A stretch of 64,000 nt of DNA from Neoarius graeffei (taxonomy: Eukaryota > Chordata > Actinopteri > Siluriformes > Ariidae). The position numbers and the translations under genes are program-made. The notes beneath the pieces were generated by a model. The model was not told where the DNA came from, made no database searches, and saw only the letters and a program-made list of their open reading frames with translations. Position 1 is the stretch's first letter, and each line of letters starts with the position of its first letter. The stretch is from the NCBI RefSeq assembly GCF_027579695.1, contig NC_083587.1:34825732-34889731 (forward strand), given 5' to 3'. Positions 1 to 64,000 of this stretch are shown piece by piece.

Positions 1-96
1 AGTGTACCCCGCCTTTTGCCTGTAGTCAGCTGGGATAGGCTCCAGCTTGCCTGCGACCCTGTAGAACAGGATAAAGCGGCTGGAGATAATGAGATC
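1..96 (+). repeat. tRNA-derived SINE, 3' tail fragment
   Basis: This is the 3' tail of the SINE that recurs over twenty times in the window (tail type I, ending GATAATGAGAT). It enters from outside the window and ends where the neighbouring Tc1 element begins. The best complete copy for comparison is at 17477-17847. Confidence 0.85.
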
Positions 97-1499
97 ATGT
101 GTGCCACAATTATTGCCACCCCTGATGTTAATACTTTGTACAACTCCCTTTTTGCCAACAAGACAGCACTTAATATTCTCCTATAACAGGATCTTCGACC
201 AGTCCTCTTTGCACAATCTCTCTAAATCATCCAGAGTCCTGGGTCCTCTCCTATTTACTCTCCTCTTCAGCTCACCCCACAGGTTTTCAATTGGGTTGAG
301 GTCTGGGGACTGAGATGGCCATGGGAGGAGCTTGATTTTGTGTCTGGTGAACCATTTTTGTGTAGATTTGGCCACATGTTCAGGGTTATCTTGTTGAAAA
401 ACCCAGTGATGACCCATCTTCAGCTTTCGGGCAGAGGCCACCAGATTTTGATTTAAAATGTCTTGGTATTTCAAAGAGTTCATGATGCCATGCACCCTAA
501 CAAGGTTCCTGGGGCCTTTGGAAGAGAAACAGGACAACAGCATCACCAATCCTCCCCCATGCTTCACAGTGGGCATAAGGTGCTTTTCCGCATACTCAAC
601 TTTTGTGATGTGCGGTATGAGAGTGTTTGTTGCCAAAAAGCTCTATCTTGGTCTCATCTGACCAAAGCACATGGTCCCAGTTGAAGTCCCAGTACCGCTT
701 AGCAAACTCCAGACATTTACATTTATGCTTGTAAGTGAGAAAAGGCTTTTTCCATGCATGCTTCCCAGACAGCTTGTTGGCATGTAGATAGTGCCTGATG
801 GTTGTTATGGAGACTTTGTGACCCCAAGATGCTACTCTTTGATGCAATTCTCTAACAGTGAGCTTTGGGGAACTTTTTACTTCTCTTACCATCCTCCTCA
901 CTGTGCATGGTGGCAAGATAAACTTGCATCCTCATCCAGGCTTGTTTGCCACTGTTCCAGTTGTTTTAAACTTCTTGATTATTCCTCTGACTGTAGATAT
1001 GGGCAGGTGTAGGCAAGTGGCTATTTTCTTATCGCCATTTGCCTGACTTATGAAGGTCGACACACATCTGCCTTACTTGAACAGTGTGTTCTCTTGTCTT
1101 TCCCATGTTGAAGAGTGGATAAGAGAAATAGGCCTCTGTGTCACATCATATTTATACCCCAGGGAAACAGGATGTGATGAGTTACTAATTAAAGGTTCCT
1201 AGATACTCTGATCAACATTATAAACTACAGTAGAAATGACAGAAATGCTTCAATTAAATTTATTTTCTAGGAATTGTTATGGGCACCAATAATTGTGGAA
1301 CAGGTGATTTTATAAAAATAATTATTTCTTAGTCAGGGATTTATTATTATTTTTTTAAATTCACTTGAGTTAAGGGTTACATTTTTGTACAATTTTCAGT
1401 GTGAGATTATCCTTCTGCAATAAAAATTGAATTTATTTTAGGGCTTTTAACACATCTTAACACTTAACCAGGGGTGCCAATAATTGTGGAGGGCGATAT
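97..1499 (-). mobile_element. Tc1/mariner-like DNA transposon (degenerate)
   Basis: The terminal inverted repeats read CACAATTATTGCCACCCC near 105 and, on the opposite strand, CACAATTATTGGCACCCC at about 1472-1490. A transposase relic lies between them on the minus strand. The right end abuts the next Tc1 element, which starts at 1501. The left end is less well conserved, so the left boundary is approximate. Confidence 0.8.
181..1106 (-). pseudogene. Tc1-like transposase, frameshifted
   Basis: This encoded a DD34E-type transposase that would cut and paste its element in the nucleus. Pieces of the whole protein can be followed on the minus strand: a start MGKTREH at 1106, a helix-turn-helix region around PPCTVRRMVREVK, the first catalytic Asp in [11 protein letters not shown] (near 640), the second in FQQDN, and the Glu in DLNPIENLWGELK (near 300). 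The reading frame shifts near 600-640 and there is an in-frame stop in the N-terminal region. The second Asp motif is also altered: the family normally has DNDPKH and here it reads DNPEH. No functional protein is expected. Confidence 0.85.
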
Positions 1500-1868
1500 A
1501 CAGTGGTGCTTGAAAGTTTGCGAACCCTTTAGAATTTTCTATATTTCTGCATAAAACATGACCTAAAATATCATCAGAGTTTCACACAAGTCCTAAACGT
1601 AGATAAAGAGAACCCAGTTAAACTAATGAGACAAAAATATTATACTTGCTCATTTATTTATTGAGGAAAATGATCCAATATTACATATCTGTGAGTGGCA
1701 AAAGTATGTGAACCTCTAGGATTAGCAGTTAATTTGAAGGTGAAATTAGAGTCAGGTGTTTTCAATCAACGGGATGACAATCAGGTGTGAGTGGGCACCC
1801 TGTCTTATTTAAAGAACAGGAACCTATCAAAGTCTGATCTTCACAACACATGTTTGTGGAAGTGTATC

Positions 1869-3594
1869 ATGGCACGAACAAAGGAGATTTCTGAGGACCT
1901 CAGAAAAAGCGTTGTTGATGCTCATCAGGCTGGAAAAGGTTACAAAACCATCTCTAAAGAGTTTGGACTCCACCAATCCACAGTCAGACAGATTGTGGAC
2001 AAATAGAGGGAATTCAAGACCATCGTTACCCTCCCCAGGAGTGGTCGACCAACAAAGATCACTCCAAGAGCAAGGCGTGTAATAGTCAGCAAGGTCACAA
2101 AGGACCCCAGGGTAACTTCTAAGCAACTGAAGGCCTCTCTCACATTGACTAATGTTAATGTTCATGAGTTCACCATCAGGAGAACACAGAACAACAATGG
2201 TATGCATGGCAGGGTTGCAAGGAGAAAGCCACTGCTCTCCAAAAAGAACATTGCTGCTCATCTGCAGTTTGCTAAAGATCATGTGGACAAGCCTGAAGGC
2301 TATTGGAAAAATGTTTTGTGGATGGATGAGACCAAAATAGAACTTTTTGATTTAAATGAGAAGTGTTATGTCTGGAGAAAGGAAAACACTACATTCCAGC
2401 ATAATGACCTTATCCCATCTGTTAAACATGGTGGTGATAGTATCATGGTTTGGGCCTGTTTTGCTGCATCTGGGCCAGGATGGCTTGCCATCATTGATGG
2501 AACAATGAATTCTGAATTATACCAGTGAATTCTAAAGGAAAATGTCAGGACATCTGTCCATAAACTGAACCTCAAGAGAAGGTGGGTCATGCAGCAAGAC
2601 AATGACCCTAAGCACAGAAGTCGTTCTACCAAAAAATGGTTAAAGAAGAACAAAGTTAATGTTTTGGAATGGCCAAGTCAAAGTCCTGACCTTAATCCAA
2701 TCGAAATGTTGTGGAAGGACCTGAAGCGAGCAGTTCATGTGAGGAAACCCACCAACATCCCGGGGTTGAAGCTGTTCTGTATGGAGGAATGGGCTAAAAT
2801 TCCTCCAAGCCGGTGTGCAGGACTGATCAACAGTTACTGCAAACATTTAGGCCAAGTTTACATTAGACCGTATTGGTCTCGTTTTCTTCGTGGATGCACT
2901 GTCCGTTTACATTAAAACGCCTGGAAACGCCGGGAAACGGGAATCCGCCAGGGCCCACGTATTCAATCTAGATCGTGTCTGGTCCGGTGCTGTGTAAACA
3001 TTGAGAATACGCGGATACGCTGTGCTGAGCTCTAGCTGGCGTCGTCATTGGACAACGTCACTGTGACATCCACCTTCCTGATTCGCTGGCGTTGGTCATG
3101 TGACGCGACTGCTGAAAAACGGCGTGGACTTCCGCCTTGTATCACCTTTCATTAAAGAGTATAAAAGTATGAAAATACTGCAAATACTGATGCAAATACT
3201 GCCCATTGTGTAGTTATGATTGTCTTAAGCTTGCCATCCTTCCACTTGCAAGTGGTAAGTGATGTGCGCTGGGATCACACACACAGCGGCTCAGTCCCGA
3301 ATCACTGTTTGTGTACTTCACTCGCGCGCTCTGTGAGCTGCACAGGGCCGGAGTGCGCACCCTCCAGAGGGCACTCGCTGTTCAGGGCGGAGTGATTTGG
3401 AGCGCAGGATGCCTGCGGAGCCGAGCGTATCCGTGTACTGGCGTTGCTGTGTGCACGCGAATCATGTATTGGTGTTGCTGTGTGCACACTAATCGTTTTA
3501 AAAACGTTAATCTGATGATCCGCTGATAGGGTCTAATGTAAACCCCACCTTAGTTGCAGTTATTGCTGCACAAGGGGGTCACACCAGATACTGA
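1869..3594 (+). pseudogene. Tc1-like transposase (copy A), three lesions
   Basis: The start is the conserved MARTKEISEDLRKS. An N-terminal paired-type helix-turn-helix (KTISKEFGLHQSTVRQIV) is followed by the catalytic residues in LWMDETKIELF (D), MQQDNDPKH (D) and DLNPIEMLWKDLK (E). The frame is kept throughout but broken by a TAG at 2005 replacing a Trp codon and a TGA at 2526 replacing an Arg codon. The last ~15 codons are separated from the rest by the MITE at 2850-3549. It is inactive, although all three catalytic residues survive. Confidence 0.9.
2850..3549. mobile_element. PIF/Harbinger-like MITE
   Basis: This 700-bp insertion lies in the transposase 3' end. The ends GGCCAAGTTTACATTAGACC and, inverted, GGTGGGGTTTACATTAGACC form terminal repeats. 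The flanking TTA at 2847-2849 is repeated at 3550-3552, and the uninterrupted sequence is seen in sister Tc1 copies. A 3-bp TTA/TAA duplication and GG(G)CC termini are typical of PIF/Harbinger. No transposase is encoded, so it is non-autonomous. Confidence 0.8.
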
Positions 3595-3812
3595 AAGCAA
3601 AGGTTCACATACTTTTGCCACTCACAGATATATAATATTGGATCATTTTCCTCAATAAATAAATGATCAAGTAGAATATTTTTGTCTCATTTGTTTAACT
3701 GAGTTCTCTTTATCTACTTTTAGGACTTATGTGAAAATCTGATGATGTTTTCGGTCATATTTATGCAGAAATATAGAAAATTCTTAAGGGTTCACAAACT
3801 TTCAAGCACCAC

Positions 3813-3814
<2 letters not shown>

Positions 3815-3862
<48 letters not shown>
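3815..3862. repeat. (TG)n/(TA)n microsatellite
   Basis: A short TG tract is followed by about twenty TA units, then ACACAC. It separates two Tc1 elements. Confidence 0.95.
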
Positions 3863-3865
<3 letters not shown>

Positions 3866-4116
3866 ACACACAGTTTGGTCCATAAATATTTGGACAGAGA
3901 CAAAATTGTTCTAATTTTGGTTCTGTACATAACCACAATGAATTTTGAACAAAACAATTCAGATGCAGTTGAAGTTCAGACTTTCAGCTTTAATTCAGTG
4001 GGTTGAACAAAATGATTGCATAAAAATGTGAGGACCTAAAGCATTTTTTTAAACACAATCCCTTCATTTCAGGGGTTCAAAAGTAATTGGACAAATTAAA
4101 TAATTGTAAATAAAAT

Positions 4117-4244
4117 CTCATCTCATTATCTCTAGCCGCTTTATCCTGTTCTACAGGGTCGCAGGCAAGCTGGAGCCTATCCCAGCTGACTACGGGTGAA
4201 AGGCGGGGTACACCCTGGACAAGTCGCCAGGTCATCACAGGGCT
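4117..4244 (-). repeat. 5'-truncated SINE (tail type I) with 12-bp target duplication
   Basis: Only the last ~128 bp of the SINE inserted here. The 12-bp direct repeat TGTAAATAAAAT flanks it at 4105-4116 and 4245-4256, as expected for target-primed reverse transcription that stopped early. It lies in the non-coding end of the Tc1 element. Confidence 0.9.
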
Positions 4245-4265
4245 TGTAAATAAAATGTTCATTTC

Positions 4266-5292
4266 TAATACTTGGTTGAAAACCCTTTGTTGGCAATGAC
4301 TGCCTGAAGTCTTGAACTCATGGACATCACCAGATGCTGTGTTTCCTCCTTTTTAATGCTCTGCCAGGCCTTTACTGCAGCGGTTTTCAGTTGCTGTCTG
4401 TTTGTGGGCCTTTCTGTCTGAAGTTTAGTCTTTAACAAGTGAAATGCATGCTCAATTGGGTTGAGATCAGGTGACTGACTTGGCCATTCAAGAATATTCT
4501 ACTACTTTGCTTTTATAAACTCCTGGATTGCTTTGGCTTTATGTTTTGGGTCATTGTCCATCTGTATTATGAAACGCCGACCAATCAGTTTGGCTGCATT
4601 TGAGCACACAGTATGTCTCTGAATACCTCAGAATTCATCTGGCTGCTTCTGTCCTGTGTCACATCATCAGTAAACACTAGTGACCCAGTGCCACTGGCAG
4701 CCATGCATGCCCAAGCCATCACACTGCCTCTCCCGTGTTTTACAGATGATGTGGTATGCTTTGGATCATGACCTGTACCATGCCTTTGCCATATTTTTTT
4801 CTTTCCATCATTCTGGTAGAGGTTGATCTTGGTTTCATTTGTCCAAAGAATGCTCTTCCAGAACTGTGCTGGCTTTTTTAGACGTTTTTTAGCAAAGTCC
4901 AATCTAGCCTTTTTATTCTTGAGGCTTATGAGTGGCTTGCACCGTGCAGTGAACCCTCTGTATTTACTTTCATACAGTCTTCTCTTTATGGTAGATTTGG
5001 ATATTGATAGGCCTACCTCCTGGAGAGTGTTGTTCACTTGGTTGGATGTTGTGAAGGGGTTTCTCTTCACCATGGAAATTATTCTGCGATCATCCACCAC
5101 TGTTGTCTTCTGTGGGCATCCAGGTCTTTTTGCATTGATGAGTTCACCAGTGCTTTCTTTCTTTCTCAGGATGTACCAAACTGTAGATTTTGCCACTCCT
5201 AATATTGTAGCAATTTCTTGGATGGGTTTTTTCTGTTTTCGCAGCTTAAGGATGGCTTGTTTCACCTGCATGGAGAGCTCCTTTGACCGCAT
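4266..5292 (-). pseudogene. Tc1-like transposase with first catalytic Asp changed to Asn
   Basis: The start is MRSKELSMQVKQAILKL at 5292, followed by a helix-turn-helix (IQEIATILGVAKSTVWYIL) and a second DNA-binding half. The catalytic core begins at SILWTNETKINLY, where the family normally has S/T-D-ET, so the first Asp is Asn. The frame is lost near 4600; downstream sequence still encodes a DLNPIEHAF motif with the Glu, and a KGFSTKY end at 4266. A frameshift and a lost metal-binding residue make it inactive. Confidence 0.85.
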
Positions 5293-5349
5293 GTTTTCTT
5301 CACAGCAAAATCTTCCAAATGCAAGCACCACACCTCAAATCAACTCCAG

Positions 5350-5450
5350 GCCTTTTAGAATAGAATAGAACAGAATACCTTTATTGTCACTATACACATG
5401 TACAATGAGATTAAAGCATCTCCAATAACAGTGCAAACAGCATTATTGGT
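5350..5450. repeat. LINE 3'-UTR-like fragment
   Basis: The block with TTTATTGTCAC, ACATGTACAATG and AGCATCTCCAATAACAG is a common fish retrotransposon tail type. A similar block (CTTTATTGTCATTCAG) is attached to LINE coding sequence at 40205. It joins the broken Tc1 to the Gypsy fragment. Confidence 0.45.
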
Positions 5451-5456
5451 AATGAC

Positions 5457-6240
5457 AGTAATGACTGGCCGCGGCACTTAGAACACCTAAGGGCCATCCT
5501 TAGGTCGCTGAGGCGAGCGGGTCTCACAGCCAACCCGAAGAAGTGTGCGATTGGGCGGGTGGAAGTACGGTATCTGTGTTTCCACTTGGGCAATGGGCAG
5601 GTACGTTCCCAAATTAATAAGACAGCAGTGATTGTGGCCTGCCCGAGGCCCAAGACCAAAAAGGGGGTGAGACAGTTCCTGGGGCTGGCTACTATCATAG
5701 GTTTATACCTAATTATTCGGACATCACCAGCCCGCTGACTGATCTCACTAAAAAGGGGGCACCAGATCCTGGTCCAGTGGATGGAGCAATGCTGGTGGGC
5801 TTTCTCTGAGGTAAAGGCTGCTCTGTGTGGGGGGGCCACTGTTACACTCCCCTGACTTTTCTCTCCCCTTTATTTTGCAGACAGACGCGTCGGACAGAGG
5901 GCTGGGGGCTGTTCTGTCCCAGGAGGTGGAGAGGGAGGAATGTCCAGTGCTGTACATCAGCCGGAAGCTGTCAGTGCGTGAGGGCAGGTACAGCACAATT
6001 GAAAAGGAATGCCTCGCCATCAAGTGGGCATTCCTCACCCTCTGCTACTACCTGCTGGGGTGCCCTTTCACCCTCTGCTCGTAACATGCACCCCTGCAGT
6101 GGCTCCACCGCATGAAGGATGCCAACGTGCGGATCACCCGTTGGTATCTGTCACTTCAGCCATTTAAGTTCAAGGTGGTCCACAGGCCGGGGGCGCAGAT
6201 GGTCATGGCGGATTTCCTCTCCCGTCAAGGGGGGGGGGGG
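5457..6240 (+). pseudogene. Ty3/Gypsy reverse transcriptase C-end and RNase H, truncated
   Basis: This matches, with substitutions, the RT thumb and RNase H region of the longer Gypsy copy at 54404-55720. Readable parts include RRAGLTANPKKCAIGRVEV, QTDASDRGLGAVLSQ (RNase H Asp), YSTIEKECLAIKWAFL (RNase H Glu) and FKVVHRPGAQMVMADFLSR. Everything upstream of the palm is absent. There are frameshifts near 5690 and 5830, and the DHAPLQWLH motif is damaged (CSstopHAPLQWLH). Confidence 0.88.
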
Positions 6241-6291
6241 AGTCGGCTACGGGCCGGATGGCTCCCCGGCCTGAGACGGGCAGTGGGGGTA

Positions 6292-6583
6292 TGTGTCAGC
6301 GGGGGCGTGGCCAAGCGTCGGTCTGTGAATGAAGGGCAGAGTCAGGGAAGGTAAGTGGTGGAATCACTGCACCTGATGGGAATTAACCTGTGTTTGTGTG
6401 TCTTCCCCAGTGACCGCGCCCTATAAAGAGGAGAGGGAGATCAGAGGAAGGGAGCTCTCCCCCAACCTGAACACTTGGGTGTGTGTGTGTATGAGCAAAT
6501 GTCTAAAGCTGAAAAGCTGAAAGTCAAAGAGTTTTGAGAACTCAGTTCTGGCCTATTGTGCTTCTGTGCTCCACCCACCTAGT
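6292..6583 (+). repeat. 3' LTR of the truncated Gypsy element
   Basis: It begins TGTGTCAGCGGGGGCGTGG just after a G-rich purine tract, the same arrangement as the LTR at 55737. A TATA-like CCTATAAAGAGG lies near 6420. The terminal part is rearranged: after CTCCACCCACC the sequence runs directly into Tc1 sequence. Confidence 0.75.
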
Positions 6584-6802
6584 CAGAGACAACACATACC
6601 TTTTGGAATTGTGGCCAAAAAGTTCAACCTTGGTTTCATCAGACCATAAACCATTTTCCCACATGCTTTTGGGAGAGTTTTTTTGTTTGTTTGTTTGTTT
6701 GTTTGTTTGTTTGTTTTTTTGCAAAATTTAGCTGGGCCTGGATATTTTTCTTTGACCCTACATTATAGTCCAGACATATGGAGAATACAGGAGATTGTTG
6801 TG

Positions 6803-7174
6803 GGCGGCACGGTGATGTAGTGGTTAGCGCTGTCGCCTCACAGCAAGAAGGTCCGGGTTTGAGCCCCGTGGCCGATGAGGGCCTTTCTGTGCGGAGTTTG
6901 CATGTTCTCCCTGTGTCCGCGTGGGTTTCCTCTGGGTGCTCCGGATTCCCCCACAGTCCAAAGACATGCAGGTTAGGTTAACTGGTGACTCTAAATTGAC
7001 CGTAGGTGTGAATGTGAGTGTGAATGGTTGTCTATGTGTCAGCCCTGTGATGACCTGGCGACTTGTCCCGGGTGTACCCCGCCTTTTGCCCGTAGTCAGC
7101 TGGGATAGGCTCCAGCTTGCCTGCGACCCTGTAGAAGGATAAAGCGGCTAGAGATAATGAGATGAGATGAGATG
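6803..7174 (+). repeat. Full-length SINE (tail type I), duplicated copy 1
   Basis: The tRNA-like head GGCGGCACGGTGATGTAGTGG is followed by the box B-like sequence GGTTTGAGCCC, the conserved central body and the tail ending in GATGAGATGAGATG. It ends directly at the duplication junction. Confidence 0.93.
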
Positions 7175-7412
7175 AGTTCTGGCCTATCGTGCTTCTGTGC
7201 TCCACCCACCTAGTCAGAGACAACACATACCTTTTGGAATTGTGGCCAAAAAGTTCAACCTTGGTTTCATCAGACCATAAACCATTTTCCCACATGCTTT
7301 TGGGAGAGTTTTTTTGTTTGTTTGTTTTTTTGCAAAATTTAGCTGGGCCTGGATATTTTTCTTTGACCCTACGTCATAGTCCAGACATATGGAGAATACA
7401 GGAGATTGTTGT

Positions 7413-7776
7413 GGGCGGCACGGTGGTGTAGTGGTTAGCGCTGTCGCCTCACAGCAAGAAGGTCCGGGTTCGAGCCCCGTGGCCGATGAGGGCCTTTCTG
7501 TGCGGAGTTTGCATGTTCTCCCTGTGTCCGCGTGGGTTTCCTCTGGGTGCTCTGGATTCCCCCACAGTCCAAAGACATGCAGGTTAGGTTAACTGGTGAC
7601 TCTAAATTGACTGTAGGTGTGAATGTGAGTGTGAATGGTTGTCTATGTGTCAGCCCTGTGATGACCTGGCGACTTGTCCAGGGTGTACCCCGCCTTTCGC
7701 CCGTAGTCAGCTGGGATAGGCTCCAGCTTGCCTGCGACCCTGTAGAAGGATAAAGCGGCTAGAGATAATGAGATGA
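7413..7776 (+). repeat. Full-length SINE (tail type I), duplicated copy 2
   Basis: It has the same structure as the preceding copy. The box B-like promoter element GGTTCGAGCCC is intact. The target duplication GGAGATTGTTGT lies on both sides (7401-7412, 7777-7788), which places the original insertion inside Tc1 transposase sequence. Confidence 0.95.
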
Positions 7777-8106
7777 GGAGATTGTTGTCACATGTAGTAC
7801 ACAACCAGTACTTGCCAGAAATTCCTGCAGCTCCTTCAGTGTTGATGTAGGCCTCCTGGCAGCCTCCCTGACCAGTTTTTGTGTTGTCTTTTCATCAATT
7901 TTGGAGGGAGGCCCAGTTCTCGATAATGTCACTGTTGTCCCATATTTTCTCCACTTCTTGATGACTGTCTTCACTGTGCTCCATGATATATCTAATGCCA
8001 TGGAAATTTTTTTGTACCCTTCTCCTGACTGATACCTTTCAACAATGAGATCCCTTTGATGCTTTGTAAGCTCTCTGCGAAGCATGACTTTTGCTGGAGG
8101 ATGCAA
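7759..8106 (-). pseudogene. Tc1-like transposase, N-terminal half
   Basis: From the first methionine it reads MHPPAKVMLRRELTKHQRDL, followed by the first helix-turn-helix (EGYKKISMALDISWSTVKTVI) and a GRPP-like linker written TGPPSKIDEKTTQ. Homology ends at the SINE boundary near 7790; the catalytic part continues beyond the SINE in the 7188-7295 segment. It is not functional. Confidence 0.8.
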
Positions 8107-8231
8107 CTGAGTAAATGTCTGAACTTTATTTGGGGTTAATCAGAGTCATTTTAATTGATGGTAGGTATGTACCCAAAAAGACTGAATGCTGTAATTAAAT
8201 CAAAAGGTGCTTCAACAAAGTATTAGTTTAA

Positions 8232-9327
8232 GGGCCCATTTACACGAGGACGCTGTCGGGTAAAAATGACTAAATATTTTATCAGAAGTGCCTTTCGTTT
8301 ACACGGGGATGGCGTTTCCGAGGCTGAAAAATGGATAAAATTGAAAACGGCTTCCAGAGTGGATAAGTTAAAAACGGCCCCCGTTGCATATCCGTCTAAA
8401 CTACCCAATACGCGAAACTCTGCTCGGATCTGCTCACGTCAGGTACGCGTTTACGTCATACATATGTCATATACTGTACATGCCAGCCCGGGAAGTAAGA
8501 AAGTAAGTAAAAAAGTAAGAGCATGTCTGATTACATCGATCCAACGGACCTTCAAGCTGCTCTGTGTTTTAATGCAGTAGATGTGTTTTCCTGCTCACCC
8601 GCCCAGCTGGAGCTCCTCAGTTTGGTGTCGCCAAGTTACACACATGCGCACATGCGCGCGCTGCCTATTCAAGCCGCTCGTGAAACCATTAACCCGAGAC
8701 TGAAAACAAAACTAGCAGCCGAACGGGTTTATTTTCCTGAGATGGACACTGCCTTTTCTCTTCTTCACCGAAACAAGAGTGAGTGTTACTTAATAAAGGC
8801 AGATTAAAAGAGTTTCGGTTTGCTCCTGCTCCTCCCTCGAGCACTACAGTACCTCAGCCGGACCGGTGTTCTGTAAATTTATCCTAGCAAGTTCTCATAC
8901 AGACCGTTTTATTATTCAAAACAAGTCATTACAAATTATTTGACTCGGCCAAAGACTCGACCAATACGCACAAAACATAAAAATCGGCAAATGCGTGAAA
9001 TTCTCACCGATTTTCTATCAGCCCAGCTGATCGGTGGGACAAAACTACTGTTGAATTTTCCTACCCTCCTGGATTTCGCGCATGCACAGTAGGCTTGGTA
9101 GGACAAATCCAAGAGGTAGGATAACTTGACAGAACAGCAGCGCAGATGTGCAGATCAGACAAGATGGAAGACGTTGCGGATGCGTGCAGACATAGCGGAG
9201 ACATTTATGCGTCACTGTATAGACGCAGATTTCCTCCTTGAAAACGGTCGTGTAGACACGGAAAAAAGTGAGAACGAAAACGGACTTTTGCGTTTTTGTT
9301 TTATACCGTCCCTGTGTAAAGTGGGCC
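8232..9327. mobile_element. PIF/Harbinger-like MITE, about 1.1 kb
   Basis: The termini GGGCCCATTTACACGAGGAC and, inverted from the right, GGCCCACTTTACACAGGGAC form terminal repeats. TAA flanks both sides (8229-8231, 9328-9330). It sits inside the 5' non-coding part of a Tc1 element. The interior holds small open frames (for example 8266-8580) with no recognisable domain; they are not supported as genes. Confidence 0.8.
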
Positions 9328-9547
9328 TAAGGGTGTGCACACTTATGCAACCAGCTTATTGTAGGTTTTTTTTTTTTTTTATGTTTTCCCCCCCAACAGA
9401 TTTGTTTGTTTTTCAACTACATGGTACAGGTTATAGGTCAAATTAAAGTTGGGAAAAATTTTGAAATTATTTATTGTGGTCTCATTTTTTTGCATCAGAA
9501 AAATGTATCATTTTAATGGGGTGTGTACACTTTTTATATCCACTGTA

Positions 9548-10407
9548 GGTGCAATTGCACTCCTCACACAAGCCACTAAAATTATGTAGGTACAGTACCA
9601 GTCCTCACATGAGGCACCAAAATTATGTGGGTGCAATTATGTTATTAAATCAGTCTCATAAAATATCAGTTCATTAATTTTACTCATCAATATTTCTATT
9701 AATTATTAAATTAATGAATGAATTACTCTAGTGATACACTAGATCACTGAAGGCAATGTGAATTCTTTGATGGCAGAGGATAGCTTCAAGTAATACTGCA
9801 GCAAAACAGACAAGACACAGTTTCCTGTTTATTAATTAAATTCCTGTCATTTATTAAAATGACAAAATCAAGTAAGCACAATACTAATCAGGTACATTCA
9901 ATAATACTTGCAACAGTTTAACAATCAAGGCACAAAATGGTGATATGAGGTAGTAGTATTGTGTGTGTGTGTGTTTTTGCAGGCTTAACAAAGGGTTGTT
10001 TGCATGTAAAAAAGGTGGGGGAGTGGACCCTAGGTGCTCTGTATGACTGATTCAACAAAGGCGCATAAATAATCGCTAGCCCATACAGGGATCAAACCCA
10101 CATTCTTGGCATTATGAACACCACACTCTAACCAGCTCCTAGTTTACTGCAGTCTGAAATGTTCAGATGTGTATAATGGTCCGTGGTAAGAAAGTGTTAG
10201 AGAGAGAGAGATATAACAAGAGATAGGGCATGCAAAATCTATCTACCAGAGTAAAACTGAGAAATACAATAACATATGTATTTCTCAGGAGCTGGACTAC
10301 TGACTTGACATGTGCCGTGTCTCAGGTGGCGTGCATCTTGAAAATTTGTGAAATCGTTCATGGAATCCACATACCTTTGAACGTCCCATTCAGATTTTGA
10401 GGAATAA
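9548..10407. other. Unassigned AT-rich intergenic stretch
   Basis: No gene is seen. It holds a short (GT)n at 9959-9974 and a (GA)n at about 10200-10211. The GCTAGCCCATACAGGGATC region near 10075-10135 looks like an old tRNA-derived repeat remnant, but it is too decayed to classify. Confidence 0.5.
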
Positions 10408-10419
10408 ATCTTATATTGT

Positions 10420-10770
10420 GGCGGCACGGTGGTGTAGTGGTTAGCGCTGTCGCCTCACAGCAAGAAGGTCCTGGGTTCGAGCCCCGGGGCCGGCGAGAGC
10501 CTTTCTGTGTGGAGTTTGCATGTTGTCCGCGTGGGTTTCCTCCGGGTGCTCCGGTTTCCCCCACAGTCCAAAGACATGCAGGTTAGGTTAACTGGTGACT
10601 CTAAATTGACCGTAGGTGTGAGTGTGAATGGTTGTCTATGTGTCAGCCCTGTGATGACCTGGCGACTTGTCCAGGGTGTACCCCGCCTTTCGCCCGTAGT
10701 CAGCTGGGATAGGCTCCAGCTTGCCTGCGACCCTGTAGAAGGATAAAGCAGCTAGAGATGATGAGATGAG
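10420..10770 (+). repeat. Full-length SINE (tail type I) with perfect target duplication
   Basis: It is complete from GCGGCACGGTGGTG to GATGATGAGATGAG. The 12-bp direct repeat ATCTTATATTGT at 10408-10419 and 10771-10782 is perfect, which points to a recent insertion. It carries a small internal deletion in the body relative to the 17477 copy (CATGTTCTCCCC shortened to CATGTTGTCC). Confidence 0.95.
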
Positions 10771-11500
10771 ATCTTATATTGTTCAACATTAAGCCTGCTC
10801 AGTTTCACGGGCGCAGATAGAGGGGGGGATTCGTCCCACCCAGATTTAAATTCACCTCGTTCGGTCCCCCCCACTTATAGGGAGGAAAAAACGTCTATGC
10901 TGTCTTTCTTTGCATAAGGCAAACCTCACGGAAAAATCAAAAGACTAATTACCATTTGGTTTATTGAGGTGCACAGCACCCACGTGCAATGAACCGGTGC
11001 TACAGGTGCTCTAGCCCCTGCCCCTTTTCTGTTTGCTGTCCAAAGTGCCCTTTTCATAGGGACTATTTTTTTTTTTTTTATATTTGTAAAAGATAAGTTA
11101 GCTCCAACATCAATATTCTCTACAATTTGACAATAATATATGAAATTATAGATTTATAAAATAACGTTTTTCTATGTAAATGTGGGCATCAATCCGTGAC
11201 GTCATGCATTCAGTGAGCCTCCGTGCAGAAAGCGCATGCAGGCGGTTGACAGTGGGAGACAGTGCGAGGAACGGCATGGTAAGGTCACACTGAAAGTCTC
11301 CTTTCATTTCTTATCTGAACATGCAATATTGTGCAGCTTAGAACACAACAGTAAATGCGTAGGGTTGTTTATCATTTAATGAAGCCGCCTAGGCTATATT
11401 TAAACCGTTTGCTCCATCTATTTCATTAACGTGGCAGATTCGGAAACTTTAGTTTGAACGACGGCGTTAATAACATATTCTAGCAGCTTTGAAAACTTAA

Positions 11501-12229
11501 AGGAACAGTCCACTGTACTTCCATAATGAAATATGCTCTTATCTGAATTGAGACGAGCTGCTCCGTACCTATCCAAGCTTTGCGCGACCTCCCAGTCAGT
11601 CAGACGCAGTCAGACGCGCTGTCACTCCTGTTAGCAATGTAGCTAGGCTCAGTATGGCCAATGGTATTTTTTGGGGCTGTAGTTAGATGCGACCAAACTC
11701 TTCCACGTTTTTCCTGTTTACATAGGTTTATATGACCAGTGATATGAAACAAGTTCAGTTAAAAAAATTGAAATGTAGCGATTTTCTATGCTATGGAAAG
11801 TCCGCACTATAATGACAGGCGTACTAACACTTTCTGCGCGCTTCGGCAGCGCATTAATACGGAGCTCAGATATCAATGCGCTGCTGAAGCGCGCAGAAGG
11901 TGTTAGTACGCCTGTCATTATAGTGCGGACTTTCCATAGCATAGAAAATCGCTACGTTTCAATTTGTGTAACTGAACTTGTTTCATATCACTGGTCATAT
12001 AAACCTATGTAAACAGGAAAAACGCGGAAGAGTTTGGTCACATCTAACTTCAGCCACAAAAAATACCGTTGGCCATACTGAGCCTAGCTACATTGCTAAC
12101 AGGAGTGACAGCGCGTCTGACTGCGTCTGACTGACTGGGAGGTCACGCAAAGCTCGGAGAGGTACGGAGCAGCTCGTCTCAATTCAGGTAAGAGCATATT
12201 TCATTATGGAAATACGGTGGACTGTTCCT
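11501..12229. mobile_element. TTAA-specific palindromic (foldback) MITE
   Basis: This 729-bp element is an almost complete palindrome centred near 11866 (around GGAGCTCAGATATC). The ends AGGAACAGTCCAC and GTGGACTGTTCCT are flanked by TTAA (11497-11500, 12230-12233). TTAA target use points to piggyBac or Kolobok type mobilisation; the family was not identified. Other copies are at 15610-16338 and 31133-31556. Confidence 0.82.
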
Positions 12230-12355
12230 TTAAGGCTGAATGACGACGTCCACAACATATTCTATCAAGACTATTATGTTATAGTAGCTTAGGTTAGTTG
12301 AGTTAAAACATAGGGAAACGTTTTCTAAATAAGTGAAAGCCTGCATTATGCAAAG

Positions 12356-12457
12356 ATGCCAAGGAAAGAGAGGATAAAGAAGCAGAAAGAGAAGGAGCTG
12401 CGGGAGGCAGCAAAAGGCAGTGGATCTCTGTCCAGTTGGGTCAGAAAGAAAACTACA
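12356..12457 (+). pseudogene. hAT-Y transposase N-terminal exon relic
   Basis: An open frame begins MPRKERIKKQKEKELREA, continues GSGSLSSWVRKKT and is followed by a GT donor-like site (CAGGTCAG). The basic start and GSL-x-x-x-V motif resemble the N-termini of hAT/ZMYM-like transposases. No downstream catalytic exons remain in this copy. An inverted copy is at 15382-15483. Confidence 0.5.
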
Positions 12458-12771
12458 GGTCAGACTAATCTTCACTTCAGAATGAACAAGAACTATCTGA
12501 CATGTCTTGTTACCAAGATCAACTATATTTTCATATTAATGCTTCAATAAATACATAAAATAAATAAAATTTGTTCCAAGTGCTCTTTTTTGAATGTTGA
12601 GCCCCTGCCCCTCCAAAGGTCTTTGCACGGCCCTGGTGCACAGCAGTACATACATAGTTGCAACTGCGCAGACTGCACAGGTTGCGAGCTCGAGCTTGGT
12701 TGCTATGGTTACCCACAACCAGTTTGACAGGCATATCGGGGACAGCTCCTAGTTCAGGACCCCAACACGGC

Positions 12772-12837
12772 ATGATGAAGGGTGCCAAAAGGCAGAAAAC
12801 GATTGCATCGTTTTTTCAAAAAAAAAAAAAAAAGACT
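12772..12837 (+). pseudogene. hAT-X transposase first-exon relic
   Basis: This short frame starts MMKGAKRQKTIASFFQ, continues as a lysine run and ends at a good donor site (GACT/GTAAGT). KRQKTI-x-SFF starts are common in hAT-family proteins. The rest of the transposase is absent, so it is a relic of the autonomous parent. An inverted copy is at 15005-15067. Confidence 0.5.
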
Positions 12838-13729
12838 GTAAGTAAACTGTGCCTTACTTTATCATATCACCTTGCAATTTTTTGATAGTCTGTTCAAAGT
12901 AATGTCGTAGTGAAAGTAAAATCGTACGGAGTAGAGATGCCTTTCTGGTAGCCTCCTCCTTTCGGTGGTAGCCTGTAGATACAGTGCTCAGAAGGCAGTT
13001 TTAATGTTTAATCTGGCGTTCCCTGCCATAATTTCAGTGAGCATATTGTTTCATAAGGAAACTTTGCGAAGAGTTGTTGACTGACTGCCGCTCACGCAAC
13101 ACACAGGCATAGTTAGAAAGTCAGGATGCACTGGTTTACACTTTACACACACACACACGTAGCCCAGCCTCTCGCTATGGTTAACAGTTGGAACTTAGCG
13201 GTTTTAAAACTAGTTTTGCAGTTTTGCAATTTCTGCGCGTGATGATAATGTGTAAACTTTGGATTTCCATAGGCTATGTTAAAATGTTATCATTGTCCTG
13301 GCCTGCAGGTAGTTCCTGGTGATGGCAGTGAGGGAGGTGAAATAACATGTATACACACTACCGTTCAAAAGTGTGGGGTCACCCAGACAATTTTGTGTTT
13401 TCCATGAAAAGTCACGCTTTTATTTACCACCATAAGTTGTAAAATGAATAGAAAATATAGTCAAGACATTTTTCTGGCCATTTTGAGCATTTAATCGACC
13501 CCACAAATGTGATGCTCCAGAAACTCAATCTGCTCAAAGGAAGGTCAGTTTTATAGCTTCTCTAAAGAGCTCAACTGTTTTCAGCTGTGCTAACATGATT
13601 GTACAAGGGTTTTCTAATCATCCATTAGCCTTCTGAGGCAATGAGCAAACACATTGTACCATTAGACAGGGGTGCAGATAGGATTTTTGAACTGGGGGGG
13701 ACTGAGCTGTCAGCAAATGATTCCACTTT

Positions 13730-13730
13730 T

Positions 13731-13765
<35 letters not shown>

Positions 13766-13790
13766 ATGTATGTGTATGTGTGTATATATA
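13730..13790. repeat. (TA)n/(TG)n microsatellite
   Basis: A TA run with TGTATG interruptions lies between the right end of inner hAT-X and the SINE fragment. Confidence 0.9.
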
Positions 13791-13916
13791 TCTCATCTCA
13801 TTATCTCTAGCCACTTTATCCTTCTACAGGGTCGCAGGCAAGCTGGAGCCTATCCCAGCTGACTACGGGCGAAAGGCGGGGTACACCCTGGACAAGTCGC
13901 CAGGTCATCACAGGGC

Positions 13917-13917
<1 letters not shown>
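13791..13917 (-). repeat. SINE 3' fragment inside hAT-X inner copy
   Basis: The tail-type-I end (GATAATGAGATGAG inverted to CTCATCTCATTATC) is flanked by TA tracts. The outer hAT-X carries the same fragment at 17315-17437, so it was present before the element duplicated. Confidence 0.88.

Positions 13918-13918
<1 letters not shown>

Positions 13919-13974
<56 letters not shown>
13919..13974. repeat. (TG)(TA)n(CA)n microsatellite
   Basis: A long TA run, about 23 units, ends in CACACACA at the Tc1-N terminus. Confidence 0.95.
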
Positions 13975-13980
<6 letters not shown>

Positions 13981-14502
13981 CCGTTCAAAAGTTTGGGGTC
14001 ACTTTGAAATGTCCTTATTTTTGAAAGAAAAGCACTGTTTTTCAATGAAGATCACTTCAAACTAATCAGAAATACATTCTATACATTGCTAATGTGGTAA
14101 ATGACTAGCTGCAAATGTCTGGTTTTTGGTGCAATATCTCCATAGGTGTATAGAGGCCCATTTCCAGCAACTCTCACTCCAGTGTTCTAATGGTACAATG
14201 TGTTTGCTCATTGCCTCAGAAGGCTAATGGATGATTAGAAAACCCTTGTACAATCATGTTAGCACAGCTGAAAACAGTTTAGCTCTTTAGAGAAGCTATA
14301 AAACTGACCTTCCTTTGAGCAGATTGAGTTTCTGGAGCATCACATTTGTGGGGTCGATTAAATGCTCAAAATGGCCAGAAAAATGTCTTGACTATATTTT
14401 CTATTCATTTTACAACTTATGGTGATAAATAAAAGCGTGACTTTTCATGGAAAACACAAAATTGTCTGGGTGACCCCAAACTTTTGAACGGTAGTGTGTA
14501 TA
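13975..14502 (-). mobile_element. Non-autonomous Tc1-N element, intact
   Basis: It is bounded by CTGCCGTTCAAAAGTTTGGG and, inverted, CACTACCGTTCAAAAGTTTG. It lies at the same site within inner hAT-X as the split copy does in outer hAT-X. No coding potential was seen. Confidence 0.85.
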
Positions 14503-15004
14503 CATGTTATTTCACCTCCCTCACTGCCATCACCAGGAACTACCTGCAGGCCAGGACAATGATAACATTTTAACATAGCCTATGGAAATCCAAAGTTTAC
14601 ACATTATCATCACGCGCAGAAATTGCAAAACTAGTTTTAAAACTGCTAAGTTCCAACTGTTAACCATAGCGAGAGGCTGGGCTATGTGTGTGTGTGTAAA
14701 GTGTAAACCAGTGCATCCTGACTTTCTAACTATGCCTGTGTGTTGCGTGAGCGGCAGTCAGTCAACAACTCTTCGCAAAGTTTCCTTATGAAACAATATG
14801 CTCGCTGAAATTATGGCAGGGAACGCCAGATTAAACATTAAAACTGCCTTCTGAGCACTGTATCTACAGGCTACCACCGAAAGGAGGAGGCTACCAGAAA
14901 GGCATCTCTACTCCGTACGATTTTACTTTCACTACGACATTACTTTGAACAGACTATCAAAAAATTGCAAGGTGATATGATAAAGTAAGGCACAGTTTAC
15001 TTAC

Positions 15005-15067
15005 AGTCTTTTTTTTTTTTTGAAAAAACGATGCAATCATTTTCTGCCTTTTGGCACCCTTCATCAT
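15005..15067 (-). pseudogene. hAT-X first-exon relic, inverted copy
   Basis: It reads MMKGAKRQKMIASFFQ then lysines, ending at a GTAAGT donor. It differs from the 12772 copy by T to M at one position and by the length of the A-run. Confidence 0.5.
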
Positions 15068-15381
15068 GCCGTGTTGGGGTCCTGAACTAGGAGCTGTCCC
15101 CGATATGCCTGTCAAACTGGTTGTGGGTAACCATAGCAACCAAGCTCGAGCTCGCAACCTGTGCAGTCTGCGCAGTTGCAACTATGTATGTACTGCTGTG
15201 CACCAGGGCCGTGCAAAGACCTTTGGAGGGGCAGGGGCTCAACATTCAAAAAAGGGCACTTGGAACAAATTTTATTTATTGTATGTATTTATTGAAGCAT
15301 TAATATGAAAATATAGTTGATCTTGGTAACAAGACATGTCAGATAGTTCTTGTTCATTCTGAAGTGAAGATTAGTCTGACC

Positions 15382-15483
15382 TGTAGTTTTCTTTCTGACC
15401 CAACTGGACAGAGATCCACTGCCTTTTGCTGCCTCCCGTAGCTCCTTCTCTTTCTGCTTCTTTATCCTCTCTTTCCTTGGCAT
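15382..15483 (-). pseudogene. hAT-Y N-terminal exon relic, inverted copy
   Basis: It encodes the same MPRKERIKKQKEKELREA start as the frame at 12356. Conservation of the frame in both copies reflects recent duplication rather than selection. Confidence 0.5.
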
Positions 15484-15609
15484 CTTTGCATAATGCAGGC
15501 TTTCACTTATTTAGAAAACGTTTCCCTATGTTTTAACTCAACTAACCTAAGCTACTATAACATAATAGTCTTGATTGAATATGTTGTGGACGTCGTCATT
15601 CAGCCTTAA

Positions 15610-16338
15610 AGGAACAGTCCACCGTATTTCCATAACGAAATATGCTCTTACCTGAATTGAGACGGGCTGCTCCGTACCTCTCCGAGCTTTGCGCGACCTC
15701 CCAGTCAGTCAGACGCAGTCAGACGCGCTGTCACTCCTGTTAGCAATGTAGCTAGGCTCAGTATGGCCAACGGTATTTTTTGGGGCTGTAGTTAGATGTG
15801 ACCAAACTCTTCCACGTTTTTCCTGTTTACATAGGTTTATATGACCAGTGATATGAAACAAGTTCAGTTACACAAATTGAAACGTAGCGATTTTCTATGC
15901 TATGGAAAGTCCGCACTATAATGACAGGCGTACTAACACCTTCTGCGCACTACGGCAGCGCATTGATATCTGAGCTCCGTATTAATGCGCTGTCGAAGCG
16001 CGCAGAAGGTGTTAGTACGCCTGTCATTATAGTGCGGACTTTCCATAGCATAGAAAATCGCTACGTTTCAATTTGTGTAACTGAACTTGTTTCATATCAC
16101 TGGTCATATAAACCTATGTAAACAGGAAAAACGCGGAAGAGTTTGGTCGCATCTAACTACAGCCCCCAAAAATACCATTGGCCATACTGAGCCTAGCTAC
16201 ATTGCTAACAGGAGTGACAGCGCGTCTGACTGCGTCTGACTGACTGGGAGGTCGTGCAAAGCTCGGAGAGGTACGGAGCAGCTCGTCTCAATTCAGATAA
16301 GAGCATATTTCATTATGGAAGTACAGTGGACTGTTCCT
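15610..16338. mobile_element. TTAA palindromic MITE, second copy
   Basis: It has the same 729-bp length as 11501-12229, with TTAA on both sides (15606-15609, 16339-16342). The palindrome centre is around TATCTGAGCTCCG near 15970. Confidence 0.82.
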
Positions 16339-17280
16339 TTAAGTTTTTGAAGCTGCTAGAATATGTTATTAACGCCGTCGTTCAAACTAAAGTTTCCGAA
16401 TCTGCCACGTTAATGAAATGGATGGAGCAAACGGTTTAAATATAGCCTAGGCGGCTTCATTAAATGATAAACAACCCTACGCATTTACTGTTGTGTTCTA
16501 AGCTGCACAATATTGCATGTTCAGATAAGAAATGAAAGGAGACTTTCAGTGTGACCTTACCATGCCGTTCCTCGCACTGTCTCCCACTGTCAACCGCCTG
16601 CATGCGCTTTCTGCACGGAGGCTCACTGAACGCATGACGTCACGGATTGATGCCCGCATTTACATAGAAAAACGTTATTTTATAAATCTATAATTTCATA
16701 TATTATTGTCAAATTGTAGAGAATATTGATGTTGGAGCTAACTTATCTTTTACAAATATAAAAGACAAAACAAAACAACAAAACAGTCTCTATGAAAAGG
16801 GCACTTTGGACAGCAAACAGAAAAGGGGCAGGGGCTAGAGCACCTGTAGCACCGGTTCATTGCACGTGGGTGCTGTGCACCTCAATAAACCGAATGGTAA
16901 TTAGTCTTTTGATTTTTCCGTGAGGTTTGCCTTATGCAAAGAAAGACAGCATAGACGTTTTTTCCTCCCTATAAGTGGGGGGGACCGAACGAGGTGAATT
17001 TAAATCTGGGTGGGACGAATCCCCCCCGTCCCCCCCTCTATCTGCGCCTGTGCCATTAGAACACTGGAGTGAGAGTTGCTGGAAATGGGCCTCTATACAC
17101 CTATGGAGATATTGCACCAAAAACCAGACATTTGCAGCTAGAATAGTCATTTACCACATTAGCAATGTATAGAGTGTATTTCTGATTAGTTTAAAGTGAT
17201 CTTCATTGAAAAGAACAGTGCTTTTCTTTCAAAAATAAGGACATTTCAAAGTGACCCCAAACTTTTGAACAGTAGTGTGT

Positions 17281-17282
<2 letters not shown>

Positions 17283-17314
<32 letters not shown>
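17283..17314. repeat. (TG)n(TA)n microsatellite
   Basis: It follows the right end of the split Tc1-N. It corresponds to 13919-13974 in the inner copy but is shorter. Confidence 0.9.
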
Positions 17315-17315
<1 letters not shown>

Positions 17316-17435
17316 GCCCTGTGATGACCTGGCGAATTGTCCAGGGTGTACCCCGCCTTTCGCTCGTTGTCAGCTGGGATAGGCTCCAGCTTGCCTGCGA
17401 CCCTGTAGAAGGATAAAGCGGCTAGAGATAATGAG

Positions 17436-17437
<2 letters not shown>
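17315..17437 (+). repeat. SINE 3' fragment inside outer hAT-X
   Basis: It begins GCCCTGTGATGACC and ends GATAATGAGAT. It is the counterpart of 13791-13917. Confidence 0.88.

Positions 17438-17472
<35 letters not shown>
17438..17472. repeat. (TA)n microsatellite
   Basis: This uninterrupted TA run is interrupted downstream by a full SINE and resumes briefly at 17848-17858. Confidence 0.95.
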
Positions 17473-17473
<1 letters not shown>

Positions 17474-17476
17474 CAC

Positions 17477-17847
17477 GGCGGCACGGTGGTGTAGTGGTTA
17501 GCGCTGTCGCCTCACAGCAAGAAGGTCCTGGGTTCGAGCCCCGGGGCCGGCGAGGGCCTTTCTGTGCGGAGTTTGCATGTTCTCCCCGTGTCCGCGTGGG
17601 TTTCCTCCGGGTGCTCCGGTTTCCCCCACAGTCCAAAGACATGCAGGTTAGGTTAACTGGTGACTCTAAATTGACCGTAGGTGTGAATGCGAGTGTGAAT
17701 GGTTGTCTGTGTGTCAGCCCTGTGATGACCTGGCGACTTGTCCAGGGTGTACCCCGCCTTTCGCCCGTAGTCAGCTGGGATAGGCTCCAGCTTGCCTGCG
17801 ACTCTGTAGAAGGATAAAGCGGCTAGAGATAATGAGATGAGATGAGA
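17477..17847 (+). repeat. Full-length SINE (tail type I), reference copy
   Basis: Its parts are a tRNA-like head with box A-like TAGTGGTTAGCGC and box B GGTTCGAGCCC (17477-17545), a central body shared with fish V-SINE/DANA-type elements (GTTTGCATGTTCTCC, GGTTTCCCCCACAGTCC), and a tail (CAGCCCTGTGATGACC to GATGAGATGAGAT). It inserted in the TA tract of outer hAT-X after the element duplicated, because the inner copy lacks it. Confidence 0.95.
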
Positions 17848-17925
17848 TATATATATACACACAAAGTGGAATCATTTGCTGACAGCTCAGTCCCCCCCAG
17901 TTCAAAAATCCTATCTGCGCCCCTG

Positions 17926-18153
17926 GTCATGAAATATGGAAATTTGACCAACTTCCAAGCTACTCATACAGTGATTGGTTACAATCCTGTCAGTCATCAA
18001 ACTAATGAAAAGACATGAAAAATCTGTTGAAAGGTACCCAAATTCCTCCTGTTCCCATGGATACACTGTTCAACATATCAAAAATCCTTTCACAAGCTTA
18101 AATCAGGAGACCTGTGATGTCATATGTACCAAGTCTGAATCCAATGAACCGTC
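17926..18153 (+). other. Old dispersed repeat, part 1
   Basis: No gene is seen. The segment near 18075-18150 (ATATCAAAAATCC, GTCATATGTACCAA, GAACCGTCTAG) resembles 21985-22085 in the same direction. This suggests two copies, or two halves, of one old repeat around the Tc1 element. Confidence 0.45.
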
Positions 18154-18156
18154 TAG

Positions 18157-18685
18157 TACCCCTTTTCCACCAAATCAGTTCCAGGGCTGGTTCGGGGCCA
18201 GTGCTTAGTTTGGAACCAGGTTTTCTGTTTCCATTGACAAAGAACTGGCTCTGGGCCAGAAAAACCAGTTCCAGGGTAGCACCAGCTCTTTGCTGGGCTA
18301 GAGGAAAGAACTGCTTACGTCAGCAGGGGGGCGGAGTTGTTAAAACCAACAACAGTAGCGAGACCGTGAGAGGGCACCATTTTTAAATAAGCGACGAGAT
18401 ATCATGGATGCAGTAAAGCAGCAGTCATCCATTATTGTTGTTGTTGCTGATGCTTCTTCTTTTTCTTCTTCATGTTGTTGTTGCTTCGATGTTCGCGCCA
18501 AGGTTTATGCAAATGCAGCGACGTAACTGACATATACAGTGACGTAATGACGTAGCTCCCCTTAGCACCCCGAGCTATGTAAAAGCAAACTGGTTCTCAA
18601 CTGGTTTGCAAGTTGAACGAGTTGTGAACCAGCACCAGCACTGGCCCCGAACCAGCCCTGGAACTGATTTGGTGGAAAAGGGGTA
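18157..18685. mobile_element. Non-autonomous DNA transposon, TACCCC ends
   Basis: The perfect terminal repeats TACCCCTTTTCCACCAAATC and the inverse GATTTGGTGGAAAAGGGGTA are followed inward by CAGTTCCAGGGCTGG. TAG flanks both sides (18154-18156, 18686-18688). No coding sequence was seen. The superfamily is uncertain; a 3-bp duplication would allow PIF/Harbinger. Confidence 0.78.
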
Positions 18686-18934
18686 TAGGAGGAGTATAAC
18701 CTACAGTGGTGCTTGAAAGTTTGTGAACCCTTTAGAATTTTCTATATTTCTGCTAAAATATGACCTAAAACATCATCTGATTTTCACACGAGTCCTAAAA
18801 GTAGATCAAGAGAACCCAGTTAAACAAATGAGACAAAAATATTATACTTGGTCATTTATTTATTGAGGAAAATGATCCAATATTACATATCTGTGAGTGG
18901 CAAAAGTATGTGAACCTCTAGGATTTGCAGTTAA

Positions 18935-20011
18935 AGGCCCGGTCCCACTGCACTTACGGATGCAAAGAGGATGTAAAACGTAAAAAAATCTTTGCCATCC
19001 GTTGGAAAACGCTATGCATCCGTTGTGTACTCATTGCATACGTGCTTCATACGCTCTATCCATCGAGCATCCGTCCACTGTGATTTCATCCGCGCAAAAA
19101 GTTTTGAGCTGCACAAAACTTTTAGAACGGATGAACTTTCCGCCGTGTACGATGTAAATCCGCAACATATACGAGCAACAAACGTTCTATGTCCGTCATC
19201 ATCCGTTAAACGTCTGCTGTATCCTCTCTGCATCCTCTGGGCATCCTCGCAACTCACATCCGCTGCAGCTGAAAACGGAAAGAGGGAGGAAAGATAAGGT
19301 ACATGAAACGTCTATTCATCGTTAGTAGCACGGAAATAGAAAGGATGTAAGCGTATGCATCTCGTATATAAAGTATTCAAAACGGACAAAGCGTTTATAT
19401 CTGGGATGTATCTCGTATATTTAGGATGTCTGGAGTATGTCTAGAGTATGTAGAAGGACACCTAGCGGACAATCGATATTTTGTATAAAAAGGGGGAGAA
19501 AATCATCTAGTAGTAGAGATGTATCGATGTAGCCGCCAGCACGTCTTTCCGCTTTATGCTGACGGCGTGCGTGCTGCATCCCTTTATATCCGCGGAGCAG
19601 ACGCAATTCATACCCCCCGCATGCGCAGTGAACGGTCTGCATCCGATATACATCCGCACAACATCCCCTTTGTTTCCGTTAGGCGTACGTGATGCATCCC
19701 CTTCATCTGCTATGCATCCGCTCTTTCTGCTACCGTATGCGTCCGCTTCTCAGTTATCACCAGTAACCCCTTCGGAGCTGTCATCCACTTCCATCCGCTT
19801 TCATCCGCTAGGCTTCCTATGAACATGCGTTTAACATCCCGGCTATATACTACCCACGTCCGTTCTTTTCCGTTCTGTTTTCGCCAATTTTCGCCAATTT
19901 TGTCCATTTCTGGAGCGGATGAAAATGGATAGAGCCACCCCCGAAATTTTGCTCGTCCGCTGTGTCCTTTTTGCATACGTTTTGTGTCCATCGGCCAGTG
20001 GGACCGGGCCT
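18935..20011. mobile_element. PIF/Harbinger-like MITE with many GCATCCG motifs
   Basis: The termini AGGCCCGGTCCCACTG are perfect and inverted, with TAA on each side (18932-18934, 20012-20014). The empty site is visible at 1730-1736 in copy A. The interior is crowded with CATCCG/CGGATG hexamers (for example near 19017, 19067, 19085, 19197, 19258, 19690-19800), which look like subterminal transposase-binding repeats. No transposase is encoded. Confidence 0.82.
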
Positions 20012-20150
20012 TAATTTGAAGGTGAAATTAGACTCAGGTGTTTTCAATCAATGGGATGACAATCAGGTGTGAGTGGGCACCCTGTTTTATTTAAAGAACA
20101 GGGATCTATCAAGGTTTGATCTTCACAATGCATGTTTATGGAAGTGTATC

Positions 20151-21560
20151 ATGGCATGAACAAAGGAGATTTCTGAGGACCTCAGAAAAAGCGTTGTTGA
20201 TGCTCATCAGGCTGGGAAAGGTTACAAAACCATCTCTAAAGAGTTTGGACTCCACCAATCCACAGTCAGACAGATTGTGTACAAATGGAGGAAATTCAAG
20301 ACCATTGTTACCCTCCCCAGGAGTTGTCGACCAACAAAGATCACTCCAAGAGCAAGGCGTGTAATAGTCAGCGAGGTCACAAAGGACCCCAGGGTAACTT
20401 CTAAGCAACTGAAGGCCTCTCTCACATTGGCTAATGTTAATGCTCATGAGTCCACCATCAGGAGAACACTGAACAACAATGGTGTGCATGGCAGGGTTGC
20501 AAGGACAAAGCCACTGCTCTCCAAAAAGAACATTGCTGCTCATCTGGAGTTTGCTAAAGGTCATGTGGACAAGCCAGAAGGCTATTGGAAAAATGTTTTG
20601 TGGATGGATGAGACCAAAGTAGAACTTTTTGGTTTAAATAAGAAGCATTATGTTTGGAGAAAGGAAAACACTGCATTCCAGCATAAGAACCTTATCCCAT
20701 CTGTGAAACATGGTGGTGGTAGTATCATGGTTTGGGCCTGTTTTGCTGCATCTGGGCCAGGATGGCTTGCCATCATTGATGGAACAATGAATTCTGAATT
20801 CATCTCATCTCATTATCTCTAGCCGCTTTATCCTTCTACAGGGTCGCAGGCAAGCTGGAGCCTATCCCAGCTGACTATGGGCGAAAGGCGGGGTACACCC
20901 TGGACAAGTCGCCAGGTCATCACAGGGCTGACACATAGACACAGACAACCATTCACACTCACATTCACACCTACGGTCAATTTAGAGTCACCAGTTAACC
21001 TAACCTGCATGTCTTTGGACTGTGGGGGAAACCGGAGCACCCGGAGGAAACCCACGCGGACACGGGGAGAACATGCAAACTCCACACAGAAAGGCCCTCG
21101 CCGGCCCCGGGGCTCGAACCCAGGACCTTCTTGCTGTGAGGCGACAGCGCTAACCACTACACCACCGTGCCGCCCGAATTCTGAATTATACCGGCGAATT
21201 CTAAAGGAAAATGTCAGGACATCTGTCCATGAACTGAATCTCAAGAGAAGGTGGGTCATGCAGCAAGACAACGACCCTAAGCACACAAGTCATTCTACCA
21301 AAGAATGTTTAAAGAAGAATAAAGTTAATGTTTTGGAATGGCCAAGTCAAAGCCCTGACCTTAATCCAATCGAAATGTTGTGGAAGGACCTGAAGCGAGC
21401 AGTTCATGTGAGGAAATCCACCAACATCCCAGAGTTGAAGCTGTTCTGTACGGAGGAATGGGCTAAAATTCCTCCAAGCCGGTGTGCAGGACTGATCAAC
21501 AGTTACCGGAAACGTTTAGTTGCAGTTATTGCTGCACAAGAGGGTCACACCAGATACTGA
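20151..21560 (+). pseudogene. Tc1-like transposase (copy B), split by SINE
   Basis: Translation would stop at codon 3 (ATG GCA TGA where copy A has CGA). Beyond that the frame is well preserved: the helix-turn-helix, VLWMDETKVELF, then the SINE at 20801, then MQQDNDPKHTSH, DLNPIEMLWKDLK and a C-terminus IAAQEGHTRY at 21557. It would be one of the best-kept copies without the SINE and the early stop. It is inactive. Confidence 0.9.
20801..21175 (-). repeat. Full-length SINE (tail type I) in transposase
   Basis: It is complete, on the minus strand. The 12-bp GAATTCTGAATT duplicates at 20789-20800 and 21176-21187. It interrupts the catalytic domain between the first and second Asp. Confidence 0.95.
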
Positions 21561-21777
21561 AAGCAAAGGCTCACATACTTTTGCCACTCACAGATATGTA
21601 ATATTGGATAATTTTCCTCCATAAATAAATGACCAAGTATAATATTTTTGTCTCATTTGTTTAACTGGGTTCTCTTTATCTACTTTTAGGACTTGTGTGA
21701 AAATCTGATGTTTTAAGTCATATTTATGCAGAAATACAGAAAATTCTAAAGGGTTCACAAACTTTCAAGCACCACTG

Positions 21778-22580
21778 TAGATGGGTGAAAAAGCCACTTT
21801 TTCTGTCGTCAAATGGCAGTGCTATACCAGGGTATCACTCTGGGCATGTGGAGATCATCATAACCAGCTTAACCAATAACCTGTGAAGTTTGAGCCATAT
21901 CAAGCAATGCATGGAGAATTTATGAGGCATTGCCTGTTTGCTTGGTGAGACATAAAAATTCATTGTCACCATTTCAATGCCTTGCAAAATATCAAAAATC
22001 CCTTTGCAATTTAAAATCAGCAACATCTTAACATCATGTATACCAAATCTGACATGAATCTGATGAACTGCCTAGAAGGAATATCTACAATATTAGAATA
22101 TTACAACTGTGTTCATCTAAGGGAGATCCACATGTGTACCAAACCTGGTGCATGTATGTGAAACTACATGCCGGGCACAAGACTCAATTACAAATGGTGT
22201 CGCTATAGTCACTGGGCCACACCCGTGGCCAAAGAGTAACTGTTACAGTTACCAAAGAGTTACTCTGTCCTTGAGTAGCTGTTACAAGCACTGATGTGTG
22301 TGCCATATTTCACGAGTTTTTGGCCATGGGAACCACCTCAAAAATGGTCGTCTAAAAAATAAAAATCCTTACTGATCCAATAGGGTCCTTGCACCTATGA
22401 TGCTTGGGCACTAATAATAGTAGTAGTAATAATAATAATAATAATAATAATGTTTAAAAAAGTGCCACATGGAACATATTTAACATGTAAACATCCTTTT
22501 TAATTCATTCACCATTCCATATCATTCCATACTTACAAAAAACATGTAGTCCTGAAAGCAAAAACACTCTTATTCCAGAG
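21778..22580. other. Unassigned stretch with old repeat and (TAA)n
   Basis: No gene is seen. The part at 21985-22085 resembles 18075-18150. A (TAA)n tract lies at about 22420-22451. The remainder is AT-rich 3' flank of the chemokine gene. Confidence 0.5.
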
Positions 22581-22585
22581 TTTTT

Positions 22586-22595
22586 TTTATTTATT
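22586..22595 (-). terminator. Polyadenylation signals for chemokine 1
   Basis: Two overlapping AATAAA hexamers read on the minus strand, about 330 nt downstream of the four-exon stop codon. They are the first canonical signals met after the coding exons. Confidence 0.45.
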
Positions 22596-22920
22596 GAACA
22601 TGAATACTAAAAAAAATAAATAAATACTTCACATAATATATTTAGTATCTTCTATGACCCAATAACAAAATAAATCATTTCCATAAATAAGATCCTTGTA
22701 AGGTAAAATATTAGATAAACATTGAATAAATATCCAGTTTGTGTTCAACATAAAATTAAATAAATACTCTAATACACAGGAATACAAAAATACATGAAAA
22801 CTTTTTGTCGTTTTTGCCCTTCCAGAGTACTGCCATGTAAGCAGAACAATTATTTGATGTAAGAACAGTCCTGTATGCAGCACAACAACTGGAACCTCAT
22901 TGTTTTCTTGCTTGTAGATG

Positions 22921-23938
22921 TCAGCTCTTGGGCCTGTCCAAACATGTGATTCCATTCTTTTGGATATGTTGAAGAGAGCAAGAAAATTAAGAATTTTGGT
23001 TGATAAGATTTATAATAAATTTCATAATAGAATACTCAAAGTGTAACATAGTCTTTACATAATGCAATATCATTGTCATATAATCATATCACCCAGTATA
23101 TCATTTTTGATAGCATTACCATGGTAGGTCTTTATGATACTCCACTAAAATGTAGTTTTCGCATTTCGTTCAATAGGACCAATAAAGACCAGTACTGCTG
23201 AATGTATTAGATGTTAATTACCTTTTCTAACATTGCCAGTGTTGCATTGATCCCTTTTGCGTTTACACTGCTGCAATGGAGCCTCCCATTCTTGAACAAA
23301 AAACTGCAAAAATTGAGTTTCTGATTAAGTTCAGAGTGCGCTGATTTATTGTTCACAGCATTCACAAACAAAAAAATCTATTAAAGTACACTTTTGACTA
23401 AATCAGATTGTATTGAAGATTTTACAGCATTTGAACAAGTGAGAAAGGTATGAATAATCATAAGGCAATCCATAACTGCTCATATTCACTATTGATTTTT
23501 CTTGTGCAAATCATAAGACCGTTTTGATTTTGTCATCTTTCATATTGACACATAATATACAGTGAAAAATTTTTAGTCAAAATGAAAAGTTAGTGACTTC
23601 TAAAAGTTTATTTACTTACACATAGGCCTCAAGACATCTGCCTGATTTCTCAGTATAGGCACATTTTGCTATATACCTTGATTGAACATAACCAACACTG
23701 GTGCGTCTACAACATGTTTGCAGCTTCTGGTCAGTGGAGCGCACTGCAGTACAACAAAATTCAAGATGTTAAATATATGAACCCTATCATACAAGATGTA
23801 ATAATGTAATGTATACACACCGATTTTACTTTAAGTGCATCTTCATTAAGAACACTCACCTCCAAGCACGCAGCTGAACAGAACTGTGATTACGTAAAAG
23901 AGAAAGACCAACTGGCGAGGTGTCAGAGAGAACTGCAT
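22921..23938 (-). CDS. CC chemokine precursor, six-cysteine type (spliced)
   Basis: This is a secreted chemoattractant of the CC family, expected to act on leukocyte G-protein-coupled receptors. Exon 1 (23938-23860) encodes a signal peptide starting MQFSLTPRQLVFLFYVITVL. Exon 2 (23743-23620) begins VRSTDQKLQTCCRRTS and contains YIAKCAYTEKSGRCLEAYV. Exon 3 (23303-23222) encodes FLFKNGRLHCSSVNAKGINA. Introns are GT-AG with phase 1 then phase 2, the usual chemokine pattern. A fourth exon (22956-22921, NGITCLDRPKS then stop) joins in frame and adds a sixth mature cysteine. If intron 3 is not used, the frame ends at a TAA (23209-23207) after LEKVINI. The protein is 106 or 99 residues. The extra Cys before GRC and the C-terminal Cys are spaced as a third disulphide pair like that of CCL28 or CCL1, but orthology is not claimed. 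WV-helix residues typical of the family are weak, so receptor specificity cannot be read. Confidence 0.85.
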
Positions 23939-24019
23939 CCTTGCTGATGAAGTATAGCCCACTGGAATATGTATTGACTCTGTCCTTCGTTAATACTGCA
24001 CTTATTCAGACCAAGATCC

Positions 24020-24025
24020 TTTATA
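24020..24025 (-). promoter_or_regulatory. TATA box of chemokine 1
   Basis: TATAAAGG on the minus strand lies 82 nt upstream of the start codon at 23938. This predicts a transcription start near 23990 and a 5' leader of about 50 nt. Confidence 0.65.
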
Positions 24026-24213
24026 TTCTACCAGGATTAGGGAAGTAATTGATTCATGCATTTAACCACGTGTTATGAATAATACAAATGGAATATCTTG
24101 CAAACATCTTTGTCACAATGCGCCAGGACACATTCTTGTGCAATCATGTAAGATACTCTTCAGACTAGATGGCTTAATCACTGTTCTAAATTTGATGCTT
24201 TAGTTCCTTTGTC

Positions 24214-25544
24214 GGGCGGCACGGTGGTGTAGTGGTTAGCGCTGTCGCCTCACAGCAAGAAGGTCCGGGTTCGAGCCCCGTGGCCGGCGAGGGCCTTTCT
24301 GTGCGGAGTTTACATTGTTCTCCCCGTGTCCACGTGGGTTTCCTCCAGGTGCTCCGGTTTCCCCCACAGTCCAAAGACATGCAGGTTAGGTTAACTGGTG
24401 ACTCTAAATTGACCGTAGGTGTGAATGCGAGTGTGAATGGTTGTCTGTGTCAGTCACTACGTTTACATGCACATAGAGAGAATCGAATTTCTGCCGTTGC
24501 TCGACTGAAATCGAAGTTCAAAATGCCATGTATACACCTTAATTCGGCTGAAATTGAACCGAACTTGATTTCTCGGAATCGAGCTACACGACCTAGTTTA
24601 TGCGATTTCTGCCGAGCTTCTTTGTGCATGTATACCCTATCGAGCTAGTTGTCGAGCTACTTCCGGAAGTGACCAGTGACGAGACCACAAGCGGGAAACA
24701 CAACAGCCTCGGTCGGCATGACAACGAATCATGACAACGGCATGAATCTTTTCTTTTTGTGGCATTGTTTGCACTGTTAAAATTTAGCTCACTTACTGTA
24801 TCACCAAATATATCTGTACAGCTGTTGCATAGCTGTGAATTGTATACATAAACAAGTCATTGTATTTGTGTGTGTATATATATATATATATGTGTGTCCA
24901 ACATCTGAAGAATGTCAATCAAAACAATTGAACTTTTTGTGTGTTTATTAAGACATAAGTTAAATTGTAAGCAAAAAAATATATATTTTTTTGTAAGCAA
25001 AAAATGGACTTTAGAAAAATATTATTGTGCAAAATAAGTTGTCTTACAAAACAGTGGTCTGCGCCGGACAGTTTGTAGCCATAGTCTGTTAGAGCAAGCC
25101 TAACAGCTTGAACACGGACTAGTGTTGCCAGATTGGGGGTTTTAAGTGCATTTTAGCGGATTTGAACATGTTTTGGGCTGGAAAACGTCAGCAGTATCTG
25201 GCAACACTTTAGCTCTTCTTCATGACGACAACCGGAAGTCTACCAACACGATGGGACGTGTAGCGCCACGTGTGGCTCGGGTGCACAATGCACCTTGCAC
25301 AATAGCCCGATTTCACTTGTGCATGTAGGATTGGCTTTCTCTGGCACCCCTGCTGGGACCCTTTGCTCGATTACCAACAGCAGCTCGATTTGGACGTGCA
25401 TGTAAACGTAGTCTCTGTGTCAGCCCTGTGATGACCTGGTGACTTGTCCAGGGTGTACCCCGCCTTTCGCCTGTAGTCAGCTGGGATAGGCTCCAGCTTG
25501 CCTGCGACCCTGTAGAAAGCGGCTAGAGATAATGAGATGAGATG
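24214..25544 (+). repeat. Full-length SINE (tail type I), split by a 957-bp element
   Basis: Head and body are at 24214-24455 and the tail at 25413-25544. AGTTCCTTTGTC repeats at 24202-24213 and 25545-25556, showing that both parts are one insertion. It lies just upstream of the chemokine 1 promoter. Confidence 0.92.
24456..25412. mobile_element. Non-autonomous DNA transposon inside the SINE
   Basis: The perfect inverted ends ACTACGTTTACATGCAC (24456-24472) and GTGCATGTAAACGTAGT (25396-25412) bound it. TCTGTGTCAG occurs next to both ends, compatible with an 8-10 bp target duplication and so with hAT. The interior repeats CTCGATT/AATCGAG motifs near both ends. No transposase is encoded. Confidence 0.75.
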
Positions 25545-25838
25545 AGTTCCTTTGTCTATCTCCAGCAGCGCTGTGGACAGATATAAAATAGTGTTGTAGT
25601 CACGATTAACACTGGAGTTGCAGTGCACTGTTTTTGTAATTTTAGTGGCTTTCGAAACTAAAAGCTATAGACACTAGTAGACTAGTTGTGATATTAGCTG
25701 GGAAGACTAAAATATTTCAAAGAGAACATCTATCAAGAGCTTGACAACAAAACTAGCAGTGAATAGTTGAGCAGGTTAAGCAGTGCATTTTATCACAAGT
25801 TTTCATTCACTGCATAATAAGAATGTTGTGGCTCAACT

Positions 25839-25841
<3 letters not shown>

Positions 25842-25881
<40 letters not shown>
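25842..25881. repeat. (CA)n microsatellite
   Basis: An uninterrupted CA run of about twenty units. Confidence 0.97.
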
Positions 25882-25885
<4 letters not shown>

Positions 25886-25928
25886 CACCTCTTTCACATT
25901 CATTACATCCACAGTCCACATTTGTACA

Positions 25929-26297
25929 ATCTTCTTCTTCCTCCTTGTCCAGCACTGTTGCCAGGTCGGGGTCCATGTGGACCCTACTGATACACATGTC
26001 GTACTAATTTGAGCATAGTTTTATACCAGATGCCTTTCCTGCCACAACCTTCTCATTTGGGCTTGGGAAACAACCATTCACACACACACATTCACACCTA
26101 TTGGCAATTTAGAGTAGCCAAACTACACGTCTTTGGACTGTAGGGGAAACCGGAGCACCCGAAGGAAACCCACACAGACAGGGGGAGAACATGCAAACTC
26201 CACACAGAAAGGCCCCTGTCAGCCACTGGGCTCAAACCCAGAACCTTCTTGCTGTAAAGTGAGAGTGCTAACCACTACACCACTGTGCCATCCAATC
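25929..26297 (-). repeat. SINE with tail type III, old copy
   Basis: The head and body match the common SINE on the minus strand. The tail differs and reads, on the plus strand, CTTCTTCTTCCTCCTTGTCC, then GCATAGTTTTATACCAGATG, as at 38706-39033. This tail resembles that of zebrafish DANA (GGAAGGGCATCC-type). It is strongly diverged. Confidence 0.75.
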
Positions 26298-26354
26298 TAC
26301 ATTGATACTAGAAACAAATCAGCTCCAGCACAATTTATTCACACTTTAATACTT

Positions 26355-26764
26355 AATTTTGAAGAAGAATAAGAAGCGTTTGTCACTTGCACACTCAAGC
26401 ACAGTGAAATTTGTCCTCTGCATTTAACCCATCTGAAGCAGTGAACACATGCACGCACACACACAAGTGAGCAATGAGCACACACATACCCCAAGCAGTG
26501 GGCAGCTATACTACAGCACCCATGGAGCAGTTGGGGGTTAGGTGCCTCGCTCAAGGGCACTTCAGCCCAAGGCCATCCCATGTTAACTTAACTGCATGTC
26601 TTTGAACTGTGGGGGAAACCGGAGCACCCAGAGGAAACCCACACAGACATGGGGAGAACATGCAAACTCCACACAGAAAGGCCCTCATCGGCCGCTGGGA
26701 TCGAACCCAGAACCTTCTTGCTGTGAGGCGACAGTGCTAACCACTACACCACTGTGCCACCCAC
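26355..26764 (-). repeat. SINE with tail type II
   Basis: The tRNA-like head is at the right end (GGTGGCACAGTGG inverted at 26750-26764). The body is shared with the other SINEs to about 26590. A distinct tail follows, with GGTGCCTCGCTCAAGGGCAC, CATTTAACCCATCTGAAGC and a terminal AAGAAGAATAAGAAG. The same junction recurs at 35838-36249. Confidence 0.82.
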
Positions 26765-26867
26765 AGTGCTATTGGTGGTCCTCCCAAAAAATCCAAAAGA
26801 ATCTAACATTAAGTTATTTGTATATCAAGCTAACTAATTTGATGTGGATGCAAAAAAATTATATATA

Positions 26868-28100
26868 TACTGCCCAGCCAAAAATAAATAAATAAATAAA
26901 TAAATAAATAAATTGCACACATTAATATTTTGTTGGACCGCAGTTACCTTTGATTGCAGTGCACGTTCACCATGGCATTGTTTCAACAACCTTATGCAAT
27001 GTCACAACGTTTATTTCCATCCAGAGTTGCATTCATTTTCCACCGAGATCTTGTACTGATGACGGGAGAGTCGAACTACTCCGTAAAGTCTTCTCCAGCA
27101 CATCCCAAAGACTTTCAGTGGTTAAAGTCAGGACTCTGTGGTGGCCAATTCATGTGTGAAAATGATTGAAAATGATTCCTCATGCTTCCTGACCCACTCT
27201 TTCACAGTTTGAGCCATAATTTTATGCCCATGTCATCAGGGAAGAAAAATCCATTGACGTTACAACCTGGTCAGTCAATACATTCAGGTAGTCAGCTAAC
27301 TTCATTTTATTGCCACATAACTTTTCTGAGCTTAGCCCTGTCTCATTGATACAACCCAAGATCATAACACTGCATTCAGAGGCTTGTACAGTGGCCACTA
27401 TGCATGATGGATGCACTTCCCTTCTTACCCTGACGCGCCCATCACTCAGGAATAGCATAAATCTGGATTTATCAGACCTCATGACCTTTTTCCATTCTTT
27501 CAGACTCCAATCTTTTATGCTCCCTAACAAATTGAAGCCTTTTCTTCCCATTAGCCTCACTAACTAGTAGTTTTCTTATGGCCACACAGCTGTTTAGTCC
27601 CAATCCTGTGAGTTCTTGTCGCATTGTGCCTGCGGAAATATTCCTACTTTCACTATTACGGTAAAGATGGCTGTGAGTTCTTATGTTGGCGTTTTATGAT
27701 TCAACTTCACCAACTGTTTAAGTGATCTCCATTCATGGTCAGTCAAGATTTTTTTTTTCCGACCACATTTATTCCAGGAAGTTGGTTCACCACTATCCTT
27801 CCAAATTTTAATAATGCATTGGACAGTTCTTAACCCAATTCCAGTCATTTCAGCAATCAGTTGTTTTCTTTGCTTGATGCAGGCCCTTCTAAAACACAGT
27901 AACATCTTTTCTACAGCCATAGAATATGTCTTCAGACATGATTGTTTAAGAAATGAGAAGCTTCTCATTGCATCGGTTAGGGTTAAAAGATTTGTTGCCA
28001 GCTGAAACACATTAATCACTGCAATAATTGTCCAATCAATGGCTCTTAAGTATGTGCTTAATTAAATCCAAATGGAGACTTATTTTTTGGCCGGGCAGTG
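26868..28100 (-). mobile_element. Tc1/mariner-like element, degenerate
   Basis: The ends CTGCCCAGCCAAAAATAAAT and, inverted, CACTGCCCGGCCAAAAAATA bound a decayed minus-strand transposase. An (AAAT)n tract is expanded just inside the left end. Confidence 0.78.
26980..27975 (-). pseudogene. Tc1-like transposase relic
   Basis: Fragments in different frames include an N-terminal KQRKQLIAEMTGIGLRTVQC helix-turn-helix (near 27860), GRKKKILTDHEWRSLKQLV, then KEWKKVMRSDKSRFMLF with the first Asp (near 27480), and GCINETGLSS. The second Asp and Glu motifs are only faintly readable. Multiple frameshifts mark it as old. Confidence 0.7.
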
Positions 28101-28326
28101 TAGATGTCATTCTAATATCATCTCATGATGATATCGCCACCAGGTAAATAAAAAGTGTGGTCAGGTTTGCTAGAGATATTTTAGAAACTAGCACATTGTG
28201 GTTCAACCCAAATTTAATCGCAGATTCCTTGCTTAAGTGCTTAAGTGTTCAAATGATACTTTTGAGCAAGACAAAATCTTCTATAACATTATTTACATAT
28301 GTTATTATACACCATATGGACAAAAA
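28101..28326. other. Unassigned stretch
   Basis: Nothing recognisable between two DNA transposons. Confidence 0.4.
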
Positions 28327-29022
28327 TGCACTACATAGCCAAAAGTTTGAAGATGACACTTATACAGTATGTACTTTTTGATGGATGGAAGTTCAGTCTT
28401 AGATACTGTACAGCAGTATGAGCATTTCTTTTTCTATCCAGATGAGCTTGAAAAGGACCCCTGTAGTCCTGTCATTCATATAATGATTTCATCATTGATT
28501 ACCAGTTTTGTGCTAAAAGGGGAGAGCATAAACCACTTTTTAATCCATGTTGTCACCGTGGGAGCATAAACTTCAAAAAATGTTCCTTTATGGAGATAAA
28601 GACATGATGATTTCCCCAAATACATTATAGTGGTAGGACATTTGTAGGGTGCTGAAGTGCTGAGAGACAGACAGATGAATTCCATGCGATGCAATGTGGA
28701 ATTTTTGATTGCATTCTACGGTATATTTAACTCCGGAAATGTATTTTAGGGTCTTGCAGACACAAGTAGTCTTGGTGACTTGGAAGCTTAGTCATTATTA
28801 CATAGAGGAACTTCAGAGGAAATCCCCGTCAAGACACATGGTGAGTAGTGAATTGTATCTTAAAAGGCAAATTCACACAGCCACACTCCAAAACCTAGGG
28901 AAAAAGCCTTCCTTGAAGAATGGAGGCTATTATAACAGCAAAACTAAATCGAGAACCTGTTAAAAAATAAATCATGAAACTGTTATTGTCAGGTGTCCCA
29001 AAGCTTTTGGCCATATATTGTG
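28327..29022. mobile_element. Non-autonomous DNA transposon, imperfect ends
   Basis: The left end (CACTACATAGCCAAAAGTTT) and the right end inverted (CACAATATATGGCCAAAAGC) are similar, each followed by a GACAC block. Size and ends suggest a Tc1-related MITE. The internal open frames show no known domain. Confidence 0.55.
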
Positions 29023-30135
29023 ATTATTATTATTTTAAATCCAATTATCCATTTTTGGAAGAACTGCTATGATCACACAGTCTGTCAAAACACTTCATGT
29101 GAATATCAGAGCATTATGTCATATCATATGCAGATGTCAAATGTGATGATACATCTTTTCTTAATAAAGTTCACCTTAGTGAAAGAGTTAAGTGTTAGAC
29201 CATGCATTATATGTTGATGTGTTTTCTCAGAAAGGCATCTGGTGTGGTGGAGGTGATGCATACAAAAGACTAATGCACATAAACACATCTGCTGTGTGTG
29301 CTGGAAACTGCACCACAGGAAGTTACAGCACTATTAATGTTCTTGTGTATTTCCAATACCTTTGGTAACTGAGTCACTGGGTCATCAGTCTCCTTCCATG
29401 TGCAATATCATTGCAACACACTATATTTCTACTGTATATAAAGGACAAGGCATTTCAAAATAAATTGTCTTCCCCTTTACGCTAACCCACGAACATTAAT
29501 GTCACCACAGAAGATGATCGTGTCATGATAAGGCTGTTCTCATTCAGACAGCACTGTAAAAATCTAGATAGTGCTGTAAATCTTTCAGTTTCAGTTCGTA
29601 GATGATACAACTGAATAAAGGTTTCACAAAGTGAAGGTTTCAGTAAAGGTTTATAAAAAAAGTAAACCTCTGAATCAGTGTAATATAATATATACTATAA
29701 TATACTGTATATTGGGGTGTAATATAGTAATATATTATTATACATACAGGCCCCTTTATCCATGGAATAAAAACATGTATTTTATTCCCTTCTAGTGGGT
29801 TTATTGATGGCATGCAATATTGTTATCATATCGATTATCCTCCATGTATTACACCGCTCTCCTCAATGGAGAATGAGTGTGCATTATTGTTATAATATTG
29901 CATGTTGTCAAGACAACACGACGTCACACGTCAAAGCTCATGTGAAGATCCAATGATAAAACTTTTCTGCTGTGCGTGCACACAATCATTTCTTTGTTGG
30001 CCGGGAAAGAGAGAAGACAAGACTAATCCTGTGCTACTGCTCGGATTAGCTATGCTACAATTAAAAACAAAATAAATGAACTAAAAACTAAAACCAAGGA
30101 TGTGCTGAACATCCAAAAGGTTACCAAAACTTCAT
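29023..30135. other. Unassigned AT-rich stretch
   Basis: No gene is recognised. A TATA-like TGTATATAAAGG at about 29433-29444 is followed by an AATAAA and a short ATG frame that stops after nine codons, so it is not supported as a gene. TATATTA-rich sequence lies at 29680-29750. Confidence 0.4.
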
Positions 30136-30138
30136 TAT

Positions 30139-30255
30139 ATCCATCCATCCATCCATCCATCCATCCATCCATCGTCTGTAGCCACTTATCCTGTACAGGG
30201 TCACAGGCAAGCTGGAGCCTATCCCAGCAGGCTATGGGTGAGAGTCGGGGTAGAT
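30139..30255 (-). repeat. (ATCC)n and SINE tail fragment
   Basis: The ATCC run is continuous with a SINE tail whose terminal repeat is GGAT rather than GATGA. The tail sequence CAAGCTGGAGCCTATCCCAG is clear, and the 5' part is missing. Confidence 0.85.
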
Positions 30256-30480
30256 TAGGTTAGATTAGATTAGACAGAACTTGATTGATCCCTTTGGGCA
30301 GGTTCTCTCAGGGAAATTAAAATTCCAGTAGTAGCATCATTACAGGATAAACAGAGAATAGAAATAGAGAAAAACTTCTAGATAAATTAAATTAGGTATT
30401 TGCATATACAAATATAAAAAAGAATAAGATATAGGGAAGGAGAAAAAAAAGGCCAACAGAAGAGGTATTGCACATTATCT
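30256..30480 (-). repeat. LINE 3' end fragment
   Basis: The AGATTAGACAGAACTTGATT and GATCCCTTTGGGCAGGTTC blocks are typical of a fish non-LTR retrotransposon 3' end, read on the minus strand (TTATTGATCC-type). No coding sequence remains. Confidence 0.5.
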
Positions 30481-30602
30481 TGCACATTCTCCAGTACTGT
30501 TTATTGTCAGGCTAGGCTACTGCTCCTTCCCATCCTCTGTCCTCCTGTTACCCCTCCTCCCTCCCAGAGAGGAGTTGTACCAAGGGCGTAGGTTTGGTCT
30601 AA

Positions 30603-31129
30603 AGGCCTCTGCATGCTCTTGCGACAAGGCTTTCGCAGATAGCTTTTCGCAGACAGTTGTAATTTATCGTTGAGCGGGGAGTAATAGGCGTGCGCGATGT
30701 TATTCACCGCCACAACGCAAGGGGGCGCGAAGTCGCGAAATCGCTAGGAGTAGTTGGTGGGTGTGGTTAGTGGAGTGTTTATCCTCCGGTTACTTATAAT
30801 GACTAGAACTGGAGTCGTATAGATGTACGTACTTCCTCACTTCCTCGATCAACCGCTCTTCGTGCTGCTCCATCTTCGCTCGTGTTTGTAAAAATGGCGG
30901 TCGTGAAAACAAACCAAACCAGGAAAGTAGGGAAGCGGAAGTGCATGTACAGCGGATGTAAAGTGGACCAATCAGAGCCCTCTTGTCTGTGACGCTGTCT
31001 GCGAGGCTTCTGCGGTGGTCACAATTTTTGGGAGGTGCGCGCAGAGCGTCTGCGAAGGTGGGGGGGGGCTACGCAGACGCTATCTGCGACACCGTCTGCG
31101 AGGACTGTGTTGTCAGCATAAATTGGCCT
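30603..31129. mobile_element. PIF/Harbinger-like MITE
   Basis: The left end AGGCCTCTGCATGC and the inverted right end AGGCCAATTTATGC form imperfect terminal repeats. TAA flanks both sides (30600-30602, 31130-31132). Internal GTCTGCGA/TCGCAGAC motifs are repeated near both ends, a subterminal repeat pattern. The left flank AAGGGCGTAGGTTTGGTC looks like a hAT terminus. Confidence 0.65.
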
Positions 31130-31132
31130 TAA

Positions 31133-31556
31133 AGGAACAGTCCACCATACTTCCATAATGAAATATGCTCTTATCTGAATTGAGACGAGCTGCTCCGTAC
31201 CTATCCGAGCTTTGCGCGACCTCCCAGTCAGTCAGACGCAGTCAGACGCGCTGTCACTCCTGTTAGCAATGTAGCTAGGCTCAGTATGGCCAATGGTATT
31301 TTTTGGGGCTGTAGTTAGATGCGACCAAACTCTTCCGCGTTTTTCCTGTTTACATAGGTTTATATGACCAGTGATATGAAACAAGTTCAGTTACACAAAT
31401 TGAAACGTAGTGATTTTCTATGCTATGGAAAGTCCGCACTATAATGACAGGCGTACTAACACCTTCTGCGCGCTTCGGCAGCGCATTGATATCTGAGCTC
31501 CGTATCAATGCGCTGCCGAAGCGCGCAGAAGGTGTTAGTACGCCTGTCATTATAGT
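31133..31556. mobile_element. TTAA palindromic MITE, third copy, truncated
   Basis: It begins AGGAACAGTCCACC next to TTAA (31129-31132). The left arm is complete, but the right arm stops at GTCATTATAGTG, about 55 bp past the centre, where SINE sequence follows. TTAA is shared with the end of the MITE on its left. Confidence 0.8.
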
Positions 31557-31570
31557 GTTTATTATAATTA

Positions 31571-31747
31571 GCCTAACCTGCATGCCTTTGGACTGTGGGG
31601 GAAACCAGAGCACCTGGAGGAAATCCATGCATACACGGGGAGAACATGCAAACTCCACACAGAAAGGCCCCCGTCAGCCACTGGGCTTGAACCCAGAACT
31701 TTCTTGCTGTGAGGCGACAGTGCTAACCACTACACCACCGTGCTGCC
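31571..31747 (-). repeat. SINE 5' part
   Basis: Head and body only, on the minus strand, running to the head near GGCAGCACGGTGG (31735-31747). The tail is absent. The body meets the broken foldback MITE, indicating a rearrangement at 31556-31570. Confidence 0.85.
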
Positions 31748-32156
31748 TTCATTATATATCCTTCATGCATATTTACAAGAGAAAAACATACCAACGAACA
31801 TCGAAAAACTGGAAAAGAGACACATCGGAGATTTAAAACTTTCATGCTAGTGAGTGACTGTGAGAGTTTGTAAACAAACATGGCCACAAAGTTTGCTTCA
31901 TTAAAAGCGGAAGATTTTGAGAGAATTTTGGCTGCCAGGTCGCTCCATTGTGTGTCGTTGTCAATGTCGATTTTAAAAGTAACTAAGTAAATTACAAAGG
32001 GAAAATAATAATAATTGGCTTGACTGTGCTAGCATTGGCCTTCATTAACACTAACATTAACACCAGCTAGAAGGTAACTGGACTGCTGCACGAACAGCAC
32101 TGAGTCGCAGGTAAGCTTGCGTTGGTCTTCAAGAATGCTGATATGAAGAGAGTATG

Positions 32157-32157
<1 letters not shown>
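31748..32157 (+). other. Possible relic of a recombinase-type transposon exon
   Basis: A short plus-strand frame from ATG at 31880 reads MATKFASLKAEDFERILAAR and ends after about 36 codons. The start resembles N-termini of fish Crypton-like or ZMYM/QRICH1-like proteins by eye only. No catalytic domain is present. The call is weak. Confidence 0.2.

Positions 32158-32158
<1 letters not shown>

Positions 32159-32204
<46 letters not shown>
32159..32204. repeat. (AAT)n microsatellite
   Basis: A run of about fifteen AAT units ends in AACAATATT. Confidence 0.95.
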
Positions 32205-32206
<2 letters not shown>

Positions 32207-32227
32207 TATTGTCTGGATTTTTTTCAT

Positions 32228-32324
32228 GGTTTATCAGATATATTCCATTCAGTTAGCATGATATTGAACGAGTCGAAGATGAGTTCAATATCATGCGAGC
32301 TGAATGGAATATAGCTGATATACC
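32228..32324. repeat. Long hairpin, about 42-bp arms
   Basis: The left arm at 32228-32269 pairs with 32283-32324 with few mismatches across a 13-nt loop. It contains ATGATATTGAAC and GTTCAATATCAT. It is probably a transposon terminus folded back on itself. Confidence 0.8.
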
Positions 32325-32335
32325 ACTAAAAGCCA

Positions 32336-32703
32336 TCCATCCATTATCTGTAGCTGCTTATCCTGTACAGGGTCACAGGCAAGCTGGAGCCTATCCCAGC
32401 TGACTATGGGCAAAAGGCGGGGTACACCCTGGACAAGTCGCCAGGTCATCGCAGGGCTGACACATAGAGACAAACAGCCATTCTCACTCACATTCACACC
32501 TATGGTCAATTTAGAGCCACCAATTAGCCTAACCTGCATGTCTTTGGACTGTGGGGGAAACCAGAGCACCCAGAAGACACCCACGGAGACACGGGGAGAA
32601 CCTGTAAACTCCACACAGAAAGGCCCCCATTGGCCACTGGACTCAAACCCAGAACCTTCTTGCTGTGAGGTGACAGTATTAATCACTTACACTTCCATGC
32701 CAC
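32336..32703 (-). repeat. SINE (tail type I), old
   Basis: It is nearly complete on the minus strand, with a decayed head and a terminal repeat of ATCC type. Many CpG sites have decayed, for example the CCCACGGAGACACGGGG block. Confidence 0.88.
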
Positions 32704-32724
32704 CTATATATATTAGTATACTGT

Positions 32725-34092
32725 ATATTGAGGTGTCAAACTCATTTTCACTGAGGACCACATCACTAAATTTCTAGGTCATTGAGGGCCAAATAACTGC
32801 TGAACATCCATTTAAAAACAGCAACCATGAAATTTGAACAGCAAAATTATTAGTTTATTCAAGAAGTTTTGAACACTGTTTCACTGGGAATTAGTAAAAC
32901 AACTACTAAGCTCATTTCCCATTCATTTCATTTGATTCCATTTCAATAACATTTCCAACTTTTTGTTTGATGTCTTTTAACATCGAAACATGAAAATGAA
33001 TGCAGTCAACAATTTACATTCAATATGTCAATAGGCCATAAACTTGCCTGTCATCACCAGTGTGACAGTAAAAGCTTAACAATTTGGTTTCAATAGAGGT
33101 TTTTCATTGACATCACGTATCCCATGGCAACCCTTTCGGCCGCCATGTTTAAGGTGAACACATCTCCGACCCCTTTGGTGCTCCACTAGTGTACTCACTC
33201 TACACTAATGACTGTACTTCTAAGAATCAAACAAATCAAGTTTTCAGAAGACACCACATTGGTGGATCTCATGTCTAAAAGTATGAGTATACATACTAGC
33301 CACAAGTAAGTCATCTGGTTATGGCATGAGGTAAGCAACTTGAATCTGAATACTCAACAACTGTAAAGAGATGATCATCAATTTCAGGAAAATGTGTTTC
33401 CTACTGCATTCCTTAGAAATATGTGGTCATCAGACCCAACAACACTATTCAGCAGGATCTGACATGGGAAAGAAATACAACCATCATTTTAACATGATCA
33501 CCAAAAGAGGCCCTGTCGCACTTGTAGTTTCGATGACAGCTCAAGAATTTTTCACTGCCACGGAAGCGTCTGGTCCTATTCTACAAAGATGCATTTCTGT
33601 CTGATTCACTGATGTAACTTCTCAGTTCAAGCAGAAGCAACAGTGCTTTGTGCTAAGTGCAAATCACTGATGACCAGGTTTTTCCACTCATAGAATGGGA
33701 ACTCCTCACATCAGTCAGTCATTCTCTTTTCCAGTATTTTCTTTCACAGTAGAAAAAGATAGAAGACTGCCTTTATTGCCATGTACATACAAGTACAGTG
33801 AACTTCTTTTCTTTGAATATACTAGCGTTTTAGGAAGTCAGGGACAGAGCACAATGGCAAAATGCAATCTAAAAAAGATTGTTGGGGCTATTTTAAATGG
33901 GTTATTTTCATTGAGATGCAGTAGCTGTAAAACTAGAATAGTCATTAAATTTTAATCTATTTAATGTGTAATAGTTTTTAATAGCATAGACCACACTGAA
34001 TGGCCAATATCAGCAATGCATGTCATTGATAATGCCCTGAACTAGATGTTGTAGCGAAGCCAATGATTCAAAAGCAATTTTGAAAATTATTA
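32725..34092. other. Old transposon remnants, no gene
   Basis: The block beginning GTGTCAAACTCATTTTCACT near 32733 looks like the terminus of a fish hAT-like repeat; a matching GATTTTTGACACCCCTG end lies near 37030. A segment near 32995-33060 (GTCAACAATTTACATTC, CATAAACTTGCCTGTC) recurs in the same direction near 36612-36660. An inward end near 33095 (GAGGTTTTTCATTGACATCAC) pairs with an inverted one near 36455. No coding sequence is supported. Confidence 0.5.
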
Positions 34093-35695
34093 CAACCCCG
34101 ATTCCAAAAAAGTTGGGACAAAGTACACATTGTAAATAAAAACGGAATGCAATGATGTGGAAGTTTCAAAATTCCATATTTTATTCAGAATAGAACATAG
34201 ATGACATATCACATGTTTAAACTGAGAAAATTTATCATTTAAAGGGAAAAATTAGGTGATTTTAAATTTCATGACAACAACACATCTCAAAAAAGTTGGG
34301 ACAAGGCCATGTTTACCACCGTGAGACATCCCCTTTTCTCTTTACAACAGTCTGTAAACGTCTGGGGACTGAGGAGACAAGTTGCTCAAGTTTAGGGATA
34401 GGAATGTTAACCCATTCTTGTCTAATGTAGGATTCTAGCTGCTCAGCTGTCTTAGGTCTTTTTTGTCATATCTTCCATTTTATGATGTGCCAAATGTTTT
34501 CTATGGGTGAAAGATCTGGACTGCAGGCTGGCCAGTTCAGTACCTGGACCCTTCTTCTACGCAGCCATGATGCTGTAATTGATGCAGTATGTGGTTTGGC
34601 ATTGCCATGTTGGAAAATGCAAGGTCTTCCCTGAAAGAGACGTCATCTGGATGGGAGCATATGTTGCTCTAGAACTTGGATATACCTTTCAGCATTGATG
34701 GTGTCTTTCCAGATGTGTAAGCTGCCCATGCCACACGCACTAATGCAACCCCATACCATCAGAGATGCAGGCTTCTGAACTGAGCACTGATAACAACTTG
34801 GGTTGTCCTTCTCCTCTTTAGTCTGAATGACACGGCGTCCCTGATTTCCATAAAGAACTTCAAATTTTGATTCATCTGACCACAGAACAGTTTTCCACTT
34901 TGCCACAGTCCATTTTAAATGAGCCTTGGCCCAGAGAAGACGTCTGCACTTCTGGATCATGTTTAGATACGGCTTCTTCTTTGAACTATAGAGTTTTAGC
35001 TGGCAACGGCGGATGGCACGGTGAATTGTGTTCACAGATAATGTTCTCTGGAAATATTCCTGAGCCCATTTTGTGATTTCCAATACAGAAGCATGTCTGT
35101 ATGTGATGCAGTGCCGTCTAAGGGCCTGAAGATCACGGGCACCCAGTATGGTTTTCCGGCCTTGACCCTAACGCACAGAGATTCTTCCAGATTCTCTGAA
35201 TCTTTTGATGATATTATGCACTGTAGATGATATGTTCAAACTCTTTGCAATTTTACACTGTCGAACTCCTTTCTGATATTGCTCCACTATTTTGTCAGCG
35301 CAGAATTAGGGGGATTGGTGATCCTCTTCCCATTTTTACTTCTGAGAGCCGCTGCCACTCCAAGATGCTCTTTTTATACCCAGTCATGTTAATGACCTAT
35401 TGCCAATTGACTTAATGAGTTGCAATTTGGTCCTCCAGCTGTTCCTTTTTTGTACCTTTAACTTTTCCAGCCACTTATTGCCCCTGTCCCAACTTTTTTG
35501 AGATGTGTTGCTGTCATGAAATTTCAAATGAGCCAATATTTGGCATGAAATTTCAAAATGTCTCACTTTCGACATTTGATATGTTGTCTATGTTCTATTG
35601 TGAATACAATATCAGTTTTTGAGATTTGTAAATTATTGCATTCCGTTTTTATTTACAATTTGTACTTTGTCCCAACTTTTTTGGAATCGGGGTTG
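34093..35695 (-). mobile_element. Tc1-like element, fourth family
   Basis: The ends CAACCCCGATTCCAAAAAAG and its inverse bound 1.6 kb, flanked by TA. The inner terminal repeat region (TTGGGACAAAGTAC) is also symmetric. Fragments of the same family are at 45468-45811 and 63752-63924. Confidence 0.92.
34430..35395 (-). pseudogene. Tc1-like transposase (fourth family)
   Basis: The readable part includes a second DNA-binding half (WAQEYFQRTLSVNTIHRAIR), TVLWSDESKFEVLYGNQGRR with the first Asp (near 34870), and ASLMVWGCISACGMG. Downstream the frame is lost near 34640; PDLSPIE-like sequence with the Glu is weakly seen near 34510. The N-terminal part has several stops. It is inactive. Confidence 0.75.
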
Positions 35696-35837
35696 TATAT
35701 TATAGTTATAAAATCATAAAAATAGGTCAAACCTGAGTGAAAATGATCAGAGCAGACTTGACTGTACTTTGATAGTGTCCGTTCCTTACGATTTAGATTC
35801 ACCAGCTACTGATGTCTTCTTTTCGTAGAAATTTTTT

Positions 35838-36249
35838 GAGAAGAAAAAGAAGCCTTTATTTGTCACACATACACTCAAGCACAGACTTAAGCACACAGTG
35901 AAATTCCTCTTCTACATTTAACCCATCTGAAGCAGTGAACACACTTGCACACACACAAGTGAGCAATGAGCACACATACCCAGAGCTATGCTACAGCACC
36001 CGGGGAGCAGTTGGGGGTTAGGTGCCTTGCTCAAGGGCACTTCAGCCCAACCTCAGTCCATGGCTACCCCATGTTAACCTAACCGCATGTCTGTGAACTG
36101 TGGGGGAAACCGGAGCACCCAGAGAAAACCCACGCAGACGCTCGGAGAACATCCACACAGAAACTCCACACAGAAAGGCCCCCATCGGTCGCTGGGCTTG
36201 AACCCAGAACCTTCTTGCTGTGCTAACCAGTACACCATTGTGCCACCCA
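35838..36249 (-). repeat. SINE with tail type II, second copy
   Basis: It has the same head, body and type II tail as 26355-26764, and the same junction between body (CCGCATGTCTGTGAACTG) and tail (CTCAAGGGCACTTCAGCCC). Two loci with the same junction make this a true subfamily rather than a chance nesting. Confidence 0.82.
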
Positions 36250-37585
36250 ATTTCTGTAGTTTTCTCTCCCTGACGCAACATTACACTAGGAATACAGAAA
36301 TATGTCTTTTTATCATGGTTTTAACTACCAAAAACAACACAAATTGACTATGTTTACATCCTTTCCTCACCACTTCATTGTATTTAAATCAAAGGGTGAC
36401 CTTAAACATGGCCACCATGCATTGCCATTGGAAACATGACATCACATGAAAAACCTCGATAGGAACTTCTTTAAAATTCAACTTCCATACATTTTCCATT
36501 CATTCATTCATTCATTCATTCATTCATTCCCAGTATATTCATGTATATTCCAGTGTGTTTGTTTGATGTTTTAACATACAGCAGAGATTATTAACATTAA
36601 TAAAAATAAGTGAAGTCAACAATTTATATTCAGTATAAGCTATAAACTTGCCTGTCCTCATTGTTCAGAAACTGTGTGGCAATAAAAAGTGTGTGTGTGT
36701 GAGTGAGAGAGAGAGAGAGAGAGAGAGCAACTTGCTGTGAGCAAGCTAAACAAACTGGCTTACTATTAACTTCCCAAACAGGTAGGCATTTGTCCACTTT
36801 TCCTGAAAGCTTCGACACTTTATCAACTTTCCTTTTCTTTGACAACATCTTGAAACTTGACAGCAAGAAGCTAGCTTGTGATCTTTCATCATGAATGACT
36901 AGCTGTTTACTTGAAATAGGTTGTCACCACCTAGTCGATGGATGACTAATTGCGTTTTGAGCTAATGGTTGATGCAACCTACATTCTTTGGTTGACATGT
37001 GGGCCATTTTGAATCTTTGTGTGGGCCAGATTTTTGACACCCCTGCTGTGCGTATGTATACGGCAAAAAGTGGTATCTTAGCAAATGAAGATCTCTTGAA
37101 TAAAGAAAAAGTCATCTAATATTTCTCATTATGAAATTAGTATATAACAAATATAAGACCAGTAAGCCTATTTCTAGATATAAAGACATATGTTCTAGAC
37201 TGTTGTCAATAAAATAAGATAATTAGAAGATTGTGTTTACTTAATTCAATCTAGAAATAGGATTAATAATCTTAATTTTGGTCTATTGTAATCTTATCAG
37301 GCAATACTAGATATACTGCATTTGAGACTATTCAAGACATTTCCACTTGTTATTATGTCTTTTTTTTTTTTTTTTTGCAGTGTATCTAGTATGTTTATTC
37401 ACTATTGCTATTCCATTACCTGTCAAACTCCCAAAAAACATCCAGATGGATTGGCTACTCTAGATTGTCCCTGTAGTGCATATCCAGGATGTATTCCCAT
37501 CTTGCACTAATACTGATCTAGAACCACTACCACTCTGACCAAAATAAAGTGTTTAGAGTAGATGAATGAATGTAGCTGTTAACAC
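36250..37585. other. Old transposon remnants and microsatellites, no gene
   Basis: It contains (ATTC)n at about 36491-36530, (GT)n(GA)n at 36690-36728, a hAT-like end near 37030 and a poly-T at 37361-37377. The inverted relative of the 33095 end lies near 36455. No coding sequence is supported. Confidence 0.5.
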
Positions 37586-37960
37586 CCATCAATTCATCCA
37601 TTATCCATAACCGCTTATCCTGTGCAGGGTCATGGGCAAGCTGGAGCCTATCCCAGCTGACTATGGGTGAAAGGCAGGGTACACCCTGGACAAGTCACCA
37701 GGTCATCACAGGACTGACACATAGAGACAAACAACCATTCACACTCACACCTACGGTCAATTTAGAACCACCAATTAACCTAACCTGCATGTCTTTGGAC
37801 TGTGGGGGAAACTGGAGCACCCGGAGGAAACCCACGCAGACATGGGGAGAACACGCAAACTCCACACAGAAAGGCCCCCATTGGCCACTGGGTTCAAACC
37901 CAGAACTTTCTTGCTGTGAGACGACAGTGCTAACCACGACACCACCGTGTCACTGCTGTT
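37586..37960 (-). repeat. Full-length SINE (tail type I)
   Basis: Complete on the minus strand. The 3' terminal repeat is ATCC-rich at 37592-37605 and the head is near 37945-37960. It is moderately diverged. Confidence 0.9.
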
Positions 37961-38705
37961 AGCATTACATCACTATTATTACAGCACGATTATTTAATTA
38001 TGTCATTTGAGGTTTAGCTTACTTCCATGTGAACTACTTGTCATCATATTCTCAAATGGTTCGTTCTGTTTTCCTGAAACTGTATTGAATTTTTTCCCAT
38101 CAGTTGGTGAAACTTTGCATGGACCCTTATAATAATCGGATTTCAAGCTTGATTGGAATGAAGTTTCTTCATGTAAACAATTAAATACCCCATTCTGATT
38201 GAGAAGTCAATCACTTTGTAAGAGGTGGTGTACACTTCTGATAATCCATTTGATCAGAAAATATTAGCCACGTCAACACTTAATCCAATTGCCTTGGGAG
38301 AAACATGGCAGCTATGTGGGATCGTGTGCATGTCAGAAAGTCGAATCGGATTGTATGCTTGGGACATATAAACACACATCTATCCGATCGCTTTCATGTA
38401 ATCAGTACATTTGAAATTATTGATCGGAATGAATGAATAGTGCATATAAACATAGCTACTTTTGGCTCTTTAACAGCAACATGGTATTTTGATTGTATTT
38501 TGCCTAACTTGCAGCTTGTATTGGATGAAAGCTTTGTTAAATTAATAAGATTAATGTAACTCACAAATTGAGCATTATGAGGTTCTATTTGTTATTAACT
38601 AGATAAACATGATAATATGTCAGAAAGTATCATTATGGACTGTGAACCTTTACAGCAACAGGGACTGAATTACCTTTTAGTGTAATGTATAAAGGATATG
38701 TTAGT
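37961..38705. other. Unassigned, with a degenerate transposon end
   Basis: GTGCATATAAACATAGCT at 38440-38457 resembles the GTGCATGTAAACGTAGT terminus of the element at 24456-25412, so 38140-38457 may be a decayed relative. Nothing else is recognised. Confidence 0.4.
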
Positions 38706-39033
38706 CTTCTTCTTCCAGCTTGTCCCACTTGTGTGTAGGGTTGCTGCCATGTCCTTGACATGTCACCTTAATTGGAGCATAGTTTTATGCCGGATGCCCT
38801 TCCTGCCGCAACCCTCCCGTTTCCTTTTACACACACATTCACACCTATGGGTAATTTAGAGTAGCATGTCTTTGGACTGTGGTGGAAACCGGACCACCCA
38901 GAGGAAACCCATGCAGACACGGGGGGAACATGTAAACTCCATGCAGAAAGTCCCTTGTTGGTCACTGGGCTCAAACCCAGAACCTTCCTGCTGTGAGGTG
39001 ACAGTGCTAACCACTTCACCACCGTGCCACCCA
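38706..39033 (-). repeat. SINE with tail type III
   Basis: The head is near 39020-39033. The body is followed by the type III tail: on the minus strand GGTTGCGGCAGGAAGGGCAT, then GACATGGCAGCAACCCTAC, ending GAAGAAGAAGAC. The GGAAGGGCATCCGGC motif is typical of the zebrafish DANA tail, as recalled. Confidence 0.8.
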
Positions 39034-39595
39034 TATAAATGACACGTTAGTGTAAAGTAAAATAACAGACTAAATAAAATGACACTTTTTTCTAAATTGT
39101 CTCAGCATATTGTATAATTTGCACGAAACACATCACTGAGCATAAATCAGTCTGAAAAATGTATGAGTCAGCATACATTTTATTTTTTTTGGATGAGACA
39201 CATGTATTTATATCACAAGACATTTACAGTATAATAGAACAATATCCTGGAATGTTATTCTCATTCATATATTACAAATGTTTTTTTTTTCATGTTCATA
39301 GATTATATTGATCATAATTTGATGTTATTGTTAATTTGATCTAATTTAGATACAGAATCAGAAGCCAGAATCATAGCTAACCCTTTTATATTGGTTTTAA
39401 TTTGGAAAGACTTTTTTTTTTCACCCCAAATCTGCTACTTTGGGGGACTGAGACTTTATATTAGTATAGTAGGTGCTGGGAAAATAATTAGATTTATTCA
39501 AAGAAACAATTTTCAAGCAGTGTTGTCCATATTAAGAAGGTCTGACGCCATCTTGTGAACAAATGATAACAATGCAGATATACAACATACATTTT

Positions 39596-39630
<35 letters not shown>

Positions 39631-39632
39631 AT
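39034..39632. other. Unassigned AT-rich stretch with (GT)n
   Basis: No gene is seen. (GT)n is at 39605-39632. Confidence 0.5.
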
Positions 39633-40203
39633 AGTTGTGGTCAGAAGTTTACATACAGTGACATGAATGTCATCTTGGATATGAATGTCATGGCAATATT
39701 TGGGTTTTCAGTAATTTCTTTGAACTTTTGAACTGTTCTTTTTCTGTGGCAGAATGTACAGCATACATTTTTAGTAAAAAAAAAAAAACCACGAATTTGG
39801 TGCAAAAGTTTTAATTTTATCTGGGTTTTCTGAAATCAACACAGGGTCAAAATTAAACATACATGATCAAAAATATACAGACAGCACACCTAATATTTGG
39901 GTAAAATATCTCTTCACAAGATTCACCTTGACCAAACATTTTTGTTTACCATGAACAAGTTTCTGGCAGAATTCTGGTTGGATATTTCATGACTCTTCGT
40001 GGAAGAATTGGTAGAATTCAATCATTTTTTTTTTCTTGGCATGGACTTGACTTATAAGCATGGTCCATATATTTTCAAAAGGGCTGAAATCAGGGCTTAT
40101 TTTAAGCTTAATGTTAGCCTGCTTTATCCTCCACAACCAGCTCTGATGCGTGTTTGGTTTCATTGTCCTGTTGTAATTCCCAAGCCATGTTCAAGTTTCT
40201 GAT
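39633..40203 (-). mobile_element. Tc1-like element fragment, Sleeping Beauty-type end
   Basis: The left terminus AGTTGTGGTCAGAAGTTTAC has the GAAGTTTACATACA core seen in salmonid/zebrafish Tc1 elements of the Sleeping Beauty kind. A decayed 3' transposase region follows (CATGGACTTGACTTATAAGC region). The other end is lost where LINE sequence begins at 40205. Confidence 0.65.
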
Positions 40204-40204
40204 G

Positions 40205-41030
40205 GTTTAGACTTGGACAACCTTTATTGTCATTCAGTATGCAACAAGTGTACACCGAACTAAATTTCGTTGCAATTTGGCTCAGCACAGAAATAAATAT
40301 GAAGTGTATTAAATTAAATTATGCAGCAGCAAAAATATTATAAAGTGCAATAGTATAAAGTGACCTGTGGAATTTGGAATGTTCAAGTTATAAATAGAAG
40401 TTTAGAGTTTGGGTTTGGAATTCAGCAATCTGGTGACCTGAGGGAAAAAGCTGTTACAGAACCTGGTGGTCCTGCACCGAATGCTGTGGAACCTCTTTCC
40501 AGAGGCCAGAGGGGAGAACAGTCCATAATGAGGGTGTGAGGGGTCACTGATGATGTTTCTGGCTTGAGACATGCAACGCCTTGGTGCAATGTCCTGAATG
40601 GAGGGAAGAGAAGTCCCAATGATTTTCTCTGCTGTCCTCACCACTCTCCTCACATTCTTTCAGTCAGAAGCACTGCAGCCTCCACACCACAAAGAAATGC
40701 AGCTGGTTAGAACACTCTCTATGGTGCTTCTGTAGAATGTAGTGAGGATGGGTGGGGCAGGTGGGCTCTCCTCATCCTACACAGGAAGTGCAGACATTAC
40801 TGTGCCTTCTTGACCAGTGATGCAGTGTTCACAGACCAGGTGAAGTTGTCTGTGATGTGCTCCCCCAGGAACTTGGTGCTATTGACCACCTCCACAGCTG
40901 TGTTGTTGAAGAGAAGTGGAGCGTGGCTGAGTTGGTTTTTCCTGAATAATCTCTTTAGTTTTGTCCACATTTGATGTTTTCCCTGCACCAGTCTACCAGC
41001 TGCTCCACCTCCTCTCTATAGACCAGGTGG
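40205..41030 (-). pseudogene. Non-LTR retrotransposon 3' fragment (Rex1/CR1-like)
   Basis: Two frames on the minus strand encode the C-terminal region of a LINE reverse transcriptase protein: NSTKFLGEHITDNFTWSVN (near 40870), and MRRVVRTAEKIIGTSLPSIQ continuing RRCMSQARNIISDPSHPHYG (40653-40402). FLG-x-x-ITD and the HP-L/G-LF-LPSG type motifs are typical of Rex1/CR1-related elements. The catalytic palm is absent. A stop or frameshift separates the frames near 40660-40780. Confidence 0.7.
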
Positions 41031-42755
41031 GTCATTCCATGCCAAATCAACAAGAGGTTATGCTCGACCATCTCAGATTTCAATGAAATTTGGAGGGCTC
41101 AGAGATACTATTAAAGGAAGTTAATCCCCAAAACTTGAGCTTCCTATCACCAATAGTTTCAGAGATACAGGCATTTGAATTTTTCAATTTTTTTGTTTTT
41201 TGCTCAAAACATCTCATCTCATCATCTCTAGCCGCTTTATCCTGTTCTACAGGGTCACAGGCAAGCTGGAGCCTATCCCAGCTGACTATGGGCGAAAGGC
41301 AGGGTACACCCTGGACAAGTCGCCAGGTCATCACAGGGCTGACACATAGACACAGACAACCATTCACACTCACATCTACGGTCAATTTAGAGTCACCAGT
41401 TAGCCTAACCTGCATGTCTTTGGACTGTGGGGGAAACCGGAGCACCCGGAGGAAACCCACGCGGACACGGGGAGAACATGCAAACTCCACACAGAAAGGC
41501 CCTCGTCGGCCATGGGGCTCGAACCCAGACCTTCTTGCTGTGAGGCAACAGCGCTAACCACTACACCACCGTGCCGCCCTGCTCAAAACATACATATTTC
41601 AAAGTGCAATATAATCTTTATTATGCAAGATAGAAACCTAAAATTTTGCACAGAGAGACTCAATGTCTTGTACTACAATCTTCAACTTAGAATTTCAGTG
41701 GTCATTGTATATTAGATGGTGATTTTAACAAGGAAATTAAAAAGACAAATTTGCATTTTTTGCATTTTTAACTCATTCTGGAAGCTTGCCTGTGGCATTA
41801 ATGCTTAAACTAAGAATGTTATTCAAATCTACACAGAAATATCTACCAATTCCAGTTTTACCAAGTCTCCACTATTCCTAGTTTGTCTGTAATAGGGTTT
41901 TGAAATTCGCCGATTTCTAAAACATGCCATTTTCAGTAGCAAGAAATCCAATGTGGGATAGCAGTTAGGAACTTGTAAGTTTTTTTCAGTAATCCCCAAG
42001 ACCCATATTTTATATTTCCAAATTTTTGTTCTGTGTCTCTCAAGTATTTTTAATTACAGGGGTTTAAAAAAATCCATTTTCACCAAATTCGAATTTTTGA
42101 TATATTTTCATATAACTGATATTTGAGGGTTAATAAATACTTCAATAAGGCTCAAGTAGGTTAGGAGACATGTTTCTTCCTCAATTTTAAATAAAATTTC
42201 AATTAATACTCAGTATTAATTATTTGTAAATTGATTTTAATCTAAGACTGTGTAACATTAGCAATCAATGACCAGCTATTGTGTACCAGTCAACAGCTAG
42301 CCTTATCAATATCAACACAGCACAATAGGTGACCTTTGATACCAGAACAGGTGGCTCATATCTTATAGTTTTAGAGTCTGTAAACTGCATACTTGTTCAG
42401 ATAACATTATATTGCTTGGATTATATTAAATACATTGTAATACAGAGCACTGAGAAAATGTAACAATGTTATTAATTGAATGTGTTTCTTTGCAAGGATT
42501 GGATATTTTGAATAGTTGACTAGGGAATTTAATTGTAGTTGCTTTCAATTTGAGATCAGTATAAATGAGTTTGTTCTTAGACATCTAGAAATGGCTGAAG
42601 TTCCTCCCTGTTCTATAGGAATTGGACTAAAGAAAGATTCTGACTGCCATAAACTAACATACAACAGAAATTGTAAGTTAAATACACTCTCTCAGTATAG
42701 TTTGGAGCAAATTTCATTAATTAAACAGAGAACTGAACTTGAGAACACAGTCCAA
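41031..42755. other. Unassigned, with one SINE insertion
   Basis: No gene is recognised outside the SINE at 41212-41579. The GGTGGGTCATTCCATGCC start near 41026 looks like a fish repeat, but no partner end was found. Confidence 0.4.
41212..41579 (-). repeat. Full-length SINE (tail type I) with 11-bp target duplication
   Basis: Complete on the minus strand. TGCTCAAAACA repeats at 41201-41211 and 41580-41590. It is little diverged, so recent. Confidence 0.95.
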
Positions 42756-42756
42756 A

Positions 42757-42969
42757 AGCATGCAGGCTAGGCTAATTGGTGGCTCTAAATTGACCGTAGG
42801 TGTGAATGTGAGCGGGAATGGTTGTCTATGTGCTAGTCCTGTGATGACCTGGTGACTTGTCCAGGGTGTATCCTGCCTCTCGCCCATAGTCAGCTGGGAT
42901 AGGCTCCAGCTTGCTTGCAACCCTGTAGGACAGGATAAGTGGCTACAGATAATGGATGGATGGATATGT

Positions 42970-42970
<1 letters not shown>
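42757..42970 (+). repeat. 5'-truncated SINE (tail type I)
   Basis: It begins in the body at CAAAAGCATGCAGGC and ends AGATAATGGATGGATGG. The GGAT tail is the probable source of the GATA microsatellite that follows. Confidence 0.88.

Positions 42971-43053
<83 letters not shown>
42970..43053. repeat. (GATA)n microsatellite
   Basis: About twenty perfect GATA units between two SINEs. Confidence 0.97.
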
Positions 43054-43054
<1 letters not shown>

Positions 43055-43055
<1 letters not shown>

Positions 43056-43470
43056 GGCAGGATGGTGGTGTAGTGGTTAGCACTGTCACCTCACAGCAAG
43101 AAGGTTCTGGGTTTGAGCCCAGTGTCTGACAAGGACCTTTCCGCGTGGAGTTTGCATGTTCTTCCTGTGTCTGCATGGGTTTCCTCTGGGTGGTCTGGTT
43201 TCCACCACAGTCCAAAGACATGCTACTGTAAATTACCCATAGGTGTGAATGTGCATGTAAAAAGAAACAGGAGGGTTGCGGCAGTCCAAAGACCTGCAGG
43301 TTAGGTTAATTGGTGGCTCCAAATTGACCGTAGGTGTGAATGGTTGTTTCTCTGTCAGCCCTGCGATGATTTGGTGACTTGTCCAGTGTGTACCCCACCT
43401 CTTGCCCATCGTCAGCTAGGATAGGCTCCAGCTTGCCTGTGACCCTGCAAAGGATAAGCAGTTATGGATA
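43055..43470 (+). repeat. Chimeric SINE (type III body joined to type I tail)
   Basis: Head, body and the start of a type III tail (ACATGCTACTGTAAATTACC through GGAGGGTTGCGGCAG) run to 43282. The sequence then restarts inside a type I body (TCCAAAGACCTGCAGG) and continues to a type I tail end near 43470. The CAGTCCAAAGAC stretch is present twice. Confidence 0.8.
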
Positions 43471-43623
43471 TTAGATGTGTGTTGACAAGACAAAGTTTAA
43501 TATAACATCTGTTTAACTTATAACAGGAAAAAGTAAGGTTAATAATATAACTTAGATTACACATTTTTCAGTTTTACTCAAATTAGGGTGGTGCAAAAAT
43601 GAGTACACCCCACAACAAAAACT

Positions 43624-45064
43624 ACTACATCTAGTACTTTGTACGACCTCCATGATTTTTAATGACAGCACCAAGTCTTCTAGGCATGGAATGAACAAGT
43701 TGGTGACATTTTTGCAACATCAATCTTTTTCCATTCTTCAACAATGACCTCTTTTAGTGACTGGATGCTGGATGGAGAGTGATGCTCAACTTGTCTCTTC
43801 AGAATTCCCCATAGGTGTTCGATTGGGTTCAGATCAGGAGACATACGTACTTGGCCACTGAATCACTTTCACCCTGTTATTCTTCAGGAATCCAACAGTG
43901 GCCTTAGATGTGTGTTTAGTCATGTTGGAAAAGTGCACGACGACCAAGGGCACGGAGTGACGGTAACATCTTCACTTTCAGGAGAGCAATGCATCTGTGA
44001 ATTCATGATGCCATCAATGAAATGCAGCTCCCCAGTGGCGTGCACAGACATTTTGGGGGGCAAGTGCTCTGGGGGGAATAAAGGGCACTTTTTTGCGCAT
44101 GTGGAACACCTTATTATAAAAGTCTGAGATTTAACCCTCCTCTTGTGTTCGGGTCGCCACTGACCCGTTTTAGTTTTTAAAGGTGTAAAACAACCACTTA
44201 ATGTTAATTTATTACATCAAGGCTTTTTGACTTTGCCAGGAATCTCTAGTTGAACAAAATAGAAAAATAAATTTTTGTTTTCCTAAATCTGAAAATGGTC
44301 TAGCAAAAAATATAATACTTATGTGCAGTTGTTTCTGTATGCGACGGGCTACTTCACGACAAAATAATTACAGCTTGGGCTTAGAGGGCAAACAATACAT
44401 TTTCACTCGATTCATGTGTTACCTGGCTGGTGGGGCAGGGGAAGAACTGACTGACTGCCCGATGTGTTGTCTGCGCTACGACAAGGCCGTGGCTTCCAGG
44501 ACGCTATGCTGCTGCAACCTCACATTGAATGCACTGCATGCTTGTTCACGTGACAGAGCAAGAGAGACAGAGGTCCGGTGTGTGTGCAGAGGGGGCACAC
44601 ATCGGGACATTATTTTCACACACGCTTTTAATGCCGCGGCTTTTCTAAAAGATCATGTCGACATTGGCCTCAGTAAACTGTAAAAAATTAAAATACAATT
44701 CAAAAGGGCACTTTTTTGGACAGAGGGCAGAGGGGCAGGTGCTTGAGCACCACCTTGTGTCTATCTGTGCACGCCACTGCAGCTCCCCGACACCAGGGGC
44801 ACTCATGCAGCCCCACATAAGGACACTGCAACCACCATGTTTCACTGTAGGCACCATGCATTTTTCTTTGTATTCCTCACCTTTGCGATGCCATACGGTT
44901 TTGAAGCCATCAGTTCCAAAAACATTTATCTTGGTCTCATCACTCCAGAGTATAGAGTCCCAGTAGTCCTCATCTTTGTCAGCATGGGCCCTGGCAAACT
45001 CTAGGCAGGCTTTTTTGTGCCTGGGCTTTAGGAGAGGCTTTTTTCGTGGACTAAAAGAGGTCAT
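43624..45064 (-). pseudogene. Tc1-like transposase relic, split by hAT
   Basis: The part at 44790-45064 reads [35 protein letters not shown] (first Asp) and [19 protein letters not shown]. Beyond the hAT, 43624-44024 encodes decayed second-Asp and Glu regions and the C-terminus. The N-terminal DNA-binding half is absent: at 45064 the frame meets the inverted 3' arm. Confidence 0.75.
44033..44779. mobile_element. Non-autonomous hAT element with 8-bp duplication
   Basis: The termini CAGTGGCGTGCACAGA and, inverted, CAGTGGCGTGCACAGATAGA bound it. CAGCTCCC is duplicated at 44025-44032 and 44780-44787. Near the right end, GGGCACTTTTTTGGACAG and GGGGCAGGTGCTTGAGCACC resemble the end region of hAT-Y (16795-16850), so the two families are related. 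The 120-codon open frame inside has no known domain. Confidence 0.88.
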
Positions 45065-45407
45065 TGTTGAAGAATGGAAAAAGATTGATGTTGCAAAATG
45101 TCGCCAACTTGTTCATTCCATGCCTAGAAGACTTGGTGCTGTCGTTAAAAATCATGGAGGCCATACAAAGTACTAGATGTAGTAGTTTTTGTTGTGGGGT
45201 ATACTCATTTTTGCACCACTCTAATTTGAGTAAAACTGAAAAAAATGTGTTATCTAAGTTAAATTATTAACCTTATTTTCCCGTTATAAGTTAAACAGAT
45301 GTTATGTTAAACAATGTCTTTTTTTCAACATTTTGGAAATTGTTTGTGTTCATTGAGATATTGTTCAAAATGTTACTTTTCAAAGGGGGTGTACTCATTT
45401 ACGCTGA

Positions 45408-45410
45408 GCA

Positions 45411-45469
<59 letters not shown>

Positions 45470-45474
45470 AAACC
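45408..45474. repeat. (GT)n(TA)n(CA)n microsatellite
   Basis: A self-complementary compound tract between two Tc1-type elements. Confidence 0.95.
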
Positions 45475-45811
45475 CCGTTTCCAAAAAAGTTGGGACAAAG
45501 TACAAATTGTAAATAAAAATGGAATGCATACACATACAGACATGCTTCTGTATTGGAAATCACAAAATGGGCTAAGGAATATTTCCAGAGAACATTATCT
45601 GTGAACACAATTCACCGTGCCATCTGCCGTTGCCAGCTAAAACTCTATAGTTCAAAGAAGAAGCCGTATCTAAACATGATCCAGAAGCGCAGACGTCTTC
45701 TCTGGGCCAAGGCTCATTTAAAATGGACTGTGGCAAAGTGGAAAACTGTTCTGTCGTCAGATGAATCAAAATTTGAAGTTCTTTATGGAAATCAGGGACG
45801 CCGTGTCATTT
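45468..45811 (+). mobile_element. Tc1-like element fragment, fourth family, internally deleted
   Basis: The terminus AACCCCGTTTCCAAAAAAGT is followed by an internal jump to transposase codons (WAKEYFQRTLSVNTIHRAIC to DESKFEVLYGNQGRR). It is cut at 45811 where the Gypsy LTR begins. Confidence 0.85.
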
Positions 45812-45997
45812 GATTTAAGGAGAGAGCGAGAGCAGAGGAGAGCTCTTTCCTGAACCAGACACCTGATGTGTGTGTGCGCGTGTGTCTGTCTATATGGTTA
45901 TGAGAGACCACTGAAAAGTGTGTAAAATAAAAGGATTACGAAACTTAGTTCTGTCCTGCCGTCTTCTGTGCTCCTCCCACTCTTACGAACTGCCACA
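45812..45997 (+). repeat. 5' LTR of Gypsy element, 5'-truncated
   Basis: It matches the 3' LTR (55737-56055) from the TTTAAGGAGAG region to the final CCACA. It contains the AATAAAAGGATTACG polyadenylation region. The first ~130 bp of the LTR are missing. Confidence 0.88.
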
Positions 45998-45998
45998 G

Positions 45999-46016
45999 TG
46001 GTGCCAAAACCCGGGA
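45999..46016 (+). other. Primer-binding site of Gypsy element
   Basis: TGGTGCCAAAACCCGGGA lies one base after the LTR end. It starts TGG, complementary to a tRNA CCA end. The tRNA species was not assigned. Confidence 0.75.
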
Positions 46017-46723
46017 TGTAGCAAACCTCTTTTTGATTTTATGATTGCTGTCTCTCATTTTGTCTACTTGAAGGCAGCTTGTATTGTTCGTAAGGTTAAA
46101 TCTTAAAAACGAATAGTTATTTTAAATGCATTTTGATATGATTTTGTATATAAATATATTTTATGATTTGAGTTTATTATAAGAAAATGTAATTCATCTG
46201 TTTTTATATGTATATTGCCCGTTTTGGAGCTTAAGGTTATAATAAGCTTTTATTTTGAAGACAGCTAATTGACTTCCTACTTCCTTGTTGCATTGAGTTT
46301 TGTGGTATAAAAAGGGGGACTTGACCACGGAATGAATGAGCTAACGATAAAAACAATAAAGGTTCAAGATAAACAAAGGAAAATGAGGCAATAAAGCAGT
46401 TATAGTAATTTAATAACAAAGCGACGGAGGGTGAATGTTTTATAGCAACCCACCGAGGAGGCACAAGGTTAGTGAGTGTTTGTTTATGGTCATATTTATT
46501 TGTTTTGACGATTTGTGTCAGAAAGCTATGCTAACTCTTTTGCCCACCTGTGTAGTGAAGCTTCGGTGTATTGCTTAATATGTAGTGCTAAGTGGAAATA
46601 AAATGTAACTGTTGCATTTTCTGTGTTTTACAAGTTCTCACGTTGGTTTTATGGAAATGGTTCATGGAAATAAACATTGAAAACCATCAGTCGAGTCCAC
46701 TATCTTTCGGAGGGTATGCTACA
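46017..46723 (+). repeat. Solo LTR of a second LTR retrotransposon
   Basis: It starts TGTAGCAAACC and ends GGTATGCTACA, with the 5-bp duplication CGGGA on both sides (46012-46016, 46724-46728). A TATAAAAAGG is at 46306 and AATAAA at 46355-46360, giving an internal promoter/poly(A) order typical of an LTR. It lies at the 3' end of the Gypsy primer-binding site. Confidence 0.82.
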
Positions 46724-46755
46724 CGGGACATGGAGCGCAGAAGAAGAACAGCCCC

Positions 46756-47637
46756 ATGGAGTCCTCCCCTTTCGCCGACCTGGTCCACGCCCTCGCCACG
46801 GCCCAGCAGAGCCAGCACCAGGCACTAGTCACCCTCCGGAAGGAGCAAGAGCAACGGTTCGAGGCCCCGGTGTTGGCATAGCAGGAAGATCGACAGGTGT
46901 TCCGGCACCTCCTCGCGTCGGCGGGGTCCACCACCTCCACCGCCGCGGGCCCTTCCCCCCTCACCCTAACGAAGATGGGCCCGCAGGACGACCCTGAGGC
47001 CTTCCTCATGCTCTTTGAGCAGGTAGCAGAGACCTCGGGATGGCCGGTGGAACAGCGCGCGGCGCGCCTCCTCCCCCTGCTAACGGGCGAGGCACAGCTG
47101 ACCGCGCTACAGCTCCCCGCCGACCGCCGGCTGGCCTACGCGGACCTTCGCCGGGCCGTCCTCCAGCGTGTGGGACGCACCCCTGAACAACACCGACAGC
47201 GCTTCCGCGCTTTGCGCTTGGAGGAAGTCGGCCGGCCGTTCGCGTTTGGCCAGCAACTCCGGGACACCTGCTGGCGGTGGTTGAGGGCCGACAACCGCGA
47301 CGCTGAGGGAATCATCGATCAGGTGGTACTGGAGCAGTTCATCGCTCGCCTACCAGCGGGAACCGCAGAGTGGGTCCAGTGTCACCGCCCGGCGTCGCTG
47401 GATCAGGCAATCGAGCTGGTGGAGGACCATTTGGCAGCTGTCCTGACGGCAGGACAACAGACAACCTCTTCTTCCCTCTCCTCTCTCTCTCTCTCTCTCT
47501 TTCTCTCCTCCTGTGTCTCATGCTCGCCCCGTTCCCCCACCGCAGAGGCGGGGGCCGGCGCCACCCCAGCCAGCCCACTGCACCCGCGGTGCCCTCCCGT
47601 TTCTCCCTTCTATGTCTGTCCCCCCCCCCCCAGGTGA
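46756..47637 (+). pseudogene. Gypsy gag, one in-frame stop and a C-terminal frameshift
   Basis: The capsid precursor begins MESSPFADLVHALATAQQSQ. A TAG at 46879 replaces codon 42; reading then resumes in frame with HLLASAGSTTSTAAG, MGPQDDPEAFLMLFEQVAET (retrotransposon gag/SCAN-like capsid core), AARLLPLLTGEAQLTALQLP and FRALRLEEVGRPFAFGQQLR. After LAAVLTAGQQTTSSS the frame enters a CT- and C-rich tract and shifts, ending at 47637. GC content is much higher than in surrounding DNA. Confidence 0.88.
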
Positions 47638-47680
47638 GTGAGCCCCAGAGCACCAGTACAGAGAGGAAGCCTGGGCCAGT

Positions 47681-47875
47681 TGCTGGCACTGCAGGGAGCT
47701 GGGCCACCTCCAACAGCAGTGCTCGGTAATGGAGGTGGGCGTGGTAGTTCGGATCCCCGATGTGCCAGGAGCCGCCCTCGATCGGGCCGGAGCGTATCGC
47801 ATACCGGTGAGTGTCCAAGGGGATACATATCAGGTGTTGGTGGACTCTGGCTGTAATCAGACCTCAATCCGATGA
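47681..47875 (+). pseudogene. Gypsy nucleocapsid knuckle and protease fragment
   Basis: A CCHC zinc knuckle CWHCRELGHLQQQC is at 47681-47722. In the same frame a retropepsin active-site motif YQVLVDSGCNQTSI (Asp codon at 47843) is followed by a TGA at 47873. Weak protease/RT-linker similarity continues to about 48340 (IILGTDWPGFG near 48020). Confidence 0.85.
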
Positions 47876-48830
47876 GGCATTGGGGGGAGCACAATTGGTG
47901 AAGGTGTTGTGTGTGCACGGGGATGTTCACAACTACCCTTTAGTGTTGGTCCACATTCTTTTTTGAGGGGAAAAATTTAGAGTAAAGGCGGCGGTTAATC
48001 CTCGCCTTACCCACTCGATAATTTTGGGGACTGATTGGCCGGGATTTGGGGAATTAATGAGTCATTTAGTGAAGAGTGGGTCCTGCCGTAGTTTAGCAGG
48101 GGGAGGTCCCGGTGTTGCATTGGCAGGAGCAGCTGTCACAGAGCCGTCTATGTCATCTCCACGTCAGAGTGAGGAGCCGCCGGCCCCTCCTCTTTCTATT
48201 GGGGAATCCCTTGTGGATTTTCCATTAGAGCAGTCGTGAGACGAGACTCTGTGGCATGCGTTTGACCAAGTGAGAGTAATCGATGGTCAAACACTCCAGC
48301 CAAACGCCATCCCGTCCTTCCCCTACTTCGCAATTATGAAGGATAGATTATACTGAGTAACACAGGACACTCAGACTAAAGAGCAAGTCATGCAGCTTTT
48401 CAAATCAAATCAAATCAAATCAAGTTTATTTGTACAGCGCTTTTAACAATAAACATTGTCGCAAAGCAGCTTTACAGAATTTGAACGACTTAAAACATGA
48501 GCTAATTTTATCCCTAATCTATCCCCAATGAGCAAGCCTGTGGCGACGGTGGCAAGGAAAAACTCCCTCAGACGACATGAGGAAGAAACCTCGAGAGGAA
48601 CCAGACTCAAAAGGGAACCCATCCTCATTTGGGCAACAACAGACAGCCTGACTATAATATTAACAGTTTTAACAGGTATAACCCTCAACTGTCCTCATGG
48701 GGCCGTCCTTCACAGGAGTGGGGCGATAAAACTCCGACCAGACACAGGGCACCAGGATGGATCAAGCAGGTCCGAGGGGCAGAAGAGGCCAGCATCTCAA
48801 TCCCAGGATCAACATGTAACTCAGAGGGAC

Positions 48831-48865
48831 AGATGGGGGGGGGGGAAGAGAGAGAGAGAAAGAAA
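48831..48865. repeat. G-rich and GA-rich tract in LINE 3' UTR
   Basis: A G run followed by GAGAGAGAAAGAAAAC. A shorter similar block at 49227-49255 together with repeated AACTCAGAGGGACAG shows an internal repeat in the 3' UTR. Confidence 0.7.
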
Positions 48866-49565
48866 ACATGTTGTTAGGTATGCCCTAAAAATGACAAGTA
48901 TTAAATCTGTGTGGTAGGCTCGCAGAGACGAGAGTCTTTACATCAGGCATGACACACAATGGCATGTTAATATGGTAAAAAAATATATCATGACCTGCTC
49001 TGGCTGGATGCTTGATTGGGTGATGGGAGCACACTCCTCAGCAATGATGAGATGCACCTGGGACCCTTAGGCCTGGCCAAGACAATTCAGTTACATTTCA
49101 CCGGGTCTGGGACATGCGACAGAATGTCTGACGGCCGTTTCCCTGCAGGCTACGATAGCCAGTCGAGGTCCCCACCGTCTCCACCAAAAGATTTCCTGTT
49201 GACTCCATGTAACTCAGAGGGACAGATTTGGAGTGGGGGGGGAGAGAAAGAAAACACAGGTGGTTAGGTATGCCCAATGTCACCTGAATAAGTAGGAACA
49301 GTATACATATTGCACCGAGTACAAGCAGGGACTCCGGCAACTAACTATGACAGCATAACTAAAAGGAGAGAGCCAGAAGGTAACACAGGCATGAGGGAGC
49401 CCCGGGACATAAAGCAGCCAGCCACTGCACCGTCAACAAACTCGAGTGAGCAAGCGAGTGGGGACTGACAGCATCCATACATCCCAGTTTACCAAAACAC
49501 TCTATGTCTGAGGACCCTCCAGATCTACTCCTTTACCTCATAAACACCATTAACAAAAGGCTTGA

Positions 49566-52527
49566 CTAAACAGATGTTTTCAGCCTAGACTTAAATGCTG
49601 AGACTGTGTCTGATTCCCGAACATTACTTGGAAGGCTGTTCCATAACAGTGGGGCTTTGTAAGAAAAGGCTCTGCCCCCTGATGTAGCCTTCACTATACG
49701 AGGTACCAGCAGATAGCCTGCACCTTTTGATCTAAGTAGGCGTGGCGGGTCATAGAGGAGCAGAAGTTCACTCAGGTACTGTGGTGCGAGACCATTTAGT
49801 GCTTTAAAGGTCAATAGTAGTATTTTATAATCAATACGAAATTTGATTGGGAGCCAATGCAGTGTGGATAAGACAGGCATGATGTGGTCATATTTTCTAG
49901 TTCTAGTAAGGACTCTTGCTGTGGCATTTTGAACTAACTGGAGCTTGTTTATGCACTTATTGGAACATCCAGACAGTAAGGCATTACAATAATCCAACCT
50001 GGAGGTAACGAAAGCATGGACTAGTTTTTCTGCATCATGCAATGACATTAAATTTCTTATCTTTGCAATATTTCTGAGATGAAAGAAAGCTATCCGGGTG
50101 ATGTTATCAATGTGAGTTTTGAATGAAAGACTGGGGTCAATAATCACTCCGGGGTCTTTTACTGCTGCACGTGAAGAAACAGAAAGGCCATCCAGAGTTA
50201 CTGTGTAATCAGAAAACTTACTTCTAGCTGTATGTGGTCCTAGCACAAGTACTTCAGTCTTGTCAGAGTTAAGCAGAAGGAAATTTATAAGCATCCAGTG
50301 TCTAATGTCCTTAACACATTCCTCAGTTTTATTAAGCTGGTGTCTCTCATCAGGTTTTGCAGAGACATACAACTGTGTGTCATCAGCATAACAGTGGAAA
50401 CTAATACAATGTTTACGAATAATATCGCCCAGAGGTAACATATATAGAGAAAAAAGCAGTGGACCCAAGACAGAACCTTGTGGAACACCAAACTTTACCT
50501 CGGTACGTCTAGAAATATCACCATTTATATCAACATACTGATAACGATCAGTTAGATAAGACCTGAGCCAGGAGAGGGCCATTCCCTTAACTCCCACAAC
50601 ATTTTCTAGTCTATCCAGAAGAATGGAATGATCAATGGTATCAAATGCTGCACTAAGGTCAAGCAACACAAGTAGCGAGACACAGCCCTGATCAGACGCC
50701 AACAGTAGGTCATTTACTACTTTAACCAGTGCTGTCTCTGTGCTATGATGAGGTCTAAATCCTGACTGATACATTTCATGGATGTTATTCCTATGTAAAT
50801 ATGAGCATAACTGCTGTGCCACAGCTTTTTCAAGGATCTTGGAGATAAAGGGGAGGTTTGATATTGGCCAATAATTGGACAGCTGACAGGGATCAAGGTC
50901 AGGTTTTTTAATCAGGGGTTTGATAACTGCTAGTTTAAAGGATTTGGGTACATAGCCAATCATAAGAGAAGAATTTATTATTTTTAGAAGCGGTTCAATT
51001 ACTCCAGGCATTATCTGTTTGAATAGATGTGTCGGTAAGGGATCTAGTACGCAAGTTGAGGCTTTTGATGTAGAGATTAATGAAAGTAATTCAGTTTCTT
51101 TTAGGGGAGTAAAACATTCTAACTGATGATCTGATACAGTTATATTGTTAACTACAAGGTCACTTTCATTGTCTAACCTTAAATTAGTAGTTTGAATTTT
51201 TTGTCGGATATTCTCAATTTTGTCATTAAAAAAAATTCATGAAGTCGTTGCTACTACATACTGCAGGTGTGCATGTGTTGATAGTGGACTTATTCCTGGT
51301 TAATTTTGCTACAGTATTAAATAGGAATCTAGGATTATTTTTGTTATCTTCTATTAGGGAGGAGAGATATGTTGATCTCGCAGCACTAAGAGCTTTTCTA
51401 TACTTCAGAAAGCTCTCCTTCCACGCCAATTTGAACACTACCAATTTTGTTTGACGCCATTTACGTTCCAATTTTCGAGTGGTCTGTTTTAATGTGCGAG
51501 TGTCATCATTATACCAGGGTGCTAATTTTTTGTCTCTGACCATTTTCCTTTTTAGAGGAGCTACATTATCTAAAGTATGGCGGAATGTTGACTCTAAGCA
51601 TTCAGTTGCCTGATCGAGTTCTGCAGGGGCTGACAGCGACCCAATCAAAGTTGACAGCTCTGGGAGATAATTTATAAAGCTCTGTGCAGTAGTTGACGTG
51701 AAAGTACATTTAATACAGTAGCGTGGTGAGGTGCATATATTATTACTCAGACATATTTTGAATGAGATGAGACAATGATCTGAGATAACTTCAGACTGTG
51801 GAAGTATGACTATATTGTCTACGTTTAATCTGAATGTTAGTATTAGATCAAGGGTGTGACCACCATTATGGGTCAGTCCTATGACATTCTGCTTAATCCC
51901 GACTGAATCTAAGATGGACACAAACGCTGTTTTTAAAGGGTCTTCTGGGTTATCAAAGTGAATATTAAAATCTCCGACAACTAAAGCTTTGTCTAAGGAA
52001 ATAACCAAATCTGAGATAAAATCTGCAAATTCAGAAAGAAACTCAGAATATGGCCCCGGGGGCCTGTAAATAATAAGCAATGGAATTAACTGGGTAGACT
52101 TATTTTTCGAGGCTACATACATTATATGAGTATGAAGAACTTCAAATGTATTAAATTTATAACCAGGTTTGTGTGTTACACCTAGATAATCGTTATAAAT
52201 AACCGCGACGCCTCCTCCTCTGCCAGTTAGACGAGGCTGGTGTATATAACTGTATCCAGGAGGACTCGCTTCATTTAATGCTATATATTCATTTGGCTTA
52301 ATCCATGTTTCTGTTAAACACAGTACATTAAACTCCTGATCAGTAATGAGTTCATTAACCATTAGCGCTTTAGATGTAAGAGATCTAATATTTAATAGCC
52401 CCACCTTTAGATCAAAGGTGCTGGCAGCAGCTGTACAGTCAGTCTGATCTAATTTTATATTGATTAGGTTACTGGAACAAACTCTCTGAAAATTTCTACC
52501 TTTTTGTTGAGCTCGGGGAACAGACAC
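49566..52527 (-). pseudogene. LINE ORF2: endonuclease and reverse transcriptase, one frameshift
   Basis: The multifunctional enzyme nicks the target and copies the RNA. The APE-type endonuclease is at the N-terminus (52527-51700): LLNIRSLTSKA, LCLTETWI, GGGVAVIYNDY, VVGDFNIHFD and ISDHCLISF. The reverse transcriptase (51011-49566) shows [62 protein letters not shown] and the active site [12 protein letters not shown], then a C-terminal YNALL/LHWLPI-type region. The two parts are joined by a readable linker except for one extra T in an eight-T run at about 51228-51237, which creates a stop. Without that indel the frame is open from end to end. It may be a young element or a homopolymer sequencing error. 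Confidence 0.9.
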
Positions 52528-52623
52528 AGTCTCGATGTAGTGGGCCCTGAGTGACGACTCTGTGCAGCTAGCAGACAGTCGGTTTAGCCTGTTCGTCTGC
52601 TCCCTGGCCTTGGCTCTGGATTG

Positions 52624-53553
52624 TCAGAAATTAACTAGGCCTGTTCTGAGACTATGACCTATGCTGCAGGAAATGAGAGCAGCACCTTCCCGAGTGGGAT
52701 GGATACCGTCCCGCCCTAACAGGCCAGCAGTGCCCTCAAAATTAGCCCAATTATCTGTAAAGCCCACACTGTTTTCAGAGCACCACCTGGACAGCCAGCA
52801 GTTCAGCGACCATAACCTGCTGTAAGCTACATTGCCACGCCGCATTGGGATGGGGCCAGAGCATACTACAGCATCGGACATTGCCTTCGCTAATTTAAAC
52901 ACCTCTACAAAGTTACTCTTAGTAACCTCAGACTGACGAAGGCATATATCATTAGCTCCTGCATGGATAACTATCTTTGAGAACCTGTGCTTGCCTAGGA
53001 CCCTAAGATTACCTGCTATGTCCGGTGCCCTGGCTCCCGGTATACACCTGACTAAAGCTGCTGGTGCCCCTAAAGGCTGAGCTAATTTCACGTGCCGTAT
53101 GATAGAGTCCCCTATAACCAGAGCTCTTTCAGGTTTCTCAGTGGGTGCATCACTAAGGAGAGCAAACCTGTTCGACACGTGACGCGGAGAGGAGTGGTGC
53201 TCCCGTGGGCGAGCCTCTGCGGTAGCTTTGGCTCTACGCTTATGCCGCCGAGCCGTCACCCATTCGCCCCGCTGTAAGGGCTCTAATGCCGGAGGTGGGG
53301 GATTGCTAACTCCACCTAGGGCGTCCAGACTTTCCCTAACAGAAACTACACTGTTCTCACGCTCACTAACCTGCTCTAAAGCCTGGACACGCGCTTCTAG
53401 CACTGAAATCTTCTCTGTCAGAGAGCTAACTAATCTGCACTTATCACAAGTAAAACTAATAGAGCTATCGCTAGTGACGGAGGAAGAATGACTAAACATC
53501 CTGCACTCAGCACACTGAACAGGCTGAAGGTATGCCATGATGAAAAGATTCAC
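52624..53553 (-). CDS. LINE ORF1 with zinc finger, coiled coil and SGNH esterase
   Basis: This intact 309-residue frame lies 96 bp upstream of ORF2. In order: a CxxC...CxxC zinc finger (CAECRMFSH to CDKCRL, residues 14-41), a leucine heptad coiled coil (LTEKISVLEARVQALEQV), a basic linker (ARRHKRRAKATAEARPRE), then an SGNH/GDSL hydrolase domain with ALVIGDSIIRHV (nucleophile Ser), IHAGANDI (Asn block) and DGIHPTREGA (Asp/His). This is the esterase-bearing ORF1 type of CR1/L2-clade elements, thought to act as an RNA-binding and possibly membrane/lipid-acting partner of ORF2. The first Met (MNLFIMAYLQ) could be replaced by the second, five codons in. Confidence 0.9.
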   Translation of the reverse strand: MNLFIMAYLQPVQCAECRMFSHSSSVTSDSSISFTCDKCRLVSSLTEKISVLEARVQALEQVSERENSVVSVRESLDALGGVSNPPPPALEPLQRGEWVTARRHKRRAKATAEARPREHHSSPRHVSNRFALLSDAPTEKPERALVIGDSIIRHVKLAQPLGAPAALVRCIPGARAPDIAGNLRVLGKHRFSKIVIHAGANDICLRQSEVTKSNFVEVFKLAKAMSDAVVCSGPIPMRRGNVAYSRLWSLNCWLSRWCSENSVGFTDNWANFEGTAGLLGRDGIHPTREGAALISCSIGHSLRTGLVNF

Positions 53554-53879
53554 GTACCTTAAATGAAGATCTGTTGATATTAAAGCAGATCAGATGGCCT
53601 CCGCTTGTGGACTTTACACAGGAGGAGAGAAAAAGAAAGCTTCCGGTCTCGGCGTTCTTCCGAAAAAAGAAAGAGAAAAAACCGGGAAAAAAAACGGAAA
53701 AAGGAAAGCGAAAGTGAAAAGTACAAAAATGAAAGCGACAGTATAATAAAAATGAAGACGATACTGGAAATTTATTTATAGAAAAAAAGTTAAAAAAGGA
53801 TTAGTAATTAACGCCGGCATTCGCGGGAAAAAGGACTCGGCGCGAACAACTCAGGAAACAGGAAGTGCGTAAAAATTCC

Positions 53880-54413
53880 AAAGAGCCGCTGGGAATTGGT
53901 ATTCCAGGCAGCTCACTTTAATCCCATGGCTGGACACTTAGGGCAGGATAAGACACTAGCCCGAATAATGGCCCGGTTCTATTAGCCAGGGATTCGCGGC
54001 GATGTCCGTAGGTGGTGTACGGCATGCCTCAAATGCCAGTTAGTAAATCCAGCGGCCATTCCAAAAGCGCCTTTGCACCCTCTACCATTAATTGAGACCC
54101 CGTTCGAAAGAATTGGGATGGATCTCGTCGGGCCATTAGATCGGTCAACACGAGGGTACCGCTTTATTTTAGTTCTGGTGGACTATGCAACGCGATACCC
54201 GGAAGCAGTGCCTCTTTGCAATATCTCAGCACGCAGTATTGTGGAAGCGCTCTTCCGCGTCATCTCCCGAGTTGGAATCCCGAAAGAGATTCTGACTGAC
54301 CAAGGCACCTCATTTATGTCACGTACACTGAACGAACTGTATGGGTTGTTAGGTATTAAGCCAATCCACACCAGCGTGTATCACCCACAAACGGACGGTT
54401 TAGTTGAACATTG
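53880..54413 (+). pseudogene. Gypsy integrase, located upstream of reverse transcriptase
   Basis: An HHCC zinc-binding region (HFNPMAGHLGQDKTLA to WCTACLKC, 53910-54035) carries one TAG replacing Trp near 53983. The catalytic core follows: IGMDLVGPLD (first Asp), LVDYATRYPEAVPL, ILTDQGTSFMS (second Asp) and YHPQTDGLVEH (Glu), then a stop at 54412. Integrase before RT is the order of Gmr1-like elements, not of ordinary Gypsy. The expected C-terminal half of integrase and the linker to RT are deleted: the stop is immediately followed by RT N-terminal codons. Confidence 0.88.
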
Positions 54414-55720
54414 AGATGCCCCCGGGGGTGGTAGTGCGTAGCTGCCCTTACAGGCTACCCGAACACAAGAAAAAAGTGGTTCGGGAAAACTCGAGGCCAT
54501 GCTCGAAATGGGCATCATCGAGGAGTCCCACAGTGACTGGAGCAGCCCGGTGGTCTTGGTACCCAAGGCCGATGGGTTGGTCCGGTTCTGTGTAGACTAT
54601 AGAAAAGTCAACGTGGTGTCTAAATTCGACGTGTACCCAATGCCTCGTATTGATGAGTTGCTTGATCGACTAGGCACAGCTCGCTTTTACTCGACACTGG
54701 ATTTGACAAAGGGTTATTGGCAGATCCCCTTGACTCCATTATCCCGAGAAAAAATGTCCTTTTCCACACCGTTCGGCTTACACCAGTTTGTCACACTTCT
54801 TTTTGGGCTGTTTGGGGCGCCCACTACCTTTCAGCGGCTAATGGATATGGTCCTCCGCCCCCATGCCACCTATGTGGCCGCATACCTCGACGACATCATT
54901 ATTTATAGTAATGACTGGCCGTGGCACCTACAACACCTGAGGGCCGTCCTTAGGTCACTGAGGCGAGCGGGTCTCACAGCCAACCCGAAAAAGTGTGCGA
55001 TTGGGTGGGTGGAAGTACGGTATCTGGGCTTCCACTTGGGCAATGGGCAGGTGCGTCCCCAAATTAACAAGACAGCAGCAATTGTGGCCTGCCCGAGGCC
55101 CAAGACCAAAAAGGGGGTGAGACAGTTCCTGGGCTGGCTGGCTACCATCATAGGTTTATTCCTAATTATTCGGATGTCACCAGCCCGGTGACTGATCTGA
55201 CTATAAAGGGGTCACCAGATCCGGTCCAGTGGACGGAGCAATGCCAGCGGGTTTTTTCTGAGGTGAAGGCTGCACTGTGTGGGGGGCCACTGTTACACTC
55301 CCCTGACTTTTCTCTCCCCTTTGTTACAGACGGATGCGTCGGACAGAGGGCTGGGGGCTGTTTTGTCCCAGGAGATGGAGGGGGAGGACCGCCTAGTGCT
55401 ATATATCAGTAGGAAGCTGTCGGTGCGTGAGGGGCGCTACAGCACTATAGAAAAAGAGTGCCTGCCAATTAAGTGGGCGGTCCTCACCCACCGTTACTAC
55501 CTGCTGGGATGCCCTTTCACCCTCTGTTTGGACCACGCACCCCTCCAGTGGCTCCACCGCATGAAGGATGCCAACGTGTGGATCACCTGTTGGTATCTGG
55601 CACTCCAACCCTTTAACTTCAAGGTGATCCACAGGCCAGGGGCACAGATGGTCGTGGTGGACTTCCTCTCCTGTCGGGGGGGGGGAGTCAGCTGCAGGCT
55701 GAATGGCCACCCGGCCTGAG
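54404..55720 (+). pseudogene. Gypsy reverse transcriptase and RNase H, frameshifted
   Basis: RT begins IEMPPGVVVRSCPYRLPEHK (54404), then VRFCVDYRKVNVVSKFD, FYSTLDLTKGYWQIPL (Asp), FGLFGAPTTFQRLMD and YLDDIIIYSND (catalytic YxDD, near 54886). The frame changes near 54480 and again near 55140-55190. RNase H follows at 55279-55720: QTDASDRGLGAVLSQEM, YSTIEKECLPIKWAVL, LCLDHAPLQWLHRM, FKVIHRPGAQMVVVDFLS. It ends 16 bp before the 3' LTR with no downstream integrase. Confidence 0.9.
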
Positions 55721-55736
55721 TCGGGCGGTGGGGGTA

Positions 55737-56055
55737 TGTGGCAACGGGGGCGTGGTCAAGCATCGCTCTGTGACCGGAGGGCGGAGTCAGGGAAGATAAG
55801 TGGCAGAATCACTGCACCTGATGTTAATTAACGTGTGTTTGTGTGCCTTCCCCAGTCACCGCACCCTATTTAAGGAGAGAGAAAGAGAGAGAGAGAGGAG
55901 AGCTCTCTCCCGAACCAGACACCTGATGTGTGTGTGCGTGTGTCCGTCTATATGGTTATGAGAGACCACTGAAAAGTGTGTAAAATAAAAGGATTACGAA
56001 ACTTAGTTCTGTCCTGCCATCTTCTGTGCTCCTCCCACTCTTACGAACTGCCACA
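55737..56055 (+). repeat. 3' LTR of Gypsy element
   Basis: It starts TGTGGCAACGGGGGCGTGG, preceded by the purine-rich GGGCGGTGGGGGTA, and ends TTACGAACTGCCACA. CCTATTTAAGGAG serves as a TATA-type box near 55865 and AATAAAAGGATTACG lies near 55985. At 319 bp it is the complete version of the truncated 5' LTR at 45812-45997. Confidence 0.88.
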
Positions 56056-56122
56056 CTTATAGTTCTACATTTTACCGGAGAAGTTCATATTTATACAGCG
56101 TACATTAGGAATAACTGCTACA

Positions 56123-56649
56123 TGTTAGGACTGGGACTGTTTTGGCCTCTAGAGGCCACCACTGGGTTTGTGTTTGTCTTCATTGCCTGTTTCCTGCCCT
56201 GCTCTGTTCCTTAATTAGTGTGTGTATAAATACCCCTCTGTTTGTTCCCTTGTCACGGAGTCTTTTTCCTATGCTATGCTGTTAGTGCTAGTTCCCTCTG
56301 CCCCATGTACCTTGCCTGTGTCTTTGTATTCTTGGTTTTTGCTTCTTTCTTTTGGAGTTTGTCGATTTTGTTTTGACCTTTTGATCTTCTGAGCGTTTGA
56401 GTTTTTGCCTCTTCTTTTCTTAGTTGGATTTTGGACTTTGACCCTTTGGATATTTTTGTTTTTTGTACATCTTCGGAGCTTTTGGATTATCCTTTTTTTT
56501 TTCCTTTGGACTGTATATAGTGTAAATAAACTGTTTTTGATACTCTACTTTCACCTCACGCCTCTGCACTTGTGTCATCCCCCTGGTGGCCTAGTGGGGG
56601 TTTACTGGATTATCACGCCAGTGACCTGGGTTTGAATCCCAGCATAACA
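56123..56649 (+). repeat. Probable solo LTR
   Basis: It starts TGTTAGGACTGGG and ends CCCAGCATAACA, so the terminal TGTTA/TAACA are inverted. TATAAATACC is at about 56225 and AATAAAC at about 56524. The flanks CTACA/CTGCA are an imperfect 5-bp match. No internal retroelement sequence follows. Confidence 0.55.
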
Positions 56650-57424
56650 CTGCAATTTACTTGAAAGTCATTTTATGAGCATACATTTAGGGGTACAATG
56701 GCTTGTCACTGGGACAGTTCCCTTGAAGGTACTTATTTGTACCGTTTATATACTGCTTGGGAACATATGTACCTTTTTGATGCCTAAATGGTACACATAG
56801 TTACCTTGAGGTCAAATAATGAGCCGTAAAGAGTGCATTAGTGTAGATTGTACCTTGGGGGACAGAAATGGACTCCTACTGTACCCCTGTTTCTGACAGT
56901 GTAGTAAAGTTTAGTGAATCTTCTGTAACTGGTTTGTGTCATGCATGTGAAATGCATCCATATTGTCGTACATGTTTAATGTTACCTAGTATTGCAGAAG
57001 ACTACAATGACTATCCCTTCAATGCGGTGCCATTTGAGGATTCATCCACAAGTGAAGAATACTTCCTTTCAGAGTTCTGTGTTGTTTCCTGATATTTACT
57101 TCTGCCATCTTTGTTGGAACAGGTTGTTTTCACCTCCATTTGTTTGTTTCTTTGTCTGTTCTCAACGTAACTCAAAAGGTAGTGAATGTATTTTGAGGAA
57201 ATGCGAGCCATGAGCCAAGGAACAATTGATTAGATTTTGATGCACATCCGGATATGTAGCTTGGCAGAGGTAGACGCTCTACCGAGTGCCCTTCAAGTTT
57301 AAAAATGTGTTTTGAAATGGTTAGTACTGACAGTAAAAGACAGGAAAATATGAATTCTGTTGATACCATATCGTCAGAAACAATTATTTTCTAATAATTA
57401 ATCTCAAATAACATACTAGAACTA
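56650..57424. other. Unassigned, with a GGTACC-rich repeat
   Basis: The segment 56690-56905 repeats GTACC/GGTAC motifs (GAAGGTACTTATTTGTACC, GTACCTTTTTGATGCC, GGTACACATAG). It looks like a known style of fish short DNA repeat. No gene is supported. Confidence 0.4.
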
Positions 57425-59010
57425 CAGTGGTGCTTGAAAGTTTGTGAACCCTTTAGAATTTTCTATATTTCTGCATAAATATGACCTAAAACAGATTTTC
57501 ACACAAGTCCTAAAAGTAGATAAAGAGAACTCAGTTAAACAAAAGAGACAAAAATATTATACTTGGTCATTTATTTATTCAGGAAAATGATCCAATATCT
57601 GTCAGTGGCAAAATTATGTGAACCTCTAGGATTAGCAGTTAAAATTTAGAAGGTGAAATTAGAGTCAGGTGTTTTCAATCAATGGGATGACAATCAGGTG
57701 TGAGTGGGCACCCTGTTTTATTTAAAGAACAGGGATCTATCAAAATCTGATCTTCACAACACATGTTTGTGGAAGTGTATCATGGCACGAACAAAGGAGA
57801 TTTCTGAAGACCTCAGAAAAAGTGTTGTTGATGCTCATCAGGCTGGAAAAGGTTACAAAACCATCTCTAAAGAGTTTGGACTCCACCAATGCACAGTCAC
57901 AGATTGTATACAAATGGAGAAACTTCAAGAGCATTGTTACCCTCCCCAGGAGTGGTTGACCAACAAAGATCACTCCAAGAGCAAGGCGTGTAATAGTCGG
58001 TGAGGTCACAAAGGACCCCAGGGTAACTTCTAAGCAACTGAAGGCCTCTCTCACATTGGCTAATGCTAATGTTCATGAGTCAGCCATCAGGAGAACACTG
58101 AACAACAATGGTGTGCATGGCAGGGTTGCAAGGAGAAAGACACTGCTCTCCAAAAAGAACATTGCTGCTCATCTGCAGTTTGCTAAAGATCAAGTGGACA
58201 AGCCAGAAGGCTATTGGAAAAATGTTTTGTGGACAGATGAGACCAAAATAGAACTTTTTGGTATAAATGAGAAGTGTTATGTTTGGCGAAAGGAAAACAC
58301 TGCATTCCAGCATAAGAACCTTATCCCATCTGTGAAACATGGTGGTGATAGTACCATGGTTTGGGCCTGTTTTGCTGCACCTGAGCCAGGACGGCTTCTC
58401 ATTATTGATGGAACCATGAATTCTGAATTATACCAGTGAATTCTAAAGGAAAATGTCAGGACATCTGTCCATGAACTGAATCTCAAGAGAAGGTGGGTCA
58501 TGCAGCAAGATGACCCTAAGTGCACAAGTCGTTCTACCAAAGAATGGTTAAAGAAGAATAATGTTTTGGAATGGCCAAGTCAAAATCCTGACCTTAATCC
58601 AATTGAAATATTGTGGAAGGACCTGAAGCGAGCAGTTCATGTGAGGAAACCCATCAACATCCCAGAGTTGGAGCTGTTCTGTATGGAGGAATGGGCTAAA
58701 ATTCCTCCAAGCCGGTGTGCAGGACTGATCAACAGTTACTGGAAATGTTTATTTGCAGTTATTGCTGCACAAGGGGGTCACACCAGATACTGAAAGCAAA
58801 GGTTCACATACTTTTGCCACTCACAGATATGTAATATTGGATCATTTTCCTCAATAAATAAATGACCAAGTATAATATTTTTGTCTCATTTGTTTAACTG
58901 GGTTCTCTTTATCTACTTTTAGGACTTGTGTGAAAATCTGATGTTTTAGGTCATATTTATGCAGAAATATAGAAAATTCTAAAGGGTTCACAAACTTTCA
59001 AGCACCACTG
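57425..59010 (+). mobile_element. Tc1-like element, main family, copy C
   Basis: Complete, with CAGTGGTGCTTGAAAG ends inside TA. No nested insertion. The transposase is broken. Confidence 0.93.
57783..58793 (+). pseudogene. Tc1-like transposase (copy C)
   Basis: MARTKEISEDLRKS at 57783 leads into the first helix-turn-helix, where a small deletion near 57895 (CAGTCAGACAGATTG shortened) shifts the frame. Later parts are readable: VLWTDETKIELFG (58230), a TGA replacing Arg at 58437, MQQDDPKCTSR (a codon lost from the DNDPKH motif), NPDLNPIEILWKDLK and a complete C-terminus AAQGGHTRY at 58790. Inactive. Confidence 0.9.
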
Positions 59011-60380
59011 TACATATGTAATGTTATTTTTAGACAACTCCAACTTAGTCAAGAGGTTAAAAAGTTTGCACTATAATCATGGAATAAACGACCCACCAAA
59101 ATATTGCCAATTTATTGTAAACGTAGTGGTACAATTGACACATTGGTATATTGACTCTTTTGCACAAGATAAGCGGCTACAGATCATGTATGGATGGATG
59201 GATGGATGGATGAATATTTTCCTTAAAAAAATAATGACGTGTTATTTTTTGCTTTTTAATTTTGTGAAAAATGTTGAATTGCCAGTTGCCAAGGTTTAGT
59301 CTGGATCTCAGAATTATCGCATGATAAAGTTGTACACAATGAAACATTTTGTTAGTGTTTCTAAGAATTTTGTATCAGAATATGTTGAGGTCGGATGATT
59401 AGAATGGCAAGCCCTGTACCTGGAAACGTCTTCTCTCCGTCATCAGTGCTGTATGAATTTCCTGTGTGTGCTGTGAGTGACCACATACTTTGCAGCCCCT
59501 GTACAACTGCAACCACAACCAGAAACAGGAAACCAGCTCAGACATAAAGTAGCTCTGCATCAGAACGTTTCAAATGTATACAAGTTAAGCTTACCTGTTG
59601 TAATCGGAAAATAGCATAATTATAGATCTGTCTATTTATGCCCTAGTTCTTCATGGACAGGTTTAGTTTTCAGCATAGTAATTACATCATACAATAAAAT
59701 TTGAGCTTGTACAGTAGTCTTGATGATTTAGTATAATGGCAGTTTATACATCTGAGTACTGGTCGGTACTTTCCATTTTGAAACACACCCTACGGTATGA
59801 ACAGTAGATTTAGTTTCAGAGAAATGGTCAAGTGTAACCACCACACACACACACACACACACACAGAGACAGGTGGGATGGTACAACAAATGTTTACCAG
59901 TGTTTCAGCAAAGTGACTCAATCTGACCATCACAAAAAAATTCTTTTCTACCAGTTAATCTAAATTGTCGTAACAGAACTACAAGTATTGTGTTCTATTG
60001 ATGCAACAAGAAGTTCTATAAATCATATCAGTCAGAATTTTCATGCATTGCCCACACATCTTTAAAAGATACACTAAGAATGGTGGGCTGACAAAACATT
60101 TACCAATGTTCCAGTGAGTGACATGTGAAGCTTCTGTATCTTATATAAGGAAGTAATAAGTTATACTTCTTCTCACTCCTTTTCAAATATGTATTTATAT
60201 GTATTATGTTTAAATGTTTGTTTTAGTTTTCTTTTTATTATTTTTTTGCTTTTCATATTCAAAATAAACACTTCAATCAATCAAAGGTGGGGGAGGTGAG
60301 GGGAGGGTGGTCGTGGTGGTAATGGGGGGGGGGGGGGGGTGATAGGAACCTATGAAGTATTTTTTCCTGTCCTGAGCATG
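59011..60380. other. Upstream flank of chemokine 2, no gene recognised
   Basis: A SINE tail remnant (GATAAGCGGCTACAGATCAT then GGAT units) lies at 59166-59212, (CA)n at 59842-59868, and G-rich and GGT-rich tracts at 60286-60341. No coding exon was recognised. Confidence 0.5.
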
Positions 60381-60381
60381 T

Positions 60382-60387
60382 ATAAAT
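60382..60387 (+). promoter_or_regulatory. TATA box of chemokine 2
   Basis: TATAAA lies 61 nt upstream of the ATG at 60443, predicting a transcription start near 60412 and a leader of about 30 nt. Confidence 0.7.
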
Positions 60388-60442
60388 TAATACTTGGTGG
60401 TCGTTATCCAGTTTCACTTATCAGTCTGGTCCGGGTGAAGAG

Positions 60443-61290
60443 ATGAGAACGGCACTATTGTATCTGTTTGCTGTGCTGCTCACAGCCACCACCTGCAAAT
60501 GTGAGGAGATTTACAGTGTTTTTCGTTTTCTTTCTACCCTTTTTTTTCTTTCTTCCTTTTTGTACTGTGATGAAACTAAATGATTTGGGATGATATTTGT
60601 CTTTTGTTTCTTCATTTTTCCCCCTTCTCTATTCTTGTCTAAACAGCAAGTGCAAATCCATGTGTCTGTCTCAAGACGCCAAATAGAACCTTGCCTGCCA
60701 CAAGGATAAAAAATTACTATGTACAGAACTCAGGCCTTTGCTCAATTACAGCTGTTGTGTAAGTATGCTTGCTTCTATGTTTAAAAATTATAACACTATA
60801 TCGAAAGAAACAGGTTTTTCTTAGTGTTTTTTAAATGATTATTATTTGTGACCAATATCTTGTTTTGTATCATCAATATAGTCTGACAAATTGGTCTTAT
60901 TAATAGTTAATAGCATCTGCAGGTCCAGAATTATATACCTCACTTTCTTAACAGTATACCTTCCTAATCAGTTTAAATGAATTTACTGAATAACTCATCA
61001 TCGTTACGAAATAGTATGCTTTTAGATTAATATGTACAAATAAGTCAGGAGGTTAAAGGGTTAAACTTCACCTAACTTCTGGTCATATGCCAACTGATTT
61101 TTTTTCTTTACTTCTGTGCATTTAAAGGTTGACCACTGTGAATAAGCGTAAACTCTGTGCAGACCCAAAGAAGCCCTGGGTTATTGAAGCCATGAAATTA
61201 GTGGATGCCAAAAGAAGGACTTATTCCACAACAGCAAGTCCCATGTCTACTGCTTCTGAGCGGACAGTGGTTATAACACAATGTGCTTAA
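60443..61290 (+). CDS. Chemokine precursor, CXC spacing on a CC-like body (spliced)
   Basis: This is a secreted chemoattractant of 110 residues in three exons. Exon 1 (60443-60500) encodes the signal peptide MRTALLYLFAVLLTATTCK. Exon 2 (60647-60758) encodes SSANPCVCLKTPNRTLPATR then IKNYYVQNSGLCSITAVV. Exon 3 (61128-61290) encodes LTTVNKRKLCADPKKPWVIE, AMKLVDAKRRTYSTT and a Thr/Ser-rich C-tail ending VVITQCA. Introns are GT-AG (146 and 369 bp), phase 1 then phase 2. The first two cysteines are C-V-C, formally CXC without ELR, yet spacing from the second Cys onward, the CADPKKPWV motif and the alpha-helix are CC-type. From memory, teleost CCL19-like proteins carry a PCCVC motif; loss of one Cys from that motif would give the PCVC seen here. 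That relation is inference. A fifth mature Cys lies two residues from the end. Confidence 0.9.
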
Positions 61291-61390
61291 ACTGTTGAAC
61301 AGAATCACAATATCTGTATTTTATGTGTGATTATTGCCTGGAATGTATTCAATGTTTAATTACTGTGGTAAGATGGGATGTGAGAAGTAG

Positions 61391-61396
61391 AATAAA
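61391..61396 (+). terminator. Polyadenylation signal of chemokine 2
   Basis: AATAAA lies about 100 nt after the stop codon. This gives a short 3' UTR that fits a compact chemokine transcript. Confidence 0.7.
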
Positions 61397-61902
61397 TTTA
61401 TGTATTCATCAGTTCTATGTATTTAGAGAATTAATGTCTTGAACATATTATACACAATTAAAATATGTGCAGTTGCCAGAAATCTTTGTGCTATTGAATG
61501 GTGTTTGTGTGTGTGTTGGGGGGGGGTTGTTGTGTGAGAACTGTTGCCCTTTCACTTTGGATTGAATTTTCACAAATGGAAGATTTAGCATCAGTGGAGG
61601 TTCAGCATTGAGTCATACAATGGGGAGTTCCCCGAACCCAGCATACGCACAATGCACTCATCCTCCTAGTCAAGCATCGTCTCACCTAATGCATATTTAT
61701 AACAAAATAATCATATCTATATGGTAACTGAATTCATGAAAGTAGAATAGTTTAAAGATTAAGAGCCTTACTTCAGGGCTAACAGTGGCTCTTTGTTTTA
61801 AACTTGACTTTACCTCAAAACTTTTCATCAAATAGTTTTCACTTATGCATCCAAACACAGGGAAGATGTCTGTACCATGGTCATTTGAAGACATTTCATT
61901 TA
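61397..61902. other. Unassigned stretch
   Basis: 3' flank of the chemokine with a G run at about 61519-61527. Nothing else is recognised. Confidence 0.45.
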
Positions 61903-63500
61903 CATTGGTGCTTGAAAGTTTGTGAATCCTTTAGAATTTTCTATATTTCTGCATAAATATGACCTAAAACATCATCAGATTTTCACACAAGTCCTAAAAG
62001 TAGATAAAGAGAACCCAGTTAAACAAATGAGACAAAAATATTATACTTGGTCATTTATTTATTGAGGAAAATGATCCAATATTACGTATCTGTGAGTGGC
62101 AAAAGTATGTGAACCTTTGCTTTCAGTATCTGGTGTGACCCCCTTGTGCAGCAATAACTGCAACTAAATGTTTCTGGAAACTGTTGATCAGTCCTGCACA
62201 CCAGCTTGGAGGAATTTTAACTCATTCTTCCGTACAGAACAGCTCCAACTCTGGGATGTTGGTGGGTTTCCTCACATGAACTGCTTGCTTCAGGTCCTTC
62301 CACAACATTTTGAGTGTATTAAGGTCAGGACTTTGACTTGGCCATTCCAAAACATTCACTTCATTCTTCTTTAACCATTCTTTGGTAGAACGACTTGCGT
62401 GCTTAGGGTCATTGTCTTGCTGCATGACTCACCTTCTCGTGAGATTCAGTTCATGGGCAGATGTCCTGCCATTTTCCTTTAGAATTCACTGGTATAATTC
62501 AGAATTCATTGTTCCATCAATGATGGCAAGCCGTCCTGGCCCAGATGCAGCAAAACAGGCTCAAACCATGATACTACCACCACCATGTTTCACAGATGGG
62601 ATAAGGTTCTTATGCTGGAATGCAGTGTTTTCCTTTCTCCAAACATAACGCTTTTCATTTAAACCAAAAAGTTCTATTTTGGTTTCATCCGTCTACAAAA
62701 CATTTTTCCAATAGCCTTCTGGCTTGTCCACGTGATCTGTAGCAAACTGCAGATAAGCAACAATGTTCTCTTTGGAGAACAGTGTCTTTCTCCTTGCAGC
62801 CCTGCCATGCACACCATTGTTGTTCAGTGTTCTCCTGATGGTCGACTCATGAACATTAACATTAGCCAATGTGAGAGAGGCCTTCAGTTGCTTAGAAGTC
62901 ACCCTGGGGTCCTTTGTGACCTCGCCGACTATTACAGGCCTTGCTCTTGGAGTGATCTTTGTTGGTCGACCACTCCTGGGGAGGGTAACAGTGGTTGTGA
63001 ATTTCCTCCATTCGTACACAATCTGCCTGACTGTGGATTGGTGGAGTCCAAACTCTTTAGAGATGGTTTTGTAACCTTTTCCAGCCTGATGAGCATCAAC
63101 AATGCTTTTTTTGTGGTCCACAGAAATCTATTTTGTTCATGCCATGATACACTTCCACAAACATGTGTTGTGAAGCTCAGACTTTGATAGATCCCTGTTC
63201 TTTAAACAAAACAGGGTGCCCACTCACACCTGATTGTCATCCCATTGATTGAAAACACCTGACTCTAATTTCACATTCTAATTTTAACTGCTAATCCTAG
63301 AGGTTCACATAATTTTGCCACTGACAGATATGTAATATTGGATCATTTTCCTCAATAAATAAATGACCAAGTATACTATTTCTGTCTCATTTGTTTAACT
63401 GTGTTCTCTTTATCTACTTTTAGTACTTGTGTGAAAATCTGATGGTATCTGCAGAAATATAAAAAATTCTAAAAGGTTCACAAACTTTCAAGCACCACTG
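61903..63500 (-). mobile_element. Tc1-like element, main family, copy D
   Basis: Both CATTGGTGCTTGAAAG/CAGTGGTGCTTGAAAG-type ends are present. It is in opposite orientation to copies A-C and has no nested insertion. Confidence 0.92.
62138..63133 (-). pseudogene. Tc1-like transposase (copy D)
   Basis: The N-terminal part is readable at 63121-62693 (VDAHQAGKGYKTISKEFGLH, SGRPTKITPRARPVIVGEV). The first catalytic region has a stop (a Trp-Thr-Asp-Glu type motif near 62690 reads with a TAG). The TGA at the Arg codon after ELYQ is shared with copies A and C. The second Asp (MQQDNDPKHASR) and the final Glu region, altered to SPDLNTLKMLW with the Glu replaced by Lys, follow at 62425-62222. Inactive. 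Confidence 0.88.
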
Positions 63501-63751
63501 TATAGTGTGCAAACTGAGGACCAGACAAATGCCCCATAAGAGATTTGGAAATCAAGTTGGAAGGCTAATAAATTCCTCATTTGAAGCTTACAGGTCAGGG
63601 CTGTAACCACACCCTTAAATGGGAAGATGCTCAAAGTTAAAAAGGGGCATATGAACGAACATTTTGAAATCCTGACCATAACATAACCTGCTGAACTACA
63701 ACCCCAATTCCAAAAAAAAAAAAAAATACAGTTGGGATGCTGTGTAAAATG

Positions 63752-63924
63752 TACAACCCCGATTCCAAAAAAGTTGGGACAAAGTACAAATTGTAAATAA
63801 AAACAGAATGCAATCATTTACAAATCTCAAAAACTGATATTGTATTCACAATAGAACATAGACAACATATCAAATGTCGAAAGTGAGACATTTTGAAATT
63901 TCATGCCAAATATTGGCTCATTTG
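63752..63924 (+). mobile_element. Tc1-like element 5' end (fourth family)
   Basis: CAACCCCGATTCCAAAAAAG starts at about 63752 and the terminal region runs to 63924, where a SINE interrupts it. A similar partial end, CAACCCCAATTCC, lies at about 63699. Confidence 0.85.
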
Positions 63925-64000
63925 GGGCGGCACGGTGGTGTAATGGTTAGCGCTGTCGCCTCACAGCAAGAAGGTCCTGGGTTCGAGCCCCGGGGCCGGC
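63925..64000 (+). repeat. SINE (head), cut by window edge
   Basis: GGGGCGGCACGGTGGTGTAA through box B GGTTCGAGCCCC; the body continues beyond the window. It is inserted within a Tc1 end. Confidence 0.95.

Follow-up and report, generated by a model that had tools for sequence, protein, structure and literature searches.

How could a composite DNA transposon come to lie in reverse within what appears to be another copy of itself? The question is raised by a pair of long inverted arms in the genome of Neoarius graeffei (2.34 Gb in 38 contigs), where the window that we analyzed, the whole stretch of 64,000 nt, spans positions 34,825,732-34,889,731 of the forward strand of NC_083587.1. The original prediction described a hAT element, hAT-X, that had jumped into its own copy with several passenger elements already on board.

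Layout of the inverted arms and the nested hAT-X copies

The arms and the elements that define the inner insertion are as follows.

10806-13666, no strand, left inverted arm (self-BLAST)
14186-17052, no strand, right inverted arm (self-BLAST)
10806-17925, minus strand, outer composite hAT-X, split by the inner one (family-type termini; component match; no 8-bp duplication)
13667-17052, plus strand, inner composite hAT-X, ends CAGGGGTGCAGATAG and CTATCTGCGCCTGTG, with an exact 8-bp duplication on both sides
13659-13666, plus strand, target-site duplication CCATTAGA left of the inner hAT-X (sequence)
17053-17060, plus strand, target-site duplication CCATTAGA right of the inner hAT-X (sequence)
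13347-13666, plus strand, Tc1-N of the outer copy, first half, with an approximate start (component match)
17061-17283, plus strand, Tc1-N of the outer copy, second half, with an approximate end (component match)
13977-14500, minus strand, intact Tc1-N of the inner copy, ends approximate (unoccupied target site)

Self-BLAST aligned the two arms, whose predicted coordinates (10808-13664 and 14189-17047) were correct to within 2-5 bases, at 97.5% identity over 2880 columns including gaps, and in the MAFFT alignment, which has 2848 aligned bases and another 32 columns with gaps, 40 substitutions (28 transitions and 12 transversions) separate them. The outer limits of the arms are hAT-X termini. 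The two 8-bp copies of CCATTAGA directly adjoin both ends of the inner hAT-X inside the Tc1-N of the outer copy, and the same site in the inner copy's Tc1-N is unoccupied and continuous (..TTGTACCATTAGAACACTGG..), which bears out the proposed jump of the element at 13667-17052 into the Tc1-N of another hAT-X. Our analysis confirmed that the layout is a composite hAT-X inserted backwards into a close relative of that composite. The nest comprises five elements (outer hAT-X > Tc1-N > inner hAT-X > hAT-Y > MITE) rather than the four levels first proposed, and its junction occurred nowhere else in the genome when up to two mismatches were allowed. We also considered gene conversion as a process homogenizing the arms and rejected it, as the longest identical run was 234 bases, a length reached by 82.7% of 2000 shuffles. 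The window yielded no Rfam match and no tRNA.

Passengers carried by both copies

The inner and outer copies carry the following passengers.

10977-12635, minus strand, hAT-Y of the outer copy, flanked by GTGCACAG at 10969-10976 and 12636-12643
15204-16872, plus strand, hAT-Y of the inner copy, flanked by CTGTGCAC at 15196-15203 and 16873-16880
11497-12233, no strand, foldback TTAA MITE within hAT-Y of the outer copy, both TTAA ends included
15606-16342, no strand, foldback TTAA MITE within hAT-Y of the inner copy, both TTAA ends included
13790-13916, minus strand, 5'-truncated SINE (tail fragment) in the inner copy's TA tract
17316-17437, plus strand, 5'-truncated SINE (tail fragment) in the outer copy's TA tract
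17477-17843, plus strand, full SINE in the outer copy and absent from the inner copy (sequence)

The 8-bp flanks of hAT-Y and the TTAA flanks of the MITE were found in both hAT-X copies, in agreement with the proposal that both held the same passengers at the same sites. In each copy the MITE has the TTAA duplication and inverted-repeat ends that mark TTAA-target MITEs, and since the mismatches between its own two arms fall mostly at the same positions in the inner and outer copies, we regard it as one insertion that was copied, not two. The MITE diverged more between the inverted arms than the rest of their length did (19/739 versus 21/2109 elsewhere; p = 0.003, tested after inspection of the data), but because it had the highest CpG density of the five parts counted (51.3 per kb), we did not accept this excess as a signal.

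The SINE fragment was likewise present in both TA tracts, as predicted, but as an argument for common insertion it was weak alone, and needed the addition of a third copy, at locus L046, and of shared variants. We rejected the truncation point as proof of a common insertion: it is not diagnostic by itself because a separate SINE at 4115-4244, which has a target duplication of its own, starts no more than one base away from that position, and locus L011 carries what looks like a full SINE in this TA tract.

Stepwise loading and movement of the composite as a unit

A genome search for the composite returned 454 candidates, 40 of which were scored, the two copies in the window among them. The junction between hAT-X and hAT-Y was present in all 40 scored places, aligning over 119-120 of 120 bases with 96-100% identity; this search could have revealed hAT-X copies with passengers at different sites, and instead the junction was shared throughout. 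Empty sites were equally clear, with a single clean CTGTGCAC in all ten fetched copies that lack hAT-Y, and a single clean TTAA in the four readable copies that lack the MITE.

Outside the window we fetched 31 loci with a hAT-X body, of which 23 had both ends. Exact 8-bp target duplications, all different, flanked 19 of these 23, while one matched at 7/8 (L023), one at 6/8 (L042) and two had none; for comparison, random 8-mers matched at 8/8 in 17 of 20,000 trials. Among the fetched MITE-bearing copies that lie outside the window and have both ends, 7 of 10 had exact 8-bp duplications, again all different. The clean empty sites, the invariant junction and the distinct duplications together indicate that the composite was loaded stepwise and then moved as a unit, so that the proposal of movement with passengers on board was upheld.

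The 8-bp target-site duplications and the short terminal inverted repeats (CAGGGGYGCAGATAG; right end CACRGGCGCAGATAG in the window) are those of the hAT superfamily. In the search for a hAT transposase, two short remnant peptides matched no Pfam family, and the composite is apparently non-autonomous. Exact-pattern scans with the hAT-X end gave no matches in viral contigs and none in prokaryote contigs.

Kinship of the inner and outer copies

Among 15 full-length copies, the inner and outer elements were the closest of the 105 pairs (1.45% apart; median 2.16%), and the insertion was therefore into a close sibling rather than into the element's "own copy", as had been claimed. Three variants were common only to the inner, outer and L046 copies within this set, and L046 also bears the truncated SINE fragment. 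IQ-TREE grouped the inner and outer copies (73.2/83) and split these two and L046 from the other twelve (94.7/86); FastTree supported the inner and outer pair without L046 by only 0.44. An exact pattern containing one of the three shared variants occurred at 8 places genome-wide, and a pattern with a variant restricted, within the set, to the inner and outer copies occurred at 3, among them C29:42981789. By BLAST score, the inner body matched C12:70376471 (4349 bits) slightly better than the outer copy (4322 bits), but with gaps uncounted the outer copy ranked ahead. Gain of the truncated SINE in one sublineage that includes both nested copies is supported less strongly than the steps that involve the other passengers. 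We examined whether the outer copy was a chimera of two known lineages and rejected this, as its nearest neighbors varied among its parts and no distinct breakpoint emerged.

The original interpretation was supported, with qualifications as to the sibling copy, the SINE argument, the depth of the nest, the target duplication of the outer copy and the hairpins, which are a prediction.

The outer copy and alternative origins of the structure

The outer hAT-X, which has its left end at 17925 and its right end at 10806, lies between a left flank (CTCAGTTT) and a right flank (GTCATGAA) that differ and show no target-site duplication. This absence had been overlooked in the original prediction. Each flank belongs to a different repeat.

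10277-10418, resuming at 10771-10805 after a SINE, plus strand, left flanking repeat (family 1), which ends abruptly at the outer hAT-X
17926-18140, plus strand, right flanking repeat (family 2), whose upstream part is missing at the outer hAT-X end

The family 1 repeat ran on beyond the junction position in both relatives read, and two of three family 2 relatives were alike for approximately 90 bases upstream, the third (L051) matching the others for only some 20 bases there when the alignment was judged by eye. Together with the missing duplication, these interrupted repeats point to rearrangement by way of a hAT-X copy, an event that may have joined two different sequences. A search for the rearrangement partner with one outer-end pattern gave no exact match and one match with a single mismatch, and the other outer-end pattern gave no matches. 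Lack of a target duplication is not special to the nest, because L044, where nesting was not seen, and L026 lack one too.

The main rival to rearrangement of the outer copy is an assembly join that merged two composite hAT-X loci through the repeat, at the outer junctions or across the entire inverted structure. Such a join would yield just the outer ends observed, with intact termini, no duplication and unrelated flanks; we nevertheless consider it unlikely, since no join is required to explain the inner insertion, which has an exact duplication and an intact-site copy, the window contains no N bases, and 38 contigs for 2.34 Gb suggest long reads able to span 7.1 kb, although the technology is unstated. 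It is more doubtful still that the outer copy inserted in the ordinary way long ago and has since lost its 8-bp duplication to mutation. Imperfect duplications do occur at L023 and L042, but the best match between the outer flanks over 9 offsets was 3 of 8, and mutation of 8 bp is insufficient to explain flanks that come from different repeat families, each cut at the junction.

Two further explanations concern the arms themselves, and both appear very improbable. An inverted duplication, by replication template switching or foldback repair instead of transposition, would fit the near-palindromic form of the structure, but not the exact 8-bp duplication that flanks the inner copy on both sides, the intact unoccupied site in the other copy, or arms that end outwardly at element termini. 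Autointegration of a single excised hAT-X into itself has precedent in Sleeping Beauty and piggyBac, for which a lack of self-avoidance is described (PMC3952818), and the nest resembles these cases in that its target choice shows no self-avoidance. From a single element, the reaction described there produces deletion circles or inversions (PMC3952818), whereas the nest took two complete hAT-X copies that are 1.45% divergent.

Proposed history and comparison with known systems

Very probably, the locus is a nest of composite hAT elements resembling double Ds, formed by stepwise loading, spread as a unit and reverse insertion into a sibling, with an inferred rearrangement of the outer copy. A hAT-X bearing Tc1-N gained hAT-Y and then the TTAA MITE, and the loaded element reached numerous sites through hAT-type transposition that left 8-bp duplications; its movement would have required transposase supplied by an autonomous relative. 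One loaded copy entered a sibling's Tc1-N in reverse orientation, duplicating CCATTAGA; donor and target were probably siblings of recent origin, and may therefore have been linked or have lain on sister chromatids. The proposed rearrangement of the outer copy could reflect ectopic recombination between two copies or a transposase using the ends of two copies.

In maize double Ds, a non-autonomous hAT copy lies inverted inside another from its own family, and 8 bp of element-borne sequence are duplicated; this layout (state I Dissociation; Ac/Ds, hAT superfamily) breaks chromosomes when transposase is supplied. Judged from sequence, this is the closest known architecture to the nest, which shares the inverted same-family second copy and an inner target duplication, CCATTAGA, made of sequence that the element carries (within Tc1-N). 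The nest differs in lying in a fish genome, in being a multi-layer composite whose copies are 1.45% apart, and in having its target inside a passenger instead of hAT sequence. It is a natural animal example, at base level, of the layout that makes a hAT element a chromosome breaker in maize. Composite non-autonomous DNA transposons with nested elements, mobilized as a unit with their passengers, are a general kind to which hAT-X conforms in its movement; what sets it apart is that its loading order can be read directly from unoccupied sites within its own genome, in a hAT family that accumulated multi-layer cargo stepwise yet kept spreading. The Ac/Ds terminal repeat is C/TAGGGATGAAA (PMC3260210), in contrast to the hAT-X ends (CAGGGGYGCAGATAG), so that the layout is like double Ds and the element is not Ds.

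According to a report on alternative transposition of maize hAT elements (reversed-ends and sister-chromatid), breakpoints lie at hAT termini, and a terminus can be left without a matching duplication (PMC3744419). The outer hAT-X termini, which lack a matching duplication at candidate rearrangement breakpoints, resemble what is described there, but no partner end with a shared 8 bp was found, and alternative transposition at the outer copy therefore remains a candidate. The outer junction offers a testable prediction on vertebrate rearrangement at hAT ends.

By analogy, the nest might itself be a past or present maker of rearrangements, its four hAT ends in mixed orientation deleting or moving neighboring DNA, and transcription through its 2.85-kb inverted arms might produce hairpin RNA and so silence the family. 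We offer this only as a speculation that is probably wrong; if it were true, the combinations of ends in the nest would account for an outer copy that lies without a duplication between two cut repeats.

Locus L026, as a separate observation, is an inverted pair without a duplication, and neither of the two stretches flanking its first copy matched any other fetched sequence.

Structure of the nest

Self-comparison of the window (C20:34825732-34889731, in a genome assembly of 2.34 Gb and 38 contigs), whose SINEs and Tc1-type elements we take to be fish-like in appearance, placed the inverted arms at 10806-13666 and 14186-17052. As originally predicted, these arms are inverted copies, with 40 substitutions over 2848 aligned bases and a further 32 gap columns in their alignment.

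Copies of the hAT-type element hAT-X forming the nest
10806-17925, - strand: outer hAT-X, interrupted by the inner copy
13667-17052, + strand: inner hAT-X, first bases CAGGGGTGCAGATAGG, last bases CTATCTGCGCCTGTG

The inner hAT-X is directly adjoined on each side by CCATTAGA, and the Tc1-N passenger of the outer copy is broken at this point. Because the same point in the inner copy's own Tc1-N reads through without interruption, the pre-insertion sequence is known. The inner hAT-X inserted in the ordinary hAT manner, duplicating 8 bp. Since both copies of CCATTAGA point the same way, the interval between the arms has not been inverted. The nest, predicted to have four levels, has five: the outer hAT-X, then Tc1-N, the inner hAT-X, hAT-Y and a foldback MITE.

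Movement and loading of the composite

A 94-bp query from the hAT-X left end gave 257 candidates, of which 40 were scored and 20 of those fetched. By component matching, eight of the 20 had the left end with a different body (body matches weak at best), ten had hAT-X and Tc1-N without hAT-Y, and two had hAT-X, Tc1-N, hAT-Y and the MITE. The hAT-X/hAT-Y junction (120-bp query) had 454 candidate places, 40 of which were scored; all 40, the window's two copies among them, matched over 119-120 bases with 96-100% identity. We fetched ten loci from these matches and then nine more (eight from the junction list, one from a BLAST search with the inner body), which brought the fetched loci with a hAT-X body to 31, 23 of them including both ends. 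Exact 8-bp duplications, each different, flanked 19 of the 23, including 7 of the 10 MITE-bearing copies; duplications were imperfect at L023 (7/8) and L042 (6/8), and none was present at L026 and L044. The loaded composite has therefore transposed repeatedly, and the prediction that it moved with passengers aboard held. Elsewhere in this genome, two composites 192 kb apart (C1:79158993 and C1:79351363), both truncated at one query position and with near-equal scores, are probably a segmental duplication.

All ten fetched copies lacking hAT-Y read TACTGCTGTGCACCTCAATAA, with a single CTGTGCAC. Four of the MITE-less copies (L029, L035, L036, L047) could be read across both junctions, and each of the four has a single TTAA; the count leaves out L031 and L034, where that part of hAT-Y is absent. 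From these clean unoccupied sites it follows that Tc1-N was acquired before hAT-Y, and hAT-Y before the MITE. A partial copy of this TTAA foldback MITE also lies at 31126-31557, about ten bases from a SINE truncated at its position 180.

Elements with the hAT-X left end only have a TA tract at the same place. Near 1440-1700 (turned to the hAT-X orientation), L017 and L020 carry Tc1-like sequences other than Tc1-N in this subterminal tract, making at least two of the six such elements compared, with the family assigned by eye. This suggests a recurrent landing site, and the tract may be a landing pad for TA-targeting elements.

Relatedness of the inner and outer copies

Among 15 full-length composites, taken from 33 aligned rows, the inner and outer copies showed the lowest divergence of any of the 105 pairs (1.45%, against a median of 2.16%). 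Three variants were common to these two and L046 only, and L046 also has the truncated SINE of the two nested copies between its left end and Tc1-N. The three were grouped against the other twelve by IQ-TREE (SH-aLRT/ultrafast bootstrap 94.7/86) and FastTree (0.955), and the inner and outer copies against all others at 73.2/83 and 0.44, respectively. Genome-wide, an exact pattern containing one of the three variants occurred at 8 places, and one with a variant confined within the set to the inner and outer copies occurred at 3, the third being C29:42981789. The FastTree value of 0.44 counts against a strict inner/outer pair, as does the BLAST score of the inner body, slightly closer to C12:70376471 than to the outer copy. 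The two copies thus appear, from their sequences, to be siblings within a small sublineage; the element did jump into a close relative, but to call this its own copy, as predicted, was an overstatement. Gene conversion between the arms was not indicated.

Junctions of the outer copy

The outer copy has family termini at both ends and no target duplication, the best flank match being 3 of 8 over 9 offsets.

Repeats adjoining the outer copy
10277-10418, then 10771-10805 past a SINE: left flank repeat
17926-18140: right flank repeat, distinct from the left one

With 1873 candidates for the left repeat, the 39 scored places apart from its own were 89-93% identical to it, and the two relatives compared, L048 and L049, were alike for 37 bases beyond the junction (..CAGTTTCRTTTGCCTAGA..). 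For the right repeat, with 81 candidates, the corresponding 39 places were 77-88% identical; of three relatives compared, L050 and L052 resembled each other over about 90 bases on the upstream side of GTCATGA (72 of 91 columns), and L051 matched them over only some 20 bases upstream, by eye. Among the 40 matches listed per repeat, places of the two repeats adjoined nowhere except in the window. The outer copy thus links two unlike repeats, each of them interrupted, an arrangement that a simple insertion does not yield.

Ectopic recombination between two hAT-X copies could have produced this arrangement, as could transposase acting on the ends of two copies; the structure predicted for reversed-ends transposition includes a hAT terminus that lacks a matching duplication (PMC3744419). 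An assembly join would also give these junctions. A pattern search for a partner end with the same 8 bp gave no exact and one single-mismatch match for one side, and none for the other. Events of this kind are not confined to the nest, because L044 and L026 likewise lack duplications. L044, a composite in which both termini are present, was not seen nested; L026 has two inverted hAT-X copies about 0.8 kb apart (5572-8598, turned so that the first is on the + strand), the first complete and the second without its right part.

Comparison with known systems

The layout of the nest corresponds to that of maize double Ds. The terminal repeats of hAT-X differ from those of Ac/Ds, and the nest would by analogy work like double Ds without being Ds. 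No transposase was found for the hAT-X family, two short remnant peptides matching 0 Pfam families. Sleeping Beauty and piggyBac show no self-avoidance, and the autointegration products described for them derive from one element (PMC3952818), whereas the nest involves two. We found no described vertebrate case of such a nest among the open-licence papers listed, and one may exist in print.

Other repeats in the window

An exact inverted pair of 49 bp (18157-18205 and 18637-18685) bounds another short element immediately to the right of the nest. A tandem duplication, recognized by eye (6544-7173 and 7175-7782, about 0.63 kb, 95% identity), includes a full SINE whose 3' target duplication is kept in the second copy only. 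At 24215-25546, a SINE is interrupted by about 0.95 kb of inserted sequence with the ends GTTTACATGCAC and GTGCATGTAAAC. Finally, an independent 5'-truncated SINE at 4115-4244, with its own target duplication, starts within one base of the start point of the nest's SINE fragments, and the truncation point therefore recurs.
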